Translations under genes and position numbers: made by a program
Source: Camellia lanceoleosa
Taxonomy: Eukaryota; Streptophyta; Magnoliopsida; Ericales; Theaceae
NCBI GenBank assembly: GCA_025200525.1
Contig: CM045758.1
Coordinates: 4,770,580-4,834,579, forward strand
Direction of reading: 5' to 3'
DNA length: 64,000 bases
Notes under the pieces: generated by a model
Told to the model about the DNA's origin: nothing
The model's input: the letters and a program-made list of their open reading frames with translations, nothing else
Databases searched by the model: none
Shown: in pieces, positions 1 through 64,000 of the stretch
Position numbering within the stretch: position 1 is the first letter of the stretch
How the letters are laid out: the number at the start of each line of letters is the position of its first letter

Positions 1-333
1 AAGCAATTTAAAAAATTTTAGACACACCTAACATAAATGCACTTACAAAGTATAATTTTTGTGAATTTTTTTTAAAAAAAATTCACTAAATACCAAAAAT
101 ACAAAAAAAAAATGATAATTCAGTACATTTTTGTATTTTTGTATATTTATTAATTTTTTAAAATATTTTTTAACAAATATTTTACTTTTTAGACACATCT
201 AAGTAAGATGCATTTAAAAAAGTAAAAAAAAATACTTAAAATTTTAAAAATATTCACTAAAAAAAAAACACACAAAAAAAAAAACACTCAATTTTTCAAA
301 AAACTAAATTAAAAAAACTCAAATCAAACACAC
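1..333. mobile_element. MITE-like repeat copy 1 (left end outside window)
   Basis: This AT-rich stretch matches 2119-2507 over most of its length. Both share a block beginning GACACACCTAACAT/GACATACCTAACAT, a central ACACATCTAAGTAA block and a right end close to AACTCAAATCAAACACAC. The left terminus is missing, so this copy runs into the window edge. There is no coding capacity. The terminal inverted repeat is inferred from the complete copy. Confidence 0.5.
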
Positions 334-1681
334 TGACTAGTCTCTTCATTTTATCATTCAAATTAGAATAAACTTAAATAAGGATTATTTATTTTTATTT
401 TTTTAAGGATTACTTGTTAAATAGGCAAATTCTTGATGAATGCCTAAAAATGAATAATTATGTTGACTTATTATAAATAAATTTTGCTTTCTTTTAATGT
501 TTTGTTGAGATTCATTTCAAATTTATTTGGATACATGTATTGAAAGGTGGATACATTTCAAAGTTCATGTATTTTCTTTCTAACTAAGGCATGTATGAAT
601 TAATTATTAATTCATGTATTCGAAGTATTTTTTTTTTTAATTCATTTATTAGGAGGTTCATTCCCTCATTATTTATGTCTTTATTATTTGAGAATGGTAT
701 ACAAACATGGCTCATTTGTAATTGATGAGATATACATATATATATATATATATATAATGTAGAGAAAGTATGAAATACACTTATAACTTTCTATTTGAAT
801 TAGTAAAATAATATTGTCCGTGGACAAACTTCAAACACAAAGAATCATATAAATTTAAACTAATTTAGTTATAAGATTGATTATATTTTATTATGAATTT
901 AGTTACGAAATTAGATTTAGAAAGAGAAATTGATCAAAAAATAATAATTTATGTCTCATTTTTTTATTTTTTTAAAAATCTTCATCAAAATGTATGATCC
1001 AAACATAATTTTAGTTTTTTTTGCTACAATGTGTGTAGAGGGAACACAGTGTTTAGGTGAGCGAGTGCGCACTGGATTATCGGTCAATAACCTCCAGCTG
1101 AAAAGAAAAAGGACACAGCTCGGGCCTGCACTTTACGACACGTGGAGTACAATTATTGTTTTGAAACCTGCTACTTTTGTGGACCCTACTATGATCTGTG
1201 ATTGTAGTCAAAATTCGATTATCATGTATAACCACCATCACTTGTTTGCCATAAAAAATGTTAGTATATAAATTAATAAATATTATAAAATTTTCTTATT
1301 AATTGATATGATTATGTAATAAGAAAATTTTAAAATCTAAAATATGACTCAGTTTAATAATATAATATGTGCCATTTTTAATAAAGTATCAGCTATACCA
1401 GTGAATAAATTTTATTTATTTTATATCATTCATTTTTTTTTTCATGTGAAAATTACTTTCTTTTTTTTTTTTTTTTTTTTTTTTAAATATGTGACTCGAT
1501 TCATGAGTTGAGATTACATGTACTCTCTAATACAATACTTTATTTTCTTCTTAAATTTTATTGATTGATAAAAGCAATAATGTTAGGAGAATTTTTGTAT
1601 AAAAATATTAAGATCATCACATTAGAGTATTAATTTAGAGCATTTCATTGTTAATTTTGATAAACTTTTACGGTACTGCTA
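334..1681. other. AT-rich intergenic DNA, no gene supported
   Basis: The stretch is mostly homopolymer and AT-rich. It contains a (TA)n run near 731-757 and a poly-T tract near 1460-1484. A less AT-rich island at about 1030-1200 includes a G-box-like CACGTG at 1139-1144. The island lies in a 106-codon open frame (951-1271) that has no recognisable domain and a low-complexity start, so it is not called as a gene. Confidence 0.5.
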
Positions 1682-1820
1682 CGTAGTTCGAATATCACGG
1701 CTCGAATGGCTCAAAAATAATCTCTTACCGGTAAGAGATTATTTTCATAGACAAAAAAATAATCTCTTACCGGTAAGAGATTATTTTCGAGCCATTCGTG
1801 CCACACTTTTTCGAGTTACG
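1682..1820. mobile_element. Short MITE built from two 32-bp perfect palindromes
   Basis: The outer ends form an inverted repeat (CGTAGTTCG at the left, CGAGTTACG at the right, then GGCTCGAATGGCTC against GAGCCATTCGTGCC). Inside are two identical 32-bp perfect palindromes, 1714-1745 and 1756-1787, centred on TCTTACCGGTAAGA. The whole 139 bp can fold as one long hairpin or as two cruciforms. There is no coding capacity. I find no certain target duplication and do not assign a superfamily. Confidence 0.75.
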
Positions 1821-2118
1821 AGGAATTTTCTAAACTTTTATGTCAATACTTGCACTGGTGATGGTGAGGGCGTTGGTGAGTAACGGTGGTGATGCCAGAA
1901 TTTTTTAGTTAACAAAGAAATTTAAGGCATTTAAATTTTAATATTTGTGCATGAATTTATTTATCTATTTATTTATTTTTATTATATTGTTGAGATATTT
2001 TCATGTTTTTGTAATAAATTCTTATCATTAGGGGGTCGTGGCAAAAATTCCTTTACAATTATGAAAAATACTACACAAATAAAAAAAAATTCTTTACATA
2101 AAAAAAATTATCACTTTG

Positions 2119-2507
2119 CTTAATTTGAGTTTTTTAAAAACACTTTTAAGAAAATTCTACTTTCTTGTTTTTCATATTTTTTTGTTTTTACTGATTTTTT
2201 TTTAATTGTTAGACATACCTAACATGAATACACTTAAAAAGTATAATTTTTGAGAAAAAAATCTTTAAATAATTCACTAAATATCAAAAATACTAAAATT
2301 TAGTACATTTTTCTTATTTTTGTGTATAATTTTTTAAAATATTTTTTTACAAATATTTTACTTTTTAGACACATCTAAGTAAAATGCATCTAAGAAAGTA
2401 AAAAAATGCTTAAAATTTTAAAAATATTAACTAAAAACAAAAAAAAACAAAAAACACAAAAATGTAATTTTTAAAAAATTTAATTCAAAAAACTCAAACC
2501 AAACACA
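2119..2507. mobile_element. MITE-like repeat copy 2
   Basis: This is a 389-bp AT-rich element. The left end (GCTTAATTTGAGTTTTTTAA) is an imperfect inverted match to the right end (AAAACTCAAACCAAACACA). It is a second copy of the sequence at 1-333. It is non-coding, and the target duplication is not resolved. Confidence 0.55.
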
Positions 2508-2783
2508 ATAATTACAATTTTTCTTACAAACTGATGTGATATTGAGTGGTTAAACTTTTTTAAATTGTTCAAAAAAAAGACTTTAGAATGCAAAATGAAA
2601 ATTATTAATATAATAGATGCCACATTTGCAAATAAAATTCATACTTTTTTAAAAAAAAAATTTAAATATAGATAGCATTACTCTAAAATTATTACTATAT
2701 TGTCATTGTGAATTTGTGATTGATGACCTTCTTGTGAGTAGTTGAATAGTATCCGAACGCGTTGAATGGTGGTTGTTTTGTTA

Positions 2784-3010
2784 GGCTTTGTTTGGAAATC
2801 TTCTCTTTTAGTTAAAAAATTAAAAAATTACTAAATTAATTAAAAAGTTAATAATTTATATTAAAAAGTCAAAAATTTTATTTTCTCTTTATTTTTTACA
2901 CATCTTTTCGTAAAAAGTTAAAAAATCATCCCAACTATACTAGTTTTTTTAACTCATATTTTAACTAAATAATTATAAAATTATTAAATTAACATGTTTT
3001 CAAACAAGGC
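2784..3010. mobile_element. Small MITE with GGCTTTGTTTGGAAA termini
   Basis: The left end GGCTTTGTTTGGAAA is an imperfect inverted repeat of the right end TTTTCAAACAAGGC, about 227 bp apart, around an AT-rich core. GGCCTTGTTTGG-type termini are common in plant hAT or PIF-like MITEs. The superfamily is uncertain because no target duplication is evident. Confidence 0.5.
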
Positions 3011-3192
3011 TTTAGTAAAAAAAAAAATCAGCTAGTGTTGAAGGGAATTCAACAATTTCTATTTTTAGAGGAATCTATAAATTAAGCTATTTAAGGGTAC
3101 ATAATATATATCCACCTTAGTACATTTGATTTGTACAAATTTGACTACATTTAATAGTCAATAAAGCATGAGTTATACTTCTGTGACATGAT

Positions 3193-3822
3193 TATTGGAG
3201 TTATCTCTGTATTGGAGTATGTGATCTAATTAGTTTATTAAAAAAATTTAATTTAATTTGATATTAATTATAATATATTTTTATATATTATATCTAATTT
3301 ATGAAAATTCAATTTAATTTGATAATAACTAAGATTTTGATAAAAACAAGCCAAGTGTTAACAATCTATATATAAATATTGTTTTTTCTTTCTCGGCATA
3401 TATAGCAGCAGCAGCTACTAATTGATTTTGGTGAGATAGGACTTGGGTAATCAATTCGGTGGACTTTGCTGTGGAGCAGCAGTTTGTTTATCTCTGATTT
3501 GAAATTGGTTTGAGTTATTATTTTGGATCTTTAATTTAGTTTCAAAGATTTTTGTTCATTTTTTTGGTGAGGTTTTTTTCATGTTTATTTATGATTATTT
3601 GGAATTCACCTAAGGGTGATTTTGTGAGATCATTCGTGTCTCGTTTGTGATCGTTTGGAAACTGTTTGGTTGATAGTGAAATTGGATTTCAATCCCGTGG
3701 ATGTGCCTCACATTGAGGGAACCACGTAAAATTATTGTGTTGCTTTTTATTTAATTTTTTTGCATTAATTTTTATTCTCATTGATTAATTTACTTATGGG
3801 GAATCATATATTTTCCCTAACA
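3193..3822 (+). repeat. 5' LTR of the copia element
   Basis: This LTR of about 630 bp begins TATTGGAG (the 3' LTR begins TGTTGAG, so the initial TG has mutated) and ends TTCCCTAACA, directly followed by the primer-binding site. It aligns along its length with 11953-12589, with many substitutions and small indels, so the insertion is old. Confidence 0.9.
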
Positions 3823-3869
3823 ACTAATATCAGAGCTTACGATTTATTTAGGTTTATTTGTGTAAATCA

Positions 3870-4700
3870 ATGGAGGGAAATGTGGGTCGCATTTCTAGCT
3901 TCAATGGAAGCAATTGGATAACTTGAAAAACTAAAATGGAGGACCTATTATTTTGTAAAGATTTGTATGGGCCTATTGAGGGTGACAGTGGCAAACCCGA
4001 TGATATGACAAATGATGAATGGAAGAGGCTTAATCGAAAAGCCATTGGTGTTATCCGTCAATGGATTGATGACAGTGTGCTTCATCATGTTGCTACTGAA
4101 TCTTTTGCACATGATTTATGAAAAAAAATTAGAAGGTCTTTATGATAGAAAATCAGCCACAAATAAAGTTTTTTTATTTCGTAAGTTGGTTAATTTAAAA
4201 TCTAAAGAGGGCAGTCCTATTCTAGAACATCTGAATGAAATAAAGAGTATTTTTAACCAACTTGCTTTTATGAAAATTGTTTTTGATGATGAGTTGTAGG
4301 TTTTGATGCTACTTAGTTATTTGCTCGAAAGTTGGGAGACTTTGGCTGTGATAGTTAATAATTCGGCGCCCGATAGAGTTGTCACAATGGGCCAAGTCAC
4401 TAGTAACTTGTTGAATGAAGAAACTAAAAGAAAATCAGCGGGTTCCTATCATTTGGAAGCATTTGTTGTGAGAGGCCGAAGCAAAACAAGGGGGGAGGAG
4501 TAAGACTCCTTATGGTCGTGATCAAAGTCGTGACAAATCAAAAGATTGTTCTTTTTCAAAGAAAGACATTGAGTACTATTATTGCCATGAGAAATGGCAC
4601 ATGAAGCGAGAATGCCGAAAGCTCAAGAACAAGGAGAAAGTGCGTGACAAAAGTATGGATAAAAAGAAAGAAGACACAACAGTAGTTACTACCAATGGTG
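3870..4700 (+). pseudogene. copia gag remnant (nucleocapsid)
   Basis: This is the capsid-nucleocapsid part of the copia polyprotein, which would package element RNA. The start MEGNVGRISSFNGSNW follows the primer-binding site as expected. The frame is broken by a TGA at 3924-3926 (codon 19), another stop at 4119-4121, a frameshift near 4115, further stops at 4297-4299 and 4501-4503, and a final shift. A CCHC zinc-knuckle remnant (YYYCHEKWHMKREC) lies near 4573-4614; its first cysteine is replaced by tyrosine. A degraded copia gag is secure from its order relative to protease and integrase. Confidence 0.85.
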
Positions 4701-4758
4701 ATCTCATAGTCGTTTGTGAAGATGATTGTATCAATTTTGTGGGCCAAGAGAGCAATTA

Positions 4759-4788
4759 GGTGATTGATTCTGGTGCTTCTTTTCATGT
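4759..4788 (+). pseudogene. copia aspartic protease motif, interrupted
   Basis: The frame reads VIDSGASFH, the D-S/T-G active-site motif of retroelement aspartic protease, just after a stop codon (TAG at 4758-4760 region). Immediately after it the coding sequence is split by the solo LTR inserted at 4789. The protease continues at 5874 and runs into the frame at 5932 without loss of coding sequence other than the duplicated CATGT. Confidence 0.8.
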
Positions 4789-5868
4789 TGTTAGGTTTTT
4801 ATTGTTGGCAACCCCGTTTGACAAAACTCCTTTGAGTTGTAATTTTATTCGCATTTTTATTTCAGTGAGGCTATGAGTTTATTATATGCAAATCCAAACC
4901 CGAATCGTGCCATGTAGAGAAGTTTGTGATGTTAACGCTTTCAAGATTGCCACTTCGCTGATTAGTCGGTGCCGGTCATTTCATGGCAAAGCAAAATGCA
5001 AAATTGCATTAAAATTTGCATCTCTGCCATGGGCCGCTCGAGCCAAGAATATCTCGCTCGAGCGAAGGTTTGCTCGCTCGATCCAAGGAATGCTCGCTTG
5101 AGCGAAGGATTGCGTCCATACAAAAACCTGAAAGAAGTGATCGGTCGCTCGAGCTAAGGATCCGTCGCTCGAGCCAAGGCACTAGTAGAAATCATGAAAA
5201 TTACTCTCCTCGCTCGAGCCAGGAAAGCTTCGCTCGAGCGAGCCTCAGAATCCGGATTTCTCAAGGAGTTTGTTTTCTTCCCAATCTTGGATTACTTTTG
5301 GTTCTCTATAAATACTTGGTTTTCTCCCAAAACTAAGTAGATTGATTGAAATCCTCCAGATCTTCTTTTTGGTTCTTAAAGGTTTATATCTGGGGATATT
5401 TTGTTATTTTTCTTTGATGTTTTATTGAGTATTCAACTCATGGTTTAAAGAGAGTACATCAAAGGTTTGTTTGTTATACACAAAAGAGAGAGTTGTTCTT
5501 CAGTTGTGAATTCTGAAGAATTCGAGCCTAAAGCTTTGGAGGGAATCCGGAGTGGCTCATCAGAAAGACAATTCCGTGCTGAAGATGGGGTTGGAAGAGG
5601 CACATAGAGGTTGGTTCAATTAGGCATTGTGAATTCACTAGATAATTGAGAGTGATACCTGTGTAATTCCTTTATATCTTCTTAGTGGATTGTTCTTGTG
5701 GCTGTTGCCCGTGGTTTTTTAATCACAATTGGAAGGTGTCCAATTGTGGTTTTTCCACGTAAAATCTTTGTGTCTCTTTCTCTTGATTGTTTGATTGGGA
5801 TTGTTATATTCTGCTTAAAATTGATACATAATCACAAATCAACATCTAGGTGTTTTCTAGTTTTTTCA
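4789..5868 (+). mobile_element. copia-type solo LTR inside the copia protease
   Basis: This 1080-bp insert begins TGTTAGG and ends TTTTTTCA. It is flanked by a perfect 5-bp duplication CATGT (4784-4788 and 5869-5873) and has no internal coding region, which makes it a solo LTR. A TATA box TATAAATA lies at 5307-5314. The 3' part carries phrases typical of plant copia LTRs (TTTTTCCACGTAAAATCTT near 5750). About eight copies of a CGCTCGAGC(G/C)AAG motif lie at 5036-5240, upstream of the TATA box. Confidence 0.9.
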
Positions 5869-5873
5869 CATGT

Positions 5874-7100
5874 GACTTCTTGAGTTGATTTCTTCATTAC
5901 CTACACCAAAGGAAATTATGGTTCTGTTCGAATGGGTAATAAAGGTTTGTCTAAGATTATTGGCATGGGTGATGTTTGCTTGGAAACAAATTTGGGCTAC
6001 AAGTTGTTGCTTAAAGATGTGAGGCATGTTCCTGACATTTGCCTCAATTTGATCACTATCGGGAAGTTAGATGATGAAGGTTTCAACAATAAATTTGGTG
6101 ATGGAATATGGAAGCTCACAAAGGGTTCTTTGGTGGTGGCTAAGTGCAAGAAAACTCATACACTTTATTCGATGCAAAGAAAAATTTGTAAAGGTATTGT
6201 CAATGCACTTGAAGATGATATTTCTATCGAATTGTGGCACAAGCAGCTTAGTCATATGAGTGAAAAGGGGCTACAAGTTTTGTTTAAAAAAGAGCTTCTA
6301 CCCAGTTTGAAAGGTACATATCTTAAAATTTGTGTTGATTGTTTGGCAGGTAAACAATATAAAGTTTCTTTTCATAAAAATGTTGTTTCTCGAAAAGAAA
6401 ATGTTTTGGAGTTGATTCATTCAGATGTTTGTGGTCCTTTGAAAGTTAAAACACATAGTGGTGCATTTTATTTTGTTATTTTCATTGATGATTATTCAAG
6501 GAAAGTTTGGACTTTTATACTAAAAACTAAAGATCAAGTTCTAGAAGTATTTAAACATTTTCAGGCCATGGTTGAAAGAGAAACAGGGCAAAAATTAAAG
6601 TGCATCCGATCAGACAATGGTGGTGAATACATTGGGCCATTTGATGAGTATTGTCGTAGCCAAGGTATTCGGTACCAAAAGACAGTTAAGAAAACTCCTC
6701 AATAAAATGGTATTGCCGACAGGATGAACCGCACAATTGTGGAAAAAACAAGGTGTTTGCTTTCACAAGCTAAATTGCCAAGATCTTTTTGGGGTAAGGC
6801 AATGAAGACAGCGGTTGACGTAATTAATTTGTCTCTTTCCTATCCTTTGAATGGTAATATTCCTGAAGGAGTTTGGACTGGCAAATATGTATCCTATGAG
6901 TACTTGAGAGTGTTTGGTTGTCGAGTCTTTGTTCACATTCCAAAGAATGAGAGGTCCAAGCTTGATAGTAAGTCAAGACAATGTATTTTTCTTGGCTATG
7001 AGCGTGATGAATTTGGGTATAGATTGTGAGATCCAGTCGACAAGAAAGTCATTCGAAGTCATGATGTTGTATTTCTTGAAGACCAAACAATTGAAGACTT
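5874..7100 (+). pseudogene. copia protease end and integrase remnant
   Basis: The frame from 5932 contains the copia protease tail (KDVRHVPDICLNLI) and integrase. The HHCC zinc domain is visible as WHKQLSHM followed by CVDCLAGK. Catalytic core residues are present at SDVCGPL, FIDDYSRKVW and DNGGEY. After an in-frame TAA at 6703-6705 the same frame goes on with NRTIVEKTRCLL and a C-terminal FLGYERDEFGYR block, ending at a TGA (7027-7029). The homology goes on past this stop, with a frameshift before 7194. Integrase would insert element cDNA into the genome; this copy is inactive because of the stops. Confidence 0.88.
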
Positions 7101-7193
7101 TGGCAAATGTGATCAATTGGAGCAAAAAACTAGTGATCTCATTGACATGGATCCGTCTGCTTCATCTTTAGTTGATGCTGAAAATGGGGAGAT

Positions 7194-8386
7194 GTGCAGC
7201 CACCTATTGAAGATTTGGAGGATGATGCTAATCCTAATGAAGTTGAGCAAAAAATTGAGGAAGAGTATCCAACTCAAGAACCGCCACCACAACTTGAGTT
7301 GAGAAAATCTACAAGGGACCGACAACCTTCAAGAAAGTATCCTCCAAATGAATTTGTGTTGATTTCCGATCAAGGGGAGCCTAAGAGTTACCAAGAAGCA
7401 ATTGAGCATACAAAGAAAGATGATTGGAAAAAGGCATTGGAAGATGAGATGAATTTCTTACTTGAAAATCACACTTATGATTTAATGAAGTTGCCTAAGA
7501 GGAGGAAAATTCTGAAAAATAAGTGGGTTTTCAAATTGAAGAATGATGGCAAGAATCTGAGGTACAAGGCACGTCTTGTTGTGAAAGGCTTTGGGCAAAA
7601 GAAAGGTATTGACTTTGATGAGATTTTCTCGCTGGTTGTGAAGATGTCTTCTATTCGAGTTGTACTTGGTATGGCTGCAAGTATGAACCTTGAAGTTGAA
7701 TAACTTGATGTGAAGATCACATTTTTTCATGGTGATCTTGAAGAAGAAATTTACATGGAGCAACTAGCAAGTTTTGTGAAAAAAGGGAAAGAGAAATTTG
7801 TTTGCAAATTGAAGAAAAGTTTGTATGGCCTCAAGCAAGCCCCGCGGTAATAGTACAAAAAATTTGACTCTTTCATGATGAATAATGCTTTTTCTAAAAC
7901 CAATTCGGACCATTGTGTGTTTGTGAAAAATTTCCCGATGGTAAATTTATTATTCTTTTGCTTTATGTTGATGACATGTTAATTGTGGGTCAAGATTCTA
8001 TCATGATTAACAAGTTGAAGTTAGAGTTGAGTAAATCTTTTGCTATGAAAGATTTGAGACCGTCAAAGGAAATACTTGGTATGAAAATTGTTCGTGATCG
8101 CAAAAAATGGCTAATTTGGTTGTCTCAAGAAAGATACATTGAGAAAGTTCTTGAGAGGTTTAACATGGATAAAGCAAAGACGGTTGGTTGTCCACTTGCG
8201 GGTCACTTCAAACTTAGTTTGAATCAATGTCTTATAAGTGAGAAAGACAAGGAAGAGATGCTGAAAATTTCTGAAGCTTCAGCGGTTAGTTCTTTGATGT
8301 ACGTCATGGTTTGTACAAAGCCGAATATTGCTCACGCCGTTGGTGTGGTGAGTCATTTTCTCTCTAATCCAAGTAAAGAACATTAG
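7194..8386 (+). pseudogene. copia reverse transcriptase remnant
   Basis: The frames contain the copia RT region: WKKALEDEMNFL, KNKWVFKLK, YKARLVVKGFGQ and, further on, [10 protein letters not shown] and the catalytic YVDDM (around 7966-7980). Stops interrupt it at about 7701, 7848 and 8384-8386. The order after integrase is diagnostic of Ty1/copia, not Ty3/gypsy. It is non-functional. Confidence 0.9.
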
Positions 8387-8847
8387 GCAGCGGTAAAGTG
8401 GATTCTAAGATATCTTCGAGGGACTTCGAAGGTGTGTTTGTGTTTTGGAGATGGTAAGCCAATGCTTGATGGGTTCATAGATTCTGACATGGCCGGTGAT
8501 GTTGATTCTAGGAAATCTACTTCGGGGTATTTGATCACTTTTGCAGGGGGAGTTGTGGCATGGCAATCTAAATTACAAAAATGTGTTGCTCTCTCAACTA
8601 CCGAAAATGAATTTATTGTCATTACGGAAGCTTGCAAAGAAGAGTTATGGTTGAAGAAATTTTTGCAAAAGTTGGGTTTAAAGCAAGAAAGGTATGTGTT
8701 TTATTGTGATAATCAAAATGCTATTCACTTGAGTAAAAATTCTACTTTTCATTCAAGATCGAAATACATTGATGTGAGATACCATTGGATTCGTGATGTG
8801 TTAGATTCGAAATTGTAATAACTCGAAAAGGTTCACACAGATGATAA
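8387..8847 (+). pseudogene. copia RNase H remnant (5' part)
   Basis: The frame beginning upstream of 8432 carries the copia RNase H signatures: GFIDSDMAGDVDSRKSTSGY, WQSKLQKCVALSTTENEF, CDNQNAIHLSKNS and RSKYIDVRYHWIRD. A stop lies at 8816-8818, after which homology continues to HTDDN at 8847, where the reverse solo LTR is inserted. RNase H would degrade the RNA strand during reverse transcription. Confidence 0.9.
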
Positions 8848-10222
8848 TATTATCCCAGGTAGGCAACCCAAGAGGGGGGTGCATTGGGTTATTAAAAATT
8901 TTACAATATTAAAATTAACATAATATTTAGAATTTTAATAAATAAAAAAAAAAACAGAATAATAATTATCAATATAAAATAAGAGAGATAGGAAGAGAAA
9001 ATCAAACACTGAGATTTATAGTGGTTCGGCACGCCAGGCTTACGTCTACTCCCCAAGGAACCTCCTTGAGAATTTCTTTACTATCAATTGAATAAATACA
9101 CCACCAAACTTGTGGATTTGGCACAGGACTTACTCTTAACTATTGAGCCTCACTCAACAATAAATGCCCTACCTTTACAAAATCTCTCACAAAAATAAGG
9201 AATAAGAATAAGTGGTGCTTAAACTCTCTTTTACAATTATTCTTTTACAAAGAGTAGATATGAAAGTGTAAGAATAAAGGCTAAACTTAGATCTGAAAGT
9301 GAAAGAGCAGAATACAATATATTCAAAATTTTTGGAGCTCACAGAAAATTTTCTCTTCAAGTTCTTGGTTTTTTCCACACACAACACTTCTATTTATACA
9401 CAAAAATATACCCGTTGGACGCTCCTTGCTAACATGGCTTACATAAGCACGCTGCTGATGTCATGGCTTACATAAGCACGTTGCTAACGTCATGACTTAT
9501 ATATTAAATATTCAACAAATGTTAATGATTAAAAAGATAAAAGTAAAACTAATTTTTTTCTTTTCTTTTTTTTTTGTTTTTTCAAACATGGAGCCACCGT
9601 TTTTATAGACAATTTAATGCAAAGTTCACAAATTTCAATCAAGTAAATGATTTGCTCCATCTTGTTTTATTATAATATATAACTCCATTTTTTATAATAT
9701 GATATAATCAATGTAGTGTAAAAAATTTCATTACTCACGTGATGTATTCTATTTATATTATATGCATTCTATATAATATTTTAATCAAATATTTGTATAT
9801 ATAGTAAAATCCCTTTAAGTAATATTTATAATAGATCTGATCATATATATTATTTTTCTGTATATGTTGTAGAGATTTTAAATTAAATATGACCTTCCAC
9901 TCCATTTGGATATATCATTTTTGTCAAAAGAAGACAACTTATCAATATCACATTTGTCAAGATAATACAACCAATCAATCAATTTTGTCAAAATAATATA
10001 ATTAATCAATTTTAATTTTGTCAAAAAGTGAACAGTGTTCAGCCTAAATTTTCAAAAAGTGAATAGTAGAGTTTTCAAAAATATTTTTATTTAAATAATA
10101 TTTAACAAATATATATATTTTAAACAGATAATATTTTGTGTCAAATAATATGTATATTAAAAAATTTAAATTTTTACGAATAATATTTTAGACATCATCA
10201 AAATTAAATAATATGATTAACA
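8848..10222 (-). mobile_element. Reverse-oriented copia-type solo LTR
   Basis: This 1375-bp insert is flanked by GATAA (8843-8847 and 10223-10227). On the minus strand it starts TGTTAATC and ends GGGATAATA (the expected terminal CA has become TA). A minus-strand TATA box, TATAAATA, lies at 9391-9398. The minus-strand U5 carries GAACCACTATAAATC after an ACGTAAGCC block, and near the end an ACCCCCCTCTTGGGTTGCC block, both common at the 3' end of plant copia LTRs. There is no coding content. Removing it restores a continuous copia RNase H reading across the junction. Confidence 0.8.
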
Positions 10223-10252
10223 GATAATATTTCAGATATGTTGACAAAAACT
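10223..10252 (+). pseudogene. copia RNase H remnant (middle fragment)
   Basis: These 30 bp of copia RNase H are stranded between two insertions. They read DNISDMLTKT, continuing the HTDDN left at 8847. The right edge ACT (10250-10252) is the 3-bp target site duplicated by the CACTA insertion. Confidence 0.85.
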
Positions 10253-11869
10253 CACTACAATATCTTCTTAGTTTAGTGACATTTGAAAGTGCCACAAAAC
10301 TATTCTTCTAATGGCATTTTTTGGTCTTGTGGCATTTTGAACAAGTGCCACGGTAGATACTTGCAAGTGCCACTGCACCATCATGGCTAAAAACTTTCAA
10401 TGACATTTTAATGTCATGGTAGATATTATTTGTGGCACTGTCAAACGCCATTAAAAAAAGAGTTAGTGACACTTATAAGTGTCATTACACCATCAAGACT
10501 AAAACCTTTTAGTGACACTTTAATGTCATGGTAGGCATTATTCGTGACGCTATCAAGTGACACCATCAAGACTAAAACCTTTTAGTGACACTTTAATGTC
10601 ATGGTAGGCATTATTCGTGACGCTATCAAGTGTCATTCATGACAATAATTCGTTGTAGAACAATTTGATCCGCCCTTGCAGAGACTTGAACCACCAACCT
10701 CCCGCACCATAAACTTTATACACCACATTCTTCCCACTACACCTCTATAGCATCATATGATTATATATGCAACATATATTATTTATATAGTACATAAATC
10801 TATATTAATATAAAAGTATATGTATAAACATAATTATTTTATTGAACATAATTTATGTAAAGTAAACTATTTACTAGTAAAATGAAAAAAGACTACTTTT
10901 GGCTACTAATTATTTTTTAGTTGCTAAAAAACTTAACTTTTGCCGACCAAAATCGGATTTGGTCACCGAAGATGCACTTTCAGCTACCAAAATTTTGGTC
11001 GCCAAAAAATTTAATTCCCGTCTTAGGATTTTAGTTCTCTCGTACTAAAAATAACCATTTTTGGCGACTAAACTTATTTTTTAGTCGCCAATTGTAGACT
11101 TTTGGCTACTAAAATTTTTTTAGTCACCAAAAAGCTTTACTTTTGACTACTAAAATTTTTTTAGTTGGTAAAGCTCATATAATCAGTGACCAAACTTATT
11201 TTTAGTCGCCAATTGTAGACTTTTGGCTACTAAATTTTTTTAGTCGCCAAAAAGCTTTACTTTGGGCTACTAAAAGTAATTTGCACCTGTCTAGTGTCCT
11301 GACATTTTTTAAAAAATGCCATTACTACTAAAGTTTAGTGGCATCTGTTGGTAAATGTCACGAGCATAATTTTTTGTGTCATTATTTTATAAAATGCCAT
11401 AAAATTGATGTGATATTTCTTTATTGAAATGCCACTAGAGCCTTATATGTTTGTGGCTTTGTGGCATTTATTTAAATGTGTCACCAAATATTATTTTTGT
11501 GGCATTTTCTAAAAACGCGCAACTAGTATAGTGTCACTAAAGTGTGTTTTTGTTGTAGTTTTGTGACACTTGTTCATTGAAATATCACTAGTACCTTTTA
11601 TGTTTGTCGTTTTGTGGCATTTTTAAAAAACGTGCCACTAAATATCATTTTTGTGGCATTTTCTAAAAATATGCTACTAGTGTAGTGCCACTAAAGTATG
11701 TTTTTGTTGTAGTTTTGTGACACTTGTTCATTGAAATATCACTAAAGCCTTTTATGTTTGTCGTTTTGTGACATTTTTAAAAAACGTGTCACTAAATATC
11801 ATTTTTTGTGGCATTTTCTAAAAATATGCCACTAGTGTAGTGCCACTAAAGTATGTTTTTGTTGTAGTG
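10253..11869. mobile_element. Non-autonomous CACTA (EnSpm) element
   Basis: This 1617-bp element begins CACTACAA and ends TTGTTGTAGTG, an inverted pair with the invariant CACTA terminus. It is flanked by the 3-bp duplication ACT (10250-10252 and 11870-11872) expected for CACTA transposons. Subterminal DNA is full of short GTGCCACTAAA/TTTAGTGGCA-type repeats. Internally it has a 74-bp direct duplication (10487-10560, 10561-10634), TTTTGGCTACTAA/TTAGTCGCCAAAA repeats (10896-11280) and a duplicated unit of about 154 bp near the right end (11557-11710, 11711-11867). No transposase is present. Confidence 0.9.
10670..10760 (-). other. Possible tRNA-derived SINE head (box A/B-like)
   Basis: On the minus strand this stretch reads GTGTAGTGGGAAG about 45 bases before TGGTGGTTCAAGTCTC. 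The latter resembles an RNA polymerase III box B (GGTTCRANNC) and the former a weak box A. It lies in the middle of the CACTA element. No poly-A tail or target duplication was recognised, so a SINE fragment is only a suggestion. Confidence 0.3.
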
Positions 11870-11872
11870 ACT

Positions 11873-11935
11873 TTGTCGAGGAACAAACATTTGAAATGTC
11901 GAACTTTGGCGGGTATGGTTGATGTCTCCACCTAA
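11873..11935 (+). pseudogene. copia polyprotein C-terminal end
   Basis: After the CACTA insertion the RNase H tail resumes (LSRNKHLKCRTLAGMVDVST), with its stop TAA at 11933-11935. This is the natural end of the copia polyprotein; the purine tract and the 3' LTR follow. Confidence 0.85.
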
Positions 11936-11952
11936 GTCGCTAGGGAGAGAAT

Positions 11953-12589
11953 TGTTGAGTATACATCCTTATTGGAGTATGGAACCCAATTGGTTTATTA
12001 AAAGAGTTTAATTTAGTTTGGTGTTAGTTATAATATATTTTTATATATTATATCTAATTTGTGGAGACCCAATTTAATTTGATAATAACTAGGGTTTTGA
12101 CAAAAATAAGTCCAAGTGTTAACAAAAAATATATATATATATTGTTTTGCCTTTTTCGGCATATATAGCCGGAGCAGCTAATTAATTTTGGTGAGATAGG
12201 ACTTGGGTAGTCAATTCGGTAGACTTTGCTTTGTGAAGCAACAATTTGTTTATCTATGATTTGAAGTTGATTTGGATTATTATTTTGGGTCTTTTTTAAT
12301 TTTAATTTTAAAGATTTTTGTTCATCTTTTTGGTGAGATCTTTCTTTTTATTTATTTGTGATTATTTAGAATTTACCTAAGGGTGATTTTGTGAGACCAT
12401 TCGTGTCTCGTTTGTAATTATTTGGAAACTGTTTGATTGATAGTGAAATCGGATTTCGATCCTATAGACGTACTTCACATTGAGGGAACCACTTAAAATT
12501 ATTATGTTGCTTTTGATTTAATTTTTCCGCATTAGTTTTTATTCTCATTGATTAATTTACTTATGGAGAATCATATATTTTCCCTAACA
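11953..12589 (+). repeat. 3' LTR of the copia element
   Basis: This 637-bp direct repeat of 3193-3822 starts TGTTGAG and ends TTCCCTAACA. It is preceded by the purine tract AGGGAGAGAAT and followed by the ATGAT target duplication. Confidence 0.92.
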
Positions 12590-12594
12590 ATGAT

Positions 12595-13033
12595 GAGACT
12601 GTATAGTAAAAATAATAATTACACAAAAATTATAGTCTAAATTCAATTTTTATATAATAAAATTTATATCTTAAATTAGTTTGAACCATTTTTTTTGTGT
12701 GCGCCCGCAAGCAATAACATTGTTGGAGATTACTATATTTTAAACAATAATACTATATTCATTGAATTTTAGCTTACTTGAATTGTTTAAATTTGTGTAT
12801 GCCGATTATCCAATCGGTCATCCAAGAAGATACTGATCATCAAGGCAAATGCCAATTGACACACTGAATGACAAAGGTAACAGTCGCAGTTGATAAGAGT
12901 AATACTGATCGTCTGATCATATCATTTGGATAGAATTGGACTACCTCTATTTTAGTGAACTAAACATTTTCTATTTTAAATGAAAACAAATCATACAGAA
13001 TTTACTACTTTGAAATGAGAGACACGAGAGAGA
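12595..13033. other. Intergenic, no gene supported
   Basis: This is AT-rich unique-looking sequence between the copia target duplication and the tandem duplication beyond the PDLP 3' end. No domain, RNA gene or repeat was recognised. Confidence 0.5.
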
Positions 13034-13068
13034 ATTCATTGTAAATGTCATATTACTCAATTCTTCAT

Positions 13069-13107
<39 letters not shown>

Positions 13108-13393
13108 TTGTAAATGTCATATTACTCAATTCTTCATAACAACCCAACCAAATCACACATTTCCAAGTTTTCCTTACCTCACTCACCAATTGTGAGCAAG
13201 AAGTAGTTTCTTGCAAGTAGCAAGATATACCAATTAGTACAACATTTTCATTGTAAATGTCATATTACTCAATTCTTCAGAACAACCCAACCAAATCACA
13301 CATTTCGAAGTTTTCCTTATCTCACTCGCCAATTGTGAGCAAGAAGTAGTTTCTTGCAAGTTGAAAGAAATGCCAATTGGTACAACATTTTGC
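13034..13393. repeat. Tandem duplication of about 145 bp with a (GA)n tract
   Basis: A unit starting CATTGTAAATGTCATATTAC and holding AACCCAACCAAATCACACAT and TTGTGAGCAAGAAGTAG occurs at about 13105-13248 and again at 13249-13393 with few changes. A truncated first copy (about 36 bp) lies at 13037-13071. A (GA)n microsatellite (about 13071-13102) separates the truncated copy from the first full one. It is non-coding and lies 3' of the PDLP gene. Confidence 0.85.
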
Positions 13394-13715
13394 CTATGCT
13401 TTTAGAGTTCTTTTTAAATCAAATCTAGTCTTCTCCTTTCACCATTCTGCACCAAATAACACATGTATTAGTATTAATTACCTCAGCTTTTAGAGCACTT
13501 TCAAGGCTCTCGAAACATTACCAAAACACTCATGTCTCAAAAAGTTCGGTTGTGTGTGCAAGTTTTTTTTTTTTTTTTTTGTAAAGTACACAAAAACCCA
13601 TTCTTGAAAAAAAATTCTGAACACAACCCACTAGTGTTTCGACAAATACTATTAACAAAAAATGAAAAAAAAAAAAAAAAAAAATTAAAAACATAACCAA
13701 ACACAGCTGATACTA

Positions 13716-15299
13716 CTACGTACCATCGCTTTTCCTCTTTGAAGATCGATAGAAATAGACGAACATGAATACAAATAGCAATGCAGCTGCTCCTCCCAAA
13801 ACAATTGCCACTAATCTCCCTGAAGATGTACTAATTTGATTTGCTTCATTCCCTATTTATTAAGTTCAAATAAAACAAAAAAATGGTTTGTTACTAAAAT
13901 ATTCATAATGTTGATTATCATGTATTTGCAAAGTTAAAATTATGTTGAGATAAGAGTGAGAGAACTAAATCTCTCTTTCTTCCCTACCTTGATTTGAGTT
14001 GCCAGGAATCCCATTATTGTCATTGGAGCTAAAGCTAACGAAGCAGCTGTCCAGATATACTTCTCCTGAGAGTGAATTTCCACATTCATCTTGAGCAATT
14101 TGGACTGCATTGTTCACACACCCTCCACATTCACACCCTTCTAAGTTTCCTCCACACTGAGCCACCATGTGCATGCTCTCATAGGTCATGTCGATGAACC
14201 CATTAGCACTGCTCACAACATTGCTCTCTAGCGCTGCAAATGCTGCATCTCTCAGCTCTTCAAACCCACTCGAGTCCGCTTTGGACTCACTGCAGGTCTT
14301 GTGTTGCAATTGCACCCTGAAAGCAAGCAGAGACGAACTCAAGATTCTAATTTGGAGGAGACAAACATATACGTTAATCAAATTTTTGAAAAAAATAAAA
14401 ATATCAAATTTTATTTGTACAAGAAACCCTTTCTTAATAATTTGATCCATTCAAATCAGATTATTTCAAGTAACCACGTTATTTTAATATATTTATTTAA
14501 AAAAAAATAAGCAATAAGTATAATTTTATAAACAAATCGCCCATTTGAATGTGAAAAAATTATATGACCAAGTTTATTAAATCAATTTGTTTTTTTTTTC
14601 TTCTTATGATCAGAATCTACGAAATGAATTAATTAGATTATTAAGTGGGATTCACGATTAGTTTTCACGGAAATGACTGCACCGTACAACCCAAATTTTT
14701 AACAAAAGTAAAGCCCAATCCAAATAAAAAAATAGCATAAACCTATTTAAATTTTAAAAGGGCAAAAAAAAAAAAAGATCTAGAAGGCTTGTATAGCTTA
14801 GACATAATTAATAGTTAATACTGCATGGCTATGTCCATCCTTACCAGGAAGTCTCAAACCCGTCCGCCTTGTAGTTCAAGTAACATCCAGAAAGGTGAAT
14901 CCGAGCCGGAATGGCCTTGCCACAGAAACCACTTGACATGTCAGGGAGCCCGCTCACGCAGTCATGGCAGTCGCCGTTGCTGAGATCAATCCTGCACTGG
15001 AAGAGACCGTAGATGGCAATTTTTTCGTCGCCTGTGCTGGTTTGGTAGAACTTGGATCTCGAGGACTGATCGACAAGTTCTTGAAAAAGGGATGACAAGA
15101 TTTGTTGTAGAGACCCTTTAGGATCATTGAATGTTTGGTTTGGACAGTGGCTGTAGATCAAATTGTTGTGGCTTGAGCTGGTATTGAGATATGATAAACT
15201 ATTTCCAAAACAAAGATTGAAAAACAGAGGGAGGGAGAGAAGAAAGCAGGCTTTTGATGATGAAATATCCATCTGGGGATTGTGTTTTTCCCAATTCAA
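13716..15299 (-). CDS. Plasmodesmata-located protein (PDLP), two DUF26 domains
   Basis: Three exons on the minus strand: 15299-14845, 14316-13988 and 13852-13716, joined at GT..AG sites (donors GTAAGG and GTAGGG; acceptors TTTCAG and AATAG), give 306 residues. A hydrophobic signal segment lies at about 15-32. The first DUF26 (Gnk2) domain has C-X8-C-X2-C at Cys102/111/114, the second at Cys206/215/218. A membrane segment, LVAIVLGGAAALLFVFMFVY, spans about 275-294, followed by a short basic tail. Signal peptide, two DUF26 domains and a C-terminal anchor without a kinase are the PDLP architecture, distinguishing it from cysteine-rich receptor kinases. PDLPs are type I proteins at plasmodesmata that modulate callose and cell-to-cell movement. 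A second Met (codon 10, 15272) fits the signal peptide better and may be the true start. The gene appears intact. A weak TATA-like stretch lies near 15451-15461. Confidence 0.9.
13853..13987 (-). other. PDLP intron 2
   Basis: This 135-bp intron separates the second DUF26 exon from the membrane-anchor exon. On the minus strand it starts GTAGGG and ends AATAG. The phase is preserved: G joined to GG gives the Gly codon before Asn-Glu-Ala-Asn. Confidence 0.85.
14317..14844 (-). other. PDLP intron 1
   Basis: This 528-bp AT-rich intron lies between the two DUF26 exons. It starts GTAAGG and ends TTTCAG on the minus strand. Splicing joins TG to G and restores a Trp codon. Confidence 0.85.
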
Positions 15300-16088
15300 G
15301 ATGGTTTTCCCGTTCTGAATGTTTTGGGATTGATTTTGTAGCTTGTGGAGTTGGGAATTTGGGCATTTTTTTTCTCTCCTAACTCCGTCTAACCTTGGAA
15401 CAACTTGAGTTTAGAATAGTGTTCACAAACAGACAAAACCTGAATCTACATAATATAAAAAGGAAACTAAACTATCTGAGAAAATGATAGTAGCTGAACT
15501 TCAAATTTGACTTTGAAACTCAAGTTTCATTTTAAATAGTGGTATTGGGAGTATTTAGTAATATGTATATGGAATCGAATGATGTGGTTGAAATTTTTTA
15601 AAAATTATTAGTGGGAAAAAAAAAAAAAAAAGAGAGGACAAATTACATTCATTTCCATAGTTTCTTCTTGATCCTAGCATGTATTTATATTATCTTTTGT
15701 ACTATTATATGGTGTGAACAATATTTTTTCATTTCCAAATTGTTGTTTACAACTACACCTATATAACTACTTAAGTTTTAGTTTTGAATTTCAAATTTTG
15801 ATAATTTTTCAATTTCTTTCCCTCTTTCTACATTCAACATATTGATTTTCATATAATATTTATTGAGTTTGCACACCATCTACTTAGTATTAAAATCATG
15901 ATATAAGCTCAGCAAAGTTGTCCTTTTTTTCTTTTTTCTTTTTTTTTTTTTGGTTTTATTATAGGATTAATTTTATAGGTCTAACCCAACTTGAACAAAT
16001 AAACCTTCTATTTGTATTTATCTACCATTTTCAATTGTTTGATCAGAGTTGAGGATTCTTATCTGCTAGATGTTGTACCAATACATAT
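15300..16088. other. PDLP upstream region, AT-rich
   Basis: This includes the presumed promoter and 5' UTR of the minus-strand PDLP gene. There are poly-A (15617-15632) and poly-T/CT (about 15926-15950) tracts. No further gene or recognisable element was seen. Confidence 0.45.
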
Positions 16089-16755
16089 GGCCCATGTTTG
16101 TTTGGACAGATTATATTAGATTGTATTAGTATTTTTATGACTAATTGTTCCATGAATACGAATCTCTTCTGATTGTATATCCTATCCTATATTTAGATTG
16201 AGTTAAGATTATAAAAAGGGATTAACAAAATATTATCCAATCTGATATTTGTTTAAGGGGATTGGAATGGATAGGACATGACAAGACATGGGACATCCAA
16301 TATATTGACCATAATACCCTTGTTGTAATTAATGTAAAATTTTGCACTAGTATGTGTTATAATTTTTAAAAAACAAATTTTCCTATTATTGCTCCACATC
16401 CATTTCAATTCATTTGTACAAAATTTAATCCACTTTTTTTTTTAATAGAAAAAATTAAAAATCAGTCAATTATAAAATTTATATATACATAAGCAACCAT
16501 TAAAAAAATATAGATATATCGATATATAGTCAGGGTTAATTTAGTCATTTGATGGGTTAGTCCAGACTTTGGCTTAGTCTCCAAATTTATATCTCACCTT
16601 CCTCTGTGGGATTGAATAGTCCATCATATGTGGGATACCATATCCAGATGAATTGTTAGTTTGTATTCTAATTTTTTAACCAAATATCGGATTAATAATT
16701 TTATTGGATTATTAGTCTAATCCCAAGCACATATCTATCCAAACAAGAGTAATGG
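16089..16755. mobile_element. MITE-like element A (TGTTTGTTTGGA termini)
   Basis: The left end CATGTTTGTTTGGACAGA and the right end TATCCAAACAAGAGTAATGG form an imperfect inverted repeat about 665 bp apart, around AT-rich non-coding DNA. The exact target duplication is unclear because the next element abuts it. Confidence 0.5.
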
Positions 16756-17411
16756 CCCTGTTTGTTTCACTGAATATAAAATGGAGGATATAATATGATG
16801 TAGAATTTAGTTAGGATATATAATGAATAGGATATAGGTATTAGATAATATATCCCCCAATTCATGTTTGTTGACTTGATATATAAGATTAGATATATAT
16901 TATTCATGTTTGTTTTACAAAATATATTGTGGGATATAAACAAATAATTTTCAAGATTGCCCTCATAATATTATATTATATTAAATTCAAAATTTATATT
17001 AAATTATATTATATTAAATTAAATTCAATAATATTATATTATATTAAATTCAAAATTTGTATTAAATTATATTATATTAAATTAAATAAAATAATATTTA
17101 TATTATATTAAATTCAATAATATTAAATTAAATTAAATTCAATAATTATATTATATTAAATTCAAAAAATATATTAAATTATATTATGTTAGATAGACAA
17201 AAGGGTAAATTGGACTTTTTAAATTATATCCCAACCAAGGGGATATGATATAATGGGGGGTGGTGGTATTGTATATCCTCCACTTTTGGGGGATATCCAA
17301 TCCCATGGGATATTTTATCCTCTTTAAAATTTTTTTGCAAACATGGGATATGTGGACCCCATAGGATATAATATCCAATCTCACCATTTATATCCTGGAA
17401 TCAAATAGAGC
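16756..17411. mobile_element. MITE-like element B with AT-rich satellite core
   Basis: The left terminus CTGTTTGTTTCACTGAATAT and the right terminus ATATCCTGGAATCAAATAGAG are imperfect inverted repeats. The core (about 16965-17180) is a degenerate array of ATTATATTATATTAAATT units. There is no coding capacity. It directly abuts element A on the left and the next MITE on the right. Confidence 0.6.
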
Positions 17412-17416
17412 AAATG

Positions 17417-17561
17417 TTAGGAATCATGAAAAAAATATCATGAAATGCATCATGAAGATTTTTCATCCTTTAATTAGGGTGTGATATTTTATTGTACGTG
17501 TAATCTAAAGGTGGAGAATCGTTCATAATTATTTTTATAATATTTTTTTTATGATTCCTAA
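17417..17561. mobile_element. 145-bp MITE, TTAGGAATCAT termini
   Basis: TTAGGAATCATGAAAAAAAT at the left is nearly the exact inverse of ATTTTTTTTATGATTCCTAA at the right. The size and compact inverted repeats are typical of a MITE. It is non-coding. Confidence 0.7.
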
Positions 17562-18345
17562 TATTACTCCCCAAACAAACATGGCTATACATTATTATTA
17601 TGGTTTCTCTCTCTCTCACTCTCTCAAATAGAACCATTTATATGATGGAATTTGCGTCTTAATTTATTTATTTATTTATTTTTTTTGAACTAGGCATCTT
17701 GACTTTGTTTTGGATGTGAGTTAACTTTTTTTTTTTTGGTTATTTTAGTCTAAGATTAAAATACTTGGGACAAGTTTAAAATAATTATAGTTCAAATGTG
17801 ATATTTTGTCTTATTAATTTTTAATATATTTTGTCTTTCTATTGTTATTTTAGCCTTTTAGCCTCCCAACTTTGGATGGCAAACCAGGGCATAGCTCATT
17901 ATAGTGTTTTGGGAGATTCTATTTGCACCTAAAAATCATTAAGTACGTCTAATTTCTCAATACTTTCTATTCAATTACTTAGGGTTATAATTTTTTTCAA
18001 TACACCTTATGTTTTTTTTTTCTTCAAATTACCCTTTAAGATATACCCAAATAATTAACAAATCAAAATTTTCGAATTACACCACTTTAAAAATAAATGA
18101 TCTCAAATTACACCACTTTGAATTATAGATAATTCAAAGATGTAAAACACATGAAAAATAAACGTTCAAAAGACCTAGATTGTCTTTTGAGGTAATCGAA
18201 TGTTAAAATGTTATTAGATAGGGATCATCGGGTATTCATACGTTGTCTTCATGAACAAAAATTCAATAGCCATAACCTAGAAGGAATACATATGGAGAGA
18301 TAATAAATGCATCGGGTAGGTTGTCACATAAATGCCAGAACTCTC
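17562..18345. other. Intergenic, no gene supported
   Basis: This region holds a CT-rich microsatellite (about 17609-17627) and AT-rich DNA. A stretch at about 17690-17870 resembles 60890-61015 (a shared GATATTTTGTCTTATTAATT-like block), so part of it is probably an old dispersed repeat. Confidence 0.4.
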
Positions 18346-18348
18346 TAA

Positions 18349-18907
18349 GAGCATCTCCAACGGTTCAGCAAAAGTTTCATCAGATTTGAGTAAAAAATGT
18401 GCGATTTCCTTGATTTGATACTTCGCGCTCCAACAGTTTTCATCAAATTCGTTTCACCAAATTGGCGTAGCAACAGGTTGGGTGACGGGCGTCGACCGGC
18501 CCGATCAAAACCAAATTTTTATTTTTTTTATTTTTTTAAACCGGTTTGAACCTTTTGAACTGAACTTTTTGGACTCCTGGGTGGTCAACCGGCCGGTCGA
18601 CCGGGTGGTCGACCACCTAGGCAAAAAAAAATATATTTTTTTTTTTTTTGGACTGTTTGAACCGTTTAGTGAACTGTCTGAATTTTTTTGTGGGTGACCG
18701 TTGGTCAACGGTTGGTCACCGGATGGTCGCCGGTTCTCTCATCCCACGGTCGAGATAATTTCTTTGAAATACTTACTCAGTTTGGTGAAAGATTTGCTGA
18801 ATTCTGAATTTGATATCAATCTGATGAAACGGTTGGAGCATGAAAAGGGGCCTTTTTCATCAAAATTTAAATTTGGTGTTGGATTTGGTTAACCGTTGGA
18901 GATGGTC
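18349..18907. mobile_element. PIF/Harbinger-type MITE with GTCGACC-rich core
   Basis: The termini GAGCATCTCCAACGGTT and AACCGTTGGAGATGGTC are inverted repeats. A 3-bp TAA is duplicated at 18346-18348 and 18908-18910, as expected for PIF/Harbinger. The subterminal parts also pair imperfectly (TTTCATCAGATTTGA against TATCAATCTGATGAAA). The core carries a GC-rich cluster of GGTCGACC, CCGGCCGG and GGTCAACGGTTGGTC motifs at about 18488-18735. There is no transposase. Confidence 0.85.
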
Positions 18908-18952
18908 TAATGGATTGGATTTTGTGTAGGTTGTAACATTAAGGTAGCGTTT

Positions 18953-19674
18953 GGCAGGGGCAGAGGCAGCATAGGCTGAGGGGGTCACGTGCTCACTCAG
19001 TTTTGTAATTTTTTTAAATTTTTTTTTTTTTATTATCATGTATAAAATGTATTTTTTTTTTCTTAACATGTTATTGACTAATGATTTATTATATTGTTCA
19101 CAACAAGTAATTATTTGATACTTTAGGAATACTATGTGGTATTATTTATGTAATAGTTTAAATCAATAGTATAACGAAAAATATTATAGATTGAATATAA
19201 TGAACTCATTATTTTTAAGTAGTTGACATACTACTTAGTGTGATTTGTGATTTTCTATGTTTTGAACATCACGTAAGTAACGTCATATGGTACTTTAAGA
19301 CTGTTTAATAATTTTCATTCAAAATACATCATTTATAAGTAATGCTATCTCTTTAATATTTTTCTGTCAAATAAAAATTAAATAGATTCTATAATAATTT
19401 GTGTTATAAATGATGTGTTTTTATTTTTTAAAATTAGGAATTTTGATCCATAATTTTTGTGCTAAAATTACAAACTTAGATCATCATCTCATACCAAGTT
19501 ATTTCACACTATTATAGAATTTTGATTTGTTCTTATTAATAATAAATATGTAATTTTTTATGTTTAAATTTATCTCATAAAATGATTATTATCTTAAAGT
19601 TACTCATGAATTTTTTAAATAAAAAATTATAGTTGATAAGTGCCCCCTCTAACCTAATTTTCTGCCTCCGCCAT
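18953..19674. mobile_element. Possible MITE with GGCAGAGGCAG-type ends
   Basis: The left GGGGCAGAGGCAGC and the right CTGCCTCCGCC form an imperfect inverted repeat of the kind often seen at hAT-like remnants. The interior is AT-rich and non-coding. The boundaries are approximate. Confidence 0.35.
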
Positions 19675-20249
19675 TGGCATTTGGTAATGTTTACGTTTTT
19701 GGTTTATGTTTACAAAAATTTTATAAATTGGTTTTTGTTTATTTTTAGAAAAACATAAATTACAAACGCGTTTGGTTTGAACAAAATAATTTAAAAAATT
19801 TAAAAACATAAATTAAAAAATATATTAGTTTAGACCTAAAATATTTATATTTATTCTTATTATTTATGACAATGGGATCGCACATATTATAATTGAAAAA
19901 AATTTAATTGAGAAAAAAAATAATTGAAAAAAAATTTAATTGGGAAAAAAAATATTTGAAAAAAAAATTAATTGAAAAAAAATTAATTGAGAAAAAAATT
20001 ATTTGGAAAAAAATTAACTGAAAAAAAAATTAATTGAAAAAAAAATTATTTGAGAAAAAATTGAAAATAAATTATTTGAAAAAAAAATTAATTGAAAAAA
20101 AAAATTGAAAACTAAACTCCTCAAATTCATAAACTGAGACAACTATTTATAAACTAAAAAAATTATCAAACAAGTTTTTATGATAATTTTTAAAATTTTT
20201 GTAAATATAAACTGAAAACTAAAAACGAAATGGTACCAAACAGGCCCTA
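19675..20249. mobile_element. MITE with A-rich minisatellite core
   Basis: The left end TGGCATTTGGTAATGTTTAC and the right end ATGGTACCAAACAGGCCCTA are inverted repeats. The pairing extends inwards: GTTTACAAAAATTTTATAAA pairs with AAAATTTTTGTAAATATAAA. The core at about 19890-20110 is a tandem array of TTAATTGAAAAAAAA-like units. It is non-coding. Confidence 0.65.
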
Positions 20250-20906
20250 AATGTCTCAAATTGGATTTGTTAGTGCATCCATTGATTGAAGTTCTGGGTT
20301 TTTATTCACCCAAAAAAAAAGTTTTGGGTTTGTATTGTCCTAAAAGGGTGCTTATTTTTTGGAGAAGATTTTGATTTATATTTCGATGTTGCTACATGCA
20401 CCAATTAGTATACTAACACTAGTTATAGTATTATTATTGACCCCACCTATTAATTACATTACAAATATCAAAAACCTCATAAATTATGCCACATTATCAA
20501 TTGATACACTAGTTAGTACATAAATTAGTGCATATAGCATAGAGCATTATTCTTTATATTTTGTTCATAAAATTTATGCCATTGAAGATTTTGATTTATA
20601 TTTTATTCTTTAGTGTTTTGCAACTTCTTGGCCCTAAAATCCATTTCTTCCATCAAACCCTCTCAATTGAATATGTATAAGTAATTTGGATGTATCATAA
20701 GAAAAATATAATATTTAATTTTAAAATTTAGTGCTTGTTTGGATTAACCTAAAAAAGTGTATTTTTTTGTTGTTGTATATATACACTTATTCGGGTCACA
20801 TCAATTAACATTTATTAATATCTTCTCTCTACTTTTCTAATAATTTTCTCTACTTTTCTACGCAATTTTTTATTTATTTATAAAAAATTAAAAAGTGCAC
20901 TTAATT
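20250..20906. other. AT-rich intergenic DNA, nothing recognised
   Basis: There is no supported gene. GAAGATTTTGATTTATATTT recurs at about 20363 and 20585, suggesting a small local duplication. Confidence 0.4.
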
Positions 20907-22771
20907 CATTACTAGAAACGGGGTATATGACATGGAACTTTTTGCAACAGTTAATTTCCGTCACCAACGGTCACTTATTGCAACGGTTAATTCTGTCTCA
21001 AAAAGAAGGAAGCATATGTTCAATGGGTTTTGCGACAGCAAATCTATGGCCTTCGCGAAAGCTCATTTTTTGCAACGATTATTCCCTTCCGACGTAAATA
21101 TATATTTTTAATTTTTTTTTTTTTTGCGGTGGGCATCATCGTGCCGTCGCTAATAACCAAAAAAACACACCGAAAATTTCCAAATTTCTCAAACGTTGGC
21201 GCTTCTGATATTTTTGTTCCCCTCTCTCTCTCTCTCTCTTTTTTCCGCTGGTGTTAGTTCGTTGATCCACCTTCATCGAGTCGACATCGCCGCCCACTCT
21301 CTCTTGATCTCGCCATCGATCTCGGTCAGTACATAGATATCACCTCTCTCAGAGCTTTAGGAGTCTTCAACGTTCAATCGGTACCTGTCATGGTATTGCA
21401 GATCTAAAATTTGTATTTTTATTCGCAGTTTGCACATCTGTTTTCATCTCTCTTTTACTTCCTTCGAAACCCTAGAGTTTGAAGGTAATGACTCTGTCTC
21501 TTTCTCTCAGTTTGAATTTAAGAATTTTGCATTCGATATTTGTATTATGAATTTGAAATTTATAAAAACCTAGAGCTTGAAGGTAAGGGTTTTCTCTTTG
21601 CATTCGAAATTTTATTACATATTGAAATCCTGTAGAATAATAAACTTGTGTTTTTAATTTCAAAGTTCTCTCTCACTTGCACGCCCACACAAATTAATGA
21701 TCCTAATCAACGTTGTAGCCTAGTTAATCCAAGGTTGGGTGAATTTGGTTCTATCCCTCATTCTTTCAATTTGTTTGAACTTGGTTTGATATATCAAGGC
21801 ATAAATTTGATGGGAATATTAGAAACTACTAGTTCCTAATACAAGTTTTATTTCTTTCTACTTGATTAAATCTTATGATTCTGAATCTTAATGTGACTGA
21901 TAGTTTTGTTGTCGTTTCTTGTTCTCTCTCATTTTGATTTTGTTATGTTTCATGTGTGAATTTGACAGGGAAGGAATAATTGTTGCATCTTTGTTTAGGC
22001 AACATCTGTCTATATTTTACTTACTAAAAACAATAAATAGGCAACATGCATCTTTGTTTCCTTCACGTAGATTATTTGGCCTTCTGTTTTTGCTAAGCTG
22101 TGATCTGTTGTTTATGATGCTTAGGATATATCCCTTCTATTTGCTGCTTTTTGCTCTGTGCTCTCGTTAGCTTGGGGCACTAGAGGATGACATGTTCATA
22201 GTCTGATGTTGTAACTCATTGTATATGTCATCTTATTTTCAGACTTTGGAAAACACATGTGGCACAAATTGGAGTATATTGCTATGTTGTGTTAGCTGAT
22301 AAAATGCATTATTATTAGTTTTTGGGTTTTAGATACACAAAATTAGATAAATGAGAACTGACTGAATCATTTAAAAATGGAAATGAGAAAAACACTTTAT
22401 TTATTTATTTTTTAGTTCTTTCACTGGATAGGGGTTGTAGTAGAATTGTCTATTTACAATAGTTAATTCTAGGAGGTATTCTGTCGAACTAGTAGTAGAA
22501 CTGCCTCTATATTTATTTTTCATTTGATGGTTGAACTAGAGATTAGTCCGTATTCTTTTTGGGCATTTTCCTGAATTTGTTTAAAAGCCATTAGGTTTTC
22601 ATAATAATCGAGGAACAACACAAAGGGAAAAAGAAAAACTTAGGCTCTAGTGTTGGGCATTTGCTTGAATTTGTTTAAAAACTGATTAGGTTTTGAATAA
22701 TTATGTTAATAACATTTTCTTTGCTTCTAGATCTAGTGGTGACCACAACTATCTCATTCTTTTTATTTCAG

Positions 22772-24312
22772 GAGAGAAATGGGGATGCTAAACATCATGA
22801 TTCAGTGCCGCCAACTCCACATTCACTTATAAAAATAGGTTCAAAGATAGTTTAATTATTTTCATCACCTGCAATTAAGAGGCAAATAGTGTTCCAATTT
22901 GCAATTTCGGGGACTGTTCTTGTGAGTTTTCTATGTTAGAATCACATTTTAATATTCTTTGGCAAGCATTTCTTTAGTTGAAAACCGCTTGCTCACTTTG
23001 ACATTGGCAAACACCGATTGAGGCTTCTATTGGCTCATCAATACATCATTCTAATAAAAAATTATCATGCTCTGACCAATTTCAAAGAGTCAATTTTGTC
23101 TTTATGAAGCAGTTACTGCTATTGGGCATCTAGCTTCACTGTATCACAAACGATTTATGCCCTTGAAAAAAAAAAAAAAAAATGAGAGAAAGATCTAAGG
23201 GACAACTCTGATATAACTCTGATTGTGGACATACCTGTCAATGTCCAGTTCAAAGTTTTTGCTAAAGTGAAATATCTTATTCAGAAGACACCTCATTTAT
23301 AATATTTTTCCTTTTAAAAATTCTCTTCTGAATGCTTATATAAATTGCTTACCAGAAAAAAGGAAATATATTAATGTATTTACTAAAATTCAATTAATGT
23401 CGTTAAAAAAACTTACCCCAGTAACTTGTGTTTATTTAAAATTAACATTTATTTTATTTCTGCTCTATTAGGGCTTCCCCTTGGTATGATGTCATGTAAC
23501 TTAGGGCTGTCGACCCACATTTTCTTTGAACTCCTCCTGCTCTCTGTTGTGCCTTCAACTTGAACTGTCAACCTTCACTTTTCTTTGTCTATGGAGTCAT
23601 TAGAGCTTTTTTTCTTTACTCCTGGAAATACTAAAGAAATCATTCAACATCTGCATTGTGTAGGCTTTATGTGGGGCATTTAATAGTACATTGTTGTCCC
23701 AAATCAGTTTTAATGGTGTTGCAATGGTTAAAAAATAGATGATTTTTACTGCTCAAGTACCTTACATTCCCAAATTACGTGCAGAATGTAGTAACATGGA
23801 ACACCCTGATGGAATGAGCAATTGGGGAAGAGAGTGTAGTACCCTACATGCCCAATGCATTGAGCAATTGGGGCAGAATTCTTCATCTGTACTTGAACAA
23901 GAGTAATCCTTGAAGCAGTTTCTTGAGCATATTGATACACGCGAAAGTGTTTTCAGTGCTGTTGGATCTTGTTCTCAGGCAGTTCCTGTACTCATGTCTC
24001 CTCTTCAATCAGGATCACTTGGGGTAAAGATGCAGGCTGCTACTGCTTTCAACTGAAGGAGTAGTGCCATTACTATGGGAGCAACTACAGAAGGGGCTAA
24101 AGGCTGGAAACGTTGTTGATAACTTGCTGATAGGAGCTTTAAGAAACCTTTCCAGCAGCACTGAGGGATTGTAGTCTGTAATCTCTGTAATCACAGTGAC
24201 GATATACGTGCATGCATTGAGAGTGTCGATGTTGTTCCTGCTTTACTATGGCTACTAAAGAATGGTAGCTCAAATGGGAAAGAAATTACTATGAAGACAT
24301 TGAACCATTTGA
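22772..24312 (+). pseudogene. Captured fragments of a CSI1/POM2-like armadillo gene
   Basis: Four blocks resemble the N-terminal half of CELLULOSE SYNTHASE INTERACTIVE proteins, which link cellulose synthase complexes to cortical microtubules. They are in protein order: 22772-22856 (ERNGDAKHHDSVPPTPHS) after a TTTCAG acceptor; 23796-24050 ([37 protein letters not shown]); 24052-24171 ([32 protein letters not shown]); and 24180-24312 ([31 protein letters not shown]). Large internal parts are deleted between blocks. An in-frame stop lies at 23904-23906, with others at 24056 and 24172. The intron before the first block implies capture from genomic DNA. CT-rich sequence at about 21247-21320 may be the donor gene's 5' UTR. 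It is non-functional. The family match is from memory, but four collinear blocks make chance unlikely. Confidence 0.78.
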
Positions 24313-25267
24313 AGATCTTATTTTGCTACAATCTTCGATCTCCCAATCGCACTGAAGATTGATATAAGGATATTGAAAAGTATGGCTTTGAAACAGGTCT
24401 TGTCTTGACCTCCCAACCTTGTAGTTTAGCTTTAAACACAGATTATTTGTTGTTGCTTAGGTTAAATGTAACTTCAATTAGCATACCCTCACAATCTCTC
24501 TCGCTTTCGCAGACTCTACAAACTCTCTCTACCAGCCCTTACTCTGTTTTTTTTTTTTTTTTTTTTTCCAATTTTGTTACAGGAGTTGTATTCTAGGTAA
24601 TGTATAATACATGTGTATACATTATATTTCTATTTTTATAGTTTTTTTTTAAATGTTCTTATTCTTATTAAAATTCTGGTCTGAAATGCAGGTGGAGTTG
24701 AATGCTGTGTAGTGGCTAGTAAATGAGATTTAATTGGAAGCAAATCATTTTCATAGATTGTTATTGCTGCCTTTCTAGTTAGTTCCTCGGCTCAATTTAT
24801 CATTCAATTCAATCTCAAACCTTTCGACTCTCAAACTCAACAAGGTATGGAAAACTACCCATTTCCTCATTCTCTCTCTTCATCATTCTTCTTTTAATAG
24901 GTTTGATAAATCAATATTTCTCTAGCAAACACATTTCTAGAATAATATGTAAATGGTCTAAATAAGTGTGTAATAGAAACCCCAATACTTTAATTAGAAT
25001 AGAACTTAAAATGTAATTCAAAATAGATTATACAAACCAATTTGGAAACTTAATATTATAAAGTGTTTCTTATCTGTATGTAATTTAATTGTTGTTAGCA
25101 GACATTGGATTGCAAAAATATTTTCAATAATGGATTTGTATTTAAATATAATGATTTTATTGTATAATATGGCACTAGTTTGTTTAACCAATCTTAATAA
25201 TTAATATTTACACATTGTGATATTGATCTTATAAGTTTGTCTGGCATTACCAATCATAGCAAAATAG

Positions 25268-26225
25268 TGAGAATCGGTTGATACACTAAAATGCTCAAAC
25301 GGCCCTAGATGTCAACGAAACTTGACACACACGATTAACTAGGCACAAATGACTTGTAGGAAAAGACGGGGCTTAAAACCGATTCTCAATTTTGAATCTA
25401 GAGTCTAATTTCCGTTTGTGAAAACTTATCCTTTAAAAACTCTTTTTCGAACTGTTTGACACACTAAAATGGCTAAACGGCGTCGGATGTCAACGAAACT
25501 TCACACACTTGAATAACTAGGCATAAATTACTTGTAAGAAAAGAAGGGACTCGAAACCGATTCCCGATTTTAAATCTAGTGTCTAATTTCTGGTTGTGAA
25601 AACTTGTCATTTAGAAACTCTTTTTTCCAAACCGATTAACTCACTAAAATGCTCAAACAATGTCAGATGTCAACGAAATTTGACACACACGACTAACTAG
25701 ACACAAATGATTTGTAGGAGAAGACAGAACTTGAAATCGATTCTTGGTTTTGAATCTAAAGCCTAATTTCTGTTTATGAAAGCTTGTTTTTTAAAAACTC
25801 CTTTTCAAACGGTTGACTCACTAAAATGCTCACACGACATCCGATGTCATCAAAACTTGACACACATGACTAACTAGGCACAAATGACTTGTAGGAGAAG
25901 ACAGAACTCAAAACTGATTTTCGGTTTTGAATCTAGAGCCTAATTTCCATTTATGAAAATTTATTCCTCACAAACTCTTTTTCGAACTGGTTGACACACT
26001 AAAATGCTCAAACGGGTTTGGATGTCAACGAAACTTGACATATACAACATACTAGGCACACGTGACTTGTAGGAGAAGATAGGACTCAAAATCGATTCTT
26101 GGTTTTGAATCTAGAGCCTAATTTCTATTTACAAAAACTTGTTCTTTAGAAACTCTTTTTCGAATCGGTTGACTCACTAAAATGGTCAAACGGCAGCGGA
26201 TGTCAACAAAACTTGTTCTTGAGTA
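25268..26225 (+). repeat. Tandem array, about 180-bp unit, 5-6 copies
   Basis: A unit beginning with GTTGACACACTAAAATGCTC and including GATGTCAACGAAACTTGACA, TAGGCACAAATGACTTGTAG and TTGAATCTAGAGCCTAATTT repeats from about 25278, 25457, 25643, 25812, 25990 and 26168 with moderate divergence. It is non-coding and lies inside the large CACTA-like element. Confidence 0.88.
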
Positions 26226-26609
26226 CGTGATGATATCTTTGAATGTCGATATTGCAGCTTACAATCTTTTTTGTATTTATTTATTTTTTGAAATAAATAT
26301 CAAATGTTTTACATTTTCTATAAACTTGAAATTAATTATATTGTAAATGATTTTTTTTTTGTATTTCTTTTTGCAGATGCAACCCCTTTTAAGTACATGA
26401 TGATATCTTCGCATATTGATATTGGAGCTTACTATTAATATTAAAACAAACAATAATAGATATATTTTTTTTATTTGTATTGTCGATATTTTTGTTTTGC
26501 TTTAGATACAAAAATTTATGTTCTTGAATATAAAAAATTATTAGTATTGTTGGAGGATGCTTTATATATTTTTGTAAAGAATATTTGGTTGACAATTGTT
26601 ACAGGACAC

Positions 26610-26611
<2 letters not shown>

Positions 26612-26653
<42 letters not shown>
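26612..26653 (+). repeat. (TA)n(TG)n microsatellite
   Basis: A run of TA dinucleotides passes directly into a run of TG dinucleotides. Confidence 0.9.
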
Positions 26654-27370
26654 ATGATTTTGTGAATGTGAATGTTGATGTGTGTGGATGTGAATGTCGA
26701 TGTATTTTATTTTAGAAAATATTAATAATTTGTACAAGGAATGAATTAATAAAATATATATTGATTTTATGAAAATAATTTTATTGCGACAATAATAACC
26801 GTCGCTAATGTAATCATCATTTCTTTACATTTTATTAGCGACGGGTTAACCAATGGCATATACATATTAGTTTAAATCTTTAGCGACGGTTTAAACTGTT
26901 GCAAATATGGTATTAATTTAATTCTACTTTTTTGCGACGTTTTAGACGGTCGCTAATAATACTTTTCGCGACGTCAAATACTATGGCTAAAAAAGTTTTG
27001 GCGACGGCAACTAATATCGTCACTAAAAGTGAAGTTTTTTTACCCTTTTTTGTGTCGAGTTAAACCTTCGCAAAAACCATTGATTAGCCGTCGCCATAAG
27101 AAAGCCACGGTTTGTGACCGTCGCAAATACTTTTGTCATGCCCCCTTTTGCTACCCTCCATTTCCTGTCGCTACTCCGTCGCAAAAATTCTTTTGCGACG
27201 ATATATGGACCTTTCGCGACGTTTGAGACCATCGCAAAAAAGTCCGATGTTTAATAGTGTCTAGAACATTCCAAACCACCCCTTAATATGTATTGTCCTT
27301 ATTAATAAATTTACATTAGAATATAATAGGAACTAAACTTTCAAAATTTTAATTAGACATACTAAGAGGG

Positions 27371-28445
27371 CTGTTATTAGCACTTATCTAATTTCTTTGA
27401 ACACTCCATTTCTTTGAATCCCTACCCTAAATCCTAAATTTTAATAAAATTTCTTTAAACACTCAACTTAATATCAATTTTATCAATATTCATAATATCA
27501 TCACACCCAAGCGCACACCTACCCAATTTTGCACACTCTCTCTTCTTCTTCTCTCGATGGCGATGAACGATTGAGAGATGATTGAAAATAGCAAACGATT
27601 GAGAGATGAATTGAGTATCCCTCTCTTCTCCTTCTCTCATAAACGATCGCCTCTTTCTCATTGTCATTGTGAATGACGGTATCTTAGTCAGAAATTTCTT
27701 CGACGGTCTCTTTCTTTTTCAGGTAGCCTCCAACTCCCTATCACATGTTATTATTTTTGTTTATTTCAGGGTAAAACCATTAATACAAAGGTTTTTAGAG
27801 GGAAAACCCCTCAGAAAAAATAAAAATAGGGGAAAAATCCTACAAAATGGAACCATTCAACATTCCAGTGTTAAACAAAATGTTTATATTCAGCATTGTA
27901 TTACTGAACTAAATGTCTTAACAGTCGGCAAACCAATACTGAACCGAAAATGACCTAGAATCGTAAATGCAAATAGATAAACTTACCAATGCAATGCCAA
28001 CCTCATCAAAGTTGTTGTCATCGTTCTCCATTGCTCTATAAGTATCAACGAATGGTGAAAACGATCACAAATGTAGAAACTCAGAGTTTATAATAGAATT
28101 GTTTGCAACGTTAATTAATTTGGAACACCGAACACATTTGAAACTACCGAAGAAAACGTTACTGATTAGTTGGTTTCAAATATTTTTCATTGAAGATGAA
28201 TACATGGGTTTAGGATAGTGATGAAGAAGAATATGATTAGGGTTTAGGTTGGTAAGGAATACGAGATGTGGATGGAGGTGGGTGTATAATATTGTAGAGT
28301 GTCATTCTGATTGTTTTCATTTGGTGGGTGGGCGTTCCATTAAAAGTTGTCCTTTAATGTAATTTTATTTCAGGGTATAATGGTAATTATAAAAAAAAGT
28401 GAGAATTGAAGAGTCCAAAAAAATTAGATAGGTACTAATAACAGT
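27371..28445. mobile_element. Inverted-repeat element, CTGTTATTAG termini
   Basis: The left CTGTTATTAGCACTTATCTA and the right TAGATAGGTACTAATAACAG are inverted repeats, and the similarity extends about 40 bp inwards (AATTTCTTTGAACACTCC against AGAGTCCAAAAAAATT). The interior (about 1.07 kb) has no convincing coding sequence. The target duplication is unclear. Confidence 0.6.
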
Positions 28446-28926
28446 AGTCTATACTAAGTTACTATTTGAATACAAATTAAATCACCCTAGTGTTTCCACT
28501 GTTTTGAGTTTTTAGGCTCTCTCTTTGCAGGCCCACATTGCTTAGCCCAAATAATCAAGGTTTGAGTTCAATCATTTAAAGAAGGCAAAAAAAATGACAT
28601 GTGTCGGTGAATTTTGAATAGGGATTGGCGCACCAACAATATAATGACTGTTTGGGCTTGCCATTTAATTTTTTAACTACAAATATTGTAAACACCAATT
28701 TGAATTAGGGAAAATTACTCTAAGGTCCTTCTCCTATTTTTAGTAATGGAAGAGATTCACAATATTATTTTGTGATGTGTAAAGTCCCTCAACCCCACAC
28801 TTTTATATCACAGAAAAAATTGACTCTCATAACCATGGCACTCAATCTCTGACAAAGATAGACCGGTATTTCTCTCAACAAGAACAATACAGGGAGGGAG
28901 CCATAAAAGGTGGAGATTGGTCATCC
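28446..28926. other. Region upstream of the truncated host-like exon
   Basis: This is unique-looking DNA ahead of the ATG at 28927. TTTTATATCAC near 28801 is a possible TATA region. Nothing else was recognised. Confidence 0.4.
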
Positions 28927-29217
28927 ATGGCGAGCATAGGCATCATCCTCTGCAACTACTCAACAATCACTACTTCCACTCTCCATTTTCGAACCCCCAA
29001 ATCAACATCAACCCCACTCCAACAACTTGTACTCAGCTCTCCCTCCATACCCATATCGCTTTGGAAGACGACCGGAGGCTTATCTGTGGTGACCCGAGTA
29101 GGTCCCGGCACTGGCACCTACATTTTTGCATTCATCCTCTCTCTCTCTCTCCTCATTGTCACTGTCTTCACTACCTCCCGAATTGCCAATAAGCTCGACC
29201 GCAATTTCTTCCATAAG
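28927..29217 (+). pseudogene. Truncated host-like first exon, HCF153-like N-terminus?
   Basis: The ATG sits in ATCCATGGCG, a good plant start context. The 97-codon frame ends exactly at AAG|GT, a possible splice donor. It encodes a Ser/Thr-rich N-terminus like a plastid transit peptide, then VTRVGPGTGTYIF and a single hydrophobic segment (about residues 64-83) followed by TSRIANKLDRNFF. This layout resembles small thylakoid proteins such as HCF153, but that assignment is from memory and weak. No second exon is visible: a LINE remnant follows within 130 bp and gypsy LTR sequence after that. It is therefore a broken gene or a fragment, unless the rest of the gene lies beyond very large insertions. 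Confidence 0.45.
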
Positions 29218-29348
29218 GTTTTTTATTTTTTTTCTTCTTCTTTTTCCTACCCATTTCATATCTTTTTTTTGTGTGTGTTTGTTTCAACTATTAGAATGTT
29301 CTAGTGGTTTTTTGTTAACTGGTTCAAATAAATTTTGAATACTTTGGT

Positions 29349-29770
29349 TGATTTAATGGTCAATTGACGAGTGTCGCTATGCTGTTGATTAAATGGTCAT
29401 CAGTTTGTGCCTTTTGCAAAACAGAGGATGAATCTTTAAATCACATACGTTACATTGCTCATTTGTTTGGAAACTTTGGTCTAGCATCATCAAATGGTGG
29501 GGAGTGCAATGGGCTGTACTAGGTACAGTGGAAAGCTTGCTTCATTGGTGGAGTGGATGGAAGTTTAAAAAAGGGGAATTGCAAAAATGGAAAGCTATAC
29601 CAGCAGTAACTTTTTGGTCTATGTGGAAACACAAAAATGAAGTTATTGTCAATGAGGTCCAGCCCAATCTTGAAGAACTTTGCGACCTTATCAAGGTAAG
29701 AGTGGCTATGTGGATGAAGTCAAATATGGTGGGAAGAGATTATTTAATTAACCAGTTTGTATCAAATTTA
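29349..29770 (+). pseudogene. LINE ORF2 C-terminal remnant (zf-RVT)
   Basis: The stretch CAFCKTEDESLNHI (from about 29407) and, after a one-base frameshift, HCSFVWKLW and a Trp-rich run (VQWAVLGTVESLLHWWSGWK, TFWSMWKHKNEVI) match the zinc-binding domain and tail that close plant non-LTR retrotransposon ORF2 proteins. No RT domain or poly-A tail is present, so this is a small relic. The coding part ends near 29797. Confidence 0.75.
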
Positions 29771-29893
29771 GAGAGTGAGAAGTCCAGAGAAATTTGAAGA
29801 GAATTTCTCTGGAGAGTGGGATGTCCAGAGAAATTTAGAGAGAATTTCTTTGGGGAGTGGAAAGTTTAGAGAAATTTGGAGAGAATTCTCTGG
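29771..29893. repeat. AGAGAAATTTCTCT-type repeat cluster
   Basis: Short units such as TCCAGAGAAATTTAGAGAGA recur four times over about 120 bp. The same motif fills the terminal inverted repeats of the Mutator-like element at 45367-53298, so this may be a fragment of that family. Confidence 0.6.
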
Positions 29894-31144
29894 TGTAGCG
29901 ATCTCGGTTTCGATCCTTCTTTCATGTTTTGCCACTTCGACTGGGCCGACCCCTCAAAACAAAAATGCAAAATGCATTTGAAGTTGTTTATCCGCTCGGT
30001 CGGTCTAGAGTGTGGGAGAGGGCCACACGTGCGGGGAATGAGGCCGCACTTGTGGAAAACAAGGCAGGGGGCTGAAGCACACTACTAAAAAGGTAGGTGC
30101 AGCTGGAAGTGCGGGAAGTTAGGTAGATCCGGAATTTTTCCTTTTCTTCTCTCTTTGGGCTGATTGAATGTCACTTTTTGTATATCTCTCTCTCTAAAAA
30201 CATTTCCTCTCCCTTCTCTCTACATTTCCTACCAAAAACCTCACAAGATTTTTGATTTCTCCAAATCCATTGGGATTTAGATCCAAGTCCTTCATCAAAG
30301 TTGGTTATCTAGGCGAGGGCTACGTTGTGTACAGTGGAGATCGAGTTTAGACACCATTGTTTTTGGGGTTTCAACTCGTTTCTTCTTCAAACTTGAGGTA
30401 GGGATTTTCTACACTCTAATATGGCTTTTAGCTCAGTTATTTGCTATTGTGTATAGATGATGAGATTTGGTTGTGGTTTGGACAAATCTAGGATTTGGGT
30501 GTGAAATGAAAAGAGGGGTTTTGATGAATATGAGGTAAACGAGTATGAGGCTTGAATATAAGATCATGTTGTGCCAAAATAGTTGATTTTGGTGTTTGGG
30601 TTGATATTTGGTGAAAGGTGGATTTTGCCCTAATTTTGATTAAATTATTATTTTGCATAAATAATTGGGATTAACATTGACAACGTGAAATTGGAAGATT
30701 ATGATTATAAATGGTGATATTGGATATGTATTATCTCACTTATGGAAGTTTTAAATAAACTATTTATTTTGATATTGAACATCTCTTTAGAAATAATTGC
30801 ATTGGGCTATCGGTGGAGGATAGCTATGATTGTTGTAGAAATTACATGAAGATTAGGCGATTTAATGCTAATCTATTATTGGTGTCATTGAATATGATCA
30901 TGTTATAGATACATTGTATATGTATGTTTATTGGGAGGAGAAAGGGGATGTACTTCATATGTGATTATATTTATAAATACATTGCATATGTATATTTGTT
31001 TGGGAGGAGAAAGGGAATGGACTCCATTTAAAGCAAGTCGGCCGGAGTGTTTTAGGTGAAAGACCCGAAATTTTATATATAAATGGGTGCCTGTGAGACG
31101 TCCCGAACGTCGAGAGGATGACTCCGTTCAGTAATGCTGTGGGT
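29894..31144 (+). mobile_element. Gypsy-type LTR family G, truncated copy
   Basis: It begins TGTAGCGATCTCGG and is collinear with the inverse of 41047-39480 (the complete solo LTR). Shared blocks include GGAGGAGAAAGGGGATGTAC, GGAATGGACTCCATTT and GGCCGGAGTGTTTTAGGTG. It breaks off where the 31165-34815 LTR begins. There is no coding content. Confidence 0.75.
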
Positions 31145-31164
31145 CTACTGATTCAGACTCAAAT

Positions 31165-34100
31165 TGTCACGGTTCTTAATCTGAACCAAAGAGTCCAAAT
31201 CCGACAAATCGTTTTGAGAAAGCAGATTTTTTTTTAGAAAGAAGTGCCAAACATGGACTACTTTGCCAGATACAGAGTCGCCACCTAAATATTTTTTAAT
31301 GGGGGAATTTAGAAAACCCTGACTCGGTGCCAAAGGCCACGTGTCTGTCATCACCAAAGTTGCCTCGGCTCGGGAACTTGGGTACGATTGGGGAAGGTCA
31401 GCTATGAGCACCCCCTCTTGCCCGATCCGAAGATCGGCCTCTACTAACCGTGATATCTCGTTTTGAAAGCATTATGTGTTCTTATTTCGGTTATTAGCCT
31501 AGATTTACTACGTGATGTGCACAGCAAACAAGTATAGACCAGATTGCCTAAATTGGAACAAAACATTGCATGTCCGTTTGTTTGGAAAACGCTTTAGAAT
31601 TTGCTACTCGCAAGTAGGCTAAAATACGGATTTCAATGAGTTGTTCCAACTCAAACAATCCAACCTTCACCCATAGACATTCAGGCAGTTTATATCACAT
31701 AAGCATCTAGCCACATGGTAAGCATGCTGTCATGTTAACATTCACACTCATGCGAGATGCTAAAGCATAAAATACGCACAATGTACTCCGAGCCAAAATA
31801 AGAACGTGTTAGTAATCATGCATGATCCAAGTCCATGTTTAGATGCCTAATGTAACGCATACGGAATGTCACTAGAATAGGCTCGGCTAATCTAAGAATG
31901 ACATGTGAAAATGCGCAAGTAGCATGTATTCAAGTTAGATTTGAAATACTTATGCGATTAGCATGATGCCGAGCCTGCATGCAATACTGATGAATGATGC
32001 ACGCATGCATAGCATAAGGATGCTAAAGTAAACATGTCCTAATACTAACCATCAAAGTAGGTAAGTAAAAGGGAGAAAGAAGTGGGGGTTGGAAGACATG
32101 CACCCACGCACCCACACTTATTACAAATTTACCCTCGCTCGGAAGGACCGAAAGAATAATACAATTTAATTAACCTACAAGCTAATTAAATATTACAGAC
32201 CAATTAAATCAGCTAAGCAAATTAACTAATCTATTTGAGAAATAAACAGTAGCCTCGGGAAGAGGGTCCAATGCATGCGTGCTTGGTTCCACTCGGAAAG
32301 TCACTGCCATGCACAAGATGCCTCTGCTTTGACTGTTCTGCTCCTCTGAAGACTTCATAAGTCCTAGGATTGCTTCTCTGAATGCTGTGGAACACCACCG
32401 GCTGAGGGGAATTGTCACTGGCCATGGGGAATGACCACTGGCCACTAATTGAGATATCGGCCACTGATGGATGGCCGGTCGGCACTGAAGATGGCCGGCC
32501 AGCCAAATCTTCCTGCAGAAACTGATTTGACAGCAACAGAGGGCAAAACAAAGCATGGCAATGCATTTCAAGCAATGTATGCACCAATCATACTCCTTAT
32601 CATGTTTATGACTCAAAGGAGTATAGGTCTCGATTCTCGGACCACTAATCGCGCATTTCAATGCATGATGGCCCAAAGAATCAAGTGTGCATTTTAATTT
32701 CAAATACAATGCAAACCAAATAAGCAAACAAAGGGGCTTTCAACCTCTATCATGGCTTGATCAAGATGTGAAAGATGCATGCAAATGCAATGCAACCTAA
32801 GTATGTTAACTAGGCATGCAACATGAGCATATGGGAAGCATGCAAGGTATATAACAAGCATGCAAGTTAAATGAGCATACAAGGTACAATGCCAACACAC
32901 AAACATGCAAAACATATGGCATGTTAAGCAATCAAAACAAGGAGGAGAATGCATGCCAAATGCAACACCATTTCAACATGCAACAACATGTCATAAGCTA
33001 AGCATGCAACAACATGCCAAGGGATGGACTTAAACTAAATTAGGCAACCCTTAAACAAGCCTAAAACAGTGGCCAACATGCTCAATAATGGAGGCTAAAA
33101 CACTTACCACTAGACATGCATGCAAGGTCCAAAGCCTAAGGCAAGCCAAGGAGGTATTGAACTACCCTTAACAAAACCAAACATGGCATGAATTGAATGA
33201 CCAAAATCAGAGGTTTAGTATGTTAAAACAAAGCTAAAAACATAGTGACATGGCATCTTAGGGGGCCTAAACATGATGGCATGCATGAAGGCCTAAACAT
33301 GAAGCATGCGATGACAACCTTATAAAGCATTAAAGGGACATCAAATGCAAACATACAAGCACATCATGAGGTCTGAAATAACATGCCAAGTGGTTCCAAA
33401 CCACTGAAACAAAGCAAGGATGGCATGCTAGAGGGGCCTATGCTTAAGGCATACAAGAGAGATTACATGGTGGCTATACAAAGCAAAGCATGGATGACCC
33501 AAACAACCAAAAACATTCCTCAAGCATGCTAAATCATGCACAAAAGCTTCACAAAGATGAGCCAAAATCATGCTAAAACAAAGGTCAAAGCTTAAAGCAT
33601 GTTAAGACCTAAACATGGCATTACAAGGCATGTATGCTAAGCAAGCATGGTGTACCAAAACCAACTCAAAACAGTGCTAAATCATGACATAATAAGCACA
33701 AAAAACAGCTAAGGCATGGTCAACATACACTTAAATTAGATGCTCCCTCAAGAGGCAAAAATGGCCCTTTTCAAGGACAACAAGGAGAGGGGGTGGCCCT
33801 CTCCTTCTTAAGACCTCAAGGCACCATCCTCACCTCTGAAATCCCTCAAGATTTCAGTGGTGAGGAGGCCCAAACACAATGGTCCCGAAGCTCAACCAAA
33901 ATGGCACAAAACAAAGGCCAAACAAGCCTTAAGAGGGGTCAAACAATCCTAAAGCTTAAAACACCCTTAACAACTATTTAGAGTAGGCAAAAACAAGACT
34001 TTTGTGTTATATGCTAAGCTCAAAAATAGATGCAAGATAGTCAAAAAAGCTTTGCAAAAATGGGGTATTTAAAGGTAAAGTCCTTACCCTTGTTGACCCT

Positions 34101-34815
34101 CTTCAAAAATGGTAGACCAGGTGGTTCTTTAAGCTCAAAACCACCCAAGAAGTCCAAGAATAGCCCTCTAGTGCCTCAGCTTCAAGAGAAGGTGTGATGG
34201 TGGGTGTTTGTGCACAAAAGTGAGGCAAAACACACACAAAACACAAAAGATAGGAAGGTATAGATATAGGATAGATACAAATCCTAACCCTAAAACCAGA
34301 GCCCTCCTGAAAATGTTGTCTCACCCTAAAAGAGGGAGAGGAGACCTCCTCTTATAGAGCTTCAATCTTGCAAGCTTACAAGACAAGCTAGCTAAGAGGG
34401 AGATCCCTCCATACACGTGTATGGAGGGGAGCCAAGTGCATGCCAGTTACATGAAAATATCTGCAAAAGCAGATGCACAGTAGTCGACTGGCCAAAAATG
34501 CAATTGACCAAAAAAAGATAGTCGGCCCGCCATCTATAGTGCCGGCCAAACATGATTCGGTGGCAACAAGACACAGCCGGTGGCCTCAAGTCATGGCCGG
34601 TGGAGTGTGGGGATGGCCCACAAGCCATTCCCTGCCCCTCCAAGGCAAAGCACAAGTGTTTGGTGCAAAGGCAAAGCACAAGTGTTTGGTATCCTGAGGC
34701 AAGGCGCGTATCCGAGACCTCCGGGAACTCAAGACGAACACAAACATGGATGATCACTGAGTGTTCAAGCGGTGACGTCCAAGTCTTGAGGACGGTTAAA
34801 AATGGGGTGTCTACA
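31165..34815 (-). mobile_element. Long gypsy-type LTR, copy L1
   Basis: Read on the minus strand, this 3.65-kb LTR starts TGTAGACACCCCATTTTT and ends GGAACCGTGACA-like (plus-strand TGTCACGGTTC at 31165). It shares both ends, a GGTGGCGACTCTGTATCTGG block and a CCATACACGTGTATGGAGG block with 46647-51861 in the opposite orientation. Minus-strand sequence before the LTR start (GTCAAAGATGGGCAAC) looks like a polypurine region, so this is a 3' LTR with some internal DNA at 34816-35170. A minus-strand TATA-like CTATAAGAGG lies near 34352. Open frames of up to 221 codons inside it have no retroelement domains. Confidence 0.75.
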
Positions 34816-35561
34816 GTTGCCCATCTTTGACAAAACTCGAAAGTCATAACAGTGACGAGAGTGATTGTCAAAGCCCAGAGACGACCCATTTTTGACAAGG
34901 CCGAAGACTTAGACAAAGCATGCAAGAAGACAAGATATGCGCCCGAAGGTAGGGGCAAAATGCAAGACAATGCACAAAGCCGAACATAACTTATGATCAT
35001 GCAAAGAAAGCTGTAACGAAGCATAACATGCGACAATTTTAAGCAAGCGTACACCAAACTACACTACAATGTAGAAAGGATGTAAGAGAATTATGCAATT
35101 CTCAAAACGTCTCACTCGGAGGATACAATACCTGTCAAATGCCTGGTTGCACCTCAAATGAACCGTACATACAATATCGTGCCTGAAAAAGAAAGCAACT
35201 TAACAGGTACAATATTGTTAGCAACATGTATAACATGCAAAATGAATGCAAAATGATATGCAATATATACAAAACTATGTATAATAATGCAAAAGGAAAT
35301 GCAATGCAATTGAAACAATGCAAACGACATGCAATGCAATTGAATCATGATCCAATTATGAGCGGTTCAAAACCACGCAAATGTCAAATAGATTGATGGA
35401 AGTAACAAGTCTGTCTACTAATATTTTGAGACGGAGCGAATAGATAATTCCAATTTGAAAAAAAGGACACGTGTCAGTGAATTGTGGGTCCCGGTTAGGT
35501 ATTAACGAACTTATCTATATCTATATCTATATCTATATCTATCTATCTATCTATATATATA
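34816..35561 (-). other. Internal remnant of L1 element plus microsatellite
   Basis: Sequence beyond the L1 LTR boundary belongs, at least up to about 35170, to the internal 3' region of the same retroelement on the minus strand; no coding domain was recognised. A (CTATAT)n/(CTAT)n microsatellite at about 35513-35561 abuts the Helitron start. Confidence 0.5.
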
Positions 35562-35681
35562 TCTATATTATATGAGGAAAATGGTGATTTTAGTGAGGAG
35601 CCTCGTGAGAATTGCAATATCTCATACTAATTTTCTTAATTTTAAACAATTACGAAAATTTCTATTGATTAGCTTTTATTT

Positions 35682-36594
35682 GATAATCCCAAATCGGAAA
35701 AAGAAGAAAATAAATGAATTATTTTACTCATATAAAGTGAATCTTATACTTCCATCCCATTTAATATTGTAGTGTTGTGCATGTTTCAATTTAATATAGT
35801 TTAAATTTTAAAAGTTTTAATTAATTAATTATGACTTAACTGATTAGGTTAAATCATTTTTTATTTGATTGATTTGTTAGTTTAACCGTGATTTTAGCAG
35901 TTTTATCAAAATATATTGATTAGATTTGTTTGATTTTAAATAAATTAAAGATTGATCTAATTAAATATTGAAAGACTAAGATTGCTTTATTAGAAATAAA
36001 TTTTTCGTCCAAATAATTGTTAACTTTTATTTTATAATCCCACATCAGAAAAAGAAAAAAAAGAAAAAAAAAGTGAGTTGTTTCACTTATATAAAATGAA
36101 TCTTAATAGTGTAGTATTGTGTATACTTCAATTCAAGATAATTTAAATTTTAAAATTATTTGACATTTAAAAGTTTTAATTAATTAATTTTTGTATAAAT
36201 TGGTTGGTCATTTGACCTAACCAATTAGGTTGAACCATTTTGGATTTTGATCGATTCGCTGGTTTAATCGCGATTTCTCGTACTGATTTTATTAATTTTA
36301 AACAATTAAAAAATTTTCCATTGACTAACTTCTATTTAACGATACAAAAATAAAATTTTAATTAGTTTATGATTTATTTTATAATCCCACATCGGGAGAA
36401 GAAGAAAAAACAAAGTTTGTTTCACTATCTATCTATATATTATATAAGAAAAAAGGGGGGTTTTTATAGAGAAGCCTTCTAGGAGTTTCAAATCCTTATT
36501 CTAAAATTATTGAATTTTCTTAATTTTAAACAATTAAGAAAATGCTCGTTGGCTACCTTCTATTTATCTTTTATTTTATAATCGTACATTGGAA

Positions 36595-36625
<31 letters not shown>

Positions 36626-38440
36626 TAAAATAAAAAGTGAATAATTTCACTTAAATAAAGTGAATCTTATGCTCCCATTTATATAAGCAAAAAGAGATTT
36701 TTAGTGAGAAACCCTATAATTAAAATATCATACTCATTTTTTTGATGTTCTTAATTTTAAACAATTAAGAAAATCTCCATTAGCTAGCCTCCATTTAATT
36801 TTTATTTTACAATCCCACATAGACGTTCTGATTTTAAAAATAATTTTGTATGATATTTTGAAACTCTCATAATATTGAATTTTAAAATAATTACAATCCC
36901 ATATCAAGAAAAGAAAGAAAAAGTGAGTTGTTTCACTTATATAAAGTGTTACAATCCCACATCGAGAAAAGAAAGAAAAGTGAGTTGTTTCACTTATATG
37001 AAATGAATCTTATGAAGGGGTTTTGAAGGAGAAGCCTGTTAGAAGCTCCAAACTCTTATTTTAAAATTATTGAATTTTTTTAATTTTAAACAATTAAGAA
37101 AATTCCCATTGGCTAGTTTCCATTTACCTTTTATATTACAATCCCAAATCAGGATAAAAAGGAAAAAAGTGAATTGTTTCATTTACGTAAAGTGAATCTT
37201 ATACTCCAATTTATATAAATTATTGAATTTTCTTAATTTTAAAAAATTAAGAAAATCCACAATGGTTAATTTCCATTTAACTTTTATTTTACAATCACAC
37301 ATCGGGAAAATAAGGAAAAAGTGAATTGTTTCACTTATATAAAGTGAATCTCATGCTTCCATTTATATAAGTAAAGAAGATTTTAATGAGAAGCTCTATA
37401 ACCAATACCATTTTTTTTTATTTTCTTATTTTAAACAAATTTTTTTTAGAAGCCCTATAAGTGAGTTGTTTCACTTATATAAAGTGTTACAATCTCACAT
37501 CGGGAAAAGAAAGAAAAAATGAGTTGTTTCACTTATATAAAGTGAATCTTATAAAGGGGTTTTGAGAGAGAAGCCTTCTAGAAACTCCAAACCGTTATTT
37601 TAAAATTATTGAATTTTCTTAATTTTAAACAATTTAAAAAATTCTCAATGCTTCATTTAATCTTATGCTTCAATTTATATAAATTATTGAATTTTCTTAA
37701 TTTTAAACAATTAAGAAAATCTCCATTGGTTAGCTTCTATTTAACTTTTATTTTACAATCCCACATCGGGAAAAGAAGGAAAAAATGAATTGTTTCACTT
37801 ATATAAAGTGAATTTTATGCTCCCATTTATATAAGTAAAAGAAGTTTTTTAGTGAGAAGCCCTATAATCAATATCAATTTTTTTTTCTTAATTTTAGACG
37901 ATTAAGAAAATCTCCATTGGTTAGTTTTCATTTAACTTTTATTTTACAATCCCACATAAATATTTTGATTTTAAAAATAATTTTGTATGAGATTTTTGAA
38001 AGTCTCATAATATTTAACTTTAAAATAATTACAATCCTATATCGAGAAAAAAAAAAAAAGAAAAAGTGAGTTGTTTCACTTATATAAAGTGAATCTTATA
38101 CTCTCATTTAACATTACAGTATTATGTATGTTTCAGTTCAAGATGGTTTAAATTTTAAAATATAATTTAAAGGTTTTAATTAATTAATTTTGTTGTAAAT
38201 TGATTGGTCTTTTGACTTAGCTAATTAAATTTGAATCGATTTGGTTTGGTGATTCACTGATTTAACCATGATTTTAGCTATTTTATCAAAATATATTGCT
38301 TAGATTTGTCTGATTTGAAATAAATTAAGATCGACCTTATTAAAAATTGAACGACTGAGATTACTTGATTAGAAATAAACTTCCCGTCTAAACAACTGTT
38401 AACTTTTATTTTACAATCCCACATCAGGAAAAGGAGGAAA
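35682..38440 (+). promoter_or_regulatory. Array of USE + TATA (U-snRNA-type) promoter-like modules
   Basis: The plant U-snRNA upstream sequence element RTCCCACATCG occurs repeatedly, about 31 bases before TATATAAAG. The best copy is at 37758-37768 with TATA at 37800-37807, which is a perfect ATCCCACATCG. Others start near 35684, 36036, 36381, 36893, 36950, 37139, 37292, 37489, 38028 and 38411, with 1-3 changes; further copies are at about 41061 and 55556. In plant snRNA genes a USE-TATA gap of about 34 bp selects RNA polymerase II and about 24 bp polymerase III. The spacing here is nearer the former. No snRNA body follows the modules. Promoter activity is inferred only. Confidence 0.55.
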
Positions 38441-38825
38441 AATGAGTTCTTTCACTATATAAACATTATGCTCCCATTTAATATTCTAGTGTTGTGCATG
38501 TTTCAGTTTAAGACAGTTTAAATTTGAAAATTAAAATAAAATATTTAATTTTTAATTAATTAATTTTTGTATAAGTTGGTTGGTCCTTTAACCTAGTTGA
38601 TAGGGTGAACCGTTTTGGTTTGACTGATTCGCTGGTTTACCTGCAATTTTACCAGTTTTGTCAAAATATATTGGTTAAATTTGTTTGATTCAAAATAAAT
38701 TAAAGATTGACCTAATTAAATATTAAACGGCTAAGATTGCTTGATTCCAAATAAACTTCCCGCCCAAACAATTGTTTACTTTTAAATGATTAAGAAAATC
38801 CACATTGGTTAGCTTTTATTTAACT

Positions 38826-41047
38826 TGTAGCGCCCTCAAAATAATACATATAAACCCAACATTTATGACATCCATAGACATAAGAGAATAAAGCATATTT
38901 CCATTTATCAGAGTATTTAGTACAAAAAGCATTACATGTTGACAAAAAAAGTAAATGCCCTATGGGCTTACAACTTTTCAAGCCAACACTTGGATTTAAC
39001 AAAAGAAGAGTTCTACTCTTTATACAAAATAAGCCATTGGCTTGATTTACATGTAATACAAAAAGATAATCACAAAATAAGCTTTCAGCTTCTAAACTTC
39101 CTAAGCTACAGTCTCGAAGGCGGCATATCTCCTGTACCTAAAAATGATGTCCCATATAGGGTGAGCCAAAGCCCAGTAGAGATACGCTAAACCAAATATG
39201 AGCAATAACTAAAACATTAACATTTGATAAATGTTTAACTCATATAAGCAAACGTACATCTCTTTCATAACCAATCCATATTCACAAATATATTTCAATC
39301 TCTTTCCATTTCATTATCCAAACCAATTCATAGATGTGGTTTTCTATTCATCCAGATAGTTTATACTGAGACTACAACTCATATTAACAATACTTCGATC
39401 ATGATCAATTAATATGAGACTACAACCCATATTATCAATATTTCAATACTTCAATTCATCTACGTTCATAAACGTAATTAGGATTTCGGGACTTTCACCC
39501 TCGACACTCCGGCCAACTTAGTTATCAATGGAGTCCATCCCCTATCTCCTCTCAAACCATGGAGTACATCCCCTATCTCCTCCCAAACAATATAGATATA
39601 CAATGTATTTAAACACTTATCATATACAATGATCAATCAATACACATATTCAATGTATTATTCCAACCGTCATATTCAATGACATATTCCAGGTGATTAG
39701 TTTCAGTTTTCCCTAATCAACATACAGTGTCTACAACAATCAAGACTATCCTCTACCGATAGCCCAAAGCAGTTATTTCTAAACAGATAATAAATTCATC
39801 AACAGAAAAATTATCAATAATTTCATAGGTGAGTGATTAACTAATCCATCTACACCATTCAATCTCATACTTTCCCAATTTCATGATTTTCATCTCTATT
39901 TCACATTTTCATGATTTCCCCAAATTAATTATACAAATTAATTAATCACATTAAATTAGGGCTTTTCCCCTTTTTCCCCACTTTAGCCCTAAGGCTCCAT
40001 TTCATCAATTCAACAACAATAATTCCATTTTCCAAGGTCTCACATACACATGGAGTTTAACAATCTAAAACCCCTTTTTTTTTATAACTTCAAATCAAAA
40101 CCCTAACTTCCCAAAATTTCTATAACTCATCATTTAATCAAAATGACTAAAATTTATGTCATAACTCATAAGATGGAGTAGTTTATCCCTACCTTAAAAG
40201 AAGAGACTCAAAGGAGATGAAGGTGAAAACCCAAGATGCTCCAAACACCAACTTTTTGGATCAAAGAGGAGCCCACGCCAAGCTCTACCTTTCTTACAAA
40301 GGGATTAGGGTAGAAGACTCCTAGAACTAGATGTATTTGTAGAGAAGATGTATGTAGAGAGAGAAGCGATGGGGCTAGGGTTTGAGTAAAGAAAATGATG
40401 AAAAAGTAAAGAAGAAGTTCTTTGCTATGATCGATATATTCGAACCTCGTTCGAAGCGAATGAGTGGTCGCCGACCGACCAGACACAAAGAAATCTCGCC
40501 GAGCGCAGAAAGCCTCGCCGAGCTAACAACACGGCTTCAAGTCTGCAGAACCGAAGCACGCCGGCGAAGAAAAGCTCGCTCGAGCGAAGAAATCCAAAAC
40601 ATAGTCCTCGCTCGCTCGAGCCAAGAAACACAACCTTCGGGTCAAAAGAGAAGCAAACGCACGCTCGAGCGCAAGACCTCTCGCTCGAGCGAAGAGACAC
40701 ACCAGACCAAGCTTGCTCGAGCGAAGAAAAGCTCGCTCGAGCCAAAGGCCGCGTTGAAAAAAAACGAAGACCCACAATACTCACTCGGCGTACAAACCTC
40801 GCTCGAGCGAAGAAACAAAAACACAAGGCTTGCTCAACCGACAAAGTCCTAGCTCGAGCGAAGAGACCAAAAACTGGACAGCAACCATTTGTTTCAAAAC
40901 ACACCCAACTGTTACAAACACCTTAACACATCATAAACTCAAATACAACGAATTAAAGGACGGAAATGCAACATACACAACATTACTCAACCGAGGAACC
41001 CAAGCCCGGAATACAATACATAAAGGGAAAAACCTGGGATCGCTATA
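38826..41047 (-). mobile_element. Gypsy-type solo LTR, family G
   Basis: This 2222-bp insert is flanked by a perfect 5-bp duplication TAACT (38821-38825 and 41048-41052) and splits a Helitron repeat unit. On the minus strand it starts TATAGCGATCCCAGG (TG mutated to TA) and ends GGGCGCTACA. It matches 29894-31144 in opposite orientation and 63662-64000 in the same orientation. About nine CGCTCGAGCGAAG-type motifs lie at 40568-40862, within U3. Long open frames on both strands here (40382-40852, 40425-40904) come from this GC-rich repeat and are not genes. Confidence 0.9.
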
Positions 41048-42372
41048 TAACTTTTATTTCATAATCACACATTGAGAAAAGAAGGAAAAAGTGAAGTGAA
41101 TTGTTTCACTTACATAAAGTGAATCTTATACTCTCATTTATATAAGCAAAATGAAATTTTTAGTAAGAAGCCTTATAATCAATATTTCATACTCATTTTT
41201 TTGATTTTCTTAATTTTAAACAATTAAGAAAATCTTGATTGGCTAGCTTTCATTTAACTTTTATTTTACAATCCCACATAGAGGTTTTGATTTTAAAAAT
41301 AATTTTGTATGGGATTTTAAAACTCTCATAATATCTCTCCTTAAAAGTTTTCTTTTATAAAATGTATAGATATATCGATAATCTCAATGTCACACTTACT
41401 GCTCCTTAATACAAAAATTATGAGATACTTATAATAATTTTAAATTTGTATTTAAAACTTATAAATTATGCGATAGATTATTATAATTTTTATTGTGTCG
41501 ATTTTAAATTTAAATTAATAGATTATTTTTCATATTTAGTGACAGTTTAAATTTTAATAAAATAAAATTTAAAAATTTTAATTAATTAATTTTTGTGTAA
41601 GCTGGTTGGTCTTTTGACCTAACTGATTAAGCTAAACCATTTTTCGTTTGAATGATTTGCTAGTTTAAACGTAATTTTAGCGGTTTTACATGTTATGATT
41701 ACTCATTAAGTTTTTAAAATTTCTTTAATTATTTCCTTTTCAAAAATCGATATGATAACTTTTTAAAATTTATATATTTTTATTCTAAAATAGTGAAGTA
41801 TTAGAATTACGTTATTTTTTTTTATAACAAAGCATAATTTTAATTATTAATTGTCAATACAACAATTTTAATCTATCTATACTATATATTATAGTAAATG
41901 AACATTTGAAAGAAATCCCTTAAACTTATATATAAAATTTTATTTACGTGAGAAAAAATATAAAAAAATTAAATATAATTATCATATTTTTAATTAATAA
42001 TATATTATGTTGTCCCGTGCATAGCACGAGTGATATGCTAGTATATTATATAAGGAAAATGGAGTTTCTAGTGAGAAGACTTGTGAGAGCTCCAAAGTCT
42101 CATTCCACAATTTTTAATATTTGTGATTTTAAATATATTTAAAAACAATTCTATTGGCTAACAAAGTAATTATAGATTAAAAATAAATAAAAAACCACCT
42201 AAAATTTTGAATTACAAGTTAATAAAATCTTGAATTACAGGTTCCTAAAATCTCTCATCCCAATATTTCTCCCTTCCTAAATCTTCTCTTATAACAAAAT
42301 AACTATACAATAAAAAAATATTATACATTAAAAAAAAAAAATCTCATTTCAAAAGAAAGTAATTATATATAT

Positions 42373-44519
42373 TGTAATGACTCTAATCTAATTAAATCGG
42401 ATTGGTGTAAATTAGTACTCATCACCTAAAACTTGTATGGTTGTCGGACTCTTGACATTGATGGGTTGGCAGGTAAACTCTAAATATTATAAATGCCTTA
42501 ACAAGGTATTTGGGCAAGATTAGATCAAAAGCCCTAAATTTGAGTTTTCGTTTTTGACCAACCTTCACTCTTTAGATCTTTTCTCCATCCATACTTTGAT
42601 TTTGAATGTGAGGCTAGAACCATTGGAAAGCTTGTTTTCGAGGCTTCGATTTGGACACAACAACAACCTAAAACAGAGTTCGAACAAAAGAGTTATACCT
42701 GTTTGAATTCTTAGTGCCTCTGTTGATTTTTTGTAGGGTCGACACCAGTCTGGAAAGGGTCGATCCTCTTATATTGCAGAATCTGTATATTAGTTGCTGG
42801 AAATTAGGGTCGACCGCCACCTGACTAAGGGTCGACCCCTCTTACTTGTGCTAGATTGTCTTTTCTACCTAAAGAGCCGACACCTCTGCCCGAAGGGTCG
42901 ACTCCTGCGTGTTATTTCCAGAATTTTTGGGTCCAAATGAGCCATACTTTGGGGGTTTTGGACTTATTCTTTGCAATGACCTTAGGGCTACTTTTTTACT
43001 ACTATAAATAGACCCAACACTCTTCTCTCGCATGATTTTCTCCTCCTCTTTCCTCTCAAACCGTGAGCCTCTCTCCTCTCTCTCTAAACCCAACTTTTTC
43101 CACTTAGATAGCTAGATCTACTTATCTAGAAGCATCTTCATGCCTAGGTCCCTTGAGGAAGGTTTAAGAGCACGTCAAGGGCTTTCTTTTGATCCAAGGA
43201 CTTCAAGATTTCATCAACTTTGGGTTTCTCCGAGTTTTCTTTTCATTTCTTTGAGGTAGGGATACTTTTATCCTAGTATTTCTTTATTTTGAAGAGATTT
43301 CATGATATTGTTGTGACTTATAAGCTAATTTGAGGATCTTGTTGGATTAAACCCATGTTTTACACAAATAAATCATTTTGCTTGAAATTTCTTAACTCTT
43401 TTGCTAAAAACATATATATAAATGTTGTTAAAACCTATATCTATGATGAATGAGAGAAACCCTCAAATTTGATAAAACCCTAACTTTTCAATTTGAATAG
43501 AAAACATTAAATTGAGTGGAATTTCCTTTGATTCATGGAATATTATGTACAATCAAGAGATGAAAGATGTGGATGTTGCTATGGTGAAGGAATTGTGACT
43601 TGAATATTATTATTCTTTGAATATTATGTGGTGTTTAATCTATTGTGATGATGGATGTTTGTTGATGGAATTAAAATGTGATGGAATTGTTAATTGTGCA
43701 TGAGTCCCGTAAAAGTCGGTTTTGGAAGTGTGGTGTTGTGTTGGTACCCATGAGGAATTTAAAAGGTGCCCAAATGCCTTATCTAGGCTTATCATTTGGA
43801 CGAATGTGGGAAAAATATTTTGGGTGTCCACACAGTCTGCCAGATAATAGCCGTGAAAGTGGAAAACGGATGATTTTCTTGGTACCCATTTCTGCCGCAT
43901 AATAACCGCAAATGTGAGAGATGATTTTTGAAACTAAAGCAACTTGTGTTGGACTCTTACATGGGACTCATGGTTTGTTTTCCATTGATGTGATTGTTTA
44001 ATTGTTATGTTGTAAAGGTGTGAAATGTAATGGTCCATGCTTAATCGTTATGTATTTACATAATTAATGAAGATTATATGTGTTCATAACTACTTATTAT
44101 GTTTTGTCTCAAGGGTGCCATAAATTTATTCAAATGATTAAATACTTGGTTAAATGTATTCCTACTGGGCATATAGCTCACCCTTATTCTATTTTTTCAG
44201 AAATAATGTTGTCCAACACCAGTGGTGACTTGAAGTAGGCGGTTTTGGGATTGATAGTTGAGAGTATTTTGCTCTAAAGACTTAGAGTTTTGTAATAGGG
44301 CTGTTAGACTTATTTTGTTATTGTCTTGTACACCCATGGGGTTCTTTTATTGTAATCGTCATCTTGTTTGTAGAACATGGAGTTGGGTACAAGATTTTAA
44401 GGACATGTAAATAGAGAAGTTATAAATTTTAATTCTTAGTTCAGTGAAAAATGATGGCTTTGAGGTGTGTTGTTATATTGGTTGTGATGGATTCATGTAT
44501 GAAATAACAGGTCGTTACA
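42373..44519 (+). repeat. Gypsy-type 5' LTR, family H
   Basis: This 2147-bp LTR starts TGTAATGACTC and ends GGTCGTTACA. It is followed by AATGGTATCAGAGC, a tRNA-Met primer-binding site (44522-44533). TATA box TATAAATA lies at 43003-43010. Six GGGTCGACC-like motifs occupy 42736-42906, upstream of it. No 3' LTR is present. Confidence 0.85.
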
Positions 44520-45066
44520 AATGGTATCAGAGCATTAGGTTCGAATACCTTAGGCTCGTGGGAAGTGACTTTCGTCACAATGGGATTTCTAGGCTAGGAT
44601 GGGATGTTTACGTGTCTTGTGTGCCTTATGTATATATGTGGTTATATGTGTATAGGGTTAACTTCTGAGATATAGCTTTTATCGGTTGCACTCATCGAGA
44701 TCCTTTTGGAAAGGCATCTGATCAATGCTTTTTCCACTTGGAGGTCCTTGATTGCCATGGGACTGGCTAGTATCTTAGGAGGGTAGCTTGTACGTGCTTT
44801 ATGTGATTGCATGATAATGTGGATGGTCTTATGTAAAAGTAGATATTTGTGTAAATGCTTGTTTGGATGGTGTATAGAGCATGAAAATCTTGAGCGAGGA
44901 ACCTTGGTGTGTCACATGGGTTAGGTGCTAGCATTGGTCGTGAGTTGGCATAGGTTGGCCCTAGTGGTGGTTGGCATGTCTTGAGAGGCAGTAATACTTT
45001 CAAATCCTTTGTGGCAGTGTAAGTGGTTATGACACGGTAAGGATTATGGTGGGTGAGCATTATACC
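44520..45066 (+). mobile_element. Internal leader of family H element, truncated
   Basis: About 550 bp follow the primer-binding site, corresponding to the 5' leader of a gypsy-type element. There is no gag or pol frame before Helitron B sequence resumes at a poly-A stretch, so the element has lost the rest of its body and its 3' LTR. Confidence 0.65.
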
Positions 45067-45366
45067 TTAAAAAAAAAAAAAAACAAAAATCTCATCTCAT
45101 CTTATAACAAAGTAATTATATATTTATAAAAAAAAAATTATAGATTAAAAAGAACGTAAAACCACAATTGCTAATTTTTATAATTTTAAAAATATTTAAA
45201 AATAGTACTATTGGCTAACAAAGTAACTATAGATTAAAAAAAAAAAAACTAAAATTGCTAATTTTTGTAATTTAAAAAATAATACTATTGGCTAACAAAG
45301 TAATTATAGATTTAAAAAAAATAATAATTGAATTACAAGTTCCAAAAATCTCTCCCATAATATTTT

Positions 45367-46646
45367 GGGGATTTTTTTTAAAGGTCCCTAGTATTAAGAT
45401 TTTATAGCATAAAGGATACCCAATATTTTCATAATATCTAAGATCTCTCAACATCGATCTAGAGAAAATTTGACTCAGAGAATTTCTCTGAACTCCAGAG
45501 AATAGAGAAATTCTAGGAATTTCTCTGGACTTCCCAGAGATTTTCTCTCCAGAGAAATTCTCTTTCTCTGCACTTCCCAGAGAATTTCTCTAGACCTCTC
45601 AGAGATTTTCTCTCCCCAAAGAATTTCTCTATATTTTTGACCAATTTTCTCTGGTTTGCTCATAATTTTCTCTGTGTTTTTTTATCAAACTAGAGAAAAT
45701 TGAACAACCATCATTTTCATTTTGACCAATTTTTTCTGAATTGTAAAACATTCAGACAACAACAACCAAGCGAAAATTGAACAAACACCATTTTTATTTT
45801 GAGCAATTTTCTCGGGACTGTAAGACATTCAAAATACCAAAAGTAATGGATATCATAACACAGCATTTAACTAGACCAATAAATTTCACCAACAATGGTA
45901 TGAAGTTCATGGCTTGCTTCTTAATGATGATCATATCGTAAATGTTACTCACAAAAAGCTTAAAACCCTCATAAAATCCAAAAAACTTGAATTCTTTGGG
46001 AAGTCTAGAAATTCTTTGGTTCAAACTAGAGAAAATTCAAAGTATTCAATTTTCTATGAATTTCTCTGGTTTGAACTCAAAGAAATTCCAATTTCTTTGG
46101 GTAATATTCTCTGGTTTAAACTTAAAGAAATTTGAGTTTTTTTTGGTTTGAATCAGAGAAATCTAAATTTTCTCTGGTTTTATGTCTACAATTCAATCTA
46201 CATTTCAAGAGATTAAAATGCAGAAAAGGGACTCTATAGATAGCTACATTGAAAAAAAAACTTCGATTTTCAAAATTAAAATAGAAGATAATATAGAGAG
46301 AATGGAAGAGAAATTCTTCCCAGACTCGCATACCAAAAGCTTTAGTCTCCTGTATTTGAGGTTCAAAACAAATGACAAATCAGACTCATGATTAGCTATA
46401 TATAAATCCCTAAAACCATTAGAATTAGGTGAGGACAGATATACCCTGGAAAATATGCAGATGAGTACAACAAAAATTTATTGAATTCATTCAGAGAAAA
46501 TAATAGAAATTTCCCCCAAAAATGTAGAAATTCTGAATCAATGTCAACAATATAGCATATTCAAACAATGAAATCGAAACGCAATGATGAGAATATAACA
46601 AAAAATTAATAGAAATTATACAACTTAAACGAAAAGTATTAGTATT
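45367..46646. repeat. Left terminal inverted repeat of the Mutator-like element
   Basis: This is the inverse of 52166-53298. It contains a run of TCCAGAGAAATTCTCT-type palindromic units at about 45475-45665 and an inverted degraded copy of the captured second exon at about 46310-46450. It ends abruptly where L2 starts. Confidence 0.85.
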
Positions 46647-49600
46647 TGTAAACACCCCATTTTTGACCGACCTTAAAATTCAGACGTCATCGATTGAGCG
46701 CTCGGTGATAGTGCATGTCGTGCTCGTTTCGAGGTTTCGGAGTTTTGGCTGAGAGCCTTGCCTCCGGGCCTTTGAACTCTTTGTGTTTTGGCTTGGTTTG
46801 TGGACCAAACCTTGTTTCTCTTTCCTGGAGGGAATGAGAGGTCTTGTAGACCACCTCTTTGTGGTCGTAGACCATTTTTCTCGTTTGGAGACCAGTTTTC
46901 GGTTTTCGGAGCCTTCGGTCGCGCGCTTTGACTCGGGACCACTTAATGTTCTCCGTTTGGCGTGGTTTTTGAACCACACCTTGTTGCCTCTACCTAGAGG
47001 GACACTGTGGTCCGGAAGACCACTTTAGTGGTCGCAGACCACTTTTGATGCCCGTAGACTAGTTTTCTAGGTTTCCGACCGCGCACCTTGCCTCCTGAAC
47101 TTTCGTCTTGCATCCCTTTTGGTTTGTTTTTGGCACAAACCTTGTTTTCTTTGTTTGGAAGGTGGTACAAGGGTGGGAGACCAGTTCTTCCCCTTGGAGA
47201 CCACTTTCCTCCCTGCCAGCCAGTTTTCTAGTCGGCCAACTGGTTTTCTTGGTCTTTGGGCCACATTTTCTGGTTGGCCACCACACCACTGCATTGTTTT
47301 CATGCTGTAGACCCTCTTCCACTATGGCTGACCAGTTTTTTTCTTGGGAGACCACTTGTGGTGGTCGGCCAACCACTTCAAGTGGTCGGTTGCTTTTCAT
47401 CACCTTTTTGGAGATATTTTTAGGCCAGCTGTGCCAGTTGGAAGGCACATAAGCCATCCTCCATACACGTGTATAGAGGGATGGCTTTAAGGCCAAAGCT
47501 TGTCCAACAAGCTTGAGCTTTGTTCTGTATAAAAGAGAACCTCCTCCCTCATGCCTTAGGTTCAGATTTTAGTGGCTTGAGAGATAGATACACCCTTGTC
47601 TCTATAATCCTCCATCTCTTTCATTTTTGTGCCTGAAAGTGTCATTTTATCACACTTTTGTACACAAACACACACTCAAACACCATCCTTTTGTTGCTGA
47701 GACTTCTTGAGGTTTGTTTTGGACTTGTTTGAGCTCAAAGAAGTTGCTGGAGTTGCAGCTTTGAAGGTGTTCATCAAGGGTGAGTTTTTACCCTCTTGAA
47801 CCTTGCTTTTGCTTAAGCTTTTGGCCCTATTTGCATACTAATTTAAGCTTAACTCTTAACTACAAAAATTTCTATTTTTGCATGCTTAAAATGTTTGTTT
47901 AAGGTCACTTTTTTGTTGGGGGTGGTCTACCCTTTCTTAGGCCTTGCTAGGCCTTGTTTTGAGCCATCCCTTTTGGCTCTTGTTCTAGCCTTTGCATGAC
48001 CTTTCTACCACTGAAATCCAGAGGATTTTCAGTAGTGGAAAGGTGGTTTTGGGATCCCAAATAGGAGAGGGTCATCCCCTGTCCTTGTATTTTGAATGCT
48101 TGCTTTGAATGCCTTATGTTTGAGCATGTTTATTAAGCTTGTGTTGGCTTGTTCTTAGCATGGATTTGGGGTTATTTCAGCATGTCATACCACTTTTTTA
48201 ACTTGGTTTTGTCATCCCTTCCATGCCTTATACACTTGTAGTGTAAATCTTACAAACTAGCTTTGTGTACCTCATGTTTGAGCATGTCTTTCTAGCTTGT
48301 TTTGGGGCCATCTCAGTAGGTTTTTGGTGTTTTTTTAACATGCCTTAGATCTTTTTTAGGTTGGTTTGGTTGGCCCTTGCATGCCTTATACACTTGTAGT
48401 GTAAATCTCACAAGCTAGTCTTGTATGCTTCATGAAGTAGCATGTCTTCCTAGCTTGTTTTGAGTCCATTTCAGCATGTTCTTGGTGATGTTTTGCTATG
48501 TCATACCTCTATTAAGATTTGGTTTGGTTTGGTTGGGTTGGCTCATGCATGCTCCATGCACTTGTAGTGCAATTCCATAAACTAGCCTAATGTGTACCAT
48601 GCTTTAGACTATCTTTCTAGCATGCTTTTGGCCCAACTCTAAGAAGATTTTGTCCATGTTTTAGCATGCTCTAGCTCTGATTTATGTTTTTTTGGTCATG
48701 CATGCCATGCTTTATATAGCCATAGTGCATTCTAGCTTGTTAGCTTTGTGTATCAAGTCCACTAGCATGCATTGCTTGGCCTATTTGAATGATTTGGCAT
48801 CATTCGTCATGTGATTTCAGTCCATGTTTCATGGTCATGCACTTGCATCTTTCACTCATTCAATACATTGGAGGGTTGGTCTTTTATGCCTTAAATATGA
48901 ACCATTGCGTATGCTTTCATGCCTAAGCTTGCGAGCTATCATTTCAACGTGTTTTTGGGGTTATTTTGCCATGATATAACTCTAATTTTTTTTGGTTAAG
49001 TCATCTCATGCTTGGTCTTGGTAGGTGTAGTGTAATCCACCTTATTTACCTTGCATATGCCATGCCCTATGCCCTTCATGCTAGCTTATTTTGGCTTACT
49101 TCCATGCATGTTTTAGACTCATTTTGACATGTTCTAGGACTGTTTTGGGTTGCCTCGACCATATGCTTCATGTTTTGTATAGTTGTAGTGCAATTGGCCT
49201 TGCTAGCTTCAAGCTTTGAGCACCATAGCATGCTTCATTTGCACTGTGTACATGATTTGGCATCATTTACCATGACATTTCAGAGCATGTAGCATTGCCA
49301 TGTTCCCACTTCATTCACTCTTCAAGTGCCTTTGAGTGTTATGCATTGTTACCTTGTTTGGGCCTAGCATGTATGCTATCTTGCCTAGACCTTTGGGCCC
49401 CCATCTCAACATATTTTGGTCTTTGTTTAGACCTATTTGAGCTCTGTCCATGATTGGTTCATGTATTTATGCCATGTATTGCATGCCCCCTTTGTAATCC
49501 TCTTTACTAGCCTTACGCTTTAAGGACCCTAGCATGCCATACTTGTGTTGTTTGAATGATTTGGCATCATTTCTTACCATATTTCAGAGCTTATAGTGTT

Positions 49601-51861
49601 GTTACACTTCCATGCTTGTCACTCCTTGAGCACTCTTGAGAGTTGTGCTTTTATGCCTAGTCAATGGACCAATGCATTAAGCTTGCTTGTCTTGATCTTA
49701 ATGCCTTTATTTTAGCATTATGGCCACTGTTTTGGGCATGACTCAGGTCTACCCACATTCGGTTTAAGTTCATTGAGCATTGAGTATGCTATGTTACATT
49801 GCATTGAGTATGCCATGTTGTTGTTTGTATTGTGTATGCCTTTTTGTTGCTTTGCATTGAGTATGCATGCCATTAGCATTGAGTATGCTATGTTACATTG
49901 CATTGCATGTTTGCATGCTTGTCCCTCGCATGTTGTTTGCATGCTTATTTTATTGCATTATATGTTTACATGCTTGAGTCGCATTGCATGTTTGCATGCT
50001 TGATATTGTATTGCATTGTGTATGCCATGTTGTTTGTTGCATTTTGTTTGGAATAGGTGTTAGTCCAAACACGAGAAACGAGAGACGTTTCATACTTAAA
50101 GTGATGAAACATGCCTCAATTCTCGATCGCCGACGCTTTTGATCATACATGATAGAGTTCTAGGCCTTATGTGTTTATTTGTGCATTCATTTTACATTGA
50201 ATTGTGCAATTTGGCTTCTTGGCCATCCTGTATTGAGATGCGTGATTGGTGGCTCGAGGGTCGAGAACTACACTTCCTTGAGCTCATGAAATCATAGGGA
50301 AGGTGGTTGTACATACATATCTTGCAAATACATTACAATACCCTTTCTTGCTCTCTGTTGCAGTAAACTGGAGAAGTGCAGCAAAACTGGTCGGTCGACC
50401 AGAAGAACTAGCTGGCCGACCACTTTTTCTGGTCTGCAGCAATAGAAAGTGGTCAGCCAGTGGTTGGCAACACCCCTAGCTGGTCAGCCATCCTCCCACA
50501 GGTCCCCAAGGTGAGTTAGAAGCTTTCTGGAGCTTGGTGCAAGGTTCTGAGAATAGTTGCAAATAGAGGCAAATCGGGACATCGCGATGGATTTCCGAAC
50601 GAGGCGACCGAGTATGCGTGCATTCTTCTCCCTCTGAGGACATTGCTTTATTGCTTTACTTAACTAATTTGCTTAGCTAATTTATGCTTTGGTTTTGTAC
50701 CTAATTAGTTAATGCGTTTAACTATTCAATTTGTGTTGTAATAGCTTAATTAATTAGCTTGTTAGTTAATTAGTTTTGTGATGTAATAATTAGTTTAATT
50801 AACTTAGATTAGCTAGTTAGCTTCTTATTTGGACCCTTCGTCGAGAGAGCCAATTGTTGTAATAAGCGTGCGTGTGTGTGATGCATATCTTCTAACCCCC
50901 ATTTCTTTCTCCCTTTTACTTAACCGCTTACGATGGTTAGTTTTAGAGCATATTTTGATTAGCATACTCTATGCTTGCATGCGTGCATTCATTCATTCAG
51001 ACGTATGCACCGAGCTCGGCGCATCATACTAACTGCATTGTATTTGAATACATTTACTTGAATACGTGTTCAACAGCATGTTATCAAGTTGCATTCACAT
51101 GACATCTTAGAATAGCCGAGCCTATCTGAGTTGCATTTTTGCATGTGTTGCATTAGCCCTCTTAACATGAACTAGGATCATGCATGATTTCTAACTAGTT
51201 CTCTGTTTTGGCTTGAAGTACACTGTGAGTGTTTACGCTTTACCATACTGCATGTGTGTTATTGATTGCCATGAAATCATGCTTGCTATGAGGCTAACTG
51301 CTTAAGTGATGAACTACTTGAATGCCTATGGGTGAAGGTTGGATTATTTGAATTGGAACAATTCATTGAAATCTGCGATTTAGCCTACTTGCGAGTAGCA
51401 CCTTTAAATTGTTTTCAAACAAATGAACATGCAATGCTTTGTTCCAACTTAGGCGATCTAGTCTATACTTGTATGCTGTGCGCATCACATAGTAATTCTA
51501 GGTTAATAACCGGAATAAGAACACATGTGTTTTCAAAAACAACATATCATGCTTAGTAAAGGCCGATCTTTGATCGGACGAGCGGGGGTGCTCATTGCAT
51601 GACCTTCCCCTCTCGTATCAAAGTTCCCGAGTTGAGGCAACTTTGGTGATGACGGACACATGGCCTTAGGCACGAGTTAGGGTTTTCTAAATTCCCCCAA
51701 AATAAAATATTTAGGTGGCGACTCTGTATCTGGCAAAGCAGTCCATGTTTGGCACTTCTTTACAAAAATCAGTTTTTCAAAACGATTTTCCGGATTTGGA
51801 CTCTTTGGTGATTTATTAATCTTACATTGCACTTTGTGAGATCAGATTAGGAACCGTGACA
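46647..51861 (+). mobile_element. Very long gypsy-type LTR, copy L2
   Basis: It starts TGTAAACACCCCATTTTTGA and ends GGAACCGTGACA, about 5.2 kb. It has the same ends and internal landmarks as L1 (31165-34815) in the opposite orientation. TATA box TATAAAAG lies at 47528-47535. The U3 is rich in GGTCGGCCAACCAC/GACCACTT-type motifs (46660-47400), and a second cluster sits at 50386-50500. The 48000-50050 part is a degenerate repeat full of GCATGC/CATGC words. There is no coding domain. No target duplication was found, so flanking DNA has probably been lost. Confidence 0.7.
48060..50045 (+). repeat. Degenerate GCATGC-rich tandem region in L2
   Basis: Phrases such as TGCATGCCTTATACACTTGTAGTGTAAATC, AGCATGTCTTTCTAGCTTG and GATTTGGCATCATT recur roughly every 150-250 bp. 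Close to the right end the DNA is dominated by CATTGAGTATGC and TTGCATGC. L1 has a matching region at about 32700-33720, rich in AACATGCAA words on the plus strand. Confidence 0.7.
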
Positions 51862-51978
51862 TTGAGTCCGAACTTGTAGTAGCTAGAGAACAAAACGAAT
51901 TCGCGCCCTCGTTATCTTGTCTCATCTATCGTTATTTTTTTCGAAGAGGTGAATCGGAACGTCTTGATAATTTTTCAG

Positions 51979-52535
51979 AACAATCCGATCCACGCTGAGT
52001 CGCAGAGGCCGTGTTGGGAGCTCGACGACTGGGAGTTTGCCAACGGAGTCGAAAAAACGATCATGAATTCCAGTGAGCCGATGCTGAGACTTGTACTTGG
52101 TGGTGTGCTGACTCTTGGAGAAGCCAAAAAAGCCACTTCTGAACTTAAAGAGGCTCTTGACAAGTATAATACTAATACTTTTCGTTTAAGTTGTATAATT
52201 TGTATTAATTTTTTGTTATATTCTCATCAATGCGTTTCGATTTCATTGTTTGAATATGCTATATTGTTGATATTGATTCAAAATTTCTACAATTTTTTGG
52301 GAAATTTCTATCATTTTCTCTAAATGAATTCAATAAATTTTTGTTGTACTCATCTGTATATTTTCCAGGGTATATCTGTCCTCACCTAATTCTAATGGTT
52401 TCGGGGATTCATATATAGCTGATCATGAGTCTGATTTGTCACTACTTTCGAACCCTGAATACCGGAGACTAAAGCTTGCTAGAAGAATTTCTCTTCCATT
52501 CTCTCTGTATTTTTTTCTTATTTTAATTTTGAAAA
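51979..52535 (+). pseudogene. Captured host gene fragment, two exons with intron
   Basis: After a TTTTTCAG acceptor, 51979-52163 encodes NNPIHAESQRPCWELDDWEF, a GVEKTIMNSSEPMLRLVLGG block and KKATSELKEALDK, ending at AA|GTATAA. A TTTTCCAG acceptor at 52368 opens a second exon (52369-52535) in phase, reading VYLSSPNSNGFGDSYIADHE and NPEYRRLKLARRISLPF. The retained intron shows capture from genomic DNA. I do not recognise the parent gene; the mix of acidic and coiled-coil-like helix residues suggests a soluble protein. The reading runs on into element sequence, so it is a fragment. Part of the second exon is duplicated in the other terminal repeat (about 46310-46450). Confidence 0.65.
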
Positions 52536-53298
52536 TTGAAGCTTTTCTTCAATGTAGCTATCTATGGAGTCCATTTTTTGCATTTTAATCTCTTGAAATG
52601 TAGACCAAATTGTAGACATTAACAATTTCTCTGATTCAAAGCAAAGAAAACTCAAATTTCTTTGAGTTCAAACCAAAAAAAATTCAACAATAGAGAAAAT
52701 TACCTAGAGGAAATTTCTCTGAGTTCAAACTAGAGAAATTCAGAGAAAATTGAATGCTTTGAATTTTCTCTGGTTTGAACCCAAAGAATTTCTGGACTTC
52801 TCAAAGAATTCAAGTTTTTTAGATTTTATGAGGGTTTCCAGCTTTTTGTAAGTAACATTTATGATATGATCATCATTAAGAAGCAAGCCATGAACTTCAT
52901 ACCATTGTTGGTGAAATTTACTAGTCTGGTTAAGTGCTGTGTTGTGATATCCATTGCTTTTGGTGTTTCGAATGTCTTACAATCCTAAAAAAATTGGTCA
53001 AAATGAAAATAATGTTTGTTTAATTTTCTCTGGGTTGTTGTTGTTGTCCGAAAAAATACAAAGAAATTCTTTGGGAAGTCCAGAGAAATTATGGAAATTT
53101 CTCTAGAGAGAAAATCTCCGGAAGGTCTAGAGAAATTATCTGGGAAATGCAGAGAAATTCCCAAAGTTTCTCTAGATAGAGAAATTCTCTGGATTGAATT
53201 TTATCTAGATCGATGTTAAGAGACCTTAGACATTATGAAAATATTGGGTGTCCTTATGCTATAAAATCTTAATACTAGGGACCTTAAAAAAAATCCCC
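52166..53298. repeat. Right terminal inverted repeat of the Mutator-like element
   Basis: This is the inverse of 45367-46646, better preserved in the captured exon. It carries AGAGAAATTTCTCTGG-type palindromic units at about 52625-52800 and 53020-53190, and ends AAAAATCCCC. Confidence 0.85.
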
Positions 53299-55050
53299 TA
53301 AAAAGAAAAAGAAAAAAAATACACAATTCTCAACCTCCATCTTCCTCTCAAAATAAATCAAGCCTTTATTTAAAAAGAATATAAATCTCATACAATCTTC
53401 TCTCTTCTAAAATAAATCTAATGAAAAGGAAACTTTCTCACCTCTCATAAAATGTATACTATTAATATCTTTCACAACTGGTCTGATCTATATAAACATA
53501 AAATTTAGCCTAACATAAAATAAAAATTAAACTTTATATCTAGATTCTCTCTTTATTCCATAATTAAATACAATTTTATTCCCAAATAAATTTAAACATA
53601 CCTATACTGTATATAATTGTTTTTAAAAATCTCATAATTTATTATTTTTTATAATGATTCCATGACTTATAATTTAGAAAATGAAAGATGAAAAAAAATT
53701 ATTCTTGCGCACTCTTTCTCTAACCAATTCTTCTTCTATCCAAAAATCCTAGCCATCATACATTATATTTTTTCTAAGCCATTCATGTCTTCCTCACCCT
53801 ATAAATATTACATTCATGGAATGATAAAACTCATAGTTTTTTAACTTCATTTTTATGAGACAATTTGGAGGTTAGTTTATGTTTAATCTATTGTATTCTT
53901 TTAACAGACTCTTTTATCCTTTAGGTAGACCATTTTTTCTTCTTATTTTTTTATCTATGACCATTTTTTTTTGTTTTTGTATTTTATATTTTGTGTGTCA
54001 TTTCTCTCTCCTCTCTACCAACCATTCTCTGTTTTTTGTTTATAACTATTTTGTATTGGTTAATATTCTTTTACAAGAATTTTTATACTAAAATGGTGTG
54101 ATAGGGTCATTTGTATAATAAAAAACATGTCACTCATTATAAAGTGATAGATCAAAATCAAAACCAAATCATTATTAATAAGTTTTTTGTATTGATTTTA
54201 TGTTTGTATATCATTACTTAAAAAAAAAAAAAATTGCTTTTAATATTTTTTTGATATCATGATGTGTTAATTGACAGTTGGTGCAGAGTATTATTTCAAA
54301 GGCATATAATAGTTTTTCAAAGCTATAAAAACAAAATATTAATTTTAATCAATTTTTTCAAAACTATTAAAGGTGTTAGTCAATTATTTAATTATTTATC
54401 TTTAATATGTGCAGCTCCTTTTTTCTTTTATGGTACTTCCCTCTCTACTCCATTGTGAGTTCATATGTTTTTATGAAAAAATCATATGTAATTTAAAATT
54501 TTGAATCTTTTTATATAGGAAGTTAAAAAATAAATTTTAGAATTTAAAATATAGCTATACAAAATCATATCCTTTTAAATATAGCTATATTTATGATTAA
54601 TTTTAATATATCTATTACCTATCCTTATTTATATTATTATATAAATAAAAATATTGTATGATAATTGAAGTTCAAAGTCCCAATCTATTTTTTTTTTCAA
54701 AATTTAAAATTGTTAAAATGCATTTTTAATATCATTAATTTCTTCCTATTATAAATTTTATTTTAAATCTTATAAGATTTGTTCAATGACTAATATTCAA
54801 TTTTTGTAAAAAAATTCCAATATACTACTTCCAAAAGTTATTATAGCAAGTCTACAAAATCATATTTTAAAATTCAAAATTATAAATATTTTTATTTATT
54901 TTTATTTTTGTTTTAAATAAGAATGTTAAAGTATAAATAGATATCAAATAAAATTATACTTATTTAATAAAAATGAGATTAGTTTTAGCTGTAATCACAT
55001 CTTTTTAATGCTTTTATTCATTTTTAACTTTTTTTTGATATTTTAAATTA
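53299..55050 (+). other. Body of Helitron copy B, AT-rich, no gene
   Basis: This is AT-rich DNA between the Mutator-like element and the conserved Helitron end. Polypyrimidine tracts are common. No domain, RNA gene or inverted repeat was recognised. Confidence 0.45.
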
Positions 55051-55422
55051 CATGTTACGATTATTTTTTCTTTCTCATTAAGTTTTTAAAATTTCTTTAA
55101 TTATTTCCCTTTCCAAAACCAATATAACAATTTTTAAAATGCATATATTTTTATTCTAAAATAGTAAACTATTAGAACTATGTCTTTTTTTTTTCTTTTT
55201 TTTTTATAACAAAGCATAATTTTAATTGTTAATTGTTAATACAATAATTTTAATCTATCTATGCTATATATTATAGAAAAGGAACATTTGAAACAAAACT
55301 CTTAAACTTATATATAAAATTTTATTTAAGAGAGACAAAATACAAAAAATTAAAATAATTATCGTATTTTTAATAAATAATATATTATTTTATCACATGC
55401 ATAGCACGGGTGACATGCTAAT

Positions 55423-56100
55423 ATTATATAAGGAAAAGAGATTTTAGGAAGAAGCTTTCTAGAAGCTCCAAATTCTCATTTTAAAATTATTAAATTTTCT
55501 TAATTTTAAACAATTAAGAAAATTTTCATTGGCTAACTTCCATTTACCTTTTATTTTATAATTCCATATCGGGAAAAAAAAGAAAAAGTGAATTGTTTCA
55601 CTTACATAAAGTGAATCTTATACTCTTATTCATGTAAGCAAAATGAGATTTTTAATAAGAAACTTTATGATCAATATCTCATACTAATTTCTTTGATTTT
55701 CTTAATTTTAAACAATTAAGAAAATTATCATTGGCTAACTTCCATTTAACTTTTATTTTAGGATCCCACATAGAGGTTTTGATTTTAAAAATAATTTTAT
55801 ATGAGGTTTTAAAACTCTCATAATATCTTTCATTAAAAGTATTATTTTGTAAAATATATAGATATATTGATAATTTCAACGTCACTCTTACTGCTCCTTA
55901 ATACCAAAATTATGAGATAATAATGATAATTTTAAATTTGTATTTAAAACTTATAAATCATAGGAAAGATTATTATAATTTTAAATTTATATTGGGTCAA
56001 TTTTAAATTTAAATTAATAGATTGTTTTCCACATTTAATGACGGTTTAAATTTTAATGAAATAAAATTTAAAAATTTTAATTAATTAATTATTTTTTGTA
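55423..56100 (+). mobile_element. Helitron copy C, 3'-truncated
   Basis: It starts ATTATATAAGGAAAAGAG directly after the end of copy B and is collinear with the 5' units of copy A and then with 41300-41620. It includes one USE-like (CCATATCGG) plus ACATAAAG module at about 55556-55612. It stops near TTTGTAGGCTGGTT, before the hairpin end seen in A and B. Confidence 0.7.
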
Positions 56101-56648
56101 GGCTGGTTCGTCTACTGACGAATTTGGACATATTTGGAAGATCTCTCTCTAGACAGCCGTTCATGAACTCAAAAGATATGATTTAGGCATTATTTGACAT
56201 AAATTATATTTATTTGGATTATATTATTTGGCATATATTATATTTATTTGAATTATATTATTTTTTTTTACATATTTTTTATAAAAAATAAAACATTTAT
56301 TTAAATCATTTCAAACAACTTTTAAATGAGACACATGATATATGCCATCCATCATAAGAAATTGCCCTTGATAAAAATAAAACAAAGTAATTTTTTTTAA
56401 TGAACTTTTATATTGTAATTTTTTATTTAAAATTTATTTTTTTGATTTTTAATATGTTATATTTAAAATTATTAATTAAACTTTTATATTTTTATTTGCT
56501 AATATATTATTTATAGGAAAAGTATAATATAATCTATATGTTTAAAATTGACCAAAATCTCCCATATGAATTCATATAATGATACAACAAAAATCATAAA
56601 AACATATAAGATTCATTATGTTATCCACTCACCATTTTTTTCTTGGAA
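56101..56648. other. AT-rich intergenic DNA
   Basis: No gene is supported. Repeats of ATTATATTTATTTG at about 56206-56262 form a small local duplication. Confidence 0.4.
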
Positions 56649-58289
56649 GCTTTTTTGATAAGTCCCCTTTATAAAAGTTTTATTCCATTTAATCCATATC
56701 TTTTTTAACTATGTCATTAGGTTCTATTTGAGGTAAGAAGACCAAAACACCTTTAATCTCTCCCGCCTCCATTAATGTTGATTGTCATTATATTTTGGTA
56801 GTTCCCATGACCATTCCTATTCCCCATATCTTCACTCCAAAAAAATGTATAAACTACACAACACTATTTAATATTGATATATACTACACACAAAAAATTA
56901 AACATGGTTATTCATTGATTGTCATTATGTTTTGGTAGTTCTCATGCATCTAAATATTGATTGTACGTGATGACGTGAATGTTCACATTAAATGACGTTA
57001 ATGTGAATGTTCACATCAGATAACGTGTGATAAAAGTGATGTTAAGGTTCACATTAATATTGCATCAAATTACACAACCATAAGCCTCAACTTTCATTTA
57101 AATATAAACATTGAGAGGGTAATTTGTATAGCCAAATTGGGCCGAGCTAGGAAGTATTGTTTCTGAATATTGGGTCGCGTTGTGGGCCAAGTTACGAGCT
57201 CAGGATAGCTCGGTGTGGGAACAATGGTTGATAGGCCGGTCGGTGAGCTCCAGTTGCGGTCAGTGGGAGAGCCGAAGTGCTATGTCGGCCACATGTAGAA
57301 AGCCGAGCTAGAGGTAGCCGGACCTGGTCAGGGTATTTGCGCTAGGTAGCTCGGCTAGGCGTATCGAGCCAAGCAAGGTGATAACCATCTCACTTAGTTG
57401 GCAGTGAGTGGGGTGTTATCAGAATATGCATTATCCTTAGGAATGTAATTCCCAGGAGGACTTTGCTAAGGAGAGTACAGTCCTACTAAGATTGTGCAAA
57501 CCATCTCACTTGGTTGGTAGTAAGTAGAATGTTATCAAGATAGACACTCTTCATTGGGAGTGTGATTCCTAGGAAAACTCTTATAAGGAGAGTTTGAATC
57601 CTACTAGGATTGTGCTAGGTAGAATCTATAAAAGCTTATAGCAGGACCTATGTACAGGTATTTCAATTTTTACTCTAGAATACACAGAGCTTTTGTACTT
57701 ATTGTCTATTTACTAACTTAGGTATCGGAGAGGTTTCCGGCACACACCCGCCGGCTAGCTTACGTTTGTGTTGTCAGGTGGCAAAGCGACAACATTTGGA
57801 GGAGTGCAAACTTGATCAACAGGATTATACGAGAAGATTATTTCTGTGCTCATACAAACATGATTGTACGTAATGACGTGAATGTTCACATTAGATGACG
57901 TAAATGTGAATGTTCATATCAGATGACGTTGTGATAAAGGTGATGTTACGCTTCACATCAGACGAGAGAGAATATTCACATTATTTTTAATGTGTTGTCA
58001 ATTAAAAATATATTCACATTATATAATAATATAAAATAATAACATTAATGTTATTTAATTTGTGTATGAAATTTCCTATACCTTATTCCTTTCCCTTCTC
58101 TCTCTTCTCTCAACATTAAATATCAATATTAAATATAAGGGTATAAGAGTCTAAGAAAATAATATAAATTAAGAAAAATGACTTTATGGAATGAAATTAC
58201 AAATATATGGAATTAAGTGGACTAAAAAATTCCTTCATAGACTTTTTGAATTAGAACACTTCTAAATAAGAGTTATCAATAAAAATCCC
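56649..58289. mobile_element. DNA transposon-like family D, copy 1 (with LTR insert)
   Basis: The left end GCTTTTTTGATAAGTCCC and the right end TTATCAATAAAAATCCC form imperfect inverted repeats. The sequence is collinear with 59171-60480, sharing TATTTGAGGTAAGAAGACCA, TTAAACATGGTT and GTGATGTTAAGGTTCACAT. A solo LTR lies inside (57125-57860), and about 70 bp of family D sequence (GATTGTACGTGATGACGTGA) occurs on both sides of it. It is non-coding. Confidence 0.65.
57125..57860 (+). mobile_element. Solo LTR inside family D copy 1
   Basis: It begins TGTATAGCCAAATTGG and probably ends TCATACAAACA, flanked by near-matching TAATT (57120-57124) and TGATT (57861-57865). TATA box TATAAAAG lies at 57627-57634, and an ACTTAGGTATCGGAGAGG block, typical of many plant LTRs, follows it. 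U3 is rich in GCCGAGCT/AGCTCGGC motifs (57140-57370). An internal near-duplication of an AACCATCTCACTT(A/G)GTTGG block (57384, 57500) is present. Confidence 0.7.
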
Positions 58290-58916
58290 TTTTTTCTTTT
58301 CTTTTCATTTTCATGCAAATAGGATTATCATTCAGCGATTGTTTTCTCATCTTTAAACAAAAGTCAATACTTGTGATATTTCCGCTCCTCCATGTTTTGT
58401 ACTTTTCATGCTGTCTTTTGACAAACGTGGAATGGCTATCCCACCTTGTGTAACCAACACTTACAAATAAATAATACTTGCTTCTTGGATTAAAAAAAAA
58501 ATATATATATATATATATGTAAATGTTTGAGAGAATGTAAAAAATAAATATTTATAATTAGTATCACATGATATTTTCTCAATCTGTAATACTTTTATTT
58601 TCTTCTCTTTTTTCTATTTTAAATAACTAAATAACGCATTTGCGAAAAAAATATATCAAGTAATCATTCAAGGAGAAAAGGACAATCCACCAACTTTGTA
58701 GTCTTTGTCAATCACCATAGAAGGAACTTTTAAAACCATCCACCAGATTGCTTATGTTCTTTCCAATCCTCTCTTGGAAGTTTGTTTTCATGTTTCAAAA
58801 ACATTTTTTTTGGTTTCTCAAATTTGACAGGATCATCATAAACAAATTTAGAAATGTCTTAGTAACTTCTACAAGATAATGACACTGGAAGCTTTGAACA
58901 TATTAAAAATATGGGT
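58290..58916. other. Intergenic, nothing recognised
   Basis: There is a (TA)n tract at about 58501-58519 and otherwise AT-rich DNA. No gene or element was supported. Confidence 0.4.
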
Positions 58917-59160
58917 GAATTATACTAATGGTCCTTATAATTTAGGATTTGTGTTACTTTGGTTCATGATTTTTCAATTGTGATACATTTGACTCTAAAT
59001 TTTAAATATTGTTCTAATAAGAACAATTGAAAATATCATTACTTAATTTCAAGGGAAAATCCATCAATTTAATAAAATATAAACTAATTTGATGAAAATA
59101 AATGATAAAAAAATATTTTTAAATTTTTAAAAATTATTTTTACCCACCAAAGATAAAAAA
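58917..59160. repeat. Left arm of a long inverted repeat
   Basis: GTGAATTATACTAATGGTCC and the following roughly 240 bp are the inverse of 61205-61456, at moderate divergence. It probably represents one end of an old inverted-repeat transposon whose interior now holds family D copy 2 and a foldback element. Confidence 0.7.
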
Positions 59161-59170
59161 AAAAAAAAAA

Positions 59171-60480
59171 GCTTTTTTGATAAATTCCATTTCTAAGAGT
59201 TTTATTTCATCAAACTCATATTTTTTTTGACTATTCCATTTGGTCCTATTTGAGGTAAGAAGACCAAACACCCTAAATCTCTCCTGCTCCCATTAATGTT
59301 GATATTTAATGTTGATTGTCATTATATCTTCACTCCAAAAAAATGCATTAACTACACACTACTATTTAATGTTGATATATATTACACACAAAAAATTAAA
59401 CATGGTTCTTCATTGATGACGTGAATGTGAATATTTATATCAGACGTGGACGTGAATGTGAATGTTCACATCAGATGACGTTGTGATAAAGGTGATGTTA
59501 AGGTTCACATCAACATTCCATCAAATTAGACAACCACAAGCTTTAACTTGAAACGAATTTTTGTCATTGTGTTGTCAATTATATTATGTGAATATTCATA
59601 CTAAAGCATATAAATGTAAACGTTCACATCTTTACATTAGACGAGAGAAAATGTTCACATCACTATATGTTGTAAATAAGAATGTGTTGTCAATTAAAAA
59701 TATAATGAACGTTATTTTTAATGTGTTGTCAATTAAAAATAAGAAAGTTTACATGTTGTGCACGTTCACATCACTACATTAGATGAGATAGAATTTTTCA
59801 GAAAGGTGTTGTGAACGTTTACATCAGATGAGAGATAATGTTTACATTATTTTTAATGTGTTGTCAATTAAAAATATATTCACATCAGATGAGAGAGAAT
59901 GTTCACATTATTCTTTCGGGTTTGGTTATGGTGTGCAACTTACACCTTACACTTTATACCTTATACTTACACCTTACACTTACACCTTTTGTGAAAAATT
60001 AAACCTTACACTTACACATTTTTTGAGGTTGCACATCATATGCAACCCACTTACACCTTACACCTTACACTTACACTTTACATTTACACCTTATACTTAT
60101 ACTTACACCTTACACTTACACCTTTTGTGTAAGTGGCACATGGTGTGCACTTGCACACTTAAGAAAACTCCTATTCTTAATGTGTTGTCAATTCAAAATA
60201 TATTCACATTATATAATAATATAAAATAATAACATCAATGTTATTTAATTTGTGTATGAAATTTTCTATGCCTTAATCCTTTCCATTCTCTCTCCTCCCC
60301 CAACATTAAATATTAATATTAAATATAAAGGCATAAAAGTCTAACAAAATAATGTAAATTAAGAAAAAAGACTTTATAGAATAAAACTATAAATATATGA
60401 GACTAAGTGAATTAAATTTTTTTTTCATAGACTTCCTGAGTTAAAACACTTCTAAATGGGATTTATCAATAAAAATCTCA
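59171..60480. mobile_element. DNA transposon-like family D, copy 2
   Basis: The left end GCTTTTTTGATAAATTCCAT and the right end GGGATTTATCAATAAAAATC are inverted repeats of about 40 bp at moderate identity. It is collinear with copy 1 at both ends. The interior includes four or more TGTTGTCAATTAAAAATA repeats and a CTTACACC minisatellite (59938-60130). There is no transposase. Confidence 0.7.
59938..60130 (+). repeat. CTTACACC/CTTACACTTACACC minisatellite
   Basis: Degenerate units ACACCTTACACTTACACCTT are repeated about 15 times, with one larger internal duplication around CACCTTTTGTG. The motif resembles, but does not match, the plant telomere repeat CCCTAAA. Confidence 0.85.
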
Positions 60481-60830
60481 AGATAAAATTATATAAAATT
60501 GATAAATCTTTTAGACATTTATTTATTTTACTAAATTAATTTTTATTATGTGTTTAGATGATAATCATGTAATGGGTGGTTGTTAGGTTTTTAATATATA
60601 ATCGATATATTTAATATATGAAATGTTTTTAATTTTGAATTTTTTGACTTAATGGATTAGTTTAATAATAATATCAAAATTGTCGCCATATTTGACTTTT
60701 AAAAAAATAGAAGCTAATTTAATGAAAATAAAAATAACCACCCATTACGTAATCATCATCTAAATACATTGGTAAAATAAATAAATAAATGTCTAAAAAA
60801 TTATTAGTTTTACATAGTTTTATCTTTACC
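60481..60830. mobile_element. Foldback MITE of about 350 bp
   Basis: The left arm (containing TTTAGACATTTATTTATTTT and GATAATCATGTAATGGGTGG) pairs with the right arm (CCACCCATTACGTAATCATC and AAATAAATAAATGTCTAAAA) over about 110 bp. The loop is AT-rich and non-coding. Confidence 0.8.
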
Positions 60831-61204
60831 GGAGCTTTGTTTGGCATTGGCTACGGTGGTCAACTTTTTTGTGTTGGGATTTTTTTAGCCTCGTTTGGTT
60901 TTTTTTTTTTTTTTACTTTTGTGAGAGAGAAAGTATAATGATTATAGTTTAGATGTAACATTTTGTCTTATTGGCTTATATAACTTATTTTATCTTTTTG
61001 TATTTTTTTAGCCCCAAAATGTTTACCAAATGAGGACTAGATAGAAATAATTTTTAAAAGAGCAAACTTCACTTTATCTTCTTATAGTTTGAGCCGGTGC
61101 AGATTACCCTCTTGACATTTAGAAATTACCACATAACCACAAGGGGGTAATCCACACCCGACCTAAATCACAAGAGGATAAATAAATAAATAAATATTCA
61201 AAAA
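60831..61204. other. Intergenic with old dispersed repeat
   Basis: A poly-T tract lies at about 60898-60914, and a segment resembles 17690-17870. No gene is supported. Confidence 0.4.
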
Positions 61205-61456
61205 ATTTATCAATTTTACATAATTTTATCTTTACTCAGTAGAAATAATTTTTAAAAATTTTGACATTTATTTTTCTCAAATTAGTTTACATTTGATCAA
61301 ATTAATGATTTTGCCATTGAAATTAAGCAATGGTATTTTCAATTATCCTTAGTTGGAACAAGATTCAAAATTTAAGATTAAATGTGTCACAATTAAAAAG
61401 TCAAAAATCAAAGTGACACAAACCTAAACTATAGGGACCGATAGTATAATTCACTC
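61205..61456. repeat. Right arm of a long inverted repeat
   Basis: This is the inverse of 58917-59160. It ends GATAGTATAATTCAC, the partner of GTGAATTATACTAAT. Confidence 0.7.
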
Positions 61457-61970
61457 TTTTATTCACAAGTTGACACACCCCATGAAGCTCTCACCAAATC
61501 CTTTTGCTATTTCAAAGATGAGATTGGGATTTTTTTTTTCTTAAAAAGAAAATAAAATTACCATCAATAAGTAATCAAAAGAATTTTTTTGTTCAATAAA
61601 TATATATTTTCAAAATCAAAAATATATATATGAATTACACATGAAATGAGATTCACATGGACACAATTTATGAATTAATGTTGAGTAGATGTAAATTTTA
61701 CTCTTTGTAAAGTACTTACTTACCTAATGTAGAGAACTTATTAGTTGGTCTTGGGGCACCATTGTGTGGTGTCTTAACGGTATTATAATTGGTGAAAGGG
61801 ACGTAATTCATACATTCATGTTGTGTGATTAGAAAACATGAAAATATATAATGAATTGTAATTAGTGAGGAGTATGACCACGTGGCCTTTTGAGAATCAA
61901 CAAATAATTTTTCTCTAATATGTTGCCCTAGTGGTCCCACAAACTATTCCATCATGTTTTATTAAAAACT
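61457..61970. other. Intergenic, nothing recognised
   Basis: A minus-strand open frame of 74 codons (61716-61940) has no domain or signal and is not called. Otherwise the region is AT-rich. Confidence 0.4.
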
Positions 61971-62255
61971 AGGGCAAATTACCAACACTCTCTTGGAGAT
62001 TTGACTAAAATACGAATTCTCCTTGAGGTTTGAGAAATTACATCTCGCCCCCTGAGGTTTATATTTACATAACGAATTGCCCCTGAGGTTTATATTTACA
62101 TAACGAATTGCCCTTGAGGTTTATATTTGTAGAACAAATTGCCCCCTAATTTGTTATGTAAATATAACCCTCATGGAACAATTTGTAATTTCCCAAACTT
62201 TAGAGAGGAATCCGTATTTTAGTCAAACCTCGAGGGGGTGTTGGTAATTTGCCCT
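61971..62255. mobile_element. 285-bp MITE with AGGGCAAATTACC termini
   Basis: AGGGCAAATTACCAACAC at the left and GTGTTGGTAATTTGCCCT at the right are an exact inverted repeat. The pairing continues through TTGACTAAAATACG/CGTATTTTAGTCAA. Three direct copies of a TGAGGTTTATATTTACATAA unit lie at about 62050-62135. It is non-coding. Confidence 0.85.
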
Positions 62256-62599
62256 AAAAACAATAATTGAGGACCATTTATGTAGGATAAAAACTGGTGT
62301 ATTCAAACCACATTCAAGAAAGAAAAAGAAGAAGAAAAAAAAACTAGTGTATTCAAATTATTTGTTTATTTTTAACATTTTTATTCTTTAATTGAATACA
62401 TACATAATGTACTTTTATGTGAAAAAATCACAAATTAAAAGATCTCAACTAATTCTTGTAAAAAAAATCTTTAAAATCATTAAATAATATAAATAATATT
62501 TTTAAATGCCCAAAATAATACAAATCATCATCATCATATAAATATATATATAATTAAAGAGTAATGTTAAGGATTCTAAATATTTTATCAATATTTTTA

Positions 62600-63478
62600 G
62601 AGTAAATTACACTTTGTACCCCTGCACTTTACACCAAATCTCACTTTGGCTCCTATACATGAAATCATGACAGTCAACCCTTGCACTTTTGGTCAAATCT
62701 CACTTTGGTCCTTACACATGAAATCCTCCACTTTTACTTAAATCTCACTTTGGTCCCTACACAAGTATCAATGTCCCTCTTCTGTTATTTCATTTTTAAA
62801 TCTTTAATAAAATCTAGTTATGTGACAAAAATGTAACTATGAAATGAGAGTAAGAGAGGAAAATCATCCATATTTTTCACCAATATACTTTGTCCTACGT
62901 GATAAGCACATGAGAGTTATATAGTACAATATATATATATATGTTCGTATAGCGAAAATTCGGACGAAAAGACAAGAAAGTAGAGTTTTTAAAATAAATA
63001 AAAAAATGCAATAAAGAAATCAAAGAGAAAGAAAGATGAGATAGAAGGATGTGTGCATTACTGTGAAAAATAGAGTTTCATGAATTTAATTTATGTAAAA
63101 CCCTAGCTCATTTTTTTAATTGTTTACAATTTTCGTTTTGTTTTACCCTAATATAGTCATATTTTGATATAAATTTTAGGATAAAGTGTGTATTGATGGA
63201 AAATATCACTGATTTTCCTTTCTTACCTTCATGTCGTAGTTATATTCTTATCACATGACTAGATTCTGTTAAAAATTTAGACAATTGAGTTAGAGAAATG
63301 GGACATTGACACTTATATAGGGATCAAAGTGAGATTTTACCAAAAGTATAAGGGGTTGACCGTCACAATTTCATGTGTAAGGACCAAGGTGAGATTTGAC
63401 CAGAAGTGCAAAGGGTTGACTGTCATGATTTCATGTGTAGGGACCAAAGTGAGATTTAGTGCAAAGTGTAATTTACTC
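62600..63478. mobile_element. Mutator-type MITE with perfect 9-bp target duplication
   Basis: The left GAGTAAATTACACTTTG and the right CAAAGTGTAATTTACTC are exact inverted repeats, and the pairing extends about 180 bp (tandem AAATCTCACTTTGGTCC units in each arm). The 9-bp ATATTTTTA is duplicated at 62591-62599 and 63479-63487. A 9-bp duplication and long inverted repeats identify a Mutator-like origin. The centre (62800-63280) is AT-rich and non-coding, with a (TA)n tract at 62929-62942. Confidence 0.9.
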
Positions 63479-63661
63479 ATATTTTTACTACATAAGACCC
63501 ATATGGTGTGAATCTTACACCTATGTGAGATATTTGGTAGAAATATTGACAAAACATTTAGGGTCCATGGCATTTTTCGTTATTAAAAGTAGTGTTTGTT
63601 CTCAATTTTTTTCTCTCCTACATGCCACATCTTTTTTTTTTCTTTTTTCTTTTTTAATTAA

Positions 63662-64000
63662 TGTAACGCCCTCAAAATAATATATAAAACCCATCATTTT
63701 AGACATACAATGATATAAGAGAAATCAACACCTTTCTATTCATCAGAGTAATTTTTACAACAATATTACATATTAACAACAAAAGCATATGCCCTATGGG
63801 CTTCTGACTTTCAAGTCAACACTTGGTTACAAAAAGAAGAGTATTAACTCTATACAAAATAAGCCCTTGGCTTGATATACATGTAATACAAACAAAATAA
63901 TCAAAAAGAGTTTTCAACTCTCATAACCATCCAAGCTATGTCCTTGGAGGTGGCATGCTACCTGTACCTGAAAATGATGTCCCATATAGGGTGAGCCAAC
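63662..64000 (-). mobile_element. Gypsy-type LTR family G, third copy (cut by window end)
   Basis: It begins on the plus strand TGTAACGCCCTCAAAATAAT and is collinear with 38826-39165, sharing TATGCCCTATGGGCTT, TGATGTCCCATATAGG and GTGAGCCAA. It is therefore the 3' part of a minus-strand LTR that continues beyond 64000. Confidence 0.88.

Follow-up and report, generated by a model that had tools for sequence, protein, structure and literature searches.

In Arabidopsis, RC/Helitrons have spread binding motifs of PHERES1, for which a single ancestral acquisition is favoured by the authors in the part of PMC6914339 that deals with the motif. The end features by which Helitrons are recognized, as well as the head-to-tail arrangement of Helitrons in maize and in the bat Myotis, are those given in the relevant sections of PMC2267711, and the 3' box motif of plant snRNA genes, CA(N)3-10AGTNNAA, is taken from the corresponding section of PMC5079582. 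No report of promoter modules made of an upstream sequence element (USE) and a TATA box in Helitrons was found in the open-licence literature, absence from which is weak evidence.

The locus described here lies in a window of 64 kb, that is the whole stretch of DNA that was analysed, corresponding to bases 4,770,580-4,834,579 of contig C1 in the 3.0-Gb genome of Camellia lanceoleosa. It contains an array of paired motifs which we tentatively explain, with a probability of about 0.48, as an ancestral promoter module of the Pol II-snRNA type carried by a composite Helitron family, dispersed by transposition and now drifting, its promoter activity being putative. The module consists of the USE (ATCCCACATCG), a purine-rich spacer and a TATA box 31 bases further on, as in the core promoter architecture of plant Pol II snRNA genes. 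It may once have worked as a Pol II start via a USE-binding factor, and some intact copies may still do so, with initiation predicted ca. 31 bases downstream of the TATA box in each unit and, for the best one, near 37,831; the module may also have served transcription of the source elements.

As a motif architecture, the USE-TATA pair in the array is real. Sites matching RTCCCACATCG with up to two mismatches occur 31 times in the window versus 10.85 expected from shuffles, and 15 of the 31 sit in the Helitron repeat (35,686-41,281), all on the + strand, a further match at 39,149 being excluded because it falls inside an LTR insertion. When the USE is allowed two mismatches and TATATAAAG one, with gaps of 20 to 45 bases, nine pairs are found in the region and none in 100 first-order Markov resamples of it; beyond the array, the window holds one pair on the + strand (55,561) and none on the - strand. 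Perfect USEs stand at 36,384, 36,954 and 37,758, both parts of the pair being perfect at 37,758 only, and in four window modules purines make up 0.90-0.95 of the first 20 bases of the spacer. The features are listed below with the evidence for them in brackets.

35562..42041, + strand: composite element of Helitron type in which 5' parts recur, its 5' limit uncertain inside the TATC-rich stretch 35512-35573 (5'-like and 3' end motifs; collinear copies elsewhere)
35686..35737, + strand: USE-TATA module, gap 32 (pair scan)
36037..36096, + strand: USE-TATA module, gap 40 (pair scan)
36384..36394, + strand: perfect USE whose TATA was lost at a Helitron-5'-like junction (pair scan, end motifs)
36812..36822, + strand: orphan USE-like site at a class X junction, without TATA (pair scan)
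36896..36946, + strand: USE-TATA module, gap 31 (pair scan)
36954..37003, + strand: perfect USE with a decayed TATA (2 mismatches), gap 30 (looser TATA)
37141..37192, + strand: decayed module (USE 2 and TATA 2 mismatches), gap 32 (looser TATA)
37294..37344, + strand: USE-TATA module, gap 31 (pair scan)
37492..37542, + strand: USE-TATA module, gap 31 (pair scan)
37758..37808, + strand: USE-TATA module, gap 31, both parts perfect, predicted start near 37831
37949..37959, + strand: orphan USE-like site without TATA (pair scan)
38034..38089, + strand: USE-TATA module, gap 36 (pair scan)
38416..38464, + strand: USE-TATA module, gap 29 (pair scan)
38826..41047, no strand assigned: solo-LTR-like insertion that interrupts the array (TAACT target duplication at 38821-38825 and 41048-41052; absent from locus L008)
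41064..41119, + strand: USE-TATA module, gap 36 (pair scan)
41271..41281, + strand: orphan USE-like site without TATA (pair scan)
42014..42041, + strand: Helitron 3' end, hairpin and CTAG with T as the next base (4,444 genome places with up to 3 mismatches)
55561..55611, + strand: module of the second family copy in the window, decayed, gap 31

The first-pass annotation had counted at least ten units over 35682..41110, with a TATA about 31 bases from the USE and a perfect USE at 37758. The latter is correct and the TATA at that place is perfect too. The count comes to nine with at most one TATA mismatch and reaches 11 only when a TATA with two mismatches is admitted (extra pairs at 36,954 and 37,141). 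The spacing applies to part of the units, the nine gaps being, in order, 32, 40, 31, 31, 31, 31, 36, 29 and 36, five of which are 31-32. As for the span, the motif pair itself stands but the interval takes in a solo-LTR-like insertion of 2,222 bases. Elsewhere in the window, open frames at 5932-8386 resemble pieces of what we take to be a Copia-type polyprotein, and tandem arrays occur at 25271-26215 (178-base units, 5.3 copies) and 11409-11868 (154-base units, 3.0 copies).

The carrier is a composite, high-copy family of Helitron type, probably non-autonomous. Genome-wide, 539 matches to the exact pair ATCCCACATCG-N20-45-TATATAAAG were counted and none to the reversed pattern; because the family represents one origin, these copies do not amount to 539 independent events. 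With up to three mismatches, an anchor located outside the module and upstream of the USE occurs at 3,660 genome places and the 28-base 3' end (42,014-42,041) at 4,444. Detailed samples were drawn from the matches listed (100 of the 539 modules, 100 of the 3,660 anchors and 100 of the 4,444 3' ends), and a spacer typical of the family was recognized by eye in all but one of the 100 modules. In all 19 of the 3' ends that were fetched, homology halts at CTAG, the hairpin is present and the next base is T, as in the window copy where T at 42,042 directly follows CTAG, so that the Helitron nature proposed for the carrier in the first-pass annotation is upheld. TC-like 5' starts were observed as well, the start of the array itself falling in a TATC repeat. 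By a pattern written after inspection of the ends, CTAG runs straight into a Helitron-like 5' start in 11 of the 19, several of these starts being truncated or devoid of their first bases. Junctions of this head-to-tail kind seem to be frequent in the genome (loci L175-L193). Both family copies of the window end in a stretch of 170 bases (41872-42041 and ca. 55254-55424) that starts with A|TCTATC, finishes with a hairpin and CTAG|T (CTAA in the second copy) and resembles a miniature Helitron.

Matches to Helitron_like_N number 150 in the genome, and one of them is followed, 5.7 kb downstream and on the same strand, by a 3' end with 28 identical bases. No module is present in the 5.1 kb fetched that surround this RepHel match and extend upstream of it. 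A role of the module as a general RepHel promoter was rejected, since none of six RepHel genes has it upstream (3.7-5.1 kb fetched, with USE-like matches checked for a TATA by eye).

Comparison of the copies indicates that the array is an inherited composite that was not locally amplified. Other module loci align to the window in seven cases out of seven, over 1.0-2.0 kb and several modules with 75-86% identity, although six of the seven are grouped inside a 0.7-Mb part of C1, with an overlap between two loci, so that they are not independent. When four stretches of that part of C1 are removed from the anchor sample, 35 of the 76 remaining give alignments that cover 450 or more of 593 bases with 70-91% identity. 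Among them are copies on other contigs, representing other chromosomes, that are collinear with 37,659-38,227, which comprises two modules and an orphan USE. Among 80 sampled units, which include some near-duplicates, 63 have the tail of another module within 260 bases upstream. Modules are present in 65 of the 80 anchor-sampled stretches, 34 of which have two or more. The solo-LTR-like insertion (38,826-41,047), which has TGTAGCG...CGCTATA ends, is nested in the Helitron, and in L008 the two sides that flank it are joined without any insertion. Similar LTR ends adjoin other copies (L008 and L103).

The snRNA genes found in the same genome (U1, U2, U5 and U6) have plant-type USE promoters, with at least 42 matches for U1, 31 for U2 and 33 for U5, some of which are pseudogenes. 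At loci with no more than one USE mismatch, the USE-TATA gap is 34-36 for U1 (n = 11, all of the 11 fetched among 42 found), 30-35 for U2 (n = 5), 32-36 for U5 (n = 6) and 24-28 for U6 (n = 12); loci with two or more USE mismatches were dropped (25/30 for U2, 18/30 for U6 and 3/9 for U5), some being pseudogenes, N-masked or given misplaced ends. Because the TATA was sought within a set interval upstream of the gene, where some U1 and U5 boxes are poor matches, these gaps partly restate the USE-to-start distance, which is -75 to -77 for U1, -73 to -79 for U2, -81 to -83 for U5 and -65 to -66 for U6. In the Helitron modules, the gap is 31 in 50 and 30-36 in 82 of the 100 listed among 539, and 30-36 in 91 of the 102 modules of the anchor sample. 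The modal value of 31 exceeds that of U6 by ca. one helical turn, and the likeness to the spacing of Pol II snRNA genes that the first-pass annotation had pointed out is confirmed against the 30-36 of U1, U2 and U5. In the snRNA genes, the fraction of purines over the first 20 bases of the spacer is 0.84 for U1, 0.95 for U2, 0.68 for U5 and 0.56 for U6. On these measurements the spacing of the module fits the Pol II snRNA class and its purine-rich spacer is like that of U1 and U2. The U1 matches are mainly clustered on C3 (119.8-125.3 Mb) and those of U5 on C10 (101.1-102.6 Mb), C4 (29.6-31.2 Mb) and C6 (204.5 Mb); on C14 (130.6 Mb), U1 and weak U2 matches are no more than ca. 1 kb apart and are separated by N-masked stretches.

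The same two elements also serve U6, and eight of the 100 listed modules (of 539) have gaps of 24-27, but a U6-type Pol III promoter giving very short RNAs is hardly credible here, given a modal gap of 31 versus 24-28 in the U6 genes of this genome and the presence of a TTTT run 15-63 bases past the predicted start in each of the nine window modules, so that Pol III products would be tiny.

A USE, a gap class and a purine-rich spacer that are the same as in U1 and U2, together with the captured host sequence that Helitrons carry according to the pertinent part of PMC13317346, would suit a scenario in which an snRNA promoter of U1 or U2 type was acquired by a Helitron and then amplified. Such a capture, which the first-pass annotation had proposed for an snRNA-like promoter, is very unlikely since no accompanying trace was recovered, even though traces of an old event could have been lost. 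At gathering scores the window has no Rfam match, and at E values up to 5 no snRNA remnant occurs in 35,400-42,200, the sole match there being a CRISPR-repeat model (E 4.7) taken as chance. Downstream of the modules, the 3' box CA(N)3-10AGTNNAA is found four times versus 2.86 expected, four being reached in 84 of 300 resamples, and the alignment of the module spacer to snRNA promoters exceeds shuffles (z > 2) in only one of 30 cases.

The lack of snRNA promoter homology beyond composition also bears on an alternative in which an AT-rich ancestral repeat happened to hold an 11-mer identical to the USE and, at a suitable distance, a TATA-like stretch, was never a promoter and was simply copied along with the Helitron. 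From base composition, the expectation for an exact USE and TATAWAAR with a gap of 30-36 is ca. 4e-5 to 1.6e-4 in 64 kb and ca. 2 to 7.5 in 3 Gb, versus 539 exact pairs counted in the genome, and the spacer is in addition purine-rich as in U1 and U2, both of which speak against coincidence. Though unlikely, this origin of the module keeps an appreciable weight because the family has a single origin and many other motif pairs could have caught a reader's eye; it also agrees with the absence of any conservation peak at the two motifs, as described below.

In the first-pass annotation, the pair was held to be the best-conserved part of the repeats, and uniform decay of the aligned units or variable spacing in the family were named as observations that would refute the idea. 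The first was found and the second was not. In copies sampled without using the motif, the USE and TATA columns are kept no better than comparable columns and show no conservation peak, 12 of the 80 units (four of class Z and eight others) being left out of the first test, in which the other columns included eight anchor bases selected as identical; a second test that dropped these bases had the same outcome. A USE lacking its TATA decays like a USE in a full module, and an orphan USE as well as a USE with a lost TATA were amplified too. The consensus of each of the three classes (U, Y and X) has USE and TATA with a gap of 31, and four of the 80 sampled units, forming class Z, carry other sequence at the TATA position. 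The impression of conservation likely comes from mosaic classes that share the module block between different flanks. Present copies drift, mostly by C-to-T change, and most modules would therefore be relics.

The TATA-like stretch forms the loop of a palindrome, TTCACTT-ATATA-AAGTGAA, in the class U and X consensus, which raises the question of a function in transposition or folding with promoter likeness as a side effect. This is most improbable, as the palindrome is broken in the class Y consensus and its arms pair, in 91 copies, as often as expected under independent change; the test is lenient because closeness to the palindrome was the criterion by which the 91 copies were selected. A hairpin role was thus rejected for want of covariation.

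Under the preferred reading of an ancestral module that is now drifting, the copies of the family would still include hundreds of intact candidate promoters. It is distinctly unlikely that these are working snRNA-type promoters from which short non-coding RNAs arise as a large hidden class, or which sequester the USE-binding complex, the neutral drift of individual copies masking selection on a few source elements. If they were active, a transposon would have been spreading the start signal of splicing-RNA genes, with 539 exact copies beside the true snRNA genes, and the natural spread of spacings and USE variants would allow the requirements of the plant USE-TATA code to be tested. If they are inactive, the array is a caution that the impression of conservation given by promoter motifs within repeats disappears once copies are sampled independently of the motif.

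Among the systems compared, the spread of PHERES1 sites may be regarded by analogy as the nearest precedent, since in the relevant part of PMC6914339 a Helitron family consensus likewise carries and distributes a host regulatory motif. That motif is a site for a transcription factor, documented by binding and expression data, whereas the Camellia module is a putative core promoter of two parts that recurs within copies. With plant Pol II U-snRNA promoters, as presented in the corresponding parts of PMC9845283 and PMC5079582, the module shares the USE consensus, the TATA and a Pol II-type gap measured in the same genome, but it is located in a transposon and is followed by neither an snRNA nor an excess of 3' boxes. 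Finally, a CTAG immediately followed by a Helitron-like 5' start recalls the head-to-tail Helitrons of maize and Myotis in the sections of PMC2267711 cited above, with the difference that here several 5' starts adjoining a CTAG are truncated and that repetition of the 5' part within elements is common.
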